Below are positions 1 to 64,000 of a stretch of DNA of 64,000 nt, piece after piece. The translations under genes and the position numbers were made by a program. The stretch spans positions 62,001-126,000 of the forward strand of contig NSJK01000012.1 of assembly GCA_002632325.1 (NCBI GenBank), in the 5' to 3' direction. Numbering within the stretch: the stretch's first letter is position 1; each line of letters opens with the position of its first letter. This DNA comes from Lysobacterales bacterium (GTDB lineage: Bacteria; Pseudomonadota; Gammaproteobacteria; Xanthomonadales; Rhodanobacteraceae). Below the pieces are notes generated by a model. The model ran no database searches. It worked only from the letters and a program-made list of their open reading frames with translations, and was not told where the DNA came from.

Positions 1-2
1 AT

Positions 3-1934
3 TCGCGCAATTTCGACGCCAAGACCGCTGCTTGCGTCGATTTCTTCCAGCACGCCAATGGCGGTTGGCTCGCCGCCAACCCGATCCCGTCGCAGTACAG
101 CCAGTGGAGCCTCGACGACGAGCTGCGCGAGCGCAATCTCGAACTGTTGCGCGAGATCCTCGAAAGCGCCGCGAAAAATCCGGGCGAGAACGGCAGCATC
201 ACGCAGAAGATCGGCGACTTCTACGCCAGCGCGATCGACGAGTCGGCAATCGAAGCGGCCGGCTACACGCCGATCAAGGCCGAACTGGCGCGCATAGACG
301 CGCTCAAGACCACAGCCGAAGTTGCGCTGCTGGTACGCCGCTGGCATGCGCAAGGACTTCCGGTCCTGTTCCGTCTCGAAGCCGAGTCGGACATGAAGAA
401 TCCCGACCTCGTGATCGCCTACGCGATGCAGGGCGGCCTGGGCTTGCCCGACCGCGACTACTACCTGCGCAGCAACCCGAAATCGCGCGCTCTGATCGAC
501 CGGTATCGCGCCCATGTCGCGCGCATGCTCGGATTGGTCGGTGTGGCCGATCCGAACCAGCAAGCCGGTTGGGTACTCGATCTGGAAACACGCTTGGCCA
601 AAGCCTCGCTCGATCGCGTTGCCCTGCGCGAACCGCTCAACACCTATCACATGGTCGAACTGGGCGATGCCGATGCTCAGAATCCGACGCTCGACTGGAG
701 TGCAACGTTCGCCGAACTCGGCCGCAAGGACATCGCGCGCTTCTCGCTGTCGCAGCCCAAGTTCTTTGCTGCCGCGGATCAGGCGCTCAAGCAGGTTCCC
801 GTAGCGCACTGGCAGGCCTATCTGCGCTGGCATCTGGTCGATGCGAGCGCGGATGGACTCAGCGCCGCCTTCGTCGATGCCAACTTCGATTTCCGCTCGC
901 GCACCTTGCGCGGCGTGCAGGAACTCAAACCGCGCTGGAAACGCGCCATCGATGCCACCAACCGCGCGCTCGGCTTTGCGCTCGGCGAGGAATACGTGCG
1001 TCGCCGCTTTCCGCCGCAGGCCAAGGAGCGCGCCCTCGTTCTGGTCAAGAACCTGCAGACCGCGCTGCGTGCACGTCTGGAGAAACTCGATTGGATGAGC
1101 GCACCCACCAGGCAGGCCGCTTATGCCAAGCTCGCCAGCTTCACACCCAAGATCGGCTATCCAGACAAATGGCGTGACTATTCGGCGCTCGCCATCCAGC
1201 GCGGCAGCTATTTCGACAACATGCGTGCCGCCGAACTGTTCGAAACCCGGCGTCAGATCGCGCGCATCGGCAAGCCGCTCGACCGCAGCGAGTGGATGAT
1301 GCTGCCGCAAACGGTCAATGCCTACTACAACCCGCTGCAGAACGAAGTGGTATTCCCCGCCGCACAGATGCAGCCACCCTACTTCGATGCCCAGGCCGAC
1401 GACGCGGTCAACTACGGCGGCATTGGCGCCGTGATCGGCCACGAACTGCTGCACGGCTTCGACGACGAAGGCAGTCGCTTCGATGCGCAAGGAAACTTGC
1501 GCGATTGGTGGACTGCGACCGACCGCAAGCGCTTCGAAGCGCGTACCGAGAAGCTGGTCAAGCAGTTCGATGCCTACGTGCCGATCGACGAGCTGCACAT
1601 CAACGGCAAGCTCACGCTCGGTGAGAACATCGCCGATCTCGGCGGCGTGCTGGTGGCCTGGGACGCCTTCGGGCTCACCGCGCAGGCCAAGCGCAGCGAC
1701 AAGATCGACGGCCTCGATCCGGCGCAGCGCTTTTTCCTTTCCTTCGCCCAGAGCTGGCGAACCCAGCAACGTCCCGAGGCCCTGCGCCTGCAAGTCCAGT
1801 CCAACGAGCATGCGCCGGCCAAGTATCGCGTCAACGGCCCGGTCAGCAACCTGCCGCAATTCTCCACCGCCTTCGGCTGCAGCAGCGGCCAAGCGATGGC
1901 GCGTCCCGCGGCAACGCGCGTGGACATCTGGTAA
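3..1934 (+). CDS. M13 (neprilysin/PepO-type) zinc metallopeptidase, 5'-truncated by the window edge
   Basis: The reading frame is open from base 3, so the true start and any signal peptide lie to the left; about 643 residues are present. Family hallmarks are visible: a NAYYNP motif, the zinc-binding HELLH in VIGHELLHGFDDEG, the downstream ENIADLGG block that supplies the third zinc ligand (Glu), and the family-typical C-terminal Trp (ends DIW). M13 enzymes are usually extracytoplasmic endopeptidases acting on oligopeptides. The next gene encodes a close paralogue only 38 bases downstream, so the pair looks like a tandem duplication. The 5' part cannot be assessed. The family call is firm; the substrate is unknown. 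Confidence 0.93.
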   Translation, partial: SRNFDAKTAACVDFFQHANGGWLAANPIPSQYSQWSLDDELRERNLELLREILESAAKNPGENGSITQKIGDFYASAIDESAIEAAGYTPIKAELARIDALKTTAEVALLVRRWHAQGLPVLFRLEAESDMKNPDLVIAYAMQGGLGLPDRDYYLRSNPKSRALIDRYRAHVARMLGLVGVADPNQQAGWVLDLETRLAKASLDRVALREPLNTYHMVELGDADAQNPTLDWSATFAELGRKDIARFSLSQPKFFAAADQALKQVPVAHWQAYLRWHLVDASADGLSAAFVDANFDFRSRTLRGVQELKPRWKRAIDATNRALGFALGEEYVRRRFPPQAKERALVLVKNLQTALRARLEKLDWMSAPTRQAAYAKLASFTPKIGYPDKWRDYSALAIQRGSYFDNMRAAELFETRRQIARIGKPLDRSEWMMLPQTVNAYYNPLQNEVVFPAAQMQPPYFDAQADDAVNYGGIGAVIGHELLHGFDDEGSRFDAQGNLRDWWTATDRKRFEARTEKLVKQFDAYVPIDELHINGKLTLGENIADLGGVLVAWDAFGLTAQAKRSDKIDGLDPAQRFFLSFAQSWRTQQRPEALRLQVQSNEHAPAKYRVNGPVSNLPQFSTAFGCSSGQAMARPAATRVDIW

Positions 1935-1972
1935 CCAACCCGCTTTCCGCTTCGATCATCCAAGGAACCGTC

Positions 1973-3997
1973 ATGAAACCGCATTCGCTCAAACATCTCG
2001 CCCTCGCGATCTGCACTGCGCTGTCGACCAGCGCGATGGCCGCCTCGTTCGACATCCACGATCTCGACAGCAAGATCAGCCCTTGCGCCGACTTCAACGG
2101 TTTCGTCAACGCCAAGTGGGTTGCCGCCAACCCGATTCCGGCGGACAAGACACGCTGGGGTGCGTTCGATGCGCTGCGTGAGCAAAGCCTCAATACCCAG
2201 CACGAGATCGTCGAAGCCGCGGCCAAAAATGCCGACAGGGCCGCAGCCGGTTCAATCGAGCAGAAGATCGGCTGGTTCTATCGCGCCGGAATGGATGAGG
2301 CCGCGATCGAGAAGGCCGGGCTCGGCCCGATCAAATCCGAACTCGATCGAATCGCCGCGCTCAAGACACCGCAGGACATCGCCGACTACATCATCGACGA
2401 GCACGCACGCGGCTTGGGCGAACTGTTCATGTTCGGCGCCGGGGCCGACTTCAAGAATTCGAAAGTGCAGATCGGATTTGCAATGGAGGGTGGTCTCGCT
2501 CTGCCGACCAGCGAGTACTACAGCAAGCCCGAGTACAAGGATCTGCGCAGCGCCTATGTCGCGCACGTCGCCAGGATCCTGCAACTCGCCGGCACAAGTG
2601 AAGCAGACGCCAAGCGTGATGCTGATCGCGTGCTTGCTTTCGAAACGCGCCTGGCTGCTGCGTCACTGACGCCGGTCGAGGGGCGCAAGCCCGAGAACCA
2701 GTATCACTTCGTAAGCGTCGCCGACGCCGACAAGGCCTCGCCGAATTTTTCGTGGAGCAAGTTCCTCGCTGCGCAGCACGCCGACATCCAGGGCGGCTTC
2801 TCGCTGTCGCAGCCCAAGTTCTTTGCCGAGTTCGACAAGATGCTCGTCGACGTGCCGGTGAGCCACTGGCAGGCCTATCTGCGCGCCCATGCAATCGATG
2901 GCGCCGCGCCGTATCTGTCCAAGGCGTTTGCCGATGAGTCCTTCGCGTTCTACAAGAACAAGCTCAATGGCCAGAAGCAGGAAGAACTGCGTTGGAAGCG
3001 TGTATTGGGCGCCACCAACCGGACAATGGGCATGGCTCTGGGCGAGCTCTACGTGGCCAAGGCCTTCCCGCCCGAGTCGAAGACTCGTGCGATGGAACTG
3101 GTCAAGAACGTCGTTGCCGCACTCAAGACCCGTATCGAAGGTCTCGACTGGATGAGCGCCGATACCAAGAAGAAGGCGCTCGAGAAGTGGGCAAGCTTCC
3201 TGCCCAAGATCGGCTATCCGGACAAATGGCGCGACTGGTCGGGTCTGCAGGTCAAACCCGATGACTATTTCGGCAACATCCTGGCTGCGGCCCGCTTCAA
3301 CCACGCCTGGGACGTGGCCAAGATCGGCAAGCCGACCGACCGCCTCGAATGGGGCATGACGCCGCAGACCGTGAATGCCTATTACAACCCGACCGACAAC
3401 ACGATCAATTTCCCGGCCGCAATCCTGCAGCCGCCGTTCTTCGACGCCAAAGCCGACGATGCGCTCAACTATGGTGGTATCGGCGCCGTGATCGGCCACG
3501 AAGCGACGCATGGTTTCGACGACGAAGGCAGCCAGTTCGACGCGCAGGGCAACAACGTCAATTGGTGGAGCAAGGAAGATCGCGAGAAGTTCGACGCGCG
3601 CACAGCCAGATTGGTCAAGCAGTTCGATGCCTACGAGGCGCTGCCGGGCAAACACGTCAACGGCCAGCTCACGCTCGGCGAGAACATTGCCGACCTCGGC
3701 GGACTCAATGTCGCCTGGGATGCGTTCCAGATCGCGCTCAAGGCGAACCCGAAAGAGAACAAGAAGATCGACGGCTACACACCGGATCAGCGCTTCTTCC
3801 TCAACTGGGCACGCGTGTGGCGCGGTTCGGTGCGACCCGAACGCGCGCAGGTCATGCTCAACGCCGACCCGCATGCGCCCACGCAGTTCCGCGCGATTGC
3901 AGCACCGTCGAACATGCCGGCTTTCGCCACCAGCTTCGGTTGCAAGGCGGGTGATTCGATGGTGCGCGGTGGTGACGCACAAGTGAAGATCTGGTGA
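1973..3997 (+). CDS. M13 family zinc metallopeptidase, secreted, complete
   Basis: This is a 674-residue protein with an N-terminal signal peptide (basic start, hydrophobic core, cleavage near SAMA-A at residue 22-23). The usual M13 fold length is about 650-700 residues. Visible motifs are NAYYNP, the zinc site HEATH at about residues 509-513, and ENIADLGG with the zinc-ligand Glu near 570; the protein ends in a conserved aromatic KIW tail. It probably acts in the periplasm on small peptides. It directly follows the truncated paralogue at bases 3-1934, from which it differs in the third and fourth residues of the HExxH motif (AT instead of LL). A strong terminator follows at 4024, so the pair ends its transcript here. 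Confidence 0.95.
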   Translation: MKPHSLKHLALAICTALSTSAMAASFDIHDLDSKISPCADFNGFVNAKWVAANPIPADKTRWGAFDALREQSLNTQHEIVEAAAKNADRAAAGSIEQKIGWFYRAGMDEAAIEKAGLGPIKSELDRIAALKTPQDIADYIIDEHARGLGELFMFGAGADFKNSKVQIGFAMEGGLALPTSEYYSKPEYKDLRSAYVAHVARILQLAGTSEADAKRDADRVLAFETRLAAASLTPVEGRKPENQYHFVSVADADKASPNFSWSKFLAAQHADIQGGFSLSQPKFFAEFDKMLVDVPVSHWQAYLRAHAIDGAAPYLSKAFADESFAFYKNKLNGQKQEELRWKRVLGATNRTMGMALGELYVAKAFPPESKTRAMELVKNVVAALKTRIEGLDWMSADTKKKALEKWASFLPKIGYPDKWRDWSGLQVKPDDYFGNILAAARFNHAWDVAKIGKPTDRLEWGMTPQTVNAYYNPTDNTINFPAAILQPPFFDAKADDALNYGGIGAVIGHEATHGFDDEGSQFDAQGNNVNWWSKEDREKFDARTARLVKQFDAYEALPGKHVNGQLTLGENIADLGGLNVAWDAFQIALKANPKENKKIDGYTPDQRFFLNWARVWRGSVRPERAQVMLNADPHAPTQFRAIAAPSNMPAFATSFGCKAGDSMVRGGDAQVKIW

Positions 3998-4023
3998 CGC
4001 AAAGCGGATACAGGCTCCCGCAG

Positions 4024-4055
4024 GCAACGGCGTCCTTGTGACGCCGTTGCTTTTT
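4024..4055 (+). terminator. intrinsic terminator after the M13 peptidase pair
   Basis: A perfect 11-bp stem (4024-4034 with 4040-4050, loop CTTGT) is followed at once by five Ts. It lies 27 bases after the stop of the second M13 gene. Confidence 0.88.
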
Positions 4056-4122
4056 CCGCGGCGCGTGTGGCACTACGCTTGTCCCGGATCCGGCGCTCGC
4101 ACGCCTGCCCAGGAGCTCACCA

Positions 4123-5955
4123 ATGAACTTTCGAACTTCGCTTGCCCTCTCCGCGCTGCTGTACGGTCTTTCATGCGCGCACGCCGCGATTCCGGTCTAC
4201 GACCAAGTCGAACTGCAGGCGCGCAGCAACCTCATCGTCAACGACAACGGCTTCAATGTGCCGCCGGGCACTTCGTTCAACAGCATCTCGGCCAATCTCA
4301 ACGATGCCGGCATGGTCAGTTTCACGGCGGGCGTGGTGCCGATCCAAGGCAGTCCGGGACAGACCGGTGCGGGCATCTGGTTCGGTGGTCACGGCGTCGG
4401 TCAATTCGTCGCCGTGCATGCATCGGCGAGTGCCGATCCGGAAGCGACGATGATCATCGCGGATCGGCCCGGCATCAATCTGCATGGCTGGCTCGGCTAC
4501 TACACCAGCGATGATGGTGCGCCCTACGTGCTGCGCCGCTACAACCCGCTCACCAACACCTCGACACCCGTGAGCGTGACGCCGCTCACGCCGACCTCAT
4601 TTGCCAGCCCGAACATCGGTTCGGATCGCAGCATCGGTTTCAAGAGCAACTTCGGCTCCGGCTATGGCATCGCGCTGGCCGGAGTCAACCTGGGCGCACT
4701 TTACGCCGCCGACAGCAATGTCGATGCCGGTAGCCCATATGCCTACATCTATTCGCCCGCATCCAACGATGCCCAGCGCATCGCGGTCAAGGTGAGCACG
4801 ATCGATTACAACCACAACGAGATTCGTCTGTTCCGTGGTCCGGGCCAGAGTGAACTCGTGGTCGCCGATCAGGCCACCGACGTCGCATCGCCCTTTGCCA
4901 AGTTCGACAATGGCCTTGCTCTCAACCAGCGTCATGCAATCGCCGTGGTGGTGACGCTTGCCGCGGGCAATGTGCGTGCGGTCTACCGCTTCACACCCGG
5001 TCTCGGCGGCTACGTCGCGCAGGAAATCGCGCGAGTTGACAGCAGCGGCCCGGTGCGGGTGATCGACGCTTTCGCACCCGCACTCAACCGCCAGGGTCTG
5101 GTCGTGTTCCGGGGCGAGGATGCCAATGGCCAGGCGATCTTCGCTGGCGACGGCAACAGTCTCGTTCGCGTGATCGGCAAGGGGGATGTGGTCGACACCG
5201 ATCTCGGCAGCGCCCAGCTCGGCCAGCATGATTCCAGCCCGGTGTTCAGCGGCGCACCTGCAGTCAACGACTTCGGTGACATCGCCTTCGTTGCCGGCGT
5301 GCATCCGCAAGGCGACCCGCAGACCGAATGGGGTACGGGCGTGTTTGTCGACTACGCGGTTCGCCCGGAGGCAATCGTCGACTTGATCTATCGCAATGGC
5401 TTCGACGACATGAGCTTGCTCGAGTACGCGCATGACGATGGCGAGGGCAACACCAATCAGGGTCCGCCGTCGAGCTTCGATCCTGACATGCTGTGGGGCA
5501 ACTACTTCAGCGTGCAGGCCGGCGGCGAAGTGATCACGCAGATCCAGGTCGCCTTCGGCCCGACCTTTCCCTCACTTGCCCACGGCCCGGTCACGATCTG
5601 GTTGCTTGAAGATGCAGATGCCGACGGCGATCCGCGCAACGCACATGCCGTTGCGCAGGCATCGGCAAAGCCCGACGTCTCGGGCAACACCTTCTTCAGT
5701 ATCGACATCCCGCCCACCCACGTGAGCGGCGCGTTCTTCGTCGGCGTCAGCGCCAAGCTCATGGGCGGTCAGGACAAGCCCGCCCGCACCGACACGACCA
5801 ATGCCGGCACCAACTCGTGGTTCTGCTACGCGCCCGACATTGCCAGCGTGATCGACGATCTCGCCAGCGCGCCGTTCTGTTCGCGCAACGTCAGTCCCAC
5901 CGTGCCCTTGCCCGGCGCCTTCATGGTGCGCGCAAGCGCCGTGTCCGGTCCCTGA
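4123..5955 (+). CDS. secreted protein with NxxGxVxF-type repeats and an internal IYRNGFD motif; function unknown
   Basis: I do not recognise a function. The 610-residue product has a signal peptide (cleavage near CAHA-A, residue 22). Its first ~400 residues contain loosely repeated blocks of the form N-x-x-G-x-V-x-F (for example near LNDAGMVSF and LNRQGLVVF), as in large extracellular proteins with beta-rich repeats. Around residues 420-429 is the motif DLIYRNGFDD, related to the (I/V)FxxGF(E/D) signature near the C-terminus of many secreted Lysobacterales proteins; the protein encoded at 57229-58791 ends with a variant. About 180 more residues follow, beta-rich with Asp/Gly-rich turns. The gene stands alone between a terminator and rapA. 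Confidence 0.75.
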   Translation: MNFRTSLALSALLYGLSCAHAAIPVYDQVELQARSNLIVNDNGFNVPPGTSFNSISANLNDAGMVSFTAGVVPIQGSPGQTGAGIWFGGHGVGQFVAVHASASADPEATMIIADRPGINLHGWLGYYTSDDGAPYVLRRYNPLTNTSTPVSVTPLTPTSFASPNIGSDRSIGFKSNFGSGYGIALAGVNLGALYAADSNVDAGSPYAYIYSPASNDAQRIAVKVSTIDYNHNEIRLFRGPGQSELVVADQATDVASPFAKFDNGLALNQRHAIAVVVTLAAGNVRAVYRFTPGLGGYVAQEIARVDSSGPVRVIDAFAPALNRQGLVVFRGEDANGQAIFAGDGNSLVRVIGKGDVVDTDLGSAQLGQHDSSPVFSGAPAVNDFGDIAFVAGVHPQGDPQTEWGTGVFVDYAVRPEAIVDLIYRNGFDDMSLLEYAHDDGEGNTNQGPPSSFDPDMLWGNYFSVQAGGEVITQIQVAFGPTFPSLAHGPVTIWLLEDADADGDPRNAHAVAQASAKPDVSGNTFFSIDIPPTHVSGAFFVGVSAKLMGGQDKPARTDTTNAGTNSWFCYAPDIASVIDDLASAPFCSRNVSPTVPLPGAFMVRASAVSGP

Positions 5956-6052
5956 ACCGCACGCCGGGAAGTCGCCATCAAGTCGCGGTTTTCCTTCCCG
6001 AAATCGCGGCAACGGCGGATAATCGCATCCCGTTTCGTCACGATCTGGCTGC

Positions 6053-8899
6053 ATGGCATTCGTTCCCGGACAACGCTGGATCTCCAATGCCGAACCCGAA
6101 CTGGGACTGGGCACCGTGGTGCGCATCGAAGGGCGCACCGTGCAGGTCCTGTTTGCGACCGCAGGCATGCTGCGTCGCTATGCGATGCACGCGGCGCCGC
6201 TATCACGCGCACAATTCCGTGTCGGCCAGAAAGTCAGCGGGCAGAAGCAGACGTTCGCGATCGAACGCATCAGCGAGAACGAGGGCTTGTTCACTTACCA
6301 CGGCAGCGAACGCAACCTGCCCGAGGCCGAACTCGACGACACCCAGCCCCTGTCGCGCGCCGACGAGCGCCTGCTTTCGGCGCGCGTGGACGCGCCGCAT
6401 CGCTTCGATTTCCGCGCACAGGCGCTCGCCCGACGTGCGGTCGCGATGCGCTCGCCCGCGTGGGGTCTGGCCAGCGCCCGCATCGATCTGATCGCGCACC
6501 AGCTGCGCGTCGCCGCGATCATGGCCCAGCGGCGCCCGCCGCGCGCCCTGCTCGCCGACGAAGTCGGTTTGGGCAAGACCATCGAAGCCGGCATGATTCT
6601 CGCCCGCCTGCTTGCGAGTGGCCGCGCCACGCGCGTGCTCGTGCTCACGCCTGCAAGCCTTGCCGCGCAGTGGTTCATTGAACTGCTGCGGCGCTTCAAT
6701 CTGTCATTTGCCCTGTTCGATGAAGAGCGCTGCGAGGCGATCGAGATCGGCGATGCCACGCGCAATCCCTTCGACGATGAACAGACTGTCATTGCCGAAA
6801 TGGACTGGCTTGCCGGCAACCCACGCCGCGCCGCGCAACTGCTGGCGGCGAACTGGGATCTCGTGGTCGTCGATGAAGCACATCATCTGGAATGGACCCC
6901 GGAATCTGCCGGCCCCGCCTATGCGCTCGTCGAACGTCTCGCGCAGGCAACGCCCGGACTGATCCTGCTCACGGCGACACCGCAGCAATTGGGTCGCAGC
7001 GGCCATTTCGCACGTCTGCGCCTGCTCGATCCGGCGCGCTACACCGATCTGGATGCCTTCATCCGCGAGGGCGATGACTATGCGCGGCTGTCGCAGATCA
7101 GCGAACGCCTGATTGATGCGCAGGTGCTGTCATCCGAACAACATGCCTTTCTCGTTGCGCGCTTTGCCAACGATGCCGAGCTCGGCGACCTGCTCGCCCG
7201 CTACGACGAGAATCGTCAACAACATGGACCACAGCTGATCGATGCGCTGATCGATCGTCACGGCACCGGCCGCGTGATGTTTCGCAACCGGCGCGCCCAG
7301 ATCGGCGGATTTCCGCGGCGCCTTGCTCGCATCGACGTGCTCGATGACGCCACACTCGACTCAGGCCAGCGCGAGCGGTTGCTCAGCGAGTTTCATGCCG
7401 ATGGCCAGACTCAGCCATCGTCTGCCGAAATCGACTACGCCGGTGACCCGCGCCTGCCATGGCTGCTGGCTTTGCTGGAGCGCCACGCAGGCGACAAGTT
7501 CCTGCTGATCTGTCGCACCCAGACCAAGGTGACTGCGCTCGAAGATGCACTGCGTACACGCAGCGGCGCACGCATCGCGCGCTTCCACGAAAACATGGGC
7601 CTCGTGCAGCGCGATCGCAACGCCGCCTTCTTTGCCGATCCGCAAGGGGCGCGCGTGCTGTTGTGTTCGGAAATCGGCTCGGAAGGTCGCAACTTCCAGT
7701 TCGCGCATCGTCTGATCCTGTGGGATCTGCCACACGATCCCGACCTGCTCGAACAGCGCATCGGTCGGCTCGACCGCATTGGCCAGCGTCACGACATCGA
7801 GATCCACGCTGCAGCGTTTGCCGGCACCGCCCAGCATGCACTGCTGCGCTGGTTCGACGAAGGCCTGGATGCATTGCGCTCAAGCCCGGCGGACGGTCGC
7901 GAAATCCTGCGCCAGTTCGGCGCGCGGATGCACGCCGTCGCGCAGGATCATGCACGTGGCGGCGATCGTGTCGATGCCGAACTCGACGTGTTGATTGCCG
8001 ATACCGCCGCCGCTCATGCCGAGCTTTCAAACCTCGTGCAGAACGGTCGTGATCGCCTGCTCGAACTCGCCAGTCAACGTCAGCTTGGCGACAACCAGCT
8101 GGCATTGGCCCTGCACACGCAAGACACCGAACCAGGCGCCGATGCCTTCATGCTCGAACTGTTCGAACAATTCGGCATCAGCCACGAGGAAACCGCGCAG
8201 CGCGGCGTCGTGCTCGACCCGGAGTATCTCAGCACGGATGGTCTGGCCGGATTCAAGGACGGCCCGCAGCAAGTGACCTTCGATCGCGCCACGGCGCTGA
8301 GCCGCGAGGAACTGCCCTTGCTGCGGCTCGATCACCCGCTCGTGCACGGCGCACTCGACCTCTTGCTCGAAAGCGAGCATGGCAATGCGGCGATTCTCAT
8401 CGATCAAGCGCTGCCGATGCGCACCGCCCTGCTCGAGTGTGTGTTCGTACTCGATTGCGTTGCCGAGCGCTCACTCGACATCGGTCGCTTCCTGCCGCCC
8501 CTGCCGATCCGCGTGACCGTCGACACGCGACTGAGCGTGCGCCCGGAGCATCAAGCCGACGCCAGCAGTCTGCTGCGCGCACGCGAGCAAGCGATCGATG
8601 CGGCGCGCTATCGCCCCCTGCTCGCCAAGCTGGTGCCGCCGATGCTGGCCGCCTGCGAAACCGAGGCGCGGCGCATGGCTGCCACCGAAATCGGCACCGC
8701 CTTGGCCGATCTCGAACGCGAACTTGGCGCGCAACGCGCGCGCCTGGTTGCACTCGCACGCATCAATCCCGCCGTCCGCGACGGCGAGATCGAAGCGCTT
8801 GACGCCGAACTGCTGGGCCTGAAGGAAGCACTTGCTGGCGCGGCGCCGCGACTGGATGCGATCCGCTTCAGTTGCAGCAGCGATATCGCTGCCCGCTGA
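6053..8899 (+). CDS. rapA: RNA polymerase-associated SWI2/SNF2 ATPase RapA (HepA)
   Basis: The product (948 residues; E. coli RapA has 968) is a Swi2/Snf2-type ATPase that binds core RNA polymerase and promotes its recycling after termination. The N-terminal ~110 residues match the Tudor-like region. Walker A (ADEVGLGKT) lies near residue 168, the DEAH box (DEAHH) near 273, and the C-terminal helicase lobe contains SEIGSEGRN and the arginine-finger motif QRIGRLDRIGQ near 567-577. The ATG at 6053 gives the expected N-terminus. A -10-like GATAAT lies at 6018-6023, but no good -35 was seen. The gene is monocistronic. Confidence 0.96.
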   Translation: MAFVPGQRWISNAEPELGLGTVVRIEGRTVQVLFATAGMLRRYAMHAAPLSRAQFRVGQKVSGQKQTFAIERISENEGLFTYHGSERNLPEAELDDTQPLSRADERLLSARVDAPHRFDFRAQALARRAVAMRSPAWGLASARIDLIAHQLRVAAIMAQRRPPRALLADEVGLGKTIEAGMILARLLASGRATRVLVLTPASLAAQWFIELLRRFNLSFALFDEERCEAIEIGDATRNPFDDEQTVIAEMDWLAGNPRRAAQLLAANWDLVVVDEAHHLEWTPESAGPAYALVERLAQATPGLILLTATPQQLGRSGHFARLRLLDPARYTDLDAFIREGDDYARLSQISERLIDAQVLSSEQHAFLVARFANDAELGDLLARYDENRQQHGPQLIDALIDRHGTGRVMFRNRRAQIGGFPRRLARIDVLDDATLDSGQRERLLSEFHADGQTQPSSAEIDYAGDPRLPWLLALLERHAGDKFLLICRTQTKVTALEDALRTRSGARIARFHENMGLVQRDRNAAFFADPQGARVLLCSEIGSEGRNFQFAHRLILWDLPHDPDLLEQRIGRLDRIGQRHDIEIHAAAFAGTAQHALLRWFDEGLDALRSSPADGREILRQFGARMHAVAQDHARGGDRVDAELDVLIADTAAAHAELSNLVQNGRDRLLELASQRQLGDNQLALALHTQDTEPGADAFMLELFEQFGISHEETAQRGVVLDPEYLSTDGLAGFKDGPQQVTFDRATALSREELPLLRLDHPLVHGALDLLLESEHGNAAILIDQALPMRTALLECVFVLDCVAERSLDIGRFLPPLPIRVTVDTRLSVRPEHQADASSLLRAREQAIDAARYRPLLAKLVPPMLAACETEARRMAATEIGTALADLERELGAQRARLVALARINPAVRDGEIEALDAELLGLKEALAGAAPRLDAIRFSCSSDIAAR

Positions 8900-9045
8900 A
8901 ACCGCGCTCGACTTCATTGCGCGTCTTTTCATGGACACGCGCCAGGTCCTTTCTCACCGAATGCATGCCTGTGACAGGCTGCTGCCCGCTTGCATTCCAC
9001 CCTGTTCGCGCGGCACTGCAGCACCAGTGCTGGCCGCCCTTTTAC

Positions 9046-9059
9046 TTGACGCACGTCAA
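9046..9059 (+). promoter_or_regulatory. FNR/Dnr-type site upstream of norC
   Basis: The sequence TTGAC-GCAC-GTCAA is a perfect inverted repeat with the FNR/Dnr architecture (TTGAt-N4-aTCAA); flanking bases extend the dyad by one pair (C...G). A -10-like TACAAA lies at 9082-9087, centred 32 bases from the site centre. That is the geometry of a class II activated promoter (site at -41.5) and predicts a start of transcription near 9094, about 90 bases before norC. This implies induction of the NO reductase operon by low oxygen or NO through a CRP/FNR-family regulator not encoded in the window. Confidence 0.8.
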
Positions 9060-9183
9060 GGTTCGCGCGCACGCTCAGGCGTACAAAGCCGATGGCATGC
9101 CGAGAACCACGTCCACATCGCGTTCGTGGCATCCGCTGGAATCCCTTCGACCCGCCGCTTGACTTGCCTCTGGGGAGAGCGCA

Positions 9184-9813
9184 ATGCCTGAATCCACTGC
9201 AGTCGTTTTTGAACCCGGCGCTGGCGACCCTCGCTTCTGGCGAGACGGTGCCATCGCCACCACGGCCTTCATGCTCCTCGTTCTGTTGCTGCTGACAGTC
9301 GACAGCCTCAGGGTGCTCACCGAAGGCGGTGGCGGCAACGTGCCTGCCTACACCGTCATCAACCAGAAGATCACCTACGAGTTCGATGCTGCATCGAACA
9401 TGGACAAACCGGTGATCGGCGGTGAGGAACTGCTGTTCGGACATCGCTACAGCGAAGCCGAAGCCAAGGCGATCATGGACAAGGGCAAGCTGGTGATCCA
9501 GAGTCGCTCCTGCATCAACTGCCATGCCTTCTTCGGCAACGGTGCCTACTACGCCCCCGACCTCACCAAGGCCTGGCTTGATCCGACCTGGGAGAAGATG
9601 TGGATGCCGATGACCCAGGCCAAGACCAGGGAAGATGCGATGGTGCAATTCCTCATGCATCCGGATCGCTATCCGACCTGGGCACGACAGATGCCCAATC
9701 TCAATCTCAGCGAAGAAGAGGCGCGCGCCGTCACGGCGTATCTGAAGTGGATTTCTTCAGTCCAGACCAACGGCTTCCCGGCCGGCTTCGGCCGCCGTGA
9801 AGTGGCTCGATAG
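9184..9813 (+). CDS. norC: nitric oxide reductase cytochrome c subunit NorC
   Basis: NorC is the membrane-anchored c-type cytochrome that passes electrons to NorB for reduction of NO to N2O. The 209-residue product has one transmembrane helix (about residues 23-40) and a heme c site CINCH with Cys110, Cys113 and His114, followed by a GNGAYYAPDL segment typical of NorC. A likely axial Met lies in the RQMPNL region. It is longer than the ~146-residue NorC of Pseudomonas; the extra length lies largely between the membrane anchor and the heme motif. A GGGGAG ribosome-binding site precedes the ATG. The stop is 12 bases before norB, and the FNR/Dnr-type promoter lies directly upstream. Confidence 0.95.
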   Translation: MPESTAVVFEPGAGDPRFWRDGAIATTAFMLLVLLLLTVDSLRVLTEGGGGNVPAYTVINQKITYEFDAASNMDKPVIGGEELLFGHRYSEAEAKAIMDKGKLVIQSRSCINCHAFFGNGAYYAPDLTKAWLDPTWEKMWMPMTQAKTREDAMVQFLMHPDRYPTWARQMPNLNLSEEEARAVTAYLKWISSVQTNGFPAGFGRREVAR

Positions 9814-9825
9814 GGGAGAGGCGGC

Positions 9826-11220
9826 ATGAACCAATCCAAGAAACTCGGGGTGCAGTATCTGACTGCCTCGATCGTGATGATGGGCGCCCTGCTGCTGTTC
9901 GGGCTGCTCGCATCGATTTTCTACCTCAAGTACGGCTTCCTGCTCGGCAAGCTCGATTTCAACATCGTCAAGCAGGTGCACATCAACGCCCTGATCATTG
10001 CTTGCCTGTGGGGTTTCATGGGCGCGATCTACTGGTTTCTGCCCGATGAACTGGGCATAGAAACCGTCGGCATCGGCCTCGCCAGACTGTTGTTCTGGGT
10101 ATTCGTCGCCGCGGTGGCCGTGGTCGTGGTGGTGTTCATTTTCGTCCAGTACGGCTCCAGCGATGAATCGGGCATGTGGCTGGTCAATCAGGGCCGCAAG
10201 TACGTCGAGGCGCCGCGCTGGGCTGCGGTCGGCATCGTCGCAGTGTTCCTCACGCTCGCCTACAACATCTTTGCCAGCGTCGCCAAGGCGCGCAAGGTCA
10301 CCGGCATCATGGGTGTGTTGATGACGACGATGATCCCGCTGATCGCGGTCTACCTGATCGCATTCCCGGCGCCGACCAACATGTCGGTCGATCTGTACTG
10401 GTGGTGGTGGCTCGTCCACATGTGGGTCGAAGCCACATGGGAACTCATGATCGGCTGCATCCTCGCGCTCGCCCTCATGAAGCTACTGGGCACCTCGCGC
10501 AAGGTGGTGGAAATCTGGCTGTATCTGGAAGTCGCGCTCGTGCTCGGCACCGGCATCCTCGGTCTGGGTCATCACTATTTCTGGATCGGCACGCCGCAGT
10601 ACTGGCTCAGCATCGGCGGCATCTTCTCGGCGCTTGAACCGCTGCCCCTGCTCGGCATGGTCGTGCATGCGATCTACGATGCCGGCAAGCACCAGATGAA
10701 GACGCACAACAAGCCGGCCTTCCTGTGGCTGATTGCCGAGGCATTCGGCAACTTCATCGGCGCCGGCATCTGGGGCTTCATGATGACCCTGCCGCAGATC
10801 AATCTGTATTCGCATGGCACGCAGTGGACCGTTTCACATGGCCATTTCGCGTTCTACGGCGCCTACATCACCGGCATCATCGCGGTCGCCTACATGGTGG
10901 CGCAGGAATCACGCGGCATTCGCGAAGTCCAGGGCAATGCCTGGAAATGGGCCTTTGCCGGTCTCAACATCGGCATGGTCGGCATGGTCGGCGCGCTGCT
11001 GGTTTCCGGCATGTCCGAAGCCTTCATCGGTCGCGCACTCGGCGGATCCACCCTGGATGGTTTCATGGCCTCGCAGTCCAACAGCTGGTTCATGCAGGGC
11101 ATGATCGCGCGCACCGGCTTTGGCGTGATCATCGTCGCCAGCTACTTCATCCTCGCCTGGGATCTGCTCACCCTCGGACGGCGCAGCGAGAAATTGAGTC
11201 CGGCACTGGCCACGACATGA
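9826..11220 (+). CDS. norB: nitric oxide reductase catalytic subunit NorB (cNOR)
   Basis: NorB is the 12-helix heme-copper-family subunit that holds the low-spin heme b and the heme b3-FeB centre. The 464 residues match the usual length (~465). Expected ligands are visible: His52 and His340 for heme b, His338 for heme b3, His198, His249 and His250 for FeB (the last two in GLGHHYFW). The conserved glutamates near FeB are Glu202 and Glu206 in the segment after WWWWLVHMW. The FeB histidine pair and the glutamates distinguish it from an oxygen reductase. The stop overlaps the next ATG (ATGA), indicating translational coupling. No norD or norQ follows. Confidence 0.97.
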   Translation: MNQSKKLGVQYLTASIVMMGALLLFGLLASIFYLKYGFLLGKLDFNIVKQVHINALIIACLWGFMGAIYWFLPDELGIETVGIGLARLLFWVFVAAVAVVVVVFIFVQYGSSDESGMWLVNQGRKYVEAPRWAAVGIVAVFLTLAYNIFASVAKARKVTGIMGVLMTTMIPLIAVYLIAFPAPTNMSVDLYWWWWLVHMWVEATWELMIGCILALALMKLLGTSRKVVEIWLYLEVALVLGTGILGLGHHYFWIGTPQYWLSIGGIFSALEPLPLLGMVVHAIYDAGKHQMKTHNKPAFLWLIAEAFGNFIGAGIWGFMMTLPQINLYSHGTQWTVSHGHFAFYGAYITGIIAVAYMVAQESRGIREVQGNAWKWAFAGLNIGMVGMVGALLVSGMSEAFIGRALGGSTLDGFMASQSNSWFMQGMIARTGFGVIIVASYFILAWDLLTLGRRSEKLSPALATT

Positions 11221-11513
11221 ACGCAACCTGGCTGCTTCCCACCGCGATCCTGCTGGGCATCTACGTGCTCTGCGCGGGCTGCTATGGCCTGGTCTACGCG
11301 TTGGGAAGATTGCGTGAGAGCCGCAAGGTGACACGCACGGCCTATGGGTTCTATGCAATGCAGGGACTGACCACCCTCTTGCTGGTGGCGCTGACGCCAC
11401 TGGCATGGGGGTGGAAGCTGTTCCTTGTGGCCTGCTTTCTCGTCTATGCAGCGATCCCGCCGATCACCTGGCGGCAACTCGAACGTACACACGCCCTGGA
11501 GCACGAATCATGA
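11217..11513 (+). CDS. small membrane protein of the norCB operon, unknown function
   Basis: The 98-residue product was delimited from the ATGA overlap with norB; the reading frame is open further upstream but only this start makes sense. It has about three hydrophobic segments (near residues 5-28, 47-65 and 68-85), basic residues after the first helix, and a polar His/Glu-containing C-terminus. No cofactor motif is visible; two Cys (AGCYG and VLCAG) lie in the first helix. I do not recognise the family. Its place, locked by overlaps between norB and another small membrane protein, suggests a role in NO reductase assembly or as an extra subunit, perhaps analogous to NorE/NorF, but this is inference. 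Confidence 0.7.
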   Translation: MNATWLLPTAILLGIYVLCAGCYGLVYALGRLRESRKVTRTAYGFYAMQGLTTLLLVALTPLAWGWKLFLVACFLVYAAIPPITWRQLERTHALEHES

Positions 11514-11851
11514 TTCCCGGCATCCTCAACACCCTGCTTTCGTTTGCGCTGGTCTATTTCTCGATCCTCAACCTGCCGATGCTCAAGGAGAACCCTTGGT
11601 ACATCGTGATCGCAGGTGTTCTCATCATCGTGCTCGCCTTGTGGTCACGGGCCGGCGACTTGCTCAAGTGGTTTTCGACCGTCACCATCCTGTTGGGCGC
11701 GATGCTTGCTGCGTTCGGCATCTGGAACCTCACCTCGCCATTCGCCGACCTGTTCGTGTTCTGGTTCGTGTTCTGGACGGGCGCACTGGTGGGCGTGATT
11801 GCCCTGTGGGATGCGCTGTATCGCCCACGTGCGCAGACATCGGCTGCCTGA
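11510..11851 (+). CDS. second small membrane protein of the norCB operon, unknown function
   Basis: The start is the ATG that overlaps the stop of the preceding gene (ATGA at 11510-11513), giving 113 residues. Four hydrophobic helices are evident (about 3-20, 26-42, 47-68 and 75-97), with short polar ends and a WDALYRPR-like basic C-terminus. It contains no heme, metal or enzyme motif. The tight coupling to norC and norB and the following cytochrome c gene place it in NO respiration. It could help assemble or stabilise the reductase; no family assignment is possible by eye. Confidence 0.72.
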   Translation: MIPGILNTLLSFALVYFSILNLPMLKENPWYIVIAGVLIIVLALWSRAGDLLKWFSTVTILLGAMLAAFGIWNLTSPFADLFVFWFVFWTGALVGVIALWDALYRPRAQTSAA

Positions 11852-11884
11852 TCCTCTTCCATTCATCGCAACAAGGAGTCGTAA

Positions 11885-12211
11885 ATGAAATTCCCGGTCA
11901 CGCTGTCGGCGGTGCTCTTCATGGGTTCCATCGCCATGCCGCTCACTGCATCAGCAGCCGACAGTGCCGAAACCCTGGTCAAGTCCAATGGCTGCACCGC
12001 CTGCCATTCGACCGACACCAAGCTGGTTGGCCCTTCCTACAAGGATGTCGCTGCCAAGTACAAGGGCGACAAGGAAGCCGAAGCCAAACTGATTGCCAAG
12101 GTCAAGGCGGGCGGCTCTGGCGTGTGGGGTCCGGTGCCGATGCCACCCCACCCGGCGATCAGCGATGCCGACCTCAAGACCATGGTCGACTGGGTGCTGG
12201 CACTCAAGTAA
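11885..12211 (+). CDS. periplasmic class I cytochrome c (c551/c8-like)
   Basis: This 108-residue protein has a signal peptide (cleavage near ASAA-D, residue 24-25) and one heme c attachment site, CTACH, near residues 38-42. A C-terminal segment WGPVPMPPHP contains the likely axial Met, as in cytochromes c551. After processing about 84 residues remain, the normal size for a small soluble electron carrier. As last gene of the norCB transcript it probably brings electrons to NorC. It could also serve the CuA-containing enzyme encoded convergently. An AAGGAG ribosome-binding site precedes the ATG. Confidence 0.92.
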   Translation: MKFPVTLSAVLFMGSIAMPLTASAADSAETLVKSNGCTACHSTDTKLVGPSYKDVAAKYKGDKEAEAKLIAKVKAGGSGVWGPVPMPPHPAISDADLKTMVDWVLALK

Positions 12212-12231
12212 GCCGCTTCCCCGATCCGTCA

Positions 12232-12262
12232 TCGCTCACGGCGCAGCAAGCGCCGTGAGCGA
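12232..12262. terminator. hairpin terminator between the convergent NO-reductase clusters
   Basis: A perfect 13-bp stem (12232-12244 with 12250-12262, loop AGCAA) lies 20 bases after the cytochrome gene and before the convergent gene at 12322. The U tract is poor on both sides, so termination efficiency is uncertain. Confidence 0.65.
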
Positions 12263-12321
12263 TTGACGTCGCTTCGCCGCGCGCTCATCCACGGTGAGGC
12301 AGGTTCTGTGAACGCGCATTC

Positions 12322-12921
12322 TCAATGCCGCCCTTCCTGCGCTTGCGCATCCGTCCTGAAGTCGAAGCGACCCAACAGCAACTTGCCCATGAGCGCCAGG
12401 AACAGCGCGGCTCCGATCACCATCAGCCAGTCGCCGAGCCGCTGCTGGTCATCGAGCAGATAGTTGCTGCACAAACGTTCCGGCGAGACTCGATACAGCC
12501 AGCCCAACCGGAAGCAAGTGGCAATCGTCTCGGCAAGAAACACGCCGCGCAGCACGAAACCCGCACGTCCCCACGACAAGGCCAACGGCAGTCCGATCAG
12601 CAAAGGGACAGTGGCATATTTCGCCGCGGCAACGCCCACATCATCGACGGCCGCATCGAGCGCACGCGGCAACATCCACACCAGCGAGGTCATCGACGCG
12701 AGCAGCAAGCCGCTGATGCCCCAGCGATCCCAGCGTGCCAACGCTCCGCGTACCGCCGCAGGGATCGCCGACGCCGAGCAGACGCCGATTGCTGCAAGCA
12801 ACGGTAGCTGAAGCAGCATCTGTGCGCTCATCGAACTCTCGAGCCACCCCCGTGCCGGCGGACTGGCCAGCACAAGACTTGCAGCCACGGAACCAGCGAT
12901 CATCAGCAATCGCCGCCTCAT
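12322..12921 (-). CDS. polytopic membrane protein of the heme-copper cluster (orf1-like)
   Basis: The 199-residue product has about five or six hydrophobic helices beginning at the very N-terminus and ends in a short charged tail. No enzyme motif is seen. A stretch MSAQMLLQLPLLAAIG resembles membrane proteins that accompany heme-copper oxidases and assist their assembly. It is the last gene of the leftward subunit II, subunit I, SCO, membrane protein cluster and overlaps the SCO gene by ATGA. Its position corresponds to orf1 in the described norSY-senC-orf1 clusters; similarity to that protein could not be tested here. Confidence 0.75.
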   Translation of the reverse strand: MRRRLLMIAGSVAASLVLASPPARGWLESSMSAQMLLQLPLLAAIGVCSASAIPAAVRGALARWDRWGISGLLLASMTSLVWMLPRALDAAVDDVGVAAAKYATVPLLIGLPLALSWGRAGFVLRGVFLAETIATCFRLGWLYRVSPERLCSNYLLDDQQRLGDWLMVIGAALFLALMGKLLLGRFDFRTDAQAQEGRH

Positions 12922-13535
12922 TGCGCGAGCACCGCCTGCAGCGCGGCTGCCACCACCTCGGGCTGACCCGCATCGAAGATCCGCACCAGACGCCCCTGCG
13001 GATCGACCAGCGCAATCGATGCATTGTGGACGTAGCCCCCCAAGCCGTCGTCAAGCACGCGAATGCCGAAGGCGCGAGTCGCTGCTGCGACACCCTCGGC
13101 ATCCAGCGGGCGCGCGGCCAGCCATCCGCTACCCCGATCGCCGAAACGACGCTGATATGCCGCCAGTTGCGCGGGACCGTCGTGTTCGGGATCAAAGCTG
13201 ATGCTGAGCAGCTGCAGTCGACCGCTGGCGAGCGGCGCAGCCAGACGATCCTGCAGCCGAGCGAAATCACTCCCGAGCACCGAGCAGTAGGTCTGGCAGC
13301 GCGTGTAGATGAAATCCACCAGCAGCCAGTTGCCACGCAGATCCTGCAGCGCGATCTGGTCTCCGTTGGCTGCCTGCAGCGCGAGATCGGGCACGCGCAC
13401 GGCATGCTCGCGTACCGCGAGCCGCCGTGCCGACTCAGTGGTGAAGACACGCAAGCCGTCGGTGGCGGCGCCCAGAGTCGCGCCGCCTGCAATCACAATC
13501 AGCAGGCTAAGCAGCAGCGTGCGCAGCGTGTCCAC
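12918..13535 (-). CDS. SCO1/SenC-family copper chaperone of the heme-copper cluster
   Basis: SCO proteins deliver copper to the CuA centre of oxidase subunit II. This 205-residue product has an N-terminal membrane anchor (about residues 7-24), then a thioredoxin-like domain with the copper-binding CQTYC (Cys80, Cys84) and the distal ligand His170 in GYVHNAS. The start codon is GTG and lies 29 bases inside the preceding subunit I gene; no better start exists downstream before the anchor. The stop overlaps the next ATG. A second, separate SCO gene lies at 26805. Its presence here fits a CuA-bearing partner. Confidence 0.9.
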   Translation of the reverse strand: MDTLRTLLLSLLIVIAGGATLGAATDGLRVFTTESARRLAVREHAVRVPDLALQAANGDQIALQDLRGNWLLVDFIYTRCQTYCSVLGSDFARLQDRLAAPLASGRLQLLSISFDPEHDGPAQLAAYQRRFGDRGSGWLAARPLDAEGVAAATRAFGIRVLDDGLGGYVHNASIALVDPQGRLVRIFDAGQPEVVAAALQAVLAQ

Positions 13536-14994
13536 TGACCGGCCCTCGCAGCAGGCCGATCGAAATCCGCGCCGCGAAATAGATCATCGCCAGCAGCACG
13601 AGAATCGCGCCCGCTGCGCCCATCTGATCAGTGAAGACCCACTCCGGCAGGTGCGAGGACATGCGCCGCGCCACGCTGAGATGCCCCGCCGCCAGGAAGG
13701 CCAGCGTGAAGACCAGACCGCCGAGCAGATAGAGCGGCAAGCCCAAGCGATCTGCGCCGGAATTGGGGGCCTGATTCCGGTAGCTGCCCATCACGTGATA
13801 CATCAGGGCCAGCGCCATCGGCAGCACGCCGAGCAGCAGGTAGAAATGGAAATGACCCGGCACCCATTGGGTGTTGTGCATCACCCGGTTGATGCTGATC
13901 GTGCCGTCGAGTATCGCCGGCAGGATGCCTGCCGCCCAACCGAACATCGAGAGAATCAGCAAGCGCGAAGGCATCGTCCAGCGCATTCCCGAACGATGGA
14001 TGTTGGCCAACGCGCCCCACACGGTGACGAGGAACACAGGAAAACCCGCACTGTAGGAAATGATCTGTCCGGTGATCGACACCCAGCGAGGCTGCGCATA
14101 GTCCATCAGCAGATGGTGTGGAAACACGATGATCACGAAGATCGTGCTGGCGGCCCACGACCACAGGAACGGTCGCGAGATTGCATAGGGGCGGCCGGAA
14201 TACCGTGCGAGCAATTCGTAGACCGCGATCACGCCCATGTAGATTGTGGCGTTGATGTACATGTGACCGAACCAGTAGGTGAGATTCTTCGCGACCAACG
14301 GATCAAGCTTGAATTCCGGATAGGCGATGCCGACGAGGTACATCACCAGCACCACTGCACCGGCAAGGATGCCGAGCGAATTGGCGATGATCACCATCGT
14401 GCTCGCGACCACGGCTTTCGGATGTTCCGGATCGATGGTGCCGCCGAACAGCCATTGCACACCGAGGCTGCGCCCGAGATTGCCGTACTTGCGAATCAGG
14501 CCCGCAGCCGCGTCGAGATAGAACAGCAACATGCCCACGCCGATCAGCAGATACCCGATCATGAACCAGGCGCCCGAGGCATTGGGCCACATGCCCATCG
14601 AATGGGTCGGCAGCGGATACAGAAAGGTCCACAGTCCAGCATAACGGCCGAGGAAGATTGCGCCGATGATGCACAGCGCGCCGAGAAGAAACAGCACGTA
14701 GTTGGCGACGAACGCCCACAGGTGAAGATTCACGTACTTGCGCAGGAAAAACCACATCACCGCGGTGGTGACCATGCCCATGGTGCCGACCATGCCCGCG
14801 CCATGCATCGAAAGGAATTGATAGAACAAGTCCGGGGGTACTTCGAGCCAGGTTCCCTGCGCCATGCGCATGATCACGCCCAGCAGCATCATCAGCACGA
14901 ACAGGATGACAGCGCTGATCATGTAGAGATTGAAAGCGGCACGCTCGCCCGCGGACAGGCGCTCGGACTCCGGATACATCGTCAACGCAGCCAT
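13507..14994 (-). CDS. heme-copper oxidase-family subunit I lacking the active-site tyrosine; probable sNOR-type NO reductase catalytic subunit
   Basis: The 495-residue, ~12-helix protein has B-type (ba3-like) layout: low-spin heme His64, CuB-type His244, His293 and His294 (FPHHLLMD), and HNTQWVPGHFHF with heme ligands His381 and His383. In A- and B-type oxygen reductases the helix VI motif is GHPxxY, with a Tyr four residues after the first CuB His; here it is GHMYIN, with Asn248 in that place. Loss of this Tyr is expected of NO rather than O2 reduction. The chosen ATG at 14994 has GGGAGG just upstream; an earlier in-frame start would overlap subunit II. A standard annotation would read cytochrome c oxidase subunit I; the sNOR reading is inference. 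Confidence 0.85.
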   Translation of the reverse strand: MAALTMYPESERLSAGERAAFNLYMISAVILFVLMMLLGVIMRMAQGTWLEVPPDLFYQFLSMHGAGMVGTMGMVTTAVMWFFLRKYVNLHLWAFVANYVLFLLGALCIIGAIFLGRYAGLWTFLYPLPTHSMGMWPNASGAWFMIGYLLIGVGMLLFYLDAAAGLIRKYGNLGRSLGVQWLFGGTIDPEHPKAVVASTMVIIANSLGILAGAVVLVMYLVGIAYPEFKLDPLVAKNLTYWFGHMYINATIYMGVIAVYELLARYSGRPYAISRPFLWSWAASTIFVIIVFPHHLLMDYAQPRWVSITGQIISYSAGFPVFLVTVWGALANIHRSGMRWTMPSRLLILSMFGWAAGILPAILDGTISINRVMHNTQWVPGHFHFYLLLGVLPMALALMYHVMGSYRNQAPNSGADRLGLPLYLLGGLVFTLAFLAAGHLSVARRMSSHLPEWVFTDQMGAAGAILVLLAMIYFAARISIGLLRGPVSGHAAHAAA

Positions 14995-14995
14995 C

Positions 14996-15565
14996 TCAGC
15001 CTCCCGGTGCCTGGGCCACTTCGAACGAAGTGACCATCGGTGCGTGTCCCAGTCCGCAATACTCAAGGCACATCACCTTGTAGGTGCCCGGCTGGGTGAA
15101 GGTGTAGAGGATCTTGTTGGTGTAGTCAGGCATCGCCTGGGTCTGGATCACGATGCGTCCATCCGGAGCGTAGATCGCAAAACCATGATTGACGTCCGCG
15201 CTGGTCACGCGGAACTCGACGGGAGAACCCGCATCCAGTCGCAAGCTGCTGCCCGCTGCCTGCCCCTGCCTGCTCATCTGCCATGACCATTGCCGTCCGA
15301 GCACATCGACGACCTGAGAAGCCTGCAGGGTCGTGTCCTGGCGTGGAATCGGAAAACGATGCAGGGTCGCATAGCTCGCGCCCACGAAGATCAGGAGCAG
15401 CAGGGCGAACAAGCCCTTGCGCAAACCCGCGATCAGTTTCTGTGTGCGAGTGAGTGTGGCCGCATCCGCGGCCTTGCCCGCATTGGCGACGACATGGACA
15501 AAGACCAGGGCGACCAGCCCCATCCCCGCCATTGCGATTGCCCAGATGATGTCCTGGAAAGCCAC
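14996..15565 (-). CDS. heme-copper oxidase-family subunit II with complete CuA site
   Basis: The 189-residue product has two membrane segments (about 7-27 and 50-64) and a periplasmic cupredoxin domain. All CuA ligands are visible: His127 (VNHGFA) and the cluster Cys166, Glu168, Cys170, His174, Met177 in CLEYCGLGHAPM. It therefore accepts electrons from a soluble cytochrome c or cupredoxin and passes them to subunit I. The start is GTG at 15565, supported by a strong GGGGGAGG ribosome-binding site. It is the first gene of the leftward cluster; its stop lies one base before the subunit I ATG. It resembles the small subunit of the norSY-type enzyme by position. Confidence 0.9.
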   Translation of the reverse strand: MAFQDIIWAIAMAGMGLVALVFVHVVANAGKAADAATLTRTQKLIAGLRKGLFALLLLIFVGASYATLHRFPIPRQDTTLQASQVVDVLGRQWSWQMSRQGQAAGSSLRLDAGSPVEFRVTSADVNHGFAIYAPDGRIVIQTQAMPDYTNKILYTFTQPGTYKVMCLEYCGLGHAPMVTSFEVAQAPGG

Positions 15566-15600
15566 GGCGCCTCCCCCAATCGGATCGAACTGGATGCCGC

Positions 15601-15630
15601 GTTCTACTCTCGATCCGCGCGGAGTGTCAA
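15601..15630 (-). promoter_or_regulatory. sigma-70-like promoter of the CuA/heme-copper cluster
   Basis: Read leftward, a perfect -35 TTGACA (15630-15625) is followed after 18 bases by TAGAAC (15606-15601), placing the transcript start near 15594, about 29 bases before the GTG. No convincing FNR box overlaps it, unlike norC. Confidence 0.55.
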
Positions 15631-15729
15631 CCCGAGCGCCGGTACATTCCGCCTGTCACGCATCGAATGCGAATTGTTTCGACATCAAGCGTCACGCGAA
15701 ACCGCTGTACTGCGAATTCCCGTGGACCC

Positions 15730-16593
15730 TCAGGCCGCCTTCGATTGCCGCAGCAGGATCGCAAGCATCGCCGCAAGCGTATCGCGCATTTCGCGACGGT
15801 CGATGATGACATCGACGGCGCCATGTTCGAGCAGGAATTCGGAGCGCTGGAAGCCTTCGGGCAAGGTCTCGCGCACGGTCTGTTCGATCACGCGCGGGCC
15901 GGCAAATCCGATCAGGGCCTTGGGCTCGGCGACGTTGATGTCACCGAGCATCCCCAGACTTGCCGAAACACCGCCCGTGGTCGGATGAGTGAGCACCGAA
16001 ACGAAGGGCACGCCGGCATCGCGCATGCGCGCGAGTGCCGCCGAGGTCTTGGCCATCTGCATCAACGAGAACAGGCCTTCCTGCATGCGCGCACCGCCGG
16101 TCGCCGTGAAACACACCAAGGGCATGCGCTCGGCCAGAGCCAGCTCCGCGCAGCGCGTGAACTTCTCGCCGACGACCGAGCCCATCGAGCCGCCCATGAA
16201 GGAGAAATCGAACGCACAGGCGACACTCGGCAAGGTCTTGAGCGTGCCGCGCTGCGCCACCAATGCGTCCTTCTCGCCCGTCTGCTTTTGCGCAGCAAGC
16301 AGGCGATCCTTGTACTTCTTGGAGTCGCGAAACTTGAGCGGATCGGTTGCCTCCAGTCCGGCGAAGAGTTCCTTGCTGCTCCCCGGATCGAAGAATGATT
16401 GCAGGCGCGCACGCGCACGGATCGCATGATGATGGCCGCACTTGGGACAGACCATGAGCGCAGCTTCGAGCTCGGGCTTGTACAGCACCGCTCCGCAGCC
16501 ATCGCACTTTTCCCACAGGCCTTCGGGCACCTTGCCCTTGTTCGAAGCGGCGCTGCGTGCGCGTGGACCCACCAGTTTCTGCAGCCAGTTCAT
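15730..16593 (-). CDS. accD: acetyl-CoA carboxylase carboxyltransferase subunit beta
   Basis: AccD forms with AccA the carboxyltransferase that makes malonyl-CoA for fatty-acid synthesis. The 287 residues include the N-terminal zinc ribbon (Cys30, Cys33, Cys49, Cys52) and the crotonase-like core with [11 protein letters not shown] and [10 protein letters not shown] motifs. The start at MNWLQKL is chosen because it matches the family N-terminus; the frame is open upstream but a longer form would be atypical. It follows trpA at a distance of 133 bases, the usual order in Pseudomonas and xanthomonads, and is probably co-transcribed with trpBA. Confidence 0.96.
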
Positions 16594-16726
16594 GTCTGAT
16601 CCGTACCTGTCCGGCGCCAAGTCGCCATTGAACACTCACACACCCAATACCGGGAAGACTCGCCGGCGCCAATACCGTACCGCGCTTCATCGGGCCGAAG
16701 CCGGCAATGCCTTCAACTCGGATGTC

Positions 16727-17533
16727 TCACTTGCGTCTCGCATCCAGCGCGATACGGATCGGCGCGAGAAACGCATGCGCGGCCGCACACACGCCCGCTT
16801 CATCCGTCTCCCCGGCCAGGTGCTCGACCAAGGCACTGCCGATCACCACCGCATCGGCAAATTCGCCGATGGCCTGCGCCATCGCCGCGTCACGGATGCC
16901 AAAGCCAACCGCAACCGGCACCTTCGCTTGCTGCCGTGCCTGCGCCACTCCAGCCCTGACCGCGTCGAGACTGACACGGTCGGCACCGGTGATGCCGGCA
17001 AAGGACACGTAGTATAGGAAACCCGCAGCCGCACTGCAGATTTTCACCATGCGCTGCGGTGTGGTGGTCGGCGCCGCCAGCAGAATCTGTTGCACGCCCT
17101 GCTCACGCATCGGCGCCACTTCGGCCCATTCCTCGATCGGGCAGTCGACCAGCAGCACGCCATCCACGCCTGCTGCAACCGCCATTTCGGCGAAAGCCGC
17201 AACACCACGAATCTCCAGCGGATTCATGTAGCTCATGAGCACGATCGGTGTACGCGCATCGCGCTGGCGAAAAGCCTTGACCCATTCGAGAATCTGCGGC
17301 AAGCCGACACCACGCGCCACCGCGCGCTCGCTCGAATGCTGGATCACCGGCCCATCAGCCATCGGATCGGAGAACGGCACGCCCAGCTCGATCAGATCGG
17401 CGCCCGCCGCGACCAGCGCGTGCATCAGCGGCACCATTGCCTGCGGCAGCGGATCGCCCGCGGTGATAAACGGAATCAGGCCGGTGCGACCATGCGCTAC
17501 CAGTTCGGTAAAACGATCTTCGATGCGGCTCAT
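16727..17533 (-). CDS. trpA: tryptophan synthase alpha chain
   Basis: TrpA cleaves indole-3-glycerol phosphate to indole and glyceraldehyde 3-phosphate within the alpha2-beta2 complex. The 268-residue product has the catalytic Glu49 ([11 protein letters not shown]) and Asp60, at canonical positions, and the phosphate-binding GFGI and GSALV segments of the TIM barrel. The ATG overlaps the trpB stop (ATGA, 17530-17533), so translation is coupled to trpB. Family length is 268 residues, an exact match. Confidence 0.97.
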
Positions 17534-18762
17534 AGCGTGATCCCCTCGCGCGCAGCGATCGTGTGTACATCCTTGTCGCCGCGACCCGACAGATTGCACA
17601 GCACCAGACGATCCTTGGGCAATTCCTGTGCGAGCTTGATCGCCTGCGCCACCGCATGGCTCGACTCGAGCGCGGCGAGAATGCCTTCGGTACGCGCGAG
17701 CCGATGGAACGCACCCAGCGCTTCCTCGTCGGTCACGCCGACATAGCTCGCACGTCCGGCATCCTTGAGAAACGCATGCTCGGGACCGACCCCAGGATAG
17801 TCGAGCCCGGCCGAAATCGAATGCGTCTCGGTGATCTGCCCGTTGTCATCGCACAACACGTAGGTGCGATTGCCATGCAAAACGCCGGGGCGACCCGCCG
17901 CAAGCGACGCCGCATGATGCCCGCTGGCGATGCCCTCGCCCGCCGCCTCGGCGCCGACGATGCGCACCTGCGCATCGTTGAGGAAGGCATGGAACAGGCC
18001 GATCGCATTCGAGCCGCCGCCTACGCAGGCAGTGATCACGTCGGGCAGTCGTCCGTAGTGTTCGAGCATCTGCGCACGCGCCTCGCGTCCGACCACCGCA
18101 TTGAAATCGCGCACCATGCGCGGATAGGGACTCGGCCCGGCCACCGTGCCGATGATGTAGAAGGTGTCGGCCACGTTGGTGACCCAGTCGCGCATGGCTT
18201 CGTTGAGCGCGTCCTTGAGCGTCTGCGATCCCGAGGTGACCGGCACGACCTGAGCGCCGAGCAGCTTCATGCGATAGACGTTGATCTTCTGCCGCTCGAT
18301 GTCGGTCGCGCCCATGTACACCACGCAATCCAGGCCAAAGCGCGCGCACACCGTGGCCGTGGCCACGCCATGCTGCCCCGCGCCGGTCTCGGCGATGATG
18401 CGGCGCTTGCCCATCGACCGCGCGACCAGTGCCTGACCAATCGTGTTGTTGATCTTGTGCGCGCCAGTGTGATTGAGATCCTCGCGCTTGAGCAGGATCT
18501 GCGCACCGCCGATCTCTTGCGACAGACGCTGCGCGTGATAGATCGGTGAAGGTCGGCCGACATAGAACCTGAGATCACGCTCGAACTCGGCGAGAAAATC
18601 CGGATCCACGCGCAGACGATCGTAGGCCGCCGTGAGCTCGGCAAGTGGCACCGCGAGGGTTTCCGCGACGAAGGAACCGCCGTAGGCACCAAAGTGCCCG
18701 TGACGATCCGGGAACGATGCAAAGTCGAGTGCTGCATCGGCACTGGATGAAGAAGTTGACAT
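17530..18762 (-). CDS. trpB: tryptophan synthase beta chain
   Basis: TrpB condenses indole with serine using PLP. The product has 410 residues. The PLP lysine is Lys103 in HTGAHKINN, and the glycine-rich phosphate site GGGSNA is present, as are the substrate loops. I chose the ATG at 18762 because it gives a family-like N-terminus and has GGAG seven bases upstream; an alternative in-frame Met lies seven codons earlier. A 464-base leader without a gene separates it from trpF, so trpBA(-accD) probably has its own promoter. Confidence 0.97.
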
Positions 18763-19226
18763 GGAATGCTCCGCAGGAATCATCAATCCGACCGCGCATG
18801 CCTGGATGCGCGGAAGTCTGCCCGGCCGGCAGTCGCGCCAACACCGGACACGCAATGACAAAGCGCGGGATTATCTGACCGCGGCGGCGGGCACGCGGCG
18901 CCAGCGGCGCAGCGAACGGCCGAAAGGTGCAGGTGAAAAGCGGCGGGTGCGATGATTCATCCGTCCAACTATAGCGCAGGCAGGTCACATTGGGCGCACC
19001 AGAACGGCAGTCGCCGTGATCGGCTGCAGCCCCTGTCATCCGTACCCCGCGACGGTCGTTCGAGAGGTGATCGGTGGCCCACGCAGAATCGACGATGACT
19101 TCGCCAGGTCGACATTTGAGACCTGATGCCGCGTCCAATGTACGCCGCGCTTGGCCGGTGTCTGAACCCGTCAGTTTGTTGAACTTCGGTGACCGCCTTG
19201 ATTGGCGCATCCGATTTCGAGTGAGG
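18763..19226 (-). promoter_or_regulatory. non-coding leader between trpF and trpB
   Basis: No credible gene is seen in these 464 bases. On the minus strand a -10-like TATAGT occurs at 18973-18968 without a clear -35. Eight bases below it begins a 29-codon open frame (18960-18871) containing one Trp codon in RRWRR. Further down, a hairpin with a perfect 8-bp stem (18792-18799 with 18806-18813) precedes the trpB ribosome-binding site but has no U tract. A role in control of trpBA is possible, but classical attenuation (tandem Trp codons plus terminator) is not visible. Confidence 0.4.
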
Positions 19227-19853
19227 TCAATGCCCAGCCTCACGCACCGCAGCGACGAAGTCGCGCATTCGCCGTGGATCCTTGGCGCCCGGCGCCGACT
19301 CGATGCCGCTGGAGACATCGACGGCATGAGGCCGCACCTGCGTGATCGCGGCAGCGACATTGCCTGCATCGAGGCCACCTGCCAGTACGAGCGGACGCCC
19401 CAGGTCGCGTGGCACGCGTGTCCAGTCGAAACTGCTGCCGGTGCCACCGACTCCACCGGACGCATGGCTGTCGAGCAGGAAGCCGCGGGCGCGTGGATGC
19501 GTGCGCGCAAAAGCAGCGACATCGCTCACCGAGGCCATCGGCACCGCCTTGAGGTAGGGCCGATCGAACTGCTCAGCGAAGGCGGCGTCCTCGCTGCCGT
19601 GGAACTGCAGCAGATCAGGTTGCAGCACCTCGATCACGTGCTCGACCCAATCGGGCTCATCGTCCATCAGCAGCGCCACCGCAGTCACGAACGGCGGCAA
19701 AAGATCATGCAGCGCGCGTGCGACCGCAGGCTCGATGAATCGCCGGCTCTTGCGCGTAAGCACCAGCCCAATCGCATCGACACCGAGATCGATCGCGCAC
19801 TGCACATCTTCGCCGCGCATAAGCCCGCAGAACTTGATCCGGGTTCGGTTCAT
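19227..19853 (-). CDS. trpF: phosphoribosylanthranilate isomerase
   Basis: TrpF isomerises N-(5'-phosphoribosyl)anthranilate in tryptophan synthesis. The product has 208 residues, the normal length. The catalytic Cys9 lies in KFCG and the family motifs LQFHG, LAGGLD and DVSSGIE are present in the expected order along the TIM barrel. The ATG at 19853 overlaps the truA stop (ATGA), the usual coupling in Pseudomonas and xanthomonads. An upstream extension of the frame lies wholly inside truA and was discarded. Confidence 0.97.
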
Positions 19854-20617
19854 GCACTCTCCTGTTCGGGAAGATTCCAGTGCGCCGCATAGCGTGGCCC
19901 CAGAAAGCTCAGTCCGGACGCTGACGCAGTCGGCCCGGCCAGCTTGCGGTCGCGGCCCTGCAACAATTCGGCCATCCATTCGATCGGCCGTTCACCGCGT
20001 CCGATCATGAGCAAGGATCCGACCAGATTGCGCACCATGTGATGCAGGAAGGCATTGGCCTGCACTTCGATGCTGACCAGCTCGCGCAGTCGCGTGACGC
20101 TGATCGAATGCACGTTGCGCATCGGCGTGCGCGCCTGGCACTGCGCGGTGCGAAACGCACTGAAATCATTCTCTCCCAGCACTGCCTGCGCCGCCGCGTG
20201 CATGCGCTGGGCATCGAGCGGAACGCGCTCCCAAGCCATGAATCGCGCGTCGAGCGCGGCACGAATCGGGCGATTGAGCAGCACATAGCGATAGCGCCGC
20301 GCATGCGCACCAAAGCGTGCATGAAAGGACTCATCGACCTCGCGAGCCCACAGCACCGCGATGTCGGGCGGCAAGCGCGAATTGGCCCCAAGCGTCCAGG
20401 CCCTCTCGCTGCGCGTGGCGACGCTGTCGAAGTGGACGACCTGGCAACGCGCATGCACGCCGGCATCGGTGCGTCCGGCGCAAGTCACATCGAGCGGGTG
20501 ATCGGCCACGAAGGACAACGCTGCTTCGACTTCACCTTGCAGCGTGCGGCCGTGAGAAAGCCGCTGCCAGCCGAGGAAGTCGGTGCCGTCGTATTCGATG
20601 CCCAGGGCAATGCGCAT
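19850..20617 (-). CDS. truA: tRNA pseudouridine(38-40) synthase TruA
   Basis: TruA makes pseudouridine at positions 38-40 of the tRNA anticodon stem. The 255-residue protein has the catalytic Asp51 in [11 protein letters not shown], and the conserved HHMVRNLVG segment near the C-terminus. The ATG at 20617 matches the start of the family ([11 protein letters not shown]). It lies downstream of a strong terminator that closes fimV, so truA-trpF should have a promoter between 20618 and 20700, which I could not define. Confidence 0.96.
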
Positions 20618-20697
20618 GTCGTACCGATCAATGGAGCAGAAACCGGCAATCCTAGGACAAACCGCCGAACCGTAGCGACCGCAGCGTCCACGTGGGC

Positions 20698-20746
20698 CGA
20701 AAACAAAACGGGAACCGCGAGGCGCTGTCGCCGCGCGATTCCCGTA
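20698..20746 (-). terminator. intrinsic terminator of fimV
   Basis: On the minus strand ACGGGAA (20746-20740) pairs with TTCCCGT (20715-20709), with an inner CGCG/CGCG pairing, and is followed by TTTGTTTT. It lies 17 bases after the fimV stop. Confidence 0.82.
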
Positions 20747-20762
20747 TGAATAGCCAGCCGAC

Positions 20763-23363
20763 TCAGCGCAGGTCGGCAATCAAGCGCTGCGCCTCACCCT
20801 TCTGCGTGTCGTTGCCTTCGGCAAGTACTTCCTCGAGCATCGAGCGCGCACCATCCGGATCACCCATGTCCATGTAGGCACGCGCGAGATCAAGTTTGGT
20901 ACCGACCGCATCTTCGTTGGAGAAGAAATCGTCGGCAGGCAAGGGTTCGGGTTCGGGCGCACGTACCGGCGCCGGCGCTGCGGGTTCTGGCTGGCGAGCC
21001 ACAGGGATGTCCTCGAGCGGGGGGATCGAGTCAAAGCCAAATCCGTGGTCGGCCAGTTCGCGCGGAGCGGCCGGTTCGGGCGCACGCGCGGGCGGCATGC
21101 CGAAACCGAAATCAGGTCGACCGGCACTGGGCACGTAGCTGTCGTCATGCGCCTTGACCGTATCGCTGTCAGCGAACGAGTCGTCGTCGAACGGAAAATG
21201 TTGCTCATCCTTGCCATTGTGCATCGCGGGCACCGCCGCTGCGGCAGGTGAGGACGAGGACCACAGCGGATGATGTGGAGCCAGTTCCTCGCCCATCGCC
21301 TGCACTTCCTGCCATTCCGGCTGGTGTGCATCGGCAACGTGTTCGTGCATGCGCTCGGCGGCCTCTTCGAATCGTTCGACGTTGCGCTCGGCGTAGTAAA
21401 TGCTCAAGAGTTCCAGATGTGCACCGAGATTGGTCGGATCAGCGGCGATCTGGCCTTGCAGGTGCGCAATCTCCGACTCCATCACATTGCCGCCACCATG
21501 GCCATACGAGTCGCCGAACGAATCAGCAATCGACGGCGCTGCTGCAGCTGCTGAAGCTTTCTTTGCGGCGGGCTTGCGCTTGCGCAGGCCGAGGAATCCA
21601 AGCAGCAACACGAGCACGCCGCCGCCAATTGCCGCGGGCATGACCCAATCGGCCTCGTACCAGGCTGGCTGCGGCGCTGCCTTGGGCGCAGGTGCGGCGA
21701 ACTTGGGCGCCGCAGGCTTGGGCGTTGGCGCAACAGCCGGCGGCGGCGTTGTGGCAGGCGTGCTTGCGGTTGCCGTGGATGCGGGTGCAGCCGGTGTCGC
21801 ACTCGTGCTCGGCGCCGCAGCATCTGCAAGCGGCGTCGTGGTCGCCTTGCCAGGCACCACCTCACCCGGTGTTGCCGTACCGGCGAGCGGAGCCGCTGGC
21901 GTGGTGGCGGTGGTGGCGCCCTTGCTGTCCGCAGATGCAGGGCCATTTGCGGGCTTGCCTGTATCGGCAACCACCGGAACAGGCGCCGCAGTTTCGGGCT
22001 TGGCGCCCGTGGCCGGATGACTTTCCGTGCCCGCCTTGGGCGGCGTCGCAGCAACGTCCTTGGTGGTGTCACCCCAGATGTCTTTCTTGTCGATCGGGGC
22101 GCTTGCCGAAGTCGTGGTGGTGGGTTTGGCCGTGGCCGGCGCCGTCTTGGCGCTCTGCAGTTCCTTGAGCTTCTTCTGCAGTTCGGCGATTTCGGAATCC
22201 TTGAGCGAAATCAGGCGATCGTTCTTGGATTTGAGGTCTTCAAGATCCTTGACTCGCGACTTGAGATCAGTGGCGGCCTGTTCGCTGGCCGCAAGTGCTT
22301 CCTTGGTGCGCGCCAATTCACGAGTCGACTCACCGCCGGCGCCGGCCTTGCCTGAGCCACTGCTGCCCGCGGAGCCGGCGCTGGCAACGCTGTCCTTGCC
22401 CGCCTTGGGCGGCACCAGTTCAAGCTGGTCAGCCGACTTGGGCGCAGCCCCGGTCTTGGGACTCGCCGAGGCGACCGGCTTGCTTGCCTTCGGGGCAGGC
22501 GTTGCAGTGTCACTGGCTACCCGCGGTGTGGCCGCGGCGACGCCGCGCCAATCCTCGATCTGCGCATGCACCTGACGCGCGGCTTCACTGGCCGCGCCGA
22601 TGGCCTTGATCTCGTCTTCGCTCGGCGCGCGCAGGATCACGCCACGCTTGAGCGCATTGATGTTGTTGCGATAGAAGGCATCCGGATTGTGCTTGAGCAG
22701 GGCCAGCATCGTCTGGTTGAGGTCGGCATCGCCACTGCGCATCTTTCCCGCGACCGATGACAGGGTTTCGCCGGCCTGAGTCGGACCGTAGTCGCCGGGC
22801 GCTGCAGTCCGAGCGGGCGCCACGACCGGCGCAGCCGGTGCAGGCTTGGGACTGGCGGCGACCGGTGCCGGCGCAGCAGGCTTGCTCGGTGCTGCCGGTT
22901 TGGCGGCCGGTTTCGACGCCGCGGGCGCGGCTGCCACGGCTTTGGGCGCGGGCGCGGCGGCGGGTGCCGTCATCGGCGGATCCAGCAGAACGGTGTATTC
23001 GCGCAGCATGCGACCCTTGGGCCAATTCGCCTCGACGAGGAAGTCGAGGTAGGTCGAGCGTACCGGTTCGGTACTGGTGACGCGGATCACCACCTGACCC
23101 TTGGCATCCTTGGCTACCGTGAATTCAAGCGGCACACCCAGATTGCTGCGGCTGATGCCCAGGCGCTCGAAATCCTCGTGGTCGGCCAGACTCACGAGCA
23201 AGCCTTCGGCTTCGCCCGCGCTGCCCTGGATGACCGGGATTTCCGCCTGCAACGGCTGATTGAGTTTGGACATGACACGCACCGGGCCAAGCCCGAGCGC
23301 CATCGCGTTGGTTCCGGCCAGCGCAAGCGTGATCGCCAGCGACAGTTGCAACGGTCGTTTCAT
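20763..23363 (-). CDS. fimV: FimV/HubP-family polar peptidoglycan-binding protein
   Basis: FimV proteins organise the cell pole and support type IV pilus assembly and twitching. The 866-residue product reads in order: signal peptide (cleavage near AMAL, residue 22), conserved FimV N-terminal domain (~23-125), Ala/Pro-rich linker, LysM-like domain (~191-248, starting [12 protein letters not shown]), a coiled coil (~346-404), a long Pro/Thr/Ala-rich linker, one transmembrane helix (~573-592) followed by RKRK, then a cytoplasmic acidic region with a TPR-like segment and the FimV C-terminal domain in the last 50 residues. Xanthomonad FimV genes sit between asd and truA, exactly as here. Confidence 0.95.
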
Positions 23364-23475
23364 CTGAACGTGCTCCCCACAACGTGGATGACCCGTTTCG
23401 TCGGGTTTCTCGAAACGGGCTTATAACACATTCGTAACTATCCGTCACAGATGCCTTTTTGCAAAGTGTCCGGCG

Positions 23476-24504
23476 TCACAAATGGTCCCTGATCAGCAAC
23501 TCCGCAATCTGAACCGCGTTGAGCGCTGCGCCCTTGCGAATGTTGTCAGACACGATCCACAGGTCAAGCCCACGCGGATGGGAAATGTCTTCGCGGATGC
23601 GGCCGACGAAAACCTCGTCCTTTCCGGCAGCGTGCGATACCGGCGTCGGGTAGCCGCCGGCCTTGCGCTCATCGACGACGATCACGCCGGGGGCAGCTTC
23701 GAGCAGACTGCGTGCCGCTTGCGCCGTGAGCTTGTCGCGGGTCTCGATGTGCACGGCCTCGGAATGGCCGTAGAACACCGGCACGCGCACCGCCGTCGGA
23801 TTGACCTGGATCGATTCGTCTTCGAGGATCTTGCGCGTCTCCCACACCATCTTCATTTCTTCCTTGGTGTAGCCGTTGTCCTGGAACTCGTCGATCTGCG
23901 GAATCAGGTTGAAGGCGATCTGGGCCTGGAATTTGGAGGGTTCGGCCTCCTGGAAGTTGAGCAGCGCCGCAGTCTGTCGACCCAGTTCGTCCGCACCCGA
24001 GCGCCCTGCCCCCGACACCGACTGATAGGTCGCCACATTGATGCGCTCGATTCCGACCGCGCGATGGATCGGCGCCAGCGCGACCAGCATCTGCATCGTC
24101 GAACAATTCGGATTGGCGATGATGCCGTGATCGACGTAGCGCGCAATCGCATGCGGATTGACTTCGCTCACCACCAGCGGGATCTCGTCCCGATAGCGGA
24201 ATTCGGACGTGTTGTCGATCACCACCGCGCCCGCCGCCGCTGCGCGCGGCACGTGTTCACGCGAAACACTGCCGCCGGCTGAGAAAAATGCGATGTCGAT
24301 GCCGTTGAAGTCGAACTCGGCGAGGTTCTTCACCACGACTTCGCGGCCAGCGAAACTCACCGTGCCACCGGCCGAACGCGCGCTCGCCAAGGGCACCAGT
24401 TCACCTACCGGAAATCCACGCTGCTCCAGAATCGACAGCAGGGTTTCACCGACCGCGCCGGTCGCACCGGCCATCGCCACGTTGTACCTTTTCTGCGCGC
24501 TCAT
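23476..24504 (-). CDS. asd: aspartate-semialdehyde dehydrogenase
   Basis: Asd reduces aspartyl phosphate to aspartate semialdehyde, feeding lysine, methionine, threonine and diaminopimelate synthesis. The 342-residue product has the NADP-binding GATGAVGETL near the N-terminus, the catalytic Cys134 in NPNCSTMQM and the conserved GHSEAVHIE segment. The ATG at 24504 gives MSAQKRYNVA, the usual start; a longer open frame upstream is not conserved in form. It lies 112 bases before fimV, with no obvious terminator between. Confidence 0.96.
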   Translation of the reverse strand: MSAQKRYNVAMAGATGAVGETLLSILEQRGFPVGELVPLASARSAGGTVSFAGREVVVKNLAEFDFNGIDIAFFSAGGSVSREHVPRAAAAGAVVIDNTSEFRYRDEIPLVVSEVNPHAIARYVDHGIIANPNCSTMQMLVALAPIHRAVGIERINVATYQSVSGAGRSGADELGRQTAALLNFQEAEPSKFQAQIAFNLIPQIDEFQDNGYTKEEMKMVWETRKILEDESIQVNPTAVRVPVFYGHSEAVHIETRDKLTAQAARSLLEAAPGVIVVDERKAGGYPTPVSHAAGKDEVFVGRIREDISHPRGLDLWIVSDNIRKGAALNAVQIAELLIRDHL

Positions 24505-24610
24505 CGACTCGCTCTCATTGTCTCTTGCATGGAATCGGGAAGAATGGAGCAGCCAGCGCCCGTCACGCCAATAACCAATCGGCATTGCCGCTCATGGCGG
24601 CGACTGATTC

Positions 24611-25696
24611 TCAAGCGATCCGCGGCGACACTGCGCCAACATCTGCGCACTGCGCACGATGGCGCAACGCGTGATCCATGAGCACGAGCGCAACCATCGC
24701 TTCGGCGATCGGCGTCGCACGGATACCCACGCAAGGATCATGACGACCCTTGGTCACGACTTCGACCGGCTCACCCGCCAGATTCACGCTGCGCCCCGGG
24801 ATCAGGATGCTCGAAGTCGGCTTGAGCGCGATCGATGCGATCACCGCCTGCCCGCTCGAGATACCGCCGAGGATTCCACCGGCATGGTTGGAAACGAAAC
24901 CCTGTGGCGTGATCTCGTCGCGATGCTCGCTGCCCTTCTGCGCCACGACGGCAAAGCCGTCACCGATTTCCACGCCCTTGACCGCATTGATCGACATCAA
25001 GGCCGCAGCAAGATCGCCATCGAGCTTGCCGTAAATCGGCTCGCCCCAGCCCGGCGGCACGCCTTCGGCCACCACGGTAACGCGCGCGCCAACCGAATCA
25101 CCCGACTTGCGCAACGCGTTCACGTAAGCCTCGAGCTCCTCGACCATCGCCGCGTCGGGCCAGAAGAAGGGATTGCCCTCGACCACGCTCCAGTCGAAGC
25201 TGCGCGGCCTCAAGTCGCCGATCTGGGCGAGATGACCACGCACGTGAATGCCGCAGTGCTGCGCCAGCCATTTCTTGGCGATCACCGCCGCTGCCACCCG
25301 CATCGTCGTCTCGCGGGCCGAGGAACGACCACCGCCGCGTGGATCGCGGATCCCGTATTTCTGCCAATAGGTGTAGTCGGCATGGCCGGGGCGGAACGTG
25401 CTGGTGAGTTCCGAGTAGTCCTTCGAACGCTGATCGACGTTGCGGATCAGCAGCGCGATCGGCGTGCCGGTGGTGCGTCCTTCGTAGACACCCGAAAGAA
25501 TCTCGACTTCATCGGCTTCATGGCGCTGCGAGGTAAAGCGGCTCTTGCCGGTCGCTCGACGGTCAAGATCGACGCGGAACTCGCCCGGCTCGATCGGCAG
25601 CCCGGGCGGACAGCCATCGATCACGCAGCCGATCGCGGGGCCGTGGCTTTCGCCGAAGGTCGTGACCGTGAACAACTTGCCGAAGGAATTGCTCAT
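24611..25696 (-). CDS. aroC: chorismate synthase
   Basis: AroC converts EPSP to chorismate, the last common step to aromatic amino acids, and needs reduced FMN. The 361 residues (E. coli 361) contain the three family signatures: [18 protein letters not shown] near the start, the [10 protein letters not shown] motif and RHDPCVGIR near the C-terminus. It sits between prmB and asd on the same strand, 48 bases after prmB, and is probably co-transcribed with it. Confidence 0.98.
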
Positions 25697-25744
25697 CGCT
25701 GACGTGGCTCGGCAGACAGTACAGGGGCCGTCATCGTGTGCTCC

Positions 25745-26665
25745 TCAGCTGCGACCTTGCGCAGCGCCGCGGATTGCCGCGGCATGCTCAACCAGGTCTC
25801 GACGATCGAGCAGGAAGACGCCCATCTGGCCGACGTTGAACTCGATCCAGTTGAACGGAACCTGCGGCAGGCATTGGATCAACGCGCGCTCGCTTTCGCC
25901 GACCTCGACGATGAGGACGCCCTCCTCGCTCAGGTGTTCGGGCGCCTGCACGAGGATGCGCAAGGCAAAGTCCAGTCCATCCTTGCCAGCGGCCAGTCCG
26001 AGTTTGGGCTCATGGCTGTATTCGAGCGGCAGTGCCGCGAATTCCTGCTCGGTCACATAGGGCGGGTTGCTGACGATGAGGTCGTAACGCTCGCCGGCGA
26101 GACCGGAAAACAGGTCCGAGCGAATCACGCGCACGCGCTCAGCGACATCCTGAAACTCGACATTCTCGCGCGCGAGCGCGAGTGCATCCTCGCTGATGTC
26201 GGCGAGATCGACCTGCCAGTCGGGATTGTGCGCGGCCATCGCAATGCCGATGCAGCCCGATCCCGTGCACAGGTCGAGCGCACGCGCCACCGGACGCTCA
26301 TCCAGCCACGGTGAAAAGCCGCTCTGGATCAACTCGGCAATCGGTGAGCGCGGCACCAGCGCGCGCGTGTCGGATTTGAACTTGAGCCCGGCAAACCAAG
26401 CCTCGCCGGTCAGATAGGCAACCGGCTTGTGCTCGGCCACGCGCCGCTCGATGAGATCGAGCACGGTGCGGCGCTCGCCTTCGATCAGACGCGCCGAGCC
26501 ATAGGCCGGCGACAGATCATGTGGCAGATGCAGCGCGTGCAGCACCAGGTGCGTGGCCTCGTCGATCGCATTGTCGTAGCTGTGACCGAAAGTCAGGCCC
26601 GCCGCACTGAAACGGCTCGCACCGTAGCGAATGAAATCCACGATCGTGGCCAGTTCCTGGGTCAT
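25745..26665 (-). CDS. prmB: ribosomal protein uL3 N5-glutamine methyltransferase PrmB
   Basis: PrmB methylates a glutamine in ribosomal protein L3 using S-adenosylmethionine. The product has 306 residues (E. coli 310). The SAM-binding DLCTGSGCIGIA motif lies at about 131-142 and the catalytic NPPY at 200-203. The distinction from PrmC rests on length, the N-terminal segment and the aroC neighbour, the usual context of prmB. The ATG at 26665 was preferred over an upstream extension that runs into the divergent promoter region. Confidence 0.93.
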   Translation of the reverse strand: MTQELATIVDFIRYGASRFSAAGLTFGHSYDNAIDEATHLVLHALHLPHDLSPAYGSARLIEGERRTVLDLIERRVAEHKPVAYLTGEAWFAGLKFKSDTRALVPRSPIAELIQSGFSPWLDERPVARALDLCTGSGCIGIAMAAHNPDWQVDLADISEDALALARENVEFQDVAERVRVIRSDLFSGLAGERYDLIVSNPPYVTEQEFAALPLEYSHEPKLGLAAGKDGLDFALRILVQAPEHLSEEGVLIVEVGESERALIQCLPQVPFNWIEFNVGQMGVFLLDRRDLVEHAAAIRGAAQGRS

Positions 26666-26792
26666 CACCTGTTCCGCCAAAAAGTGCAAGCACGAAAGTA
26701 TACGGGATGACTGCGCCGACGCCGGCACGGACACGCACAGGTGCAGGCCCCGGCGACGCGCGCATCGTGGCCGACGCCCATCGCTCGGCCCG

Positions 26793-26798
26793 TATAAT
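26793..26798 (+). promoter_or_regulatory. -10 element TATAAT directly in front of the SCO start codon
   Basis: A perfect TATAAT ends six bases before the ATG at 26805, so transcription would begin at about the start codon. No matching -35 was found. The message may be leaderless. Confidence 0.5.
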
Positions 26799-26804
26799 CA
26801 CGTG

Positions 26805-27452
26805 ATGACAGCCTTCCCCGCACGCGGCCGGATCACGGCCAACTGGATGATCCTCATCGCCGCCTTGGCGGCGGCCCTCGGGCTGTGGCTGGGCATGCGC
26901 CTTTTTGCACCGGCGCCGATGCCGCAGTTGCCACCATTGCAGTCGGGCATGCTGTTCCCGCACCCGCGCAGCGTGCCCACGTTCGAACTCGCGCGCAGCG
27001 ATGGCGGAAAACTCACTGAGGCCGAATTGCTCAGCCACTGGACGCTGGTGTTCTTCGGCTACACCCATTGCCCCGACGTCTGCCCGACCACGATTGCAGC
27101 CTTTGCACAGGCGTGGAAGAAACTGGAACCGGCCGAGCGCGCGCGCTTGCGCTTTGTCTTCATTTCGGTGGATCCGGCACGCGACACACCCGAACACCTC
27201 GGGCAATACATCCGTTACTTCGACAAGGAATTCATCGCCGCCACCGGATCGGACGACGTGCTGACGCCGCTCACGCGCGCCCTGGGCCTGCTCTATTCCC
27301 GAGGTACGGCCGCGGACGGCAACTACCTGGTCGACCACAGCGCCTCGGTGGTGATGATCGACCCGCTCGGTCGTGAAGTCGGCCTGCTGCGCCCACCCTT
27401 CGAGACGCCCAAATTGCTCGCCGACCTGCAGGCACTGGCGCGGAGTCCATGA
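26805..27452 (+). CDS. SCO1/SenC/PrrC-family protein (second copy)
   Basis: The 215-residue product has an N-terminal membrane anchor (about residues 14-33) and a thioredoxin-fold copper-binding domain with HCPDVC (Cys89, Cys93) and distal His178 in VDHSASVV. This is the full set of SCO copper ligands. Unlike the SCO gene at 12918 it is not next to oxidase genes but overlaps psd by ATGA. It probably serves a CuA oxidase elsewhere in the genome or thiol/copper homeostasis. The start was taken just after a TATAAT box; there is no obvious ribosome-binding site. Confidence 0.9.
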   Translation: MTAFPARGRITANWMILIAALAAALGLWLGMRLFAPAPMPQLPPLQSGMLFPHPRSVPTFELARSDGGKLTEAELLSHWTLVFFGYTHCPDVCPTTIAAFAQAWKKLEPAERARLRFVFISVDPARDTPEHLGQYIRYFDKEFIAATGSDDVLTPLTRALGLLYSRGTAADGNYLVDHSASVVMIDPLGREVGLLRPPFETPKLLADLQALARSP

Positions 27453-28291
27453 TGAGGTCAAGTGTCGTTCTGCAACATCTGCTGCCACATCGCCTGCTGT
27501 CGCGGCTGGTCCTGTACGCCACGCGCTGGCGCTGGCAACCGTGGAAGGATTTCCTGATCCGCCGCATCGTGCGCGCCTACGGCGTCGACCTCAGTCAAGC
27601 CGAACAACCCGAGCTGTCGAGCTACGCGCACTTCAATGCCTTCTTCACGCGCGCGCTCAAGCCGGACGCACGTCCGTTGCCCTCAGATCCCAAGGCGGTC
27701 GCCTGTCCGGCCGATGGACGCATCAGCCAGGCGGGTGCGATCACCAATGGCAGGATCATGCAGGCGAAAGGTCAGGATTTCAGCGCTGGCGAACTGCTGG
27801 GTGACGAGCAGGCGGCCAGCGTCTACGCCAACGGGCGCTTCGTCACGGTGTATCTCTCGCCGCGCGATTATCACCGCGTGCACATGCCGCTGGCCGGCGA
27901 ACTCATCGAGACCCTCCATATTCCGGGGCGCCTGTTCAGCGTCGCGCCGTTCGCGGTCGATGCGATCCCGCGCCTGTTCGCGCGCAACGAACGTCTGGTC
28001 TGCCACTTCCAAGGTGAGGCTGGCCCGTTTGCGCTGGTGCTGGTCGGCGCGATGCTCGTCTCCGGCATCGAGACGGTCTGGAGCGGCGTCGAAGTCCCGC
28101 CCTATGCCTCGCGACCGCAACGGCAGGACTGGCGGGGACAAGGAATCCATCTCGCGCGCGGCGCGGAAATGGGTCGCTTCAACATGGGCTCGACCGCGAT
28201 TCTGCTGCTCCCCGCAGGCGTGGCCGAACTGACTTTGCTGCAGTCGCAGCAGACCGTGCAGATGGGTTCTTTGCTCGGACGTGTGACCTGA
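27449..28291 (+). CDS. psd: phosphatidylserine decarboxylase proenzyme
   Basis: Psd makes phosphatidylethanolamine at the inner membrane. The 280-residue proenzyme has the self-cleavage site GST (Ser248 in FNMGSTAILLLP, which becomes the pyruvoyl group; the common form is LGST, here MGST). It also has the conserved PADGRIS and YLSPRDYHRVHMP segments with the charge-relay His. Its length is close to that of E. coli Psd (322) minus the C-terminal tail. The ATG overlaps the SCO stop; a second Met follows at once. Confidence 0.95.
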   Translation: MMRSSVVLQHLLPHRLLSRLVLYATRWRWQPWKDFLIRRIVRAYGVDLSQAEQPELSSYAHFNAFFTRALKPDARPLPSDPKAVACPADGRISQAGAITNGRIMQAKGQDFSAGELLGDEQAASVYANGRFVTVYLSPRDYHRVHMPLAGELIETLHIPGRLFSVAPFAVDAIPRLFARNERLVCHFQGEAGPFALVLVGAMLVSGIETVWSGVEVPPYASRPQRQDWRGQGIHLARGAEMGRFNMGSTAILLLPAGVAELTLLQSQQTVQMGSLLGRVT

Positions 28292-28377
28292 GTCCCGAAA
28301 AAAGATCCCCGAACAAGCCCGGGAGGGGTTCCCTATTCCAGACGGTTCCGTCACAATCTGACAACGGACGGCGAAAT

Positions 28378-28406
28378 TTGACTACGGCAATCTGCCGGAA
28401 TCTACC
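28378..28406 (+). promoter_or_regulatory. putative sigma-70 promoter for the gene at 28439
   Basis: TTGACT (28378-28383), a 17-base spacer and TCTACC (28401-28406) lie about 33 bases before the start codon. The -35 is good and the -10 weak. Confidence 0.45.
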
Positions 28407-28438
28407 GTCCATCGATCACCCAGGGGGGAGCAACGATC

Positions 28439-28879
28439 ATGCAATTCGTCACCCGCGTCATCGCCTTGAGCCGAGCCGTCCAGCTGCGTCGCCAGTTGCG
28501 TGAAGTCAACAAGGCCTTGGAGTCACTTTCACCGCCGATGCGTCGTCAGCTCGCCGGCATTGCGATCCGCGAGTTCAATGCGGCAGCTGCCTGTGAATTT
28601 CCGCACCTCTACGGCACGCCGCCCGAAGAGAAGTACCGCGCCTGGGGCGCAGGTACCGATATCGGCATCGAGCGCCTGCAGTCGGAGAACCTCCAGGTTC
28701 GCTTGCGCGGCATCGCGCTGTGGCTGACCGTGGTCTACCACGAGACCAAGGATTCACCGTACTCCGAACAGCAGGATCTGCATCGTCAGGCCATGCGCGC
28801 AATGCGCTCGCTCAAGGAAAGCGTACCGGCCGACCAGATCAAGCAGTGGATGAATCAGGAAGACGCCGCCGCGGCCTGA
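28439..28879 (+). CDS. conserved small cytoplasmic protein, unknown function
   Basis: The 146-residue product is soluble, largely helical and rich in Arg, Glu and Gln, with no signal peptide and no recognised motif. It begins with [20 protein letters not shown] and ends in an Ala-rich tail. A strong GGGGGGAG ribosome-binding site lies upstream and the third-position GC bias matches the neighbours, so it is very probably a real gene. It is monocistronic: a promoter-like sequence precedes it and a long hairpin follows. I cannot suggest a role. Confidence 0.8.
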
Positions 28880-28941
28880 GCGTCGCTGCTTGCGCATCGC
28901 CCGGCGTCGCTTTCGATGACCGGGCTCAACGCCTGAAGCCC

Positions 28942-28983
28942 CACACGACAAACCGGCCGCGCTCGCGGCCGTTTTGTCGTGTG
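28942..28983 (+). terminator. long hairpin terminator
   Basis: A 19-bp stem with a single mismatch (28942-28960 with 28965-28983, loop GCTC) follows the gene at 28439 by 62 bases. The run of Ts lies inside the right arm rather than after it. Confidence 0.75.
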
Positions 28984-29076
28984 CCGGCGACGCACATCCG
29001 ACCCCGCGGTTTCCCGCAGTCAGCAAGAGCGCCTATGATTGCGCGGTTCCCGTTGACCGATTCGTGGAGATTGCCC

Positions 29077-29796
29077 GTGTTCAAGCGCGTCCTGCTCGCC
29101 CTGCTCTTCGTCCTCCCCGCCTTCGCGCTCGCGCAAGGCACGCCCGCGCCCAAGGCGCCCGCAGCCAAACCAGCCGCTGCGCAGAAGAAGACGGCTGTGC
29201 CTGCAACCGCCAAGCCCGCGGCCAAGCCAGCGGCCAAGCCTGCCGCGAAGACCACGGCCAAGGAAGCCGCCAAGGTCGCTGATGGCGCTGCCCCCGCCGC
29301 CAACAAGGTGCTCGTGAAAACCAGTCAGGGTGACATCACGATCGAGCTGTTCCCCGACAAGGCACCCAAGTCGGTGGAGAACTTCCTCACCTACGTCAAG
29401 AGCGGCTTCTACAGCGGCACGATCTTCCATCGCGTGATTCCCGGCTTCATGATTCAGGGTGGTGGCTTCAGCGCCGACCTGCGCCAGAAGAAGACCCGCG
29501 CGCCGATCGCGATCGAATCCAGGAATGGCCTGAGCAATCTGCGCGGCACGGTGGCCATGGCGCGCACACTCGATCCGAACTCTGCGACCGCGCAGTTCTT
29601 CATCAACACCGTCGACAACCCGCGTCTGGACTACGCCAATGACGCCAACCCGGGCTATGCAGTATTCGGCAAGGTAGTCGCCGGCATGGACGTGGTCGAC
29701 AAGATCCGCGCGATTCCGACCGGCCCCAAGGGCCCGTTCGCGGGTGACGTGCCGACCACCACGATCACGATCGAAAAGGTCAGCGTGGTCGAATGA
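29077..29796 (+). CDS. periplasmic cyclophilin-type peptidyl-prolyl cis-trans isomerase
   Basis: The 239-residue product has a signal peptide (cleavage near FALA-Q, residue 19-20), an Ala/Lys/Pro-rich low-complexity stretch with repeated AAKP units to about residue 70, and a cyclophilin domain with [15 protein letters not shown] and the [11 protein letters not shown] segment. It folds proteins in the periplasm (PpiA type). I chose GTG at 29077: it starts a clean signal peptide and has GGAG eight bases upstream. The in-frame ATG at 29035 lies within a -10-like TATGAT (29034-29039), so it is probably not transcribed. Confidence 0.9.
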
Positions 29797-29859
29797 CACT
29801 GCGAGTGGATCTGCGTCGCACGCTTCGGCTGCGGCGCAGACCACTCGGTCACGGCCCGC

Positions 29860-30609
29860 ATGGCCACCCTGTTCATTTCCGACTTGCATCTGGATCCGGC
29901 GCGACCCGCGATCATCCGGCAGTTCCTTGCGTTCGCGCGCGAGCAGGCAGCGCAAGCCGAAGCGCTCTACATACTCGGCGATTTCTTCGAAGCCTGGATC
30001 GGCGATGATGCCGCCGGAGAACTCGAAGACAGCATCGCAACCGCGCTCGCGCAATTGCATGAGAAAGGCGTGCCTGTGTATTTCATGCACGGCAACCGCG
30101 ACTTTCTGCTCGGTGATGCCTGGGCACGTCGCGCGCGGCTGACCCTGCTTCCCGATCCAAGCGTCGTCGAAATTGCCGGCGAGCAGATCCTGCTCATGCA
30201 CGGCGATCTGCTGTGCACCGATGATGCAAAGTATCAGGCGTTTCGCACGCAAACGCGCGCGCCGCATTGGCAACGCGCCTTTCTGGCCAAACCGCTCACC
30301 GAGCGGCAAGCCTTCGCAGCGCAAGCACGTGCAGAAAGCCAGCGCTACACGCGCGCACGCGGAGAGGCACTCACCGACGTCAACGCGGACGCCGTCAGCA
30401 CCACCATGCACCGCTTCGGCGTGCGCACGCTGATCCACGGCCACACCCATCGTCCGGCGCTGCACGAGCTTGCCCCGCTCGGCCTGCCCGGCGCGCGCCG
30501 CATCGTGCTCGGCGACTGGTACGAGCAGGGCAGCCTGCTTGAAGTCGATGCCAACGGCTGCCGACTGCGTGTCTTGCCAGCGGCCGCCACTGCCACGCCG
30601 GCGCACTGA
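29860..30609 (+). CDS. lpxH: UDP-2,3-diacylglucosamine diphosphatase LpxH
   Basis: LpxH makes lipid X (2,3-diacylglucosamine 1-phosphate) in lipid A synthesis. The 249-residue calcineurin-like phosphoesterase has all metal-binding motifs: DLHLD (Asp8, His10), GDFFEAWIGDD, HGNRDF and HGHTHRP. The last ~85 residues form the lipid-binding cap and closing strand. The gene lies 63 bases after the cyclophilin gene, the common xanthomonad and Pseudomonas order, and is probably co-transcribed with it. Confidence 0.96.
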   Translation: MATLFISDLHLDPARPAIIRQFLAFAREQAAQAEALYILGDFFEAWIGDDAAGELEDSIATALAQLHEKGVPVYFMHGNRDFLLGDAWARRARLTLLPDPSVVEIAGEQILLMHGDLLCTDDAKYQAFRTQTRAPHWQRAFLAKPLTERQAFAAQARAESQRYTRARGEALTDVNADAVSTTMHRFGVRTLIHGHTHRPALHELAPLGLPGARRIVLGDWYEQGSLLEVDANGCRLRVLPAAATATPAH

Positions 30610-30788
30610 TCGCGGTCAATTCTTGCAGCGTCCGCAGGCGTAGAATCGGATCCATCTCACCGATGCGCGCGCGCAATCGTGCGCACCACTGCCCAGCGCT
30701 GTGCCGACGCCCTGGATCACCGCTGCAAGCGCGGGTCGATCCACTCCACGCCATGTGCACAGTCTGCACGTCGCCACCAGGAGTTCCC

Positions 30789-31739
30789 ATGTCCACGCGC
30801 TACCGCTCGGTTTCCAGCAATATCCTCGACGCAATCGGCGACACGCCCCTGCTCGAGATCGATGGCGTGTTCGCCAAGTGCGAATTCCTCAATCCATCCG
30901 GCTCGATCAAGGCGCGCATTGCCAAGTACATCGTCGAGCGTGCCGAACAGAGCGGCCAGCTCAAACCCGGCGACACCATCGTCGAGGCCACCAGCGGCAA
31001 CACCGGCAATGCCTTCGCGATGGTGGCCGCGGTCAAGGGCTACCGCATGATCGTGGTCATGCCCGAAGGCCTGTCGAGCGAGCGCGTGGCGATCTCGCGC
31101 GCTTTTGGCGCCGAAGTGCTGTTCTGCGGCAGTTTCCATGTCAATGCCGCCCTCGAACGCGCGCGCGAGCTCGGCCGGCAACCGGGATTCTTCTTCCCCG
31201 GCCAGTTCGAATCGGAGTGGAACGTCGAGGAGAACCGCGAGTGGCTCGGCCCGGAGATCCTCGCGCAGTTGCCGGCGGGATGCGTACCCGACGCCTTCGT
31301 GCATGGTGTCGGTACCGGCGGCACCCTGATCGGCGTGGGTCAGGCATTCCGCAAGCTCAATCCGAACGTGCGTCTGTTTGCGATGGAACCCTCGGAGTCG
31401 CGCACGATTCTCTGCGGCGAGGTCGCGCTGCATCAGATCGAGGGGATCTCGGATGGCTTCGTGCCCGGCATCTTCGCCAAGCACCGCAGCCTCGTCGGTG
31501 ACACCTTGAGCGTGGCCAGCAGCGATGCGGTGGCCGAGATGCGCAAGCTCGCACGCACGCGCGGCCTGTTCTGCGGCCCCAGTTCGGGCGCGCACCTGCT
31601 CGCGGCGCAACGCATCCGCGCGCAGCATCCCGAACTCAAGACGGTGGTCACGATCCTCGACGACGAAGGCGAGAAGTACCTGCACGATTTCTTCATGCAC
31701 CCGGCAAGCGGCAGCGACAAGCCGCTGCCGTTTCATTGA
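30789..31739 (+). CDS. cysteine synthase-like PLP-dependent enzyme
   Basis: The 316-residue fold-type II PLP enzyme has the PLP lysine in NPSGSIKAR, the substrate loop EATSGNTGN, the phosphate-binding GTGGT and a C-terminal GPSSGA serine loop. This is the O-acetylserine sulfhydrylase (CysK/CysM) or cystathionine beta-synthase group. The exact substrate cannot be decided; NPSGSIKAR differs slightly from the NPxxSVKDR of CysK. The ATG at 30789 has AGGAG upstream; a -10-like TAGAAT lies at 30641-30646. A GST gene follows after seven bases, so the two are probably co-transcribed. Confidence 0.88.
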   Translation: MSTRYRSVSSNILDAIGDTPLLEIDGVFAKCEFLNPSGSIKARIAKYIVERAEQSGQLKPGDTIVEATSGNTGNAFAMVAAVKGYRMIVVMPEGLSSERVAISRAFGAEVLFCGSFHVNAALERARELGRQPGFFFPGQFESEWNVEENREWLGPEILAQLPAGCVPDAFVHGVGTGGTLIGVGQAFRKLNPNVRLFAMEPSESRTILCGEVALHQIEGISDGFVPGIFAKHRSLVGDTLSVASSDAVAEMRKLARTRGLFCGPSSGAHLLAAQRIRAQHPELKTVVTILDDEGEKYLHDFFMHPASGSDKPLPFH

Positions 31740-31746
31740 GATCGCC

Positions 31747-32397
31747 ATGCTGCTGTTCGATGCCCTGAGCCCTGCACCGCGCACCCTGCGCATGTTCCTG
31801 CTGGAGAAAGGTCTGACGCTGCCGACCCGGCAGATCGACGTGTTCAGCGGCGAGAACCGTCAGGCGGCTTTCCTTGCGCACAATCCCGCGGGACAAACGC
31901 CTGCCTTGCTGCTCGACGATGGTTCCTGCATCGGTGAGGCCTTGGCAATCATGGAGTACCTTGAAGAACTCCACCCGCAACCGGCACTGATCGGCGCGAC
32001 CGCGCAGGAGCGCGCACTGACACGACAATGGCAACGTCGCGTCGAACTCAACATCACCGAGTTCATCCACAACGCCTACCACTACGCGGAAGGTCTGGCA
32101 CGTTTCCGAGATCGCATTCCGGTCGCGCCGGAAGCGGCCTGCGGGCTCAAGGCGGTCGCACGGGATCGGATCGCCTGGCTCGATGCGATGCTCGACGGCC
32201 ATGAATACCTCGCCGGCGGACGCTTGACGATCGCCGATTTCTGGCTCTACGTCTGGCTCGATTTCGCCGAGTCGGTTGGCCAGCCCTTCGACCACGCCCT
32301 GCGCAATATCGGCCCCTGGTTCACGCGCATCACCGCGCGCCCATCGGCAAGCGCGAGCCTGCATCCAAGCTGCAAACCCGGTGGCGTTCGCGGCTGA
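31747..32397 (+). CDS. glutathione S-transferase family protein
   Basis: The 216-residue product shows the N-terminal thioredoxin-like GSH-binding domain (with NPAGQTPALLLDDG and the GEALAIMEYL segment that binds the gamma-glutamyl group) and a helical C-terminal domain with LTIADFWLYV. The substrate is unknown. It begins seven bases after the cysteine-synthase-like gene, and the shared sulfur or thiol theme suggests a common transcript. A longer frame upstream overlaps that gene and was rejected. Confidence 0.9.
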   Translation: MLLFDALSPAPRTLRMFLLEKGLTLPTRQIDVFSGENRQAAFLAHNPAGQTPALLLDDGSCIGEALAIMEYLEELHPQPALIGATAQERALTRQWQRRVELNITEFIHNAYHYAEGLARFRDRIPVAPEAACGLKAVARDRIAWLDAMLDGHEYLAGGRLTIADFWLYVWLDFAESVGQPFDHALRNIGPWFTRITARPSASASLHPSCKPGGVRG

Positions 32398-32412
32398 GGC
32401 CGCGCTGTCGCC

Positions 32413-33198
32413 TCAGTCGAGCGTGAAGGAATCGGCGTCCATCCACGCCGGGAAGCGTTCGCGATGTGTCGCCAAGGCGGCCGGATCGAGACTCACCGTT
32501 ACCGTCTGCTCCTGCGCACCCAGCTCGACCATCGGCTGACCGAGGAAATCGTGCAACACGCTGTCACCGGCATAGTGCAGGTCATTGCCGTCGTAACCGA
32601 CACGGTTGACACCCGCGCAGTAGCTCAGATTCTCGATCGCACGCGCCGCGAGCAAGGTGCGCCAGGCATGACGCCGTGCGCTCGGCCAGTTCGCCACATA
32701 CAGCAGCAGGTCATACTCGAAGGCGTTGCCGTCATGGCGATTGCGCGCATAGACCGGGAACCTCAAGTCGTAACAGACCTGCAGACAGATCTTCCAACCG
32801 CGCCAGTGGACCACCCGACGCTCGCTGCCGGCCGCATAACGCTTGTGTTCGTCGGCATGGCGGAACAGATGACGCTTGTCGTAGTGCGTGAGCGCGCCAT
32901 CGGGCGTGGCAAACAGCAGGCGATTGAACACCTGGTCGGCCACGCGCAACTGCATGCTGCCGCAGATCGCCGCATCGAGTTCACGCGCCTGCGCCTTCAG
33001 CCATTCGACCGTCGCACCGTCCATGCCCTCAGCCGCGTGGATGGCCTCGTTCGAGAATCCGCTGGTGAAGGTTTCCGGCAAGACGATGAGGTCACTGCCC
33101 ACGAGCGGCGCGATCAGTTGGCCGTAGTAAGCGCGATTGGCAGCCGGGTCGTGCCAGCGCGTCGCGCCCTGCGCCAGCGAGACCTTCAGAGTTTGCAC
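32413..33198 (-). CDS. carbon-nitrogen hydrolase, omega-amidase (YafV/Nit2-like)
   Basis: The 261-residue nitrilase-superfamily enzyme has the catalytic triad Glu (PETFTSGF), Lys (YDKRHLF) and Cys (VCYDLRFP). The DLRFPVYARN context is typical of omega-amidases that hydrolyse alpha-ketoglutaramate or alpha-ketosuccinamate. The start is GTG at 33198, with GGAG six bases upstream, inside the last codons of the aminotransferase gene (13-base overlap). Together the pair would form a glutamine transaminase/omega-amidase route, linked in other bacteria to methionine salvage. The role is inferred from the pairing. Confidence 0.9.
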   Translation of the reverse strand: MQTLKVSLAQGATRWHDPAANRAYYGQLIAPLVGSDLIVLPETFTSGFSNEAIHAAEGMDGATVEWLKAQARELDAAICGSMQLRVADQVFNRLLFATPDGALTHYDKRHLFRHADEHKRYAAGSERRVVHWRGWKICLQVCYDLRFPVYARNRHDGNAFEYDLLLYVANWPSARRHAWRTLLAARAIENLSYCAGVNRVGYDGNDLHYAGDSVLHDFLGQPMVELGAQEQTVTVSLDPAALATHRERFPAWMDADSFTLD

Positions 33199-34331
33199 AG
33201 GCGCTCCGCCGCAGCTTCGAGGGTGGCCTCGCTCTTGGCGAAGCACAGTCGGATCAGGTGAGTATCGGGCGGCGTTTCATAGAACGCCGAAACCGGAATC
33301 GCGGCGAGGCCAGCCTCGCGCACCAGCCACTCACAAAAGTTAAGATCATCGATCGTCTTGATCGCCGAGTAATCGACCAACTGGAAATAGGCACCGCGCA
33401 CGGGCAGCAGCTTGAACTTCGAAGGCGCCAGCAGCTTGCGGAAGGCATCGCGACGCGCCTGATAGAAAGCCGGCAGCTCCAGATAATGTGCCGGATCGGA
33501 CTCGAGCACTTCAGCCAGCGCCCATTGCGCAGGCGAGAACGTGCAGAAGGTCAGGTACTGATGCACCTTGCGGAACTCGGCGCTCAGAACGGGCGGCGCG
33601 ATGCAATAGCCGACCTTCCAGCCGGTGCAGTGGTAGGTCTTGCCGAACGAACTCACCACGAAGCTGCGCGCCACCAGTTCGGCGTGTCGCAGCACACTCT
33701 GGTGTGCAAGGCCGTCGAAGATCATGTGCTCGTAGACTTCGTCGGACAACACCAACACTTCGCTGTCACGCACGATCTCGGCCAATGCATCGAGATCGCT
33801 TGCCGCGAGCACCGCACCGGTCGGATTGTGCGGCGAGTTGATCATGATGAGGCGCGTACGCGGCGTCACCGCGTCCTTGACACGCTGCCAGTCGACCGAG
33901 AAATCAGGCAATTGCAGCGGGATGTGGACCGCACGACCGCCACACAGCTCGATCGCGGGCTCGTAGCTGTCGTAGCAGGGGTCGAGCACGATCACTTCAT
34001 CGCCCGCATGCACGACTGCCGCAATTGCCGCGAACAGCGCTTCGGTCGCGCCCGATGTCACCGTGATTTCGGTGTCGGCGTTGATCTTGCGTCCGTACAA
34101 ACGCTCGGTCTTGCGCGCAATCGCCTCGCGCAGCGGCGCAATGCCGGCCATCGGCGCGTACTGGTTGCGACCTTGCGCCATCGCGCGCGTGAGCGCGTCG
34201 CGCAAGGCAGGTGGCCCATCGAAATCCGGAAAACCCTGCCCCAGATTCACCGCCTTGTGCTCGGCGGCGAGCTGACTCATCACCGTGAAGATCGTGGTGC
34301 CGACCTTGGGCAGCTTGGTCTGCAGTTGCAT
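33186..34331 (-). CDS. PLP-dependent aminotransferase (YbdL/glutamine transaminase K-like)
   Basis: The 381-residue class I aminotransferase has the N-terminal LGQGFPDF motif, the conserved NSPHNPTG, and the PLP lysine in SSFGKTYHCTGWKVGY. The GWKVGY context fits the kynurenine/glutamine transaminase and methionine aminotransferase (YbdL) group. Such enzymes transaminate glutamine with keto acids such as alpha-keto-gamma-methiolbutyrate. The downstream omega-amidase gene, overlapping by 13 bases, would hydrolyse the alpha-ketoglutaramate formed. The ATG at 34331 has AGAGG upstream. Confidence 0.92.
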   Translation of the reverse strand: MQLQTKLPKVGTTIFTVMSQLAAEHKAVNLGQGFPDFDGPPALRDALTRAMAQGRNQYAPMAGIAPLREAIARKTERLYGRKINADTEITVTSGATEALFAAIAAVVHAGDEVIVLDPCYDSYEPAIELCGGRAVHIPLQLPDFSVDWQRVKDAVTPRTRLIMINSPHNPTGAVLAASDLDALAEIVRDSEVLVLSDEVYEHMIFDGLAHQSVLRHAELVARSFVVSSFGKTYHCTGWKVGYCIAPPVLSAEFRKVHQYLTFCTFSPAQWALAEVLESDPAHYLELPAFYQARRDAFRKLLAPSKFKLLPVRGAYFQLVDYSAIKTIDDLNFCEWLVREAGLAAIPVSAFYETPPDTHLIRLCFAKSEATLEAAAERLCKL

Positions 34332-34437
34332 GGCGCCTCTTGCAGCGATGGCCAGCGGCCGGAACCGCGATCCTAACATGCGCGCAGCGGCACCTTGCGC
34401 GCGCTGCGGGCGCGCGCAAGGCCGCTCGACTCGATGA

Positions 34438-36309
34438 TCAAGCGCCGAAGGCGATGCGGTTCACGCGTGCAACGAATGCCGCAGGATCGGTGAGCTGATC
34501 GCCGGCTGCCAGTTGCGCCTCCTCCAGCAACAAGTGCGCAAGATCGATGCTGCGCGCCCCGTCGCTCTCAGCGGCAATGCGCTGCACCAGCACATGCTGC
34601 GGATTGACTTCGAGCAGCGGCTTGCTTGCCGGCACTTCATGACCCGCCTCACGCAACAGCCGCTGCATGTGCGGCGCCATGTCGTACTCTCCGAGCACGA
34701 TGCAGGCCGCTGAATCCGTCAAGCGCTGACCAACCTGCACGCCGCCGACCGCATCGCCCAATGCCTTCCTGAGCTTGTCGAGCACGGGCGCAGCCTCGGC
34801 TTCGGCCTGCTTGCGCGCTTGTTCGTCGATGGCGGGCGTCGTGAAATCGCCCTTGGCGGCATTGCGCAGCTTCTTGCCGGAGAATTCCTGCAGATAGCCG
34901 ATCATCCACTCGTCGATGCGATCGCTGAGCAACAACACTTCGATGCCGCGAGCCTTGAGTGACTCGATCTGCGGACTGTTCTTTGCCGCCGCGTGCGAGT
35001 CGGCGGTGATGTACCAGATCACCTCCTGCCCTGCCTGCATGCGCCCGACATAGTCTTCAAGCGACACGTTGCGGTCGGCGCCTTCGCCATGGGTCGAGGC
35101 AAACCGCAGCAACTTGGCAATTCGTTCGCGGTTGGCACCATCTTCGGCAATGCCTTCCTTGAGCACGTTGCCGAACGCAGCGGTGAACTGGGCAAATTTC
35201 GCCGGTTCATCCTTGGCAAGCTTGTCGAGCAGATCAAGCACGCGCTTGACGCAGGCGCTGCGGATCTGCGCGACCAGACGATTCTCCTGCAGAATCTCGC
35301 GACTCACGTTGAGCGGCAAGTCATCGGAGTCGACCACGCCGCGCACGAAGCGCAGCCAGCCCGGCAGCAATTGTTCGCTCGCATCCATGATGAAGACGCG
35401 ACGGATGTAGAGCTTGAGCCCGCGTCGCTCGTCGCGGCCGCTGAAGACCGCATCGAAGGGCGGCTTTTCCGGAACGTAGAGCAGCGAGGTATAACTCTGC
35501 GCACCTTCGACGCGATTGTGCGACCACGCCAGCGCTTCGTTGAAATCGTGCGACAGCGACTTGTAGAAGGCCTGATAGTCCTCGTCCTTGAGCTCCGCCT
35601 TTGGCCGCGTCCACAAGGCTGAAGCGTGATTGATCGTCTCGGTCTTGGCCGCGTCCTTGTCTTCCCCCTCTTCGCGCATGCGGATCGGGAAGGCCACATG
35701 ATCGGAATAGCGCTTGACCAGATCGCGCAGCTTCCAGCCATCAAGAAACTCACTCTCCTCGGCCTTCAGATGGAGGGTCACGGCGCTGCCGCGCGGCGCA
35801 TCCCCGATCGCCTCCAGCGTGTACGCGCCGCTGCCAGTGGATTCCCAGCGCACGCCCGCATCGGCCGGCGCGCCGGCCTTGCGCGTGCTCAGCACGACCT
35901 TGTCGGCGACGATGAAGGCCGAGTAGAAACCGACGCCGAACTGGCCGATCAGTTGCGTGTCCTTGCGCGCATCACCCGACAGCGACTCGAGAAACTTGCG
36001 CGTGCCCGAGCGCGCGATGGTGCCGATGTTCTCCACCACTTCCTCGCGCGTCATGCCGATGCCGTTGTCACGGATCGTGAGCGTGCGCGCCTCCTTGTCG
36101 AACTCGATCGCGATGTGCAGATCGGCGTCGTCGGCGCTGAGCGCGGCATCGGACAAGGCCGCAAAGCGCAACTTGTCGCAGGCATCGGAAGCGTTGGAGA
36201 TCAGCTCGCGAAGGAAGATTTCCTTGTGCGAGTACAACGAGTGCGTGACCAGATGCAGAACTTGGGAAACCTCGGCCTCGAACGCGCGGGTCTCAACGGT
36301 GGTGTTCAT
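34438..36309 (-). CDS. htpG: molecular chaperone HtpG (Hsp90)
   Basis: HtpG is the ATP-dependent bacterial Hsp90. The product has 623 residues (E. coli 624). The GHKL ATP-binding site is visible at the N-terminus (ELISNASDACDK, DNGIGM, IGQFGVGFYS), followed by the middle domain with RRVFIMD and the C-terminal dimerisation domain. The ATG at 36309 gives the family start and has GAGGA seven bases upstream; 24 in-frame codons above it run into the promoter. A near-consensus sigma-32 promoter lies at 36342-36370, so it should be heat-induced. Confidence 0.97.
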   Translation of the reverse strand: MNTTVETRAFEAEVSQVLHLVTHSLYSHKEIFLRELISNASDACDKLRFAALSDAALSADDADLHIAIEFDKEARTLTIRDNGIGMTREEVVENIGTIARSGTRKFLESLSGDARKDTQLIGQFGVGFYSAFIVADKVVLSTRKAGAPADAGVRWESTGSGAYTLEAIGDAPRGSAVTLHLKAEESEFLDGWKLRDLVKRYSDHVAFPIRMREEGEDKDAAKTETINHASALWTRPKAELKDEDYQAFYKSLSHDFNEALAWSHNRVEGAQSYTSLLYVPEKPPFDAVFSGRDERRGLKLYIRRVFIMDASEQLLPGWLRFVRGVVDSDDLPLNVSREILQENRLVAQIRSACVKRVLDLLDKLAKDEPAKFAQFTAAFGNVLKEGIAEDGANRERIAKLLRFASTHGEGADRNVSLEDYVGRMQAGQEVIWYITADSHAAAKNSPQIESLKARGIEVLLLSDRIDEWMIGYLQEFSGKKLRNAAKGDFTTPAIDEQARKQAEAEAAPVLDKLRKALGDAVGGVQVGQRLTDSAACIVLGEYDMAPHMQRLLREAGHEVPASKPLLEVNPQHVLVQRIAAESDGARSIDLAHLLLEEAQLAAGDQLTDPAAFVARVNRIAFGA

Positions 36310-36341
36310 CGAAAAATCCTCAATGCAAAGCGCTGCCGCGC

Positions 36342-36370
36342 AGATGGGGGCAGCGCGGAGCGCGTTCAAG
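36342..36370 (-). promoter_or_regulatory. sigma-32 heat-shock promoter of htpG
   Basis: On the minus strand CTTGAAC (36370-36364; consensus CTTGAAA), exactly 14 bases, and CCCCATCT (36349-36342; consensus CCCCATNT) lie 33 bases ahead of the htpG start. Confidence 0.85.
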
Positions 36371-36438
36371 CGAAACCGCAACTTGCCGCACGGGCGACCG
36401 CAACCGGGCGATCACCCAGCGAGAAGCTGGCCGGCACC

Positions 36439-37698
<1,260 letters not shown>

Positions 37699-37775
37699 TG
37701 GTCGGGGTAGCCGGATTTGAACCGACGACCACTTGTCCCCCAGACAAGTGCGCTACCAGGCTGCGCTATACCCCG
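37699..37775 (-). tRNA. tRNA-Pro (GGG)
   Basis: A 77-base cloverleaf reads on the minus strand: acceptor CGGGGTA pairs with TACCCCG, then A and an encoded CCA. The anticodon loop CTGGGGG, closed by CTTGT/ACAAG, gives anticodon GGG. The T loop GTTCAAATC is canonical. The gene follows merR on the same strand, as in related genomes. Confidence 0.97.
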
Positions 37776-37797
37776 ACATGGGCCTTGCAGAACGGAA

Positions 37798-37828
37798 ATT
37801 GTAGCAGGTCATGCCCAGTCACCGGCAA
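37798..37828 (-). promoter_or_regulatory. probable tRNA-Pro promoter
   Basis: On the minus strand TACAAT (37803-37798) matches the -10 consensus at five of six positions; TTGCCG (37828-37823) could be the -35, with a 19-base spacer. The start would fall about 15 bases before the mature tRNA. Confidence 0.5.
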
Positions 37829-37873
37829 CCGGTGATGGGCTTGCGCTTCTTCATGCGAAAGGAAGGCAGTGGA

Positions 37874-38230
37874 TCAGCGACGCAGGATCTGCAGGACTTC
37901 TTCGAGCTCCAGCCGCACCTGTCGCACGATCTGCGCCGACATGGTCGATTCCACGCGCGCCTGCGATCCTTCCAGCCGCTGACGCGCGCCGGTGATCGTG
38001 AAACCCTGCTCGTAGAGCAACGAGCGGATCTGCCGGATCATCAGCACGTCGTGACGCTGGTAGTAGCGCCGGTTGCCACGCCGTTTCACCGGCTTGAGGT
38101 TGGGAAACTCCTGTTCCCAATAGCGCAGCACGTGCGGTTTGACCGCGCACAGCTCGCTTACCTCACCGATGGTGAAATAGCGTTTGGCCGGAATGACCGG
38201 AAGTTCGCTATTGCTGCCCTGATCCAGCAT
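37874..38230 (-). CDS. MerR-family transcriptional regulator
   Basis: The 118-residue protein has an N-terminal winged-helix MerR domain ([10 protein letters not shown], then [11 protein letters not shown] and RRYYQRHDV) and a short coiled-coil dimerisation helix. There are no Cys residues arranged for metal sensing. A small MerR gene after ihfA, before tRNA-Pro, is standard in Pseudomonas and xanthomonads, but its target is not known to me. The start overlaps the ihfA end by 23 bases. Confidence 0.92.
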
Positions 38231-38510
38231 AAGCCTCGACCCGGACCTTCAGTTTTTGCCCTGGACGGAAGGTCACCACCCGGCGCGCAGAGATCGGAAT
38301 CTCGACGCCGGTCTTGGGATTGCGTCCCGGACGTTGGTTCTTGAAACGCAGATCGAAATTGCCGAACCCTGACAGCTTCACCTGCTCCCCTTTCTCGAGC
38401 GCGTCACGCAGCACTTCGAAGAAAGCATCCACGAATTCCTTGGCTTCGCGTTTGTTCAGTCCGACATCGGTGAACAGGCGTTCGGCCATTTCAGCCTTCG
38501 TAAGTGCCAT
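38208..38510 (-). CDS. ihfA: integration host factor subunit alpha
   Basis: IHF-alpha pairs with IHF-beta to bend DNA in nucleoid organisation, transcription and recombination. The product has 100 residues (E. coli 99). The start [10 protein letters not shown] and the DNA-contacting arm with [20 protein letters not shown] are typical. The ATG at 38510 lies two bases after the pheT stop; a longer frame would run into pheT. The pheT-ihfA-merR order supports the alpha rather than the beta subunit. Confidence 0.97.
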
Positions 38511-38512
38511 CT

Positions 38513-40885
38513 CTAACCTCGCAACCTGGCGCCACAAACCGACTGCAATGCGGCCACCGCGAGGCTCGTGCAGCGGTCTGCATCCTCGTCGGTAAGCGTG
38601 CGGTAACAGTCTTGCAAAATCAAGCCGATGGCGAGACTTTTGACCTCGCCGCCGAGCTTTTCCCCTACGTACCGGTCGAACAGTACGACATCGGCGAGGG
38701 TTTCGCCAACCGCGTCACGGATTGCCGCTTCCACGGTCGCAAACGGCACCCCGGCCGGCAGTTCGAAGGACAGGTCCCGGCGTACCGACGGAAACCGCGA
38801 CAGCGCGCGCGCGCGGGGGATGGCCCGTGCCGAAATCGCCACCACGTCGAGTTCGAAGGCCAGCACCATTCCATCCAGATCCAGCGCCCGGCACACCTGC
38901 GGATGCAACGCGGCGAGGTGCCCGACCACCTGTCCCGCCCGCTCGATCGCCGCACACTGGCCCGGATGCGCCCAGGGCACGGCTGCGGGCACGAAGGAGA
39001 ATGCGGCGCATTCGTTGGTCAGCGCGAGCAGGGATTCGACGTCGCCTTTGAGATCGAAGAAATCGACTTCGCGCGATGGCTCGCCCCACTGCTCGGCGGC
39101 CGCCGTGCCGCAGACGATGCCGGCGAGCTTTTCGGCTTCCAGAGGCGCCCCGGAAGAATTGGAGAACACGCGACCGATCTCGAACAGACGCACGCGCTGC
39201 ACCTGCCGGCGCCGATTGCCGACCAGAGCCGCAGCGAGGCCGGGCAGCAGGCTGGTACGCATCACCGCCAGATCAGCCGACAGTGGGTTGGCCAGCGCGA
39301 TCGCACCATCGGCCAATTGCCAGTCGGCGAGCTGGCCCGGCGCGACGAAGGCATAGGTAATGGCTTCGTGAAAGCCGCGCGCAACCAATTGCTCGCGCAA
39401 GGCCACGCGTGAGACGCGATCTTCAGGCAAGGCCGGAGTCGCCAGCGCCCCGCCCGGTGCGTGGTCGGGAATGCGATCGTAGCCGTGAATGCGAGCAAGT
39501 TCCTCGATGAGGTCTTCTTCGCTCGCGATGTCGAAGCGCCGCCCCGGCGGCGTGACCCGCCAGCCATCGGCCGTGCGTTCGACGCGCATGTCGAGCGCAG
39601 CGAAGATCATCTCGATCTCGCCATCAGCCAAGCTGATGCCCAGCAGACGCGCGATGCGGGCGCGGCGCAGCGGTACCGCCGGACGCTGCGGCAGATGCGC
39701 CGCTTCTATCGCCTCGACGATCGCTCCAGCGTTACCGCCAGCCGCTTCGACAATCAACGCCGTGGCGCGTTCGAGCGCCAGCCGAGGCAAGGACGCATCC
39801 ACACCACGCTCGAAGCGGTGCGCGGCATCGGTATGCATGCCCAGACGCCGCGCACGACCGGCGAGCGCAGTGGGTGCGAAATGTGCGGCTTCGAGAAACA
39901 CGTTGCGCGTAGCGCTGGTGACACGCGTGTCGAAACCGCCCATGAGGCCAGCCAGCGCCACAGGGCGACCGGCATCGGTGATGACCAGCAATTCCGCATC
40001 GAGCTCGACTTCACGCTCATCGAGCAACTTGAGCGTCTCACCCGTGCGGCCGCGGCGCACACCGATCGGACCTTGCAGCGTATCCGCGTCGAAGGCATGC
40101 AGCGGCTGTCCCAACTCCAACATGACGTAGTTGGTGACATCCACGAGCAGGCTGATCGGACGCAGGCCACTGCGGCGCAGGCGCTCGACCAGCCACGCGG
40201 GCGAGCGCGCCTGCATGTCGATGCCAGCAATGAAACGACCGCAGTAGCGCGGGCAATCGCCGGCTGATTCGAGTTCGACCGCAAGCAAGCGACCGTCATG
40301 GGTTGGCACCGGCTCGATCGCGAGCGGCACATGCGGCAAATCAAAGGCCGCCGCGACGTCGATCGCCAAGCCTTCGACCGACAGACAATCCGCACGATTG
40401 GGCGTCAACCCCAGATCGATCACTGCATCGGGCAGGCCCAGATGCGCGGCCAAGGGCTGACCGACCACGGCATCGAGCGGCAATTCGAGCAGACCCGAGG
40501 CATCGGCATCCAGTCCCAGTTCGCGCGCCGAGCACAACATGCCGCTGGAATCGACGCCGCGCAGCTTGGCCGCCTTGATCGTGATCTCCCCCACGCGCGC
40601 GCCGATCTTTGCCAATGGTGCCTTGAGTCCTGCGCGTGCATTGGGCGCACCACAAACGATCTGCAGACGCTCGCTGCCGGCATCGACCTCGCAGACTTGC
40701 AGGCGGTCGGCCTGCGGATGCCTCGCGCAGGAAATGATCTGGGCGACGACCACGCCATCGAGACCTTCACCGAGGCGCTCCACGCTCTCGACCTCGTGGC
40801 CGATCATGTCGAAACGCTCGAGCAGGCTGGCCTGATCGACTTGCAGCGGGAGGCGGGAGCGCAGCCAGTTTTCGGAGAATTTCAT
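38513..40885 (-). CDS. pheT: phenylalanine-tRNA ligase beta subunit
   Basis: PheT forms the alpha2-beta2 PheRS with PheS. The 790 residues (E. coli 795) show, in order, the OB-fold tRNA-binding domain (~39-147), the B3/B4 editing domain, the B5 domain, the catalytic-like core and the C-terminal ferredoxin-fold anticodon-binding domain (last ~93 residues, beginning SRFPSVRRD). The gene lies 15 bases after pheS and two before ihfA within the translation operon. Confidence 0.97.
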
Positions 40886-40900
40886 GAGCGGATGCCGGCC

Positions 40901-42030
<1,130 letters not shown>

Positions 42031-42033
42031 TGC

Positions 42034-42405
42034 TCAGGACGCGGCCTTGCCGCCGAGTGCAGTCTTGGCCTTTTGGGCAAGTGCGCCGAACGCGGCGATG
42101 TCGTGGACGGCGATGTCCGCGAGCACCTTGCGATCGAGCGTGATGCCGGCCTTGAGCAGGCCGTTGATGAAACGGCTGTAGGACAGCCCGAACTGGCGCG
42201 CACCCGCGTTGATGCGGACGATCCACAGACTGCGGAAGTTGCGCTTCTTCTGCTTGCGTCCGATGTAGGCGTACTGGTGCGCCTTGGTGACGGCCTGCTT
42301 GGCGACGCGGAAAACCTTGCGCCGCGCGTTGTAATAACCCTTGGCCTTGCCGAGGATCTTCTTGTGACGACGGTGGGCGATGACGCCGCGCTTGACTCGT
42401 GCCAT
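42034..42405 (-). CDS. rplT: 50S ribosomal protein L20
   Basis: The 123-residue basic protein begins [19 protein letters not shown] and contains [16 protein letters not shown], both diagnostic of L20 (bL20). L20 is an early 23S rRNA assembly protein and represses its own operon in other bacteria. The ATG at 42405 has GGAGA upstream; the open frame extends much further through rpmI and infC in another frame and was cut accordingly. It lies 11 bases after rpmI. Confidence 0.98.
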
Positions 42406-42416
42406 TTCTTCTCTCC

Positions 42417-42614
42417 TTACACGTAGGGCAGCATGCGGGCGACGCGACCTGCGTCTTCCTTGCGCACGTGGTTGGTGGCACGCAGACCGCGCTTGCGCTT
42501 GGTCGCCTTCTTGGTAAGGATGTGGCTCTTGAACGCGTGACCGCACTTGAACTTGCCGGACGCGGTCTTGCGGAACCGCTTGGCAGCGGCCCGATTGGTC
42601 TTCATCTTTGGCAT
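42417..42614 (-). CDS. rpmI: 50S ribosomal protein L35
   Basis: This 65-residue, very basic protein starts [20 protein letters not shown], the signature of bL35, and has the usual length. It lies between infC and rplT. The 111-base infC-rpmI spacer contains a G-C-rich hairpin (about 42700-42717), a position where L20/L35 translational control elements occur in other bacteria; this is only suggestive. Confidence 0.98.
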
Positions 42615-42725
42615 GACATTTCCTTCTTCGTTTTCGTGACTGGCGCGAGCGGTGGCTCAAGGCCACGCTTTCCATCCTGCTCGTTCCGGCTTGTGTGACC
42701 CGGGCTCCCGGATCGGCTCCTGTAA

Positions 42726-43250
42726 CTACTGTTTTTTCTTGGGCGCGATCATCATCACCATCAAACGCCCTTCCATGCGTGGAAACTGTTCGATCACCGC
42801 TTCCTCGGCAATCTCGGCGCTGATCTTGTCGACCATCGCCCGTCCCAGTTCCTGATGTGACATCTCGCGACCGCGGAAACGGATCGTGATCTTGACCTTG
42901 TCGCCTTCTTCCAGAAACCGGCGCAAATTGCGCATCTTGATCTGGTAGTCGCCGACGTCGGTCACCGGGCGAAACTTGAGTTCCTTGATCTCGACCTGCT
43001 TCTGCTTCTTCTTGGCTGCATGCGCCTTCTTCTGCGCCTCGAACTTGAACTTGCCGAAATCCATGATGCGGCACACCGGCGGATCGCCGTTGGGCTGGAT
43101 TTCGACCAGATCGAGGCCCGAGTCCTGCGCCATCGACAATGCCTCGTCGCGGCTGAGGATGCCGACCTGCTCACCTTCCGGGCCGATGACTCGAACACGC
43201 GGAACACGGATTTCGTGATTCCTGCGATTCGGCTTGCTTTCGATGGCTAT
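42726..43250 (-). CDS. infC: translation initiation factor IF-3, with a non-canonical start codon
   Basis: IF-3 keeps ribosomal subunits apart and proofreads start codons. The product is about 174 residues (E. coli 180) and contains the family segments [24 protein letters not shown] and RFRGREM. No ATG, GTG or TTG exists at the expected N-terminus; an in-frame TGA lies just upstream. The best start is ATA at 43250, eight bases after GGAGG (43263-43259); ATC at 43244 is the alternative, 14 bases away. Non-canonical starts (AUU in E. coli) let IF-3 repress its own translation. The first internal ATG (43139) would remove a conserved third of the N-domain. Confidence 0.93.
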
Positions 43251-43293
43251 AGGTCAATCCTCCGGAAATTGAAAAACACCCGATCGACGCGAT

Positions 43294-45198
43294 TCAAGCT
43301 GCGCCAGACTCGGACTGCAAACGCTCCACGAAGCTGGCGACCGGCATGGAGCCAAGGTCTTCGCCTGCGCGCGTACGCACGGCAACAGCCCCCGCATCCC
43401 TCTCCCGGTCGCCGACGACCAGCAGATACGGAACCTTGGCCAGCGTGTGTTCGCGGATTTTATAGCCGATCTTCTCGTTGCGCAAATCGGCCTCCACCCG
43501 GAAACCTTGCGCGACAAGGGCTTGCGTCGCCTGGCGGGCAAAATCGGCCTGGGCATCGGTAATGTTCATCACCACCGCCTGCACCGGCGCCAGCCAGGCC
43601 GGGAAGGCGCCGGCATGGTGTTCGATGAGGATGCCGATGAAACGCTCCATCGAGCCGACGATGGCCCGATGCAGCATCACCGGGGTGTGGCGGGCCGAAT
43701 CCTCGCCCACGTACTCGGCTCCGAGCCGGCCCGGCATCGAGAAATCGACCTGAATCGTGCCCAGCTGCCAGGCCCGACCGATCGAGTCCTTGAGGTGGTA
43801 TTCGATCTTGGGGCCATAAAAGGCGCCCTCGCCCGGCAGTTCGGTCCAGTCCACGCCACAGGCGCGCAGCGCCTGACGCAGCGCGGCCTCGGCCTTGTCC
43901 CAGACCTCATCCGAGCCGATCCGCGGCTCGGGCCGCAGGGCGATCTTGACGCCGACATCGTTGAATCCGAAATGCGCGTACACCGCCATCGCCTGACGAT
44001 GGAAGGCGACTACTTCGGACTCGATCTGATCCTCGGTGCAGAAGATGTGCCCATCGTCCTGCACGAAGCCGCGCACGCGCATCAGGCCATGCAGGGCGCC
44101 CGAGGGCTCGTTGCGCGTACAGGAACCGAATTCGCCGTAGCGGATCGGCAGATCGCGGTAACTGCGCAGGCCATGATTGAACAGCAGCACATGCCCGGGA
44201 CAGTTCATCGGCTTGAGCGCGTAGTCGCGGTTCTCCGAGGCGGTGACGAACATGTTCTCGCGGTAGTTCTGCCAATGCCCGGTCTTTTCCCACAGGCTCT
44301 TGTCGAGAATCTGCGGGCAACGCACTTCCTGATAGCCTGAATCGACATAGATCTGGCGCATGAACTGCTCGACCACCTGCCAGATCGACCAGCCCTTGGG
44401 ATGCCAGAACACCAGGCCCGGCGCTTCTTCCTGCATGTGGAACAGATCGAGTTGCTTGCCGATGCGGCGGTGATCGCGTTTTTCGGCCTCCTCGATCTGG
44501 TGCAGGTACGCGGCCAGATCCTTGTCATTGAGCCAAGCCGTGCCGTAGATGCGCGACAGCATCTGGTTGTTGGAATCACCGCGCCAATAGGCGCCGGCCA
44601 CCTTCATCAACTTGAACGCCTTCAGGCGCGCGGTATCGGGCACATGCGGGCCACGGCACAGATCGGTGAACTCACCCTGCGCGTACAGGGAGAGCGCCTC
44701 GTTGGCCGGAATCGATTCGATGATCTGTGCCTTGTATTCCTCACCCTTGCCGCGGAAGAAGCTCACCGCTTGATCGCGCGGCATCAACGAACGTGAAATC
44801 GGCAGCGCCTGGGCCGCGATCTTCTTCATCTCCGCCTCGATCACGACCAGATCGTCGGGCGTGAATTGGCGCTCGAAGGCAAAGTCGTAATAGAAGCCGT
44901 TTTCGATCACCGGGCCGATCGTCACCTGTGCCTTGGGAAACAGGCGCTGCACTGCCTGTGCCAGAAGGTGCGCCGTCGAGTGACGAATGATGTCGAGCGC
45001 CTCGGGGCTTTTCTCGGTGATGATCGCGAGCGTCGCATCGTGATCGATCACGTGGCTGACATCGACCAGGCGTTCGTCGACCTTGCCGGCGAGCGCGGCC
45101 TTGGCCAGACCCGCGCCGATCGAAGCTGCAACTTCGGCAACCGTGGGCGCGTGATCGAACTGACGCTGGCTGCCGTCGGGAAGGGTGATGGTGGTCAT
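43294..45198 (-). CDS. thrS: threonine-tRNA ligase
   Basis: ThrRS charges tRNA-Thr. The 634 residues (E. coli 642) show the N-terminal TGS domain (~1-62), the editing domain with [11 protein letters not shown], the class II core with the zinc-ligand Cys in MNCPGH, motif 2 ([15 protein letters not shown]) and motif 3, then the anticodon-binding domain. It is the first gene of the thrS-infC-rpmI-rplT-pheST-ihfA operon; a promoter and a terminator-like element lie in its 200-base leader. Confidence 0.97.
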
Positions 45199-45266
45199 GC
45201 TGGAAGTTCCGTCGTTGGATCACCGCGGCGGCTCGCGCGACAGGAGGTCGGGCGCAAACCGCGAGC

Positions 45267-45290
45267 AACAAAAAGGGCGCACCGGCGCCC
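45267..45290 (-). terminator. intrinsic terminator (possible attenuator) in the thrS leader
   Basis: On the minus strand GGGCGC (45290-45285), CGGT, GCGCCC (45280-45275) is followed by TTTTTGTTG, a textbook terminator, 69 bases before the thrS start and downstream of the probable thrS promoter. An eight-codon frame ahead of it (45340-45314) contains two Thr codons. The tRNA-Val gene has its own terminator nearer to it, so this one is best explained as thrS control. Confidence 0.72.
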
Positions 45291-45409
45291 CATTGCAAAG
45301 CAAGCGTCCCGGTCACGAGGTTTCAGTGTCTGGATGTTCGCGTGTCCATGTCGCACGCTCGACCAGCGGTTACCCGCGGGCCACCCTGCTTGATGCGGAA
45401 AGGGTGATC

Positions 45410-45438
45410 ACGCTAGACCAGCACATCACGAGTGTCAA
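45410..45438 (-). promoter_or_regulatory. probable thrS operon promoter
   Basis: On the minus strand a perfect -35 TTGACA (45438-45433), a 17-base spacer and TAGCGT (45415-45410) predict a start near 45403 and a leader of about 205 bases that includes the terminator at 45267. Confidence 0.55.
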
Positions 45439-45481
45439 TGGCGAGCCCGATGCAGCAGGCACGAGCCGCAATCAGGGGCGC

Positions 45482-45514
45482 CGAAAACGCAAACGCCACC
45501 GCAAGGGTGGCGTT
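45482..45514 (-). terminator. terminator of tRNA-Val
   Basis: On the minus strand a 9-bp stem (45514-45506 with 45500-45492, loop CTTGC) is followed by TGCGTTTTCGG, 16 bases after the tRNA. Confidence 0.72.
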
Positions 45515-45529
45515 GCTCGTTTCATCAAG

Positions 45530-45604
45530 TGGTGGGCGGTACAAGGATCGAACTTGTGACCCCTACCATGTCAAGGTAGTGCTCTACCGCTGAGCTAACC
45601 GCCC
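45530..45604 (-). tRNA. tRNA-Val (GAC)
   Basis: A 75-base cloverleaf on the minus strand has acceptor GGGCGGT pairing with ACCGCCC, then A and encoded CCA. The anticodon loop TTGACAT between CTACC and GGTAG gives GAC. D-arm AGCTCAGCGGTAGAGC and T loop GTTCGATCC are canonical. Confidence 0.97.
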
Positions 45605-45717
45605 ATCCTGCAACCGATCCGGCTGCAAGGGGCGCGCAAGGTAGCACAGCGCCCCCGAAGGAACAACCGCAGCGAGCATTTTCAGCGGCATTGCCCCGCA
45701 AATGGCGCCCGCCACGC

Positions 45718-47742
45718 TCAAGCGATCAGGCCTTGCTCGCGGATCCGGTGGATTTCGTCACGCACACGCGCGGCCTCCTCGAATTCGAGGTTCTGGGCGT
45801 GCTTGTACATCCGCGCCTCAAGCTCCCGGATGCGTGCGGCAAGCTGCTCGGGATTGAGCAGCTGATAGTCGGCCGCGCTTTCGGCGACCTTGCGCATCAC
45901 GCCGCCACGGCCACGCCCGCGTTCGGTCGCGGCGGAATCGCGCGCACCCTCCATCACGTCGGTGATGCGCCGTTCGACCGATCGCGGTGTGATGCCATGA
46001 GCCGCGTTGTATTCGAGCTGCCTGTTGCGACGACGCTCGGTCTCGTCGATCGCAGCCCGCATCGAGCGCGTCACGTTGTCGGCATAGAGGATCGCAGTGC
46101 CACGCAGGTTGCGCGCGGCGCGGCCGATGGTCTGGATCAAGGAGCCGGTCGATCGCAAGAAGCCTTCCTTGTCTGCATCCAGAATCGCGACCAGCGAGAC
46201 CTCGGGCATGTCGAGCCCTTCGCGCAGCAGATTGATGCCGACCAGCACGTCGAACTTGCCCAGGCGCAGGTCGCGGATGATTTCCACGCGCTCGACGGTG
46301 TCGATGTCCGAGTGCAGATAGCGCACGCGCACACCATGCTCATCGAGGTACTCGGTAAGGTTTTCGGCCATGCGCTTGGTCAGCGTGGTGACCAGCACGC
46401 GATCGCCCTGGCCGATGCGCGCATTGGCCTCGCCGAGCAGATCGTCGATCTGCGTGCGGGCGGGCCGCACCTCCACGCGCGGATCGACGAGCCCTGTGGG
46501 ACGCACCACCAGTTCGACGATATTGCCCTGCGAATGTTCGAGTTCGTAGGGGCCCGGGGTTGCCGAAACAAACACCGCGCGCGGCACGCGCTCTTCCCAT
46601 TCGTGAAACTTGAGCGGGCGGTTGTCGAGCGCCGAGGGCAGACGGAAGCCGAACTCGACCAGTGTTTCCTTGCGCGAACGATCGCCCTTGTACATCGCCC
46701 CCACCTGCGGCACGGTGACATGCGATTCATCGACCACCAGCAAGGCATCCGGCGGCAGGTAATCGAACAGCGTCGGTGGCGGCTCGCCGGGCTCACGCCG
46801 GGTCAGGTGCCGCGAATAGTTCTCGATGCCGCTGCAATAGCCGACCTCGGCCATCATCTCCAGATCAAATCGAGTGCGCTGTTCAAGTCGCTGCGCCTCG
46901 ACCAGCTTGTTGGATCGGTAGAGGAAATCGAGTCGCTCCTTGAGTTCGATCTTGATCGTCTCGATCGCGTTGAGCGTGGCCTCGCGCGTTGTCGCGTAAT
47001 GGGTCTTGGGATAGACGACATAGCGCGGCACCTTGCGCAGCACCGCGCCGGTGAGCGGATCGAACAGCGACAGGTTCTCGATCTCGCCGTCGAACAGCTC
47101 GATTCGCAACGCCTCGATTTCCGACTCCGCCGGAAACACGTCGATCACTTCACCGCGCACACGATAGCTGCCGCGGCGCAGCTCGAGTTCGCCCCGCACA
47201 TACTGCAGTTCGGTCAGATGGTGCAGCAATTTTCGCTGCTCGATGCGCTCGCCGCGGGCGAGGATCAGGCGCATCTGCAAGTAATCCTCGGGATCGCCCA
47301 AACCGTAGATCGCCGAGACCGAGGCGACGATCAGCGCATCTCGCCGCGACAGCAAGGCCTTGGTTGCGGCCAGGCGCATCTGTTCGATGTGATCGTTGAT
47401 CGAGGAATCCTTCTCGATGTAGGTGTCGCTCGATGGCACATAGGCCTCGGGCTGGTAATAGTCGTAGTAGCTCACGAAATACTCGACCGCGTTGCGCGGA
47501 AAGAACTCCTTGAACTCACCGTAGAGCTGCGCCGCGAGCGTCTTGTTGGGCGCCATGACGATGACGGGCTTTTGCACGCGCTCGATTAGATTGGCGATGG
47601 TGTAGGTCTTGCCCGAGCCAGTCACGCCGAGCAGGGTCTGCTGCGCGACCCCCGCCTCGAATCCGCGCACCAAGGCCTCGATCGCCGCCGGCTGATCGCC
47701 GGCCGGCTTGTACGGTGCCACCAGTTCGAAGCGTTCCGTCAT
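45718..47742 (-). CDS. uvrB: excinuclease ABC subunit B
   Basis: UvrB is the damage-verifying helicase-like subunit of nucleotide excision repair. The product has 674 residues (E. coli 673). Walker A GVTGSGKT is at about 39-46, the beta-hairpin ([12 protein letters not shown]) near 93-104, DESHVT is the Walker B region, QTIGRAARN is motif VI, and the UVR domain binding UvrC is at the C-terminus. The ATG at 47742 has GGAGG upstream and a -10-like TATACT at 47770-47765. No LexA box (CTG-N10-CAG form) was noticed. Confidence 0.98.
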
Positions 47743-47908
47743 CCGATCCTCCACCCGATCGGCAAGTATAGGCTTGCGCCCATGGCCACGGCGCACGATT
47801 CTCGCGACGGGACGCGCGTTTTTCCTACACCCACGCACCGCATCTTGCCATCGCCGCAACACGGCGATCGGCCGAGCATGGACATCCGCTCACGACGGGG
47901 ATACGGAC

Positions 47909-48466
47909 ATGCTCAGACCCACGGCTTCGCAACTCGGCTTCACCCTGATCGAACTCATGATGACTCTCGCGCTGTCAGCCTTGCTCACGGTGATTGCCTT
48001 GCCAGGCTTTGGCAGCTTGCTCGCCAAGACACGCACACAGACCACCTGGCAGGATCTCGCAGCCACCTTCAATGCCGCGCGCCTTGCCGCCGTCTCACGT
48101 GCGATGCACGTGGTGATCTGCCCCAGTTCGGATCAGGCGAGCTGCAGCGACGGTGAGCTCTGGCAGCAAGGCTGGATCGCTTTCGTCGACGCCAACCGCG
48201 ACCGCGAAGCCGATGCCAACGAAGAACGTCTTGATGTCAGCCAGAACGCGCCGCAAGGTACCGCCATCGTCGGCAGCAGCGCCCGCGCACGCATCGTCTA
48301 CCAACCCGACGGCAGCGCGCGCGGCAGCAACGTGACCTTGACACTGTGCAACCGCGGCGCTCGCGCGAACGATGCACGCACCTTGGTGATCGGGCCAAGC
48401 GGCCGCATCCGCAGCGGCAATGCCAACGCCGAAAACGCCGCGCGTTGCCTGTCCGCAGCCGGCTGA
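47909..48466 (+). CDS. type II secretion/type IV pilus minor pseudopilin, GspH/FimT family
   Basis: The 185-residue product has the prepilin peptidase site and helix GFTLIELMMTLALSALL (leader of nine residues, cleavage before Phe, Glu at +5), then a GspH-type globular domain with two Cys-containing segments (VVICPSSDQASC, LTLCNRG). FimT/GspH proteins are minor pilins; FimT of some bacteria binds DNA for uptake. The start ATG follows GGGGA. The gene is alone, divergent from uvrB, with no other pilin gene in the window, as is common for FimT-type genes. Confidence 0.88.
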   Translation: MLRPTASQLGFTLIELMMTLALSALLTVIALPGFGSLLAKTRTQTTWQDLAATFNAARLAAVSRAMHVVICPSSDQASCSDGELWQQGWIAFVDANRDREADANEERLDVSQNAPQGTAIVGSSARARIVYQPDGSARGSNVTLTLCNRGARANDARTLVIGPSGRIRSGNANAENAARCLSAAG

Positions 48467-48507
48467 CACTTGACGGAACCCGAGCCGCCAACGAGAATAC
48501 GCGGCTC

Positions 48508-48584
48508 GCCCGAATAGCTCAGCCGGTTAGAGCACTTGACTGTTAATCAGGGGGTCGTTGGTTCGAGTCCAACTTCGGGCGCCA
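48508..48584 (+). tRNA. tRNA-Asn (GTT)
   Basis: A 77-base cloverleaf begins GCCCGAA and ends TTCGGGC-G-CCA. The anticodon loop CTGTTAA gives GTT. D arm TAGCTCAGCCGGTTAGAGC and T loop GTTCGAGTCC are canonical; CCA is encoded. Confidence 0.97.
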
Positions 48585-48597
48585 GTTGAAGAACAAG

Positions 48598-48622
48598 GGC
48601 CTGCAGCGATGCAGGCCTTTTT
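48598..48622 (+). terminator. terminator of tRNA-Asn
   Basis: A perfect 8-bp stem GGCCTGCA/TGCAGGCC (48598-48605 with 48610-48617) is followed by five Ts, 14 bases after the tRNA. Confidence 0.9.
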
Positions 48623-48641
48623 CTTTGCGTTCCCGCTGCGC

Positions 48642-50030
48642 TCAACTGGCATCGACGCGATAACACGGCACGTATTGGCTGCCACCGGGGAGTTTCATGC
48701 GTTGCTGGGCGACGAAGCTCGCCAGCATCGCATCGAGCGCGCGCATGATCTCGCGATCGCCGTGGATCACGAACGAACCGCGCTTCTCGATCGCGTGGAT
48801 CCCCTCTTCCTTGACGTTGCCGGCGACGATGCCGGAGAACGCACGACGCAGGTCGGCGGCGAGTCGATGTGGCTCCTGATCGCGATGCAGGTTGAGCCCG
48901 GCCATTGCCTCATGGGTCGGACGGAACGGAATCTGGAACGCACTCTCAATGTGCAAGGCCCAATTGAAGAAGAACGCATCCTGATTGTCGAGCCGGTAGC
49001 CGCGCACCTTGTCGATGCCCTTGTGCACCTTGCGCGCCACCTCGCGCGGATCGTCGATCACGATCGAGTAGTGCTTGGCCGCTTCGTCGCCGAGCGCCAG
49101 GCGCAAGAAGCGATCGATCTGCTCGAAATATGCCGCCGACTCGCGCGGGCCGCTGAACACCAGCGGGAACGGCAGACTGGCATTGGCCGGATGCATGAGG
49201 ATGCCGAGCAGATAGAGGATTTCCTCGGCCGTGCCGACACCACCCGGAAACACGATGATCGCGTGCCCGAGACGCACGAACGCCTCCAGCCGCTTCTCGA
49301 TGTCGGGCATGATGATGAGGTTGTTGACGATCGGATTCGGCGACTCCGCGGCGATGATGCCCGGCTCGGTGATGCCGATGTAACGATTGTCATGCCGCCG
49401 CTGCTTGGCATGGGCAATCGTCGCGCCCTTCATCGGGCCCTTCATCGCACCGGGACCGCAGCCGGTGCAGATATCCAGACCGCGCAGGCCCAGCTCGTAA
49501 CCCACCTTCTTGGTGTAGTCGTACTCCTCGCGGCTGATCGAGTGACCACCCCAGCAAACCACGAGATTGGGATCGACATTGGACCGCAGCACACGCGCAT
49601 TGCGCAGGATCTCGAACACCGCGTGCGTGATGCCGCGCGTGTCGTCGAGCTCGAAGGCGCCGGCATCGATCTGGGTGGCGACATAGATGATGTCGCGCAC
49701 CACCGCAAACAGCAGCTCGTTGACGCCGGTGATGATGCGGCCATCGACAAAGGCGTCGGCCGGCGCATTGGTGAGTTCGAGCTTGACGCCACGGTCCTGT
49801 TGCAGGATCTGGATATCGAAATCGGGGAAGCGCTCGAGCATCGCGCGCGCATCGTCGCTCGCGCTGCCCTGAGTGAGCACCGCCAGCGCACAGCGCCGCA
49901 ACAGCGAGTGCAGTCCACCCGCGCCGGCATCACGCAAGCGCGCAACCTCATGGCGTGACAGGATGTCGAGCCCGGCAGCGGGGGCGATGCGCGCACTGAA
50001 GCGTGCGGATGCGGGGTTACGTTGCTCCAT
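48642..50030 (-). CDS. ppnN: nucleotide 5'-monophosphate nucleosidase PpnN (YgdH, LOG family)
   Basis: PpnN cleaves the N-glycosidic bond of nucleoside monophosphates and in E. coli responds to ppGpp. The 462-residue product (E. coli 454) has the LOG-family phosphoribohydrolase core with the motif PGGVGTAEE (Glu in catalysis). It is flanked by the extra N-terminal ~145 residues and the C-terminal domain that distinguish PpnN from short LOG proteins. GCGPGAMKGPMKG is the nucleotide-binding loop. The ATG has AAGGA upstream. The gene is monocistronic. Confidence 0.94.
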   Translation of the reverse strand: MEQRNPASARFSARIAPAAGLDILSRHEVARLRDAGAGGLHSLLRRCALAVLTQGSASDDARAMLERFPDFDIQILQQDRGVKLELTNAPADAFVDGRIITGVNELLFAVVRDIIYVATQIDAGAFELDDTRGITHAVFEILRNARVLRSNVDPNLVVCWGGHSISREEYDYTKKVGYELGLRGLDICTGCGPGAMKGPMKGATIAHAKQRRHDNRYIGITEPGIIAAESPNPIVNNLIIMPDIEKRLEAFVRLGHAIIVFPGGVGTAEEILYLLGILMHPANASLPFPLVFSGPRESAAYFEQIDRFLRLALGDEAAKHYSIVIDDPREVARKVHKGIDKVRGYRLDNQDAFFFNWALHIESAFQIPFRPTHEAMAGLNLHRDQEPHRLAADLRRAFSGIVAGNVKEEGIHAIEKRGSFVIHGDREIMRALDAMLASFVAQQRMKLPGGSQYVPCYRVDAS

Positions 50031-50233
50031 GGAAATCCTTCAGACAATCAGCGAATGCGATCGCCACCAATGCCAAAGCTGACCGCTTGAGTCAAGCAGT
50101 TCCGGTGAGCCAGTTGACTCGCGTCAGCTGGAAAGCCATCACGCGAGCACCTGGGACGCCAAGGTTTTCGCAAGGCCCAAGCGCATGCAAAAGCTGCTCG
50201 ACACCTGATCCGTGCCCGGCATGGAACGCGCAT

Positions 50234-50261
50234 AAAAAACCCCGGGCGTCACCGCCCGGGG
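50234..50261 (-). terminator. terminator of the cold-shock gene
   Basis: On the minus strand CCCCGGGCG and CGCCCGGGG (9-bp perfect stem, 50261-50253 with 50248-50240) are followed by TTTTTTATG, 30 bases after the stop. Confidence 0.92.
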
Positions 50262-50291
50262 TCGAGATTGTTCAGCGGTGAACGAGTGCGG

Positions 50292-50501
50292 TCAGACGAC
50301 CTGCACCTGATCCGCCTGCATGCCCTTCTGGCCCTGCACGGCGACGAAAGTCACGCGCTGGCCTTCCTGCAGGGACTTGAAGCCGGTGCCCTGGATCGCG
50401 CGGAAGTGCACGAACAGATCGGGGCCGCTTTCCGGCGTGATGAAGCCGAAGCCCTTGGCATCATTGAACCACTTGACGGTTCCGGATTGACGATTCGACA
50501 T
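50292..50501 (-). CDS. cold-shock domain protein (CspA family)
   Basis: The 69-residue OB-fold protein has RNP1 KGFGFITPE and RNP2 LFVHFRAI, as in CspA-family RNA chaperones; RNP2 carries Phe-Arg where most members have His-Ser/Thr (VHFR instead of VHFS). The ATG at 50501 is preceded by AGGAG; an open frame above it would add 16 unrelated residues. A leader of about 157 bases lies between a -10-like TATAGT and the start, as in cold-inducible csp genes. Confidence 0.96.
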
Positions 50502-50670
50502 CTTTGCAAAACTCCTGAAAACACAATGGACATCACGATTGCGGAACATTCCGCATCGAGACTGGGTTGCCGGGAGCTAGCGAGGCGAAACGATGAAGCG
50601 GATCGTCAGATCAACTGCATCAAGGCCACGATTCACAGTGACCCTAGCAAACACAGTGCGCGCGACTATA
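50502..50670 (-). promoter_or_regulatory. long csp leader with -10 element
   Basis: A -10-like TATAGT lies at 50670-50665 on the minus strand, placing the start near 50658 and a 5' untranslated region of about 157 bases, close to the 159-base thermosensing leader of E. coli cspA. No clear -35 and no cold-box match were identified. No other gene is seen between 50502 and 50789. Confidence 0.45.
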
Positions 50671-50789
50671 CCGGCATGTTGCTGAAAAAGCTAATTTTCT
50701 GTAAAGCGACCCGAAGGCCAGACGGATGCCCTGTTGCAGCGGCTGTTTCCCGTCCTGCCTGCTGCTGCCCTGACCTGCGCAGTTCCGGC

Positions 50790-50975
50790 TCAGACCGCTT
50801 TCTTGGCAGCCGCCTTCTTGGCCGGTGCAGCGGCCTTCTTGGCTGGCGCTGCGGCCTTCTTCACCGCGGGCTTGGCAGCCCCGGTGGCGGTTTTCTTGTC
50901 GGCATGCGGTCGCGCATTGCCGTAGCTGCGGATCGAGATCTTGCCCTTGCGCGTCTTGCGATCGCCCTTGCCCAT
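50790..50975 (-). CDS. 30S ribosomal protein THX with Ala/Lys-rich tail
   Basis: The first ~23 residues, MGKGDRKTRKGKISIRSYGN and following, match the small bacterial 30S protein THX (bTHX) that sits at the top of the 30S head in Thermus. The remaining ~35 residues form a low-complexity tail of repeated KKAAAPA units, so the protein has 61 residues rather than the ~27 of Thermus. Such tails are seen in other proteobacterial members. A GGAAT ribosome-binding site precedes the ATG. Confidence 0.88.
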   Translation of the reverse strand: MGKGDRKTRKGKISIRSYGNARPHADKKTATGAAKPAVKKAAAPAKKAAAPAKKAAAKKAV

Positions 50976-51075
50976 GGGTATTCCTCAACTGGTTCGGTAA
51001 ACGGGCGCGCAGGATAGCAGCCCGTGCCGCTTGCGCACTAGGCGCCGAGTCATCTGCCGCGATCACCGGCTTGCG

Positions 51076-52017
51076 CTATTTCGCAGGATCCGGCCCGTGC
51101 GAACTGCCGCAATGCCCGCCCACGCAAGCAATCGACTCGATCTGCACCGTCACATGATCGATACCGAAGCGTTCGTGCAGCAGCGTGCGCAACTGCATCA
51201 ACGCCGCATCGGCGTCGACGCCCGCTTGCATCCGCGCGTGCAAGGTGGCCATCGCACGGCCGCCGGCGAGCTCCCACACATGCACGTGGTGGATGTCGTG
51301 CACGCCGATGTCGGCGCTTGAGACCGCCTCGGCCAGTTGCGCGGCGCCCAGACCGCGCGGTGCACCTTCGAGCAGGATGTGCGCGCTGCGCGCCATCAGA
51401 TGCCAGGCGCTGCGCAAGATCAGCAGCGAGACGAAGATCGAGATCGCCGGATCCGCCCACAGCCAGCCGAATTGGCCGATGAGCAGCGCCGCAACCACCG
51501 CGCCCAAGGATCCGAGCAGGTCACCGAGCACATGCAGGCGCGCACCTGCAGTATTGAGGTCGTCCTCGTCGTGGCTGTGCAGCATGCGCAGCACCAGCGC
51601 ATTGACGAGCAGGCCCGCGACCGCAACCCACAGCATCATGCCGCTGAGGATCGGCGCAGGCGCAAACAGCCGACTGGTCGCCTCGTAGACGATCCAGGCG
51701 ACGAGGACGAATTGCGCGAGCGCGTTGGTGTAGCCGACCAATACCTCGACACGCGCATAGCCGTAACTGCGTCGTTCGTCGGCGACGCGCTTGGCGTAGC
51801 GCGCACCCAGCCAGGCAAACAGCAAGGCCAGCGCGTCGACCAGCATGTGGCCGGCATCGGCAAGCAGGGCCAATGAGCCGGACACATAGCCACCGACCGC
51901 TTCGACAATGAGGGTGATCAGGGTGAGCGCGAAGGCGATGAACAGCTTGCCTTCGCGTCGATCGTGCGCGTGCGCATGCGACGCGTGATCGTGGCCATGA
52001 TCGTGGGAGTGTGTCAT
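51076..52017 (-). CDS. cation diffusion facilitator, probable zinc exporter (ZitB/CzcD-like)
   Basis: The 313-residue protein has a His-rich cytoplasmic N-terminus (five HD/HS/HA pairs in the first 19 residues), six transmembrane helices and a ~90-residue cytoplasmic domain. The metal sites are HxxxD in helix 2 (DAGHMLVDAL) and HxxxD in helix 5 (LHVLGDLLG), the HD-HD pattern of zinc-selective members. It also has the HDIHHVHVWEL dimer-domain motif. It exports zinc (or cadmium/cobalt) by proton exchange. It lies 77 bases from the MerC-like gene within the zinc module. Confidence 0.94.
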   Translation of the reverse strand: MTHSHDHGHDHASHAHAHDRREGKLFIAFALTLITLIVEAVGGYVSGSLALLADAGHMLVDALALLFAWLGARYAKRVADERRSYGYARVEVLVGYTNALAQFVLVAWIVYEATSRLFAPAPILSGMMLWVAVAGLLVNALVLRMLHSHDEDDLNTAGARLHVLGDLLGSLGAVVAALLIGQFGWLWADPAISIFVSLLILRSAWHLMARSAHILLEGAPRGLGAAQLAEAVSSADIGVHDIHHVHVWELAGGRAMATLHARMQAGVDADAALMQLRTLLHERFGIDHVTVQIESIACVGGHCGSSHGPDPAK

Positions 52018-52094
52018 GCGTCAAAAGCGCCCGGAGCAAAGCGGTCAGCAGCGATGCTAGGTGCGCCCGCTCGGGTTACACAATCACGCCCTGT

Positions 52095-52523
52095 TCAATG
52101 GACGCAGCTCGCGTCGTGAACATGGCGTTGCGCAAGCCACAGGTTGGCGACATGCGCGAACGCCACCAGACTGCCACCAATCGTCACCAGCACGGCATGC
52201 AGGTGGGCAGGCTCATCCACCGCCAGTTGCGCACCGACCAGCAGCAGCACGATCCCGGGAACGAAGATGCCGAAGGCATGCGCTCGCTGATGCCGTCGGT
52301 ATCCCAACCACAGGCTCACCGAAGCGAGCACCGCGGCGAACACGACGAAACCGCGCTCGAAACGATGGTCGGCGAGAAATCCGAGTCCGAGCGCTGGCAA
52401 CATCGCAACCATCAGCGGCAACAAGGCGCAGTGCAGCGCGCACAGGAACGATGCGCTCGCCCCCAGGCGATCGGCGAGGACGTTCCAGCGGGATGGATGG
52501 TCGGAAGGTTCCAGGATCGGCAT
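52095..52523 (-). CDS. MerC-domain membrane protein in the zinc module
   Basis: The 142-residue product has four transmembrane helices. The first carries a CALHC pair (ASFLCALHCALLP), the metal-binding site characteristic of MerC-family proteins, which were first found as mercury importers. A C-terminal tail has a His/Cys cluster (HVHDASCVH). No mer genes are present. It faces a ZnuD-like receptor across a shared Zur box, so it may transport zinc or another thiophilic metal across the inner membrane. The start at 52523 was chosen because longer forms cross the operator. Confidence 0.85.
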   Translation of the reverse strand: MPILEPSDHPSRWNVLADRLGASASFLCALHCALLPLMVAMLPALGLGFLADHRFERGFVVFAAVLASVSLWLGYRRHQRAHAFGIFVPGIVLLLVGAQLAVDEPAHLHAVLVTIGGSLVAFAHVANLWLAQRHVHDASCVH

Positions 52524-52579
52524 GCGGACTTTCTGCTGGCGTCGGCATGGATGACTTTCGACCGACGCGTCAGATCCGT

Positions 52580-52596
52580 ATGTTATTTTATAACAT
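52580..52596. promoter_or_regulatory. Zur box between the MerC-like and ZnuD-like genes
   Basis: ATGTTAT-TTT-ATAACAT is a perfect inverted repeat closely matching gammaproteobacterial Zur sites (ATGTTATA-N-TATAACAT type). It lies 27 bases ahead of the receptor and 57 bases ahead of the MerC-like gene, and overlaps AT-rich -10-like sequence in both directions, in strikingly GC-rich surroundings. Zinc-replete Zur would repress both genes. Confidence 0.85.
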
Positions 52597-52622
52597 TGCA
52601 ACACGCAACTCCGAGACTCCGC

Positions 52623-54653
52623 ATGTCGCTTCTCCTTCCCCGCGCGTCGCTCAGCTTGGCGCTCCTTCTCAATCTTCTTCCAAATCAACTTCACGCCGAA
52701 GAACCAGCCCCGCCCGACAGCGGGCAGGACACCGAGCAAAGTGGCTCGCTGCCGGCTGTCGATCGAAAACAGACCACCGCTTTGTCGACGGTCACGGTCA
52801 AGGGCGCTTCGAGTACACGGTCATCCGATGCGTTGACCGCACCAGCCAGCGTCCTCGATGGCGTAGCGCTCGACGAAGCGCGCGCCGGCACACTCGGTCA
52901 GACCGTTGCCAACGTTCCCGGCGTGCAGGCCAGCGCCTTCGGCCAAGGCGCCGGCCGGCCGGTCATCCGCGGTATCGACGGTCCACGCGTCGCCGTGCTC
53001 GCCGATGGCATGGGCACGGGCGATGTTTCGTCGGTGAGTCAGGATCACGGCGTGAGCATCGAACCCTTCCTCGCCGACCGCATCGAGATTCTCAAGGGGC
53101 CGGCAACCCTGCTTTATGGCTCAGGCGCGATCGGCGGCGCGGTGAATGTGTCCGATGGCCGCATTCCCGAGCAGATCCCCGATTCGGGTCTCGATGGGCG
53201 CGTGCAGACGGGCTACGACAGCGTGTCTTCCGGAAATACCCAAGCGTTCCGCCTCGACGCAGGAAGCGGCCAGCTGGCATTTCATGCAGACGGATTGGCG
53301 CGCAACGATCATGACTATGCGATTCGCGGGGCAATGCTCGCCAACAGCCACGTGCAGACGCGCACCGGCGCACTGGGCACCTCGTGGATCGATACCTGGG
53401 GCTACGCCGGCATCTCGGTATCACGTTATCTGGACAACTACGGCAATCCCGCCGAACCAGGCGATCCGGCAAACGCAGATCCCGCGGTCCAACTACGCAT
53501 GCAGCAGACCCGCGTCGACGCACGCGGCGCGCTTGATGCCCCGCTCCCGGGCATCGACAGACTGGAATGGAACCTGGCGCGGATCGACTACCGGCACACC
53601 GAGTTCGAGGGCACGGTGGCGGGCACCGTCTTCAGCAACCGCAGCAGCGAAGCTCGCCTCGTCGCCAACACCCGGCCGTGGGCTGACTGGCGCGGAGCAT
53701 TCGGCCTGCAAGTTCAGCACCGCGACTTTGCCGCGCTGGGTGAGGAAGCCTTCGTATCGCCCACCGTGACCGATGCATCGGGTTTGTTCGCGACGGCGCG
53801 CCGCGATATCGGTGAACTCACCGCGGACGTGGGTGCGCGCATCGACCGGGTGACCAGCGATCCGAGCGAACAAGCTCGCCGCAGGTTCCAACCGACCAGC
53901 CTTTCGGCAGCCCTCACCTGGCGCATCGATCTGGCCTGGCACCTCACGCTCAACCTCGATCGTGCGCAACGCGCGCCCGGCGAGGAAGAATTGTTCGCCC
54001 ATGGTCCCCATCAGGCGTCGATGAGCTGGGAAATCGGTGACTCGGCCTTGCGGGTGGAGACGGCCAATCAGGCCGAAATCGGCCTGCACTTTCATGGCGC
54101 GCTGCTCGATGCCAAGGCTTCGCTCTACACCAACCGCTATGCGGACTTCATCCATCTGGCCGACACCGGGGACTTCAATGACGGCCTGCCGGTGCGCCGC
54201 TGGACGCAACGTGATGCGAGCTTTCGCGGCGGCGAGGTTGAAGCCACTTGGCATCTGGCCAGCAATCAGAGCGGACATTATGACCTGCGCCTGTGGGGCG
54301 ATCGTGTGCGCGCCACATTCACCGAGGGCGGCGGCAACGTGCCACGCATTCCGTCTGCGCGCGTGGGCTCGGAACTGCGCTGGCATGACGACGACTGGCG
54401 CGCGAGCCTCGGCGTGACACGTTACTTCAGCCATGACGACACGGCCTTCGATGAAACCCCCACTGCAGGCTTCACGATGCTCAGCGCCCATCTGGCTTGG
54501 GCCTTCTTCAACACGGACAGGCAGAGTTGGGAGTTGTTTGCCGACGGCAACAATCTCGGCAACCGCATTGCCCGCCTTTCGACATCGCTGATCAAGGACA
54601 GCGTGCCCTTGCCGGGCCGCAACCTCAACATTGGCGTTCGCGCGATGTTCTAG
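52623..54653 (+). CDS. znuD: TonB-dependent receptor, ZnuD-like (zinc uptake)
   Basis: The 676-residue outer-membrane receptor has a signal peptide (cleavage near LHAE, residue ~25), a TonB-box-like region (STVTVKG), a plug with RPVIRGIDGPRVAVLADG, SQDHGVSIEP and LLYGSGAIGGAVNVSDGRIP, and a beta-barrel ending in the aromatic MF. The plug sequence is typical of ZnuD-family receptors, which import zinc or zinc-heme. The Zur box directly upstream and zur directly downstream support zinc as substrate. Its stop codon lies in CTAG, which also holds the stop of the convergent zur gene. Confidence 0.92.
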   Translation: MSLLLPRASLSLALLLNLLPNQLHAEEPAPPDSGQDTEQSGSLPAVDRKQTTALSTVTVKGASSTRSSDALTAPASVLDGVALDEARAGTLGQTVANVPGVQASAFGQGAGRPVIRGIDGPRVAVLADGMGTGDVSSVSQDHGVSIEPFLADRIEILKGPATLLYGSGAIGGAVNVSDGRIPEQIPDSGLDGRVQTGYDSVSSGNTQAFRLDAGSGQLAFHADGLARNDHDYAIRGAMLANSHVQTRTGALGTSWIDTWGYAGISVSRYLDNYGNPAEPGDPANADPAVQLRMQQTRVDARGALDAPLPGIDRLEWNLARIDYRHTEFEGTVAGTVFSNRSSEARLVANTRPWADWRGAFGLQVQHRDFAALGEEAFVSPTVTDASGLFATARRDIGELTADVGARIDRVTSDPSEQARRRFQPTSLSAALTWRIDLAWHLTLNLDRAQRAPGEEELFAHGPHQASMSWEIGDSALRVETANQAEIGLHFHGALLDAKASLYTNRYADFIHLADTGDFNDGLPVRRWTQRDASFRGGEVEATWHLASNQSGHYDLRLWGDRVRATFTEGGGNVPRIPSARVGSELRWHDDDWRASLGVTRYFSHDDTAFDETPTAGFTMLSAHLAWAFFNTDRQSWELFADGNNLGNRIARLSTSLIKDSVPLPGRNLNIGVRAMF

Positions 54654-55144
54654 CTGGCCGGATGTTTGCGCGCGCAGTCGCGGCACAGGCCATGCACTTC
54701 AAGCGTCTGTGCGCGCGGCGCAAAGCCGCGCTCGCGGGCCTGTTCGCCCAGGAGCTGTGCGACGCGTTCATCGCACAGCTCGGCCGCGCTTGAACATTCA
54801 TCGCAAATCAGGAACGGCACCTGGTGCGCCTCATCGGGATGATGGCAGCCGACATAGGCATTGATCGATTCGAGCTTGTGGATGAAGCAGTGCTCGAGCA
54901 GGAAATCGAGCGCCCGGTAGACGGTTGGTGGTGCCGCGTTGCCATGGTCGGCACGCAGACGATCAAGCAGATCATAGGCCTTGATCGGCTTTTCCGCCGC
55001 AGCGATGAGTTCGAGCACGCGCAGGCGCAGCGGCGTCAGCCGCAGGCCGCGCGACTCGCAGGCGCTTTCGACGGCCGTGACGAAGGCCCCGGCATCGTGC
55101 CGGTGCTCATGGCGTTGCGGGTGCTGGCGCGTGGCTGGCGACAT
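54650..55144 (-). CDS. zur: zinc uptake regulator Zur (Fur family)
   Basis: The 164-residue Fur-family repressor has the winged-helix domain (LTPLRLRVLELIA, PPTVYRALDFL), the metal-binding HHPDEAHQVPF segment and two Cys pairs, CDEC and CRDC, that hold the structural zinc. The TVYRALDFLLE helix and CHHPD context match Zur rather than Fur or PerR, and the gene sits beside a Zur-box-controlled ZnuD-like receptor. The ATG at 55144 was preferred over TTG three bases earlier. Confidence 0.93.
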   Translation of the reverse strand: MSPATRQHPQRHEHRHDAGAFVTAVESACESRGLRLTPLRLRVLELIAAAEKPIKAYDLLDRLRADHGNAAPPTVYRALDFLLEHCFIHKLESINAYVGCHHPDEAHQVPFLICDECSSAAELCDERVAQLLGEQARERGFAPRAQTLEVHGLCRDCARKHPAS

Positions 55145-55225
55145 CAAAAATCACTCAAGACAAGCCATGCTAGCGCTGGCCGCAGGCGGATGAAATCCTG
55201 ACCCCGGGCACCGTTGCGCGCGCAC

Positions 55226-55627
55226 TCACTTCCAGTTGCGCGACTGGTTCGCATCGCGCAGACGGGAGCGCGATGAACGACTGGCCGCCAGCGCAAGATC
55301 GGTTCCGCAATGTCGGCAGCGCTTGAGCCCCGGCGGGTTGGGCTTGGCGCACTCCGGACACAGGGGCAGTTTCGAAGCCGACAGCATCACCACGATCCAG
55401 CCGATCGGACCCAGCGCCAGTCCCCACAGAAAACCCCACATCCAGCGCCCCTTGGCCATGCCGAGCAAGGCACCGATCAGTGCACAGCCCAGCGTCAGAC
55501 CCAAGGCCCAGTACCACAACGACGGTTCGAGCAAGGCGTCGATGCAGGCATTGAGCATCGTCTGCACGGCATCGAGATCATCGCGATCGAGCGCAGACAA
55601 TGCGGACAAGGAACATTCGAGAGCCAT
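55226..55627 (-). CDS. zinc-ribbon membrane protein, unknown function
   Basis: The 133-residue product has two hydrophobic helices (about 36-57 and 62-83) followed by a C-terminal rubredoxin-like zinc ribbon, CPECAKPNPPGLKRCRHCG, and a basic Ser/Arg tail. It starts within the gltX stop (TGATG overlap) and so is translationally coupled to it. Such small membrane-anchored ribbons are common and uncharacterised. Being between zur and gltX may or may not be meaningful for zinc. Confidence 0.8.
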   Translation of the reverse strand: MALECSLSALSALDRDDLDAVQTMLNACIDALLEPSLWYWALGLTLGCALIGALLGMAKGRWMWGFLWGLALGPIGWIVVMLSASKLPLCPECAKPNPPGLKRCRHCGTDLALAASRSSRSRLRDANQSRNWK

Positions 55628-57039
55628 CAGGAAACTCCTGCACCAGCCATGCCGATCGCCGCCTCGATGCGACGCAGAGCTTCGTCACGACCGGCAAGAT
55701 AGACGGTCTGATCGATCGATGGCGACACCTGGGTTCCGGTCATTGCGACGCGCAGCGGCTGCGCGATCTTGCCCATGCCTTCACCGATGGATGCCGCCGC
55801 GGTCTCGATCGCGCCATGAATCGCTTCGACCTGCCACTGCGCGAGCGATGCAAGTTGCACGTGCGCCGCTTCGAGTGCGGTGCGTGCGCTTGGCGTGCGC
55901 AAGTGCTTGGCGACCGCCGCCTCGTCGTAGTCGCGCAGCGGCTCGTACCAAACGCGCGCCTTCTCGGCCATTTCCTTGAGTGTGCGCGCGCGATCACGCA
56001 GTGCCACCACCACGTCGGCCGGCGCCGGACCCTTGCTCACATCCAGTCCTTGCGCATGCAAATGCCACTGCAGATGAGCGGCCACCTCGGCCGGATCGTC
56101 GTTCTTGAGGTATTGCTGGTTCAGCCACGAGAGCTTTTCCAGATCGAAGCGCGAGGCGGCCTTGTTGACGTCGCCGATGTCGAACAGCTCGATCATCTGC
56201 GCAACCGAGAAGATTTCCTGATCGCCATGTGACCAGCCCAGGCGTACGAGGTAATTGAGCAAGGCATGCGGCAGGAAGCCATCATCGCGGTACTGCATGA
56301 CGCTGACCGCGCCGTGGCGCTTGGAAAGCTTCTGGCCATCGGGCCCGAGGATCATCGGCAAATGCGCGAACGTCGGCACTTTCGCGCCCAACGCATGGTA
56401 GATATTGACCTGGCGCGGCGTGTTGTTGACGTGGTCGTCACCGCGGATCACGTCGGTGATCGCCATGTCGATGTCATCGACGACCACTGCAAAGTTGTAG
56501 GTCGGAAAGCCGTCCGAGCGGATCAGCACGAGATCATCGAGCTCGGCATTGCTCCACTCGACGCGCCCCTTGACCTTGTCGTCGAACACGACGCTGCCCG
56601 CCGTCGGATTCTTGAAGCGCAGCACGCGGTTGGGATCATCGCGCCGCGGCAAATTCAGATCGCGGGCGCGGCCGTCGTAGCGCGGCTTCTCGCCCTTGGC
56701 CATTGCCGTCGCACGCATCGCCTCGATTTCTTCCCTGGACTCGTAGGCGTAGTACGCCTTGCCCGCGCTGAGCAGGTCTGCCGCGACCGCTTCATAGCGG
56801 TCCATGCGCAGAGTTTGATAGTACGGCCCTTCGTCGTGGGTGAGGCCGAGCCAGCTCATGCCATCAAGGATCGCCTGCACCGCGGCATCGGTGGAGCGCT
56901 CGCGATCGGTGTCTTCGATGCGCAGGATGAACTCGCCGCCGCGATGGCGCGCTTCGAGCCAGCAGTACAGCGCGGTGCGCGCACCGCCGATGTGCAGGTA
57001 ACCAGTTGGACTCGGGGCAAAGCGGGTGCGGACAGTCAT
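55627..57039 (-). CDS. gltX: glutamate-tRNA ligase
   Basis: GluRS charges tRNA-Glu. The product has 470 residues (E. coli 471). The class I signatures are [13 protein letters not shown] near the N-terminus and KLSKRHG near residue 240; the C-terminal helical domain binds the anticodon. The ATG at 57039 begins [11 protein letters not shown], the family start. The frame upstream is open but runs into the terminator of the next gene. Confidence 0.97.
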
Positions 57040-57106
57040 GCGTGGCGTCGTGGGCGAAAACGCCGAGTTTACTGGATGCCACCGGCACAGGTGCCCGCGC
57101 GCCGCA

Positions 57107-57148
57107 CGAAAAGGCGGTGGCGGGCACCCCATCGTGGCCACCACCGCC
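57107..57148 (-). terminator. terminator after the delta-60 repeat gene
   Basis: On the minus strand GGCGGTGG (57148-57141) pairs with CCACCGCC (57120-57113) across a 20-base loop and is followed by TTTTCG. Confidence 0.65.
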
Positions 57149-57228
57149 ATCGACAGCCGAGCGTCGGCTGGTCGCGCACGGCGCTCCGGCCTGGCCGCCG
57201 CGCACGGGCCACTTCGGCCACCGATCCT

Positions 57229-58791
57229 TCAGCCATCGAAGCTGTCGGCAAAGATCCGGTCACCGGTGCCATCACGCACGACACCAAGGAACCACGAGTA
57301 CAGGTTGGGCGCCAACTGGATCCATGGCGTGCGCTCACCCACTGCAACAATGCGACCATCGACAGGATCGTAGGCCAGGCTACCGAACCATTCACGCTGG
57401 TTGGGCAGGATTCCCGTCACTCCACTCGAGTCGAGCGAACCGTTGACGGTACCGAAGTCGCCGAACGAGGTATCCAGGGAGAAATCGGCGTTGAAACGAC
57501 GGATTACGCCATCGGACGGCTGATGGTTGGCCGGAGAATTGGCCGCACCGATGCCGGCGTAACCGACGGTGACGAGATTGCCGGTGTGGTCGCGTGCGAA
57601 GCCATTGATCGAGTTGTATGCACCTTCCTCGTTGAGATCGTAGAAGAACGCGAAGTCGTCGTGGCGCGTGACTGCGCCGGATGCATCGATCTCGGCCAAT
57701 GCGTAGTAGCTGGCGCTGGCCAATGGCGCACCATTGGGCGTGAAATAACGCTCGCCACCGACGACCACACCACTGTTGAAGAAGAACGGCAAGGTCTGTG
57801 GCCGCCCGACCGCGGCCCGGCAGAGTGTGTCGGTATCGAAAGGTCCAACCGGAAAATCGACTGCCAGGGTCCCGCCGCTGTTGAAACTGGAATCAAAGCC
57901 GAATGCGCCGCCGTCACTGCGCTTGAATGCAACGACGCCGCAGGATCGATGCCATTGGCCGCTCGCGTAGGGAGCGTTGTCGATGGCGCCGACCAGATAG
58001 ACGACATCGTAATGATGGGACGTCGGAAGCTGGAAAATCGTGTACGACTGCAAGACCAGTGCGTTGGCGACATCATTCTTGGCACCGCCATGGTCGAACG
58101 CGGCGCTGAGGTGACCGAGGTCAGTTCCATCCGGACCGCGCACGAACAATCCGAAATCCAGATCATTGAAATTGGCAGCCGTGTAACCGCCACCGACCAG
58201 CACATCGCCGTCGGGCGCAAGCTTCACGCCATTGGCGTCGGTACCGACACCGAGCTTGGCGTAACTGTTCGAGTTGAAACTGCCATCCCAACTGCCGTCG
58301 GAGTTGAAACGTTGCACGATGCCTTCGGCTTGGCCGCCGACATAGACGATCTGACCCGCAGCGACGATCTTGCCATCACTCTGCAAGGCGACTGCCTTGA
58401 AATAGCAATTGACGATCTGGTTGCCATTGCTCCAATTGAGGACGTCAGCACCACCATTGCCGAAGCTTGCATCGACGCTGCCATCGACGTTGTAACGCCG
58501 CACGACGCAGGCATTCTGATCGCCATTGGCCGAGGTGTTCCAGCCAAACCCGACGACGACGACCTTGCCATCGTTCTGTACTGCGGTGGCATAGGACGTC
58601 ATCGAGTTGGAGTAGATTCCGGTGCCTCCCAGGCTCCAGGTGTCTTCGAACAGTCCCGGGATGCCCTTCTGGTCGCTGGGGTGTGCAATCCAGGAAGGAT
58701 CCCAGTCGCCGTCGGCGGCGATCGCCTGGGTGCACAAGACCATTGCGGTCAAGACAAGGGCCAGGCCGGATTTTGTGCTACTGCAGAACAT
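57229..58791 (-). CDS. secreted delta-60-repeat protein with C-terminal IFADSFDG motif
   Basis: The 520-residue product has a signal peptide (cleavage near AIAA-D, residue ~26) and repeated units of the delta-60 type (variants of DGKIVAAG followed by RYNVDGSVDASFGNGG), which fold as beta-propeller-like blades. It ends GDRIFADSFDG, a variant of the (I/V)FxxGF(E/D) terminal signature of many secreted Lysobacterales proteins. The ATG at 58791 has GGAGGA seven bases upstream; the in-frame ATG five codons earlier lies on that site. The function of such proteins is unknown; extracellular or surface display is likely. Confidence 0.85.
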   Translation of the reverse strand: MFCSSTKSGLALVLTAMVLCTQAIAADGDWDPSWIAHPSDQKGIPGLFEDTWSLGGTGIYSNSMTSYATAVQNDGKVVVVGFGWNTSANGDQNACVVRRYNVDGSVDASFGNGGADVLNWSNGNQIVNCYFKAVALQSDGKIVAAGQIVYVGGQAEGIVQRFNSDGSWDGSFNSNSYAKLGVGTDANGVKLAPDGDVLVGGGYTAANFNDLDFGLFVRGPDGTDLGHLSAAFDHGGAKNDVANALVLQSYTIFQLPTSHHYDVVYLVGAIDNAPYASGQWHRSCGVVAFKRSDGGAFGFDSSFNSGGTLAVDFPVGPFDTDTLCRAAVGRPQTLPFFFNSGVVVGGERYFTPNGAPLASASYYALAEIDASGAVTRHDDFAFFYDLNEEGAYNSINGFARDHTGNLVTVGYAGIGAANSPANHQPSDGVIRRFNADFSLDTSFGDFGTVNGSLDSSGVTGILPNQREWFGSLAYDPVDGRIVAVGERTPWIQLAPNLYSWFLGVVRDGTGDRIFADSFDG

Positions 58792-59033
58792 CGATTCATC
58801 CTCCATTGCATGCTGCGGTCAGGCCGCAGCGCCAGGGTCGGAACCGGTCACGTCGGGCCTCGCCGCTGCGCGACTGGCGACGGCCGGAGCCGGCCCATGC
58901 ACGAGGAATGCGCAAGAACGCCGCGCCAACTGCCAAACCCGCAGGCACGCCACTGGAACCGTCGGTTGTCGTTCAGGCAGCAGCCATGCAAGCGCACGGG
59001 AGCCGCGCCCCGGCGGCGCGCCGCATGCGCCGC

Positions 59034-59319
59034 TCAATCAGCGACGATGGTGTAGCCGCGTCCATCCATGCAGCGGGCGATGATCGCGCGCTGCTGCGCA
59101 GCGCCGTAAGCGGCACCGTCGAGGCCACCACTGGCCGCACCCAAGCCGCGACGCGGCCGACATCCGCGCCGCGCAAGCCCACCGCAGCGCCGAACAGGGC
59201 AGCCAATACCGCTTCCGCCGCGGCTCCTCCGGCGGCATGAACAGCGGCCGGCCGCCGAGACGCCAGGCCTGCGTCGCGCATCCGCCCGGCAAGAAGGCAA
59301 GCAACAGCATCAGCAGCAA
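59034..59319 (-). pseudogene. frame-broken glycine-zipper lipoprotein remnant
   Basis: Three minus-strand frames each hold part of what looks like one small lipoprotein. The N-terminal part has a hydrophobic start and a lipobox-like LPGGC followed by ATQAWRLGGRPLFMPP. A second frame supplies a Gly/Ala-rich membrane segment (EAVLAALFGAAVGLRGADVG). A third gives the C-terminus GGLDGAAYGAAQQRAI and RCMDGRGY, ending at 59034. At least two frameshifts are needed, so it is either decayed or affected by sequencing errors. The flanks 58792-59033 and 59320-59503 hold no gene. Confidence 0.5.
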
Positions 59320-59503
59320 GGTTTTGGAGCAGCGCCCCCGTCAGCGTCATCGCTCTCTGCAGCCAAGCAGAATGCATACCACTGGCCTATCCTTGCACGC
59401 TTCATCCGGAACGAACCAAACCACTCCCACCACCGCCTACCCTTGCCGCATGCGCCTTGTACCGGATTCCGGCCGGGCGGCGAGCGGCCCGGAGACTTCA
59501 TCG

Positions 59504-61522
59504 ATGATCCACCGCAAATTGCTGCCTGCGCTGTTGGTCGCATTCACGACCCTGCTCGCAGCCTGTGCACATGACCCGCAGCGCACTGCGCACCTGCCTG
59601 ATGGCACGCGCGCGCAACTGGCGATACTCGAATCCACCGACCTCCACTCCAACATCCGCAGTTACGACTACTACCAGGACACGGACGACCCCGGCCTCGG
59701 ATTCGAGCGCATGGCGACCCTGGTCAAGCAGGCGCGCGCGGAATTTCCCAATACTTTGCTGTTCGATGCGGGCGACACGATCCAGGGCACCGCGCTGGCC
59801 GACTATCAAGCTCTGGTCAAGCCGCTGGGCTGCGACGAAGAGCTGGCGATGTATCGCGCCATGGATGCGCTCGGATATGACGGCGGCACGATCGGCAATC
59901 ACGAGTTCAATTACGGACTGCCTTTCCTCGCCCAGGTCAGCGGCGCGACGATGGATGTCGATGGCGTTGCCGCGCGTCATTGCGCCGGGCCGCATTTCCC
60001 ACGCGTGCTCGCCAACGTGTTCAGTGCGCGCGACCAGCAGCCGATCTTCCCGCCCTACGCGGTGCTCGAACGCACGCTCGATGTCGAACTCGACGGCAAG
60101 AAGATCAAGGCGCCGATCCGCATCGGCATCATCGGCTTCACGCCGCCGTCGATCATGGCGTGGGATCAACGCAATCTGGAAGGCAAGGTCTTCGTCAAGG
60201 GTCTGGTCGAAGCCGCACGCGAGTACCTGCCCAAGCTGCGCGCGCAGGGCGTGGATCTGGTGGTCGCGATTTCACACGGCGGCATCGACCGCTCGCAATA
60301 CACGCCGACCATGGAGAATGCCAATCTCTACCTCGCGGCCGAGCCCGGGATCGACGTGCTCCTGCTCGGCCACTCGCACACCGTGTTTCCCGAAGGCAAG
60401 CGCGCGGGCAAGCGCCGATTCGCGGGCATTCCTGGCGTCGATGACGAGCGCGGCTTCATCCACGGCAAACCCGCGGTGATGGGCAACTTCTGGGGCAAGA
60501 GTCTGGGCGTGATCGAGCTCGCGCTGGTGCACGAGGACGGACATTGGAAGATCGACCCCGACACCACCAAGGTCGAGGTGCGCGACATCAAGCAGGCCGA
60601 TGGCAGCTTCGTCGCGGCCGACGCCGAAATCGCCAAACTGGTCGAGCCCGTGCATGAAGCCACGCGCCGCTATGTCGCCACACCGATCGGTGACAGCGAT
60701 TTCCCGATGACGACCTACTTCGCCGATGTCGGCGATGTCAGCGCCTTGCAACCGGTCAACAGTGCTCAGGCCGATTACGCGCGCCACTACATCGACAGGA
60801 ACCTGCCGCAGTACAAGGGCCTGCCGGTCCTGTCGGCCATGGCGCCGCTCAAGGGCGGCTTCGGTGGCCCGAGCGACTACACCGATGTTCCGGCCGGTCC
60901 CTTGGCGATCCGCAACGCCGCCGATCTGTACCTCTATCCGAACACCTTGACTGCGGTGAAGATCGATGGCGCTCTGCTCAAGGCCTGGCTCGAGCACTCC
61001 GCAGAGCGTTTCAACCGCATCGACCCCGAGCGCAGCGAAGCGCAGGATCTCGTCAACCGTCGTTTCTCGGTCTACAACTTCGACGTGATCCAGAACGGCC
61101 TGAGCTATGCGATCGACGTCACCAGGGAAGCAGGTTCGCGTATCGTCGATCTGCGCTATCAAGGTACGCCGGTTGCGCCGACTCAAGACTTCATCGTCGT
61201 CACCAACAACTACCGCGCGAGTGGCGGCGGCGGCTTTCCCGGACTCGATGGCAACAACATCGTGCTGTCGGCTCCTGATGGCAATCGTGATGTGCTCATC
61301 GATTGGGTGCGCGAACACCGCCATCTGACCCGCGCCGACGATGGCGCCGACCGCAACTGGCATTTCGTGCCGGTCAAGACCAAGGGCACGGTGCGCTTCG
61401 TCTCGGCCAGCGGCAAACTCGAACTCGCCAAGGCGGCCGGTTTGGCGCACATTCGCCTGCTCAAGGACCATGGCGATGGCACTTCGACCTATGCCATCGA
61501 CCTGTACACAACTTCCCCTTGA
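59504..61522 (+). CDS. cpdB: 2',3'-cyclic-nucleotide 2'-phosphodiesterase/3'-nucleotidase, lipoprotein form
   Basis: The 672-residue enzyme hydrolyses 2',3'-cyclic nucleotides and 3'-nucleotides for scavenging. It has a lipoprotein signal (LLAAC, Cys21) and the metallophosphoesterase motifs STDLHSN, DAGDTIQG, GNHEFN and LLLGHSH. A 5'-nucleotidase-like C-terminal domain carries NNYRASGGGGFPG and substrate-stacking aromatics. E. coli CpdB has 647 residues and is soluble, so lipid anchoring is a difference. The ATG at 59504 has GGAG upstream; an upstream Met would spoil the signal. Confidence 0.94.
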   Translation: MIHRKLLPALLVAFTTLLAACAHDPQRTAHLPDGTRAQLAILESTDLHSNIRSYDYYQDTDDPGLGFERMATLVKQARAEFPNTLLFDAGDTIQGTALADYQALVKPLGCDEELAMYRAMDALGYDGGTIGNHEFNYGLPFLAQVSGATMDVDGVAARHCAGPHFPRVLANVFSARDQQPIFPPYAVLERTLDVELDGKKIKAPIRIGIIGFTPPSIMAWDQRNLEGKVFVKGLVEAAREYLPKLRAQGVDLVVAISHGGIDRSQYTPTMENANLYLAAEPGIDVLLLGHSHTVFPEGKRAGKRRFAGIPGVDDERGFIHGKPAVMGNFWGKSLGVIELALVHEDGHWKIDPDTTKVEVRDIKQADGSFVAADAEIAKLVEPVHEATRRYVATPIGDSDFPMTTYFADVGDVSALQPVNSAQADYARHYIDRNLPQYKGLPVLSAMAPLKGGFGGPSDYTDVPAGPLAIRNAADLYLYPNTLTAVKIDGALLKAWLEHSAERFNRIDPERSEAQDLVNRRFSVYNFDVIQNGLSYAIDVTREAGSRIVDLRYQGTPVAPTQDFIVVTNNYRASGGGGFPGLDGNNIVLSAPDGNRDVLIDWVREHRHLTRADDGADRNWHFVPVKTKGTVRFVSASGKLELAKAAGLAHIRLLKDHGDGTSTYAIDLYTTSP

Positions 61523-61549
61523 TCCACTCGCGCCATCTGGAGTCACGCC

Positions 61550-63352
61550 ATGTCCCGCCTGCCACTTGCTCTTGCCATCGCCCTGCTGCTCGGTGCCTGC
61601 GCGCAGCAGCCCACGCCAGCACCCGCACCCGAACGTACCGCGCAAGCTGCGCCGGTAAGCGCCGACACGCGCTTCACGCAACTGGGCAAGGATTGGCTGG
61701 ACGGCATCCTCAAGGCGAGCCCGGTCAGTGCCACCCAGTTCGGCGATCACCACAACGACAGCGAACTCGATGATTTCGGCGCTGCCGCGCGTGCGCGGTC
61801 GCTCGCGTTTTCGCAGGCCACGCTGGCAGCGCTCGACCACATCGACCGCAGCGCCCTCTCACGCGAGAACCAGGTCGACTACGCGATCCTGCACAACCAG
61901 TTGCAATCCGACATCTGGTCCGCGCAGACGTTGCAGGAATGGACATGGAATCCGCTGATCTACACCGGCATCGCCGGCAACGCCCTGTTTTCGTTGATGG
62001 CGCGCGATTTCGCACCATTGCCGCAGCGCCTGCGCGCGGCCACCGCACGCATGGAAAAACTGCCCGCGCTCTATGCACAGATGCGCACGAATCTCGATCC
62101 GGCCCGGGTGCCGAAGATCCATGCCGAGACCGCATCCAGGCAGCTCAAGGGCGTGCTTGCGATCGCCGATGACCAGATCATTGCGCATGCGAGTGAACTC
62201 AGCGGCGAGGAGCGCCAGCGCCTCGATGCCGCGATTGCAGGTCTGCGCAAGGCCATCGATGAAAACCAGAAATGGATCGACAGCGAGCTCGTGCCCAAGG
62301 CCAAGGGCGATTTCCGCATCGGCGCCACGCTCTATGACCAGAAACTCGCGTTCTCGCTCAATTCGCCGCTGAGCCGGCAGGAGATCCGGCAGCGCGCCGA
62401 GCAGGCGCTCAGCGACACGCGCGCGCAGATGTACGAGATCGCGCGGCGCGTGCTCAAGGGCAAGCGCAAGGCACCGGCGCTGCCCGAGCATCCGAACGAG
62501 AAACAGCAACAGGCCGCGATTCAGGCCGCGCTCGATCTGGCCTATGCCGACCACCCCGCACGCGATCAGGTCGTCGCGACCGCGCAAACCGAACTCGCCA
62601 AGGCGACCGACTTCGTGCGCAATCACGATCTCGTCACCATGCCCGACGCACCGGTCGAGGTCATCACCATGCCCGAATTCGCACGCGGCGTCGCACTCGC
62701 CTACTGCGATTCACCGGGCCCGCTCGACAAGGGCCTGGCGACGTTCTATGCGGTCTCGCCGATTCCCGATGACTGGACCAAGGCCCAGGTCGAGTCCTTC
62801 CTGCGCGAATACAACACGCGCTCGATCGCCGAGCTGACCGTGCATGAGGCCATGCCCGGGCATTTCCTCCAGCTCTGGCATTCCAATCGCTATCCCTCGG
62901 TGCTGCGCGCGGTGCTCGGCTCGGGCACCTTCATCGAAGGCTGGGCGGTGTACGCCGAACAGCTCATGGTCGATCAGGGTTTCCTCGACCACGATCCGCT
63001 GTTCGACCTCGTGCACCTCAAATGGAACCTGCGCGTGATCGCCAACGCACTGCTCGATCAGGGCGTGCAGGTCGATGGCATGACACGCGAACAGGCGATG
63101 CAGTTGATGACGATCAAGACCTTCCAGCAGGAGCGTGAGGCCGCAGCGAAGTGGGTGCGCGCCCAGCTCACCGCCGCACAACTGCCGACCTATTTCGTCG
63201 GCTGGCAGGAACATCTCGACTTGCGCCGCGAAGCCGAGCGGCGCTGGGGCAAGGACTTCACGCAGCGCCGTTACAACGATGCCGTGCTGTCGTTTGGCTC
63301 ACCGCCGGTGCGCTACGTGCGCGAGCTGATGTTCGACCTGCCGATTCAGTGA
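61550..63352 (+). CDS. DUF885-family lipoprotein, putative metal-dependent hydrolase
   Basis: The 600-residue product has a lipoprotein signal (LLLGAC, Cys17) and then a largely helical DUF885 domain. It contains HEAMPGH at about residues 432-438, an HExxxGH motif that in related metallopeptidases binds zinc, followed by an FIEGWAVYAE segment with a further acidic ligand. This suggests a periplasmic or outer-membrane zinc peptidase or carboxypeptidase, but the activity is unproven for most members. A GGAG precedes the ATG; the gene lies 27 bases after cpdB and is probably co-transcribed. Confidence 0.9.
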   Translation: MSRLPLALAIALLLGACAQQPTPAPAPERTAQAAPVSADTRFTQLGKDWLDGILKASPVSATQFGDHHNDSELDDFGAAARARSLAFSQATLAALDHIDRSALSRENQVDYAILHNQLQSDIWSAQTLQEWTWNPLIYTGIAGNALFSLMARDFAPLPQRLRAATARMEKLPALYAQMRTNLDPARVPKIHAETASRQLKGVLAIADDQIIAHASELSGEERQRLDAAIAGLRKAIDENQKWIDSELVPKAKGDFRIGATLYDQKLAFSLNSPLSRQEIRQRAEQALSDTRAQMYEIARRVLKGKRKAPALPEHPNEKQQQAAIQAALDLAYADHPARDQVVATAQTELAKATDFVRNHDLVTMPDAPVEVITMPEFARGVALAYCDSPGPLDKGLATFYAVSPIPDDWTKAQVESFLREYNTRSIAELTVHEAMPGHFLQLWHSNRYPSVLRAVLGSGTFIEGWAVYAEQLMVDQGFLDHDPLFDLVHLKWNLRVIANALLDQGVQVDGMTREQAMQLMTIKTFQQEREAAAKWVRAQLTAAQLPTYFVGWQEHLDLRREAERRWGKDFTQRRYNDAVLSFGSPPVRYVRELMFDLPIQ

Positions 63353-63364
63353 TGTTGCAGGCCA

Positions 63365-63389
63365 CGTTGCCGATTCCGGATCGGCAACG
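63365..63389. terminator. bidirectional hairpin between convergent genes
   Basis: A perfect 10-bp stem (63365-63374 with 63380-63389, loop TCCGG) fills the 48-base gap between the DUF885 gene and the convergent DUF4399 gene. There is no strong U tract. Confidence 0.6.
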
Positions 63390-63400
63390 CGGCCATGCAT

Positions 63401-63886
63401 TCACTTGACGTGGATGGTGATGCGCGGCGAGACGATCGGCGGATCGAACTGCAGGTGCCGCGCATCGCCCAGATCGAGCTGCAAGGTATGCGTGCCAGGC
63501 CCCAGTTCGAGCGTGTCTTGCGTCTGCGCCTTGCCATAGTGGCGATGGTTCGCATCGGCAGGAATCGGCAGATCCAGAGGCGGCAACTTGTCGACATCGA
63601 TCAGCAAATGGTGATGTCCCGAGTTCGCGGTGACATCCCCTGCAGGCTTGAGCTCGATCCCGCTGATCGCGAACTTGACCGTCACCGTGCGACCTACGGT
63701 TTCGCCATCACGCGGCGAAAGGATCTCCACCCTGGCGCCCTTGGGTGCGGGAAGTGGGACCAATCCGGAAGAAGCCGCATGCGCGGCGTGGCTCGCCGTC
63801 TCTTGTGCCATTGCGGGCGATGGCCCGCCCATAGCGAAGACGCAGATCACTGCAAACAGCACACGGCTTGAATACTCGTTCATCAT
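63401..63886 (-). CDS. periplasmic DUF4399 protein
   Basis: The 161-residue product has a signal peptide (cleavage near AMAQ, residue ~27) and a beta-sandwich-like domain with the conserved GHHHLLIDVD, ADANHRHYGKAQT and PGTHTLQLDLGD segments typical of DUF4399. The His-rich first motif suggests metal binding, but no function is established to my knowledge. Two ATG codons lie in tandem; the second (63883) is better spaced from GGAG. It converges on the DUF885 gene. Nothing further is seen in 63887-64000. Confidence 0.88.
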   Translation of the reverse strand: MMNEYSSRVLFAVICVFAMGGPSPAMAQETASHAAHAASSGLVPLPAPKGARVEILSPRDGETVGRTVTVKFAISGIELKPAGDVTANSGHHHLLIDVDKLPPLDLPIPADANHRHYGKAQTQDTLELGPGTHTLQLDLGDARHLQFDPPIVSPRITIHVK

Positions 63887-64000
63887 CAGACTCCATCAGT
63901 ACCGAAACCGCGTCATCATAGCCCGCTGGCGTGCCCGACCTCACGGGCTTGTGATGCCCTCGCCTGCCCCAACCTGTTGCCTTCCTGTTTCGCAGGCCTG

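Follow-up and report, generated by a model that had tools for sequence, protein, structure and literature searches.

A complete norS-norY-senC-orf1 cluster in a Lysobacterales bacterium encodes a probable CuA-type NO reductase beside a canonical cNOR

Among the NO reductases, cNOR, qNOR, bNOR and eNOR are biochemically characterised and sNOR is a proposed type only (PMC11388526; this and the other papers designated by PMC number are cited from excerpts). Table A4 of PMC8756737 gives Asn as the residue of sNOR and of CuANor, Gln as that of eNOR and Glu as that of cNOR. The Asn is found in the CuANOR of Bacillus azotoformans as well as in a shorter, 12-helix type, and the name sNOR has been used for both Bacillus and nitrifier enzymes (PMC3475470). 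Gene clusters of the form norSY-senC-orf1 have been found in ammonia oxidisers (PMC4940428), and sNOR is part of a Nor reference set (PMC12569097). For Nitrosomonas europaea it has been argued that sNOR is a high-affinity oxidase; the source of that argument credits the first indirect NO evidence, in Nitrococcus, to another paper (PMC6967387). Occurrence outside the nitrifiers is on record for Silicibacter, Deinococcus and Geobacillus (PMC8756737), for Bacillus (PMC3475470) and for Bacillota (PMC11388526). An earlier note on the DNA considered here had proposed a CuA-type NO reductase in an organism with no sign of being a nitrifier. Its assignment to sNOR holds up; the non-nitrifier setting is no novelty, since the cases just listed were already in print. 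Among the matches listed in a literature search, no title or abstract opening had sNOR in Rhodanobacter or Dokdonella as its subject.

The window, that is, the whole stretch of 64,000 nucleotides that was analysed, carries on its minus strand the complete norS-norY-senC-orf1 gene order of the sNOR family (Table 1). The four genes are tightly packed: norS and norY are 1 base apart, norY and senC overlap by 29 bases, and senC and orf1 by 4. The mechanically called norY reading frame begins at a TTG (15066), and the ATG at 14994, 1 base past the norS stop, is likely to be the true start; residue numbers refer to it. Both norS and norY are intact, and a chance or frameshift artefact is ruled out, all four genes being open and conserved. 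NorS also matches the NCBIfam CoxB model (1.2e-22, which is under the cut-off of that model), the senC product probably loads CuA, and orf1 has no match in Pfam or NCBIfam at 0.001.

Table 1. Features of the sNOR cluster and of the converging cNOR genes (positions within the window)
Feature	Position	Strand	Description
Palindrome TTGACGCACGTCAA	9046..9059	+	Upstream of norC; 0 mismatches to FNR/DNR-type TTGAYNNNNRTCAA
norC	9184..9813	+	Heme c subunit of canonical cNOR; Cytochrom_C Pfam 4.7e-08; 97% in L030
norB	9826..11220	+	Canonical cNOR, HMWVEATWE; NorB chain 3o0r_B, E 1.9e-88
Two small ORFs	11217-11513, 11510-11851	+	Between norB and cytochrome c
Small cytochrome c	11885..12211	+	Cytochrom_C Pfam 2.4e-09; 90% homologue in L030, short weak match in L067
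orf1	12322..12921	-	Hydrophobic by eye; final cluster gene; start overlaps senC stop
senC	12918..13535	-	SCO1/SenC copper chaperone with C-x3-C; SCO1-SenC Pfam 1.3e-17
norY	13507..14994	-	Catalytic subunit I, 495 aa; COX1 Pfam 2e-45
Asn248 codon	14251..14253	-	Replaces cross-linked Tyr of subunit I
norS	14996..15565	-	Subunit II; two N-terminal TM segments (by eye) and periplasmic cupredoxin domain; COX2 Pfam 1.1e-07

Helix VI of NorY reads F242-G243-H244-M245-Y246-I247-N248. In an alignment of 55 rows (the window, 42 of the best 80 of 385 confirmed sNOR loci, the other 38 of the 80 staying outside it, and 12 further loci; the weak matches L010 and L011, the partial L023, and L014, with one stop, were left out of the alignments) the heme and CuB histidines H64, H244, H293, H294, H381 and H383 are invariant in all rows, as are N248, Y252 and Y259. 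The residue four positions after H244 (H+4) is Asn in all of the best 80 of the 385 loci, that of Nitrosomonas europaea among them; at H+2 the same 80 have Tyr (42), Phe (28), Val (6) or Ile (4). With Asn fixed and H+2 variable, it is Asn248 that is the family trait, and not Tyr246. In profile alignments, the Asn shares a column with the Tyr of GHPVVY or GHPIVY in the ba3 oxidases 7deg and 4gp8; Tyr259 lies 15 residues past H244, and the ba3 oxidases likewise have Tyr at H+15. In NorS, the translation provides the full set of CuA ligands (NHG, and C-L-E-Y-C-G-L-G-H-A-P-M). Among 78 NorS relatives from the best 80 of 385 loci, the pattern C-x-[EQ]-x-C-x3-H-x2-M is present in 77, the exception (L066) keeping both Cys, the His and the Met and having Ala for Glu. 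The first CuA His is likewise found by pattern in 77 of the 78, and on reading, the remaining sequence (L095) has it too. Thus the description that the earlier note gave of subunit I (all heme and CuB histidines kept, Asn248 for Tyr, down to the position of the codon) is confirmed, and so is that of a subunit II with a full CuA site.

An AlphaFold2 model of NorY (mean pLDDT 88.6, pTM 0.91) has 12 long helices, with Y246 and N248 in one continuous helix, residues 232-266. The 50 PDB chains listed as matching the model are all heme-copper oxidases, with Z of 33.7-39.5; among these, identity is highest for the B-type 7deg (20%, Z 34.2) and 4gp8 (19%, Z 33.8), whose Z is slightly lower, and A-type chains stand slightly above B-type in the Foldseek and VIA ranking. 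By profile, the best PDB match is the oxidase 7deg (2.2e-20). The common heme-copper fold is no guide to NorY function.

In trees, NorY falls into a well-supported sNOR clade that stands apart from the A-type, B-type and Gln-type enzymes sampled. In a tree of 57 rows (including the outlier L024 and long outgroups, and with 20 sNOR alignment rows dropped) the sNORs form one clade (98/98), and the A-type, B-type and Gln-type sets are each one clade; the cbb3-like and cNOR sequences sit on very long branches, and the program warns of unsafe joins. Removing the cbb3-like and cNOR rows and L024, and dropping further sNOR rows, leaves a 40-row tree, also with a long-branch warning, in which support is 100/100 for sNOR, 96/95 for the four B-type rows and 98/96 for B-type joined with Gln-type. 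The sNOR clade holds Nitrosomonas europaea, N. mobilis and Nitrococcus in both trees. Constraining sNOR and B-type to one clade costs 7.6 log units and is not rejected (p-AU 0.115). B-type oxygen reductases are represented in the trees by four rows, and the CuANOR of B. azotoformans lies outside the row set. The Gln-type rows, which have Gln at H+4 in 10 of 10 (as HSSQQ or HSTQQ), are called eNOR-like here after Table A4 of PMC8756737, which lists Gln for eNOR.

The tree, the residue signature, the CuA subunit and the senC-orf1 synteny all bear out the sNOR identity, and by these marks NorSY almost certainly belongs to the sNOR family; the locus is an ordinary member of that described family and not a new kind. 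Two outcomes had been named in the earlier note as speaking against it, placement within oxygen-reducing B-family clades and a model with Tyr246 in the cross-link position. Neither was found: NorY falls outside the clade of the four sampled B-type oxygen reductases, and Tyr is not a fixed residue at position 246. Membership of two other families was considered and rejected, of eNOR because the residue is Asn and not Gln and the clade is separate, and of cNOR because NorS is a CuA subunit and no heme c NorC (the actual cNOR of the window is encoded by the norB of Table 1).

Distribution of the gene is patchy, as none of 3 other sampled species of the same genus has norY. Within the same family, 59 genomes (the host's own among them) yield 7 matches at E 0.001: besides the own genome, three that are 70-75% identical, one of 49% and a weak pair of 28%. 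At E 1e-40, NorY is matched in 14 of 369 genomes of a class sample and 6 of 398 of a phylum sample, with the own genome in both. A profile of 21 sNORs, run over 299 genomes with at most five candidates scored per genome, gives five sNORs 696-753 bits and the other listed matches 56.1 bits or less. A wider genome scan confirmed the 385 sNOR loci, on the best 80 of which the locus statistics rest. These 80 include Dokdonella MAGs at 93% and 80%, and also Rhodanobacter, Castellaniella, Polaromonas and Thermomonas; NorY identity is 65% to Nitrococcus mobilis (L069), 50% to N. europaea (L109) and 50-51% to eight Nitrosomonas. A few MAGs with sNOR are labelled Gemmatimonadetes or Armatimonadetes, which may be binning errors. 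Homologues of senC and orf1 lie downstream of subunit I in all of the best 80 of 385 loci, and the CxxxC of SenC is kept in all 80. A subunit II homologue lies upstream in 78; in the other two loci the contig starts within subunit I.

Converging on the sNOR cluster from the opposite strand is a second set of genes, norC-norB-two small ORFs-cytochrome c, all five of which have homologues in a Dokdonella locus (L030), 82-98% identical. Judged by L030, the host is probably a Dokdonella or a near relative of that genus. The small cytochrome c is a possible electron donor to CuA. Within the best 80 of 385 loci, many of which have little flanking sequence, NorB stands beside sNOR only in L030, with a distant NorB/NorC in L067. 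Four COX1-family genes are present in the own genome: the cNOR, the sNOR and two that we take, from their motifs, to be aa3-like and cbb3-like. It also has a NirK above cut-off, and a frame of 721 aa encodes a cytochrome d1-family protein, possibly NirS, although the portion scanned has no NCBIfam match. The NosZ model TIGR04246 has two matches far under cut-off (one inside norS, one at the NirK locus), PF18764 matches in none of the controls, and NosZ is likely to be absent from the genome. AMO (PF02461) has no match in the own genome and none in the controls either; that the host bears no sign of being a nitrifier is plausible. Across genomes, nirK is present in 2 of 14 with sNOR and in 18 of the 355 without it (p 0.17, one-sided, for nirK alone), a co-occurrence that is not significant and lends no support to a role in denitrification.

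Regulatory features are scattered over the family. The palindrome upstream of norC has no mismatch to what we take to be the FNR/DNR-type consensus, a perfect match to which turns up in about 0.1% of letter-shuffled 300-base regions; no such box lies upstream of norS in the window. Of 77 relatives from the best 80 of 385 loci, 6 have a perfect box upstream of norS; shuffles reach this in about 0.1% of cases (norS starts being taken from tblastn matches, and the shuffles preserving letters only). In 10 of the best 80 of 385 loci the 2 kb around the cluster (295,510 bases in total) contain an Rrf2-family gene, against one in the 386,552 bases further out; this count is biased, in that the query came from a cluster found in the same flanks, and L106 and L107 look like near-copies. 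Nine of the ten are within 160 bases of the cluster, several further loci also adjoin an Rrf2 gene, and the window itself has no Rrf2 match. Eight Rrf2 proteins were scanned (five whole reading frames and three matched parts): all are above the Rrf2 superfamily cut-off and none above the NCBIfam cut-off for NsrR or for the iron regulator RirA, with NsrR outscoring RirA in five and RirA ahead in three. Six of the sequences keep three cysteines in the C-terminal part, as iron-sulphur Rrf2 regulators do. After the cluster comes a gene of the formate/nitrite-transporter family in 10 of the best 80 of 385 loci, of which seven belong to Nitrosomonas (two of the proteins were checked). In Nitrosococcus oceani, NsrR is Noc2967 and senC-norY-norS are Noc2969-2971 (PMC3772326).

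What NorSY does can be approached through the chemistry of the missing residue. Oxygen reductases draw the fourth electron for breaking the O-O bond from the tyrosine; forming one N2O from NO takes two electrons and no radical. A periplasmic cytochrome c, perhaps the small one of Table 1, would feed CuA, from which electrons would pass by way of the low-spin heme to the heme/CuB pocket, for the reaction 2 NO + 2 e- + 2 H+ -> N2O + H2O. Because such a turnover would use two electrons and no tyrosyl radical, loss of the Tyr would cost nothing; O2 splitting by the usual mechanism, without the Tyr, would miss the fourth electron. In the host, sNOR may work beside cNOR and downstream of NirK, perhaps where conditions disfavour cNOR. 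NO reduction is probably the main activity of NorSY, and the operon probably encodes a CuA-type heme-copper NO reductase. By analogy, the Asn suggests this function, since it is the residue published for sNOR and since the CuANOR of B. azotoformans, listed as a characterised bNOR (PMC11388526), shows the same replacement (PMC3475470, PMC8756737). The NirK, the cytochrome d1 protein and the adjoining cNOR of the same genome suggest it too, as do the nearby Rrf2 genes and FNR/DNR-type boxes of some loci, together with the N. oceani NsrR. Against it are the p of 0.17 for nirK co-occurrence, a window with neither Rrf2 gene nor norS box, Rrf2 proteins that fall under the NsrR cut-off, and the rarity of NorB beside sNOR among the best 80 of 385 loci. 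Sequence alone cannot prove that sNOR has NO reductase activity.

The main contender on the side of oxygen makes sNOR a B-type-related, high-affinity O2 reductase that dispenses with the cross-linked Tyr and reduces NO as a side reaction. Expression speaks for it: under O2 limitation norSY and senC are reported to be 2.7- to 10.8-fold up and cNOR to show no significant change, and NorY is without the NorB-type glutamates (PMC6967387). So do the retention of Tyr259 in all 55 rows, the tree test that did not reject a joint clade with B-type, and the oxidase that heads the PDB profile matches. On the other hand, the H+4 Tyr is missing in all of the best 80 of 385 loci with no conserved Tyr at H+2 to make up for it, the host already has its aa3-like and cbb3-like oxidase genes (types assigned from motifs), NO- or anaerobic-type regulators, boxes or a cNOR lie near a subset of the loci, and the four O2-reducing B rows form a clade of their own. 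We regard this reading as unlikely. Its bolder form, in which a clade spread over denitrifiers and nitrifiers respires O2, or O2 and NO, with no redox-active Tyr at all, we hold to be improbable as well. Far less credible still is that Tyr246 takes over as the cross-linked residue of an ordinary oxidase, the complication that the earlier note had raised. The residue is Tyr in the window protein and in 42 of the 80 relatives (best 80 of 385), but it is Phe, Val or Ile in the other 38 and is not Tyr in 37 of the 55 aligned rows; moreover, since positions H+2 and H+4 share an unbroken helix in the model, H+2 should face away from the H+4 side. As a poorly conserved residue, Tyr246 was rejected as a substitute cross-linker.

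A NO reductase could also serve mainly in NO detoxification, or aerobic NO reduction, and not in respiratory denitrification, a division of labour that is compatible with NO reduction as the main activity and has a substantial chance of being right, though somewhat short of an even one. The Rrf2 genes, some of them NsrR-like, that flank the cluster at 10 of the best 80 of 385 loci are in its favour, as are the lack of significant co-occurrence with nirK, the redundancy with the adjoining cNOR, and the naming of sNOR, with citation of others, as a candidate for aerobic NO reduction (PMC3475470). The window, in which no Rrf2 regulator was found, counts against it, and respiratory use is equally likely, given that the host has NirK and cNOR.

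The interest of the locus lies in the role of sNOR and in the pairing with cNOR. If sNOR respires O2, a whole clade would break with the dependence of O2 reduction on the His-Tyr cofactor. If it is a NO reductase, annotation pipelines that call it a cytochrome c oxidase undercount N2O producers: in Pfam and NCBIfam, sNOR matched only generic oxidase models, and KEGG likewise assigns it to an oxidase (PMC11388526). With cNOR and sNOR side by side and NirK elsewhere, this genome is a handy test bed for separating the two roles.

Set against known systems, the locus is closest to the sNOR of N. europaea and other ammonia oxidisers, with which it shares the four genes, their order, the Asn, the CuA subunit and the clade; unlike those, its host has NirK, an adjoining cNOR and no AMO match (a search with no positive control). 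The bNOR/CuANOR of Bacillus azotoformans is alike in having Asn for Tyr and a CuA subunit (PMC3475470, PMC8756737). It differs in a longer subunit I of 13 TM helices, where the window NorY has 12, and in a small extra peptide (PMC3475470). B-type enzymes (Thermus ba3, 7deg), among the closest solved relatives by profile, share the His ligands and the Tyr at H+15; in contrast to sNOR, their H+4 residue is still Tyr, and their clade is a distinct one. The canonical cNOR (NorCB) would carry out the same proposed reaction and differs by its heme c subunit, its glutamates and a very long separate branch. The eNOR-like enzymes, finally, resemble sNOR in having a Tyr-less heme-copper subunit I, and can be told from it by the Gln at that position and by a separate clade that joins the B-type rows.

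A homologue of the orf1 gene of the sNOR cluster is present in all 80 named sNOR loci (the best 80 of 385), and orf1 perhaps encodes an assembly factor or a third subunit. The cNOR cluster of the window is convergent with the sNOR cluster, is also present in the Dokdonella locus (L030), and is preceded by an FNR/DNR-type palindrome that is perfect with respect to the consensus. Neither norQ nor norD was recognised among the ORFs scanned at this cNOR cluster.

Features of the window and of related loci
Feature	Location	Strand	Remarks
cNOR cluster: norC-norB, two small ORFs, cytochrome c	window 9046-12211	plus	
orf1	window 12322-12921	minus	no Pfam or NCBIfam match
Second heme-copper subunit near sNOR cluster	L093:3520-5154	minus	best match ccoN (cbb3 type)
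Second heme-copper subunit near sNOR cluster	L108:1099-2760	plus	best match ccoN (cbb3 type)
Subunit I, 34% relative with GHTFTN	L024 1411-3192	minus	genome from the window's class

Other genes lie near sNOR in some relatives. A formate/nitrite transporter family gene lies on the downstream side in 10 loci (L093, L096, L098, L101, L103-L107 and L109), seven of them from Nitrosomonas. Two loci have a second heme-copper subunit a few kb or less from the sNOR cluster; its ccoN match scores about half of that model's cut-off, and it is an odd C-type relative.

The residue directly preceding the Asn is altered in six sNORs (L060, L065, L067, L070, L074, L080), in which GHMYAN or GHMYPN replaces GHMYIN; the hosts are Thermomonas (three), Castellaniella (one) and other MAGs (two). 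The more divergent L024 protein has its Asn at the same position as sNOR, on a long branch basal to the sNOR clade, and may represent a further Asn-type group.

Gln occupies the cross-link position of heme-copper subunit I in L010, L124, L127, L128, L130, L135 and L142-L159 (a list in which some genomes are counted twice). The carriers are Pseudomonadota genomes, one of them (L010) from the window's own family. The motif is HSSQQ (HSTQQ in L151 and L154); Gln at this position is the eNOR residue (PMC8756737, Table A4), and these enzymes are for that reason called eNOR-like.
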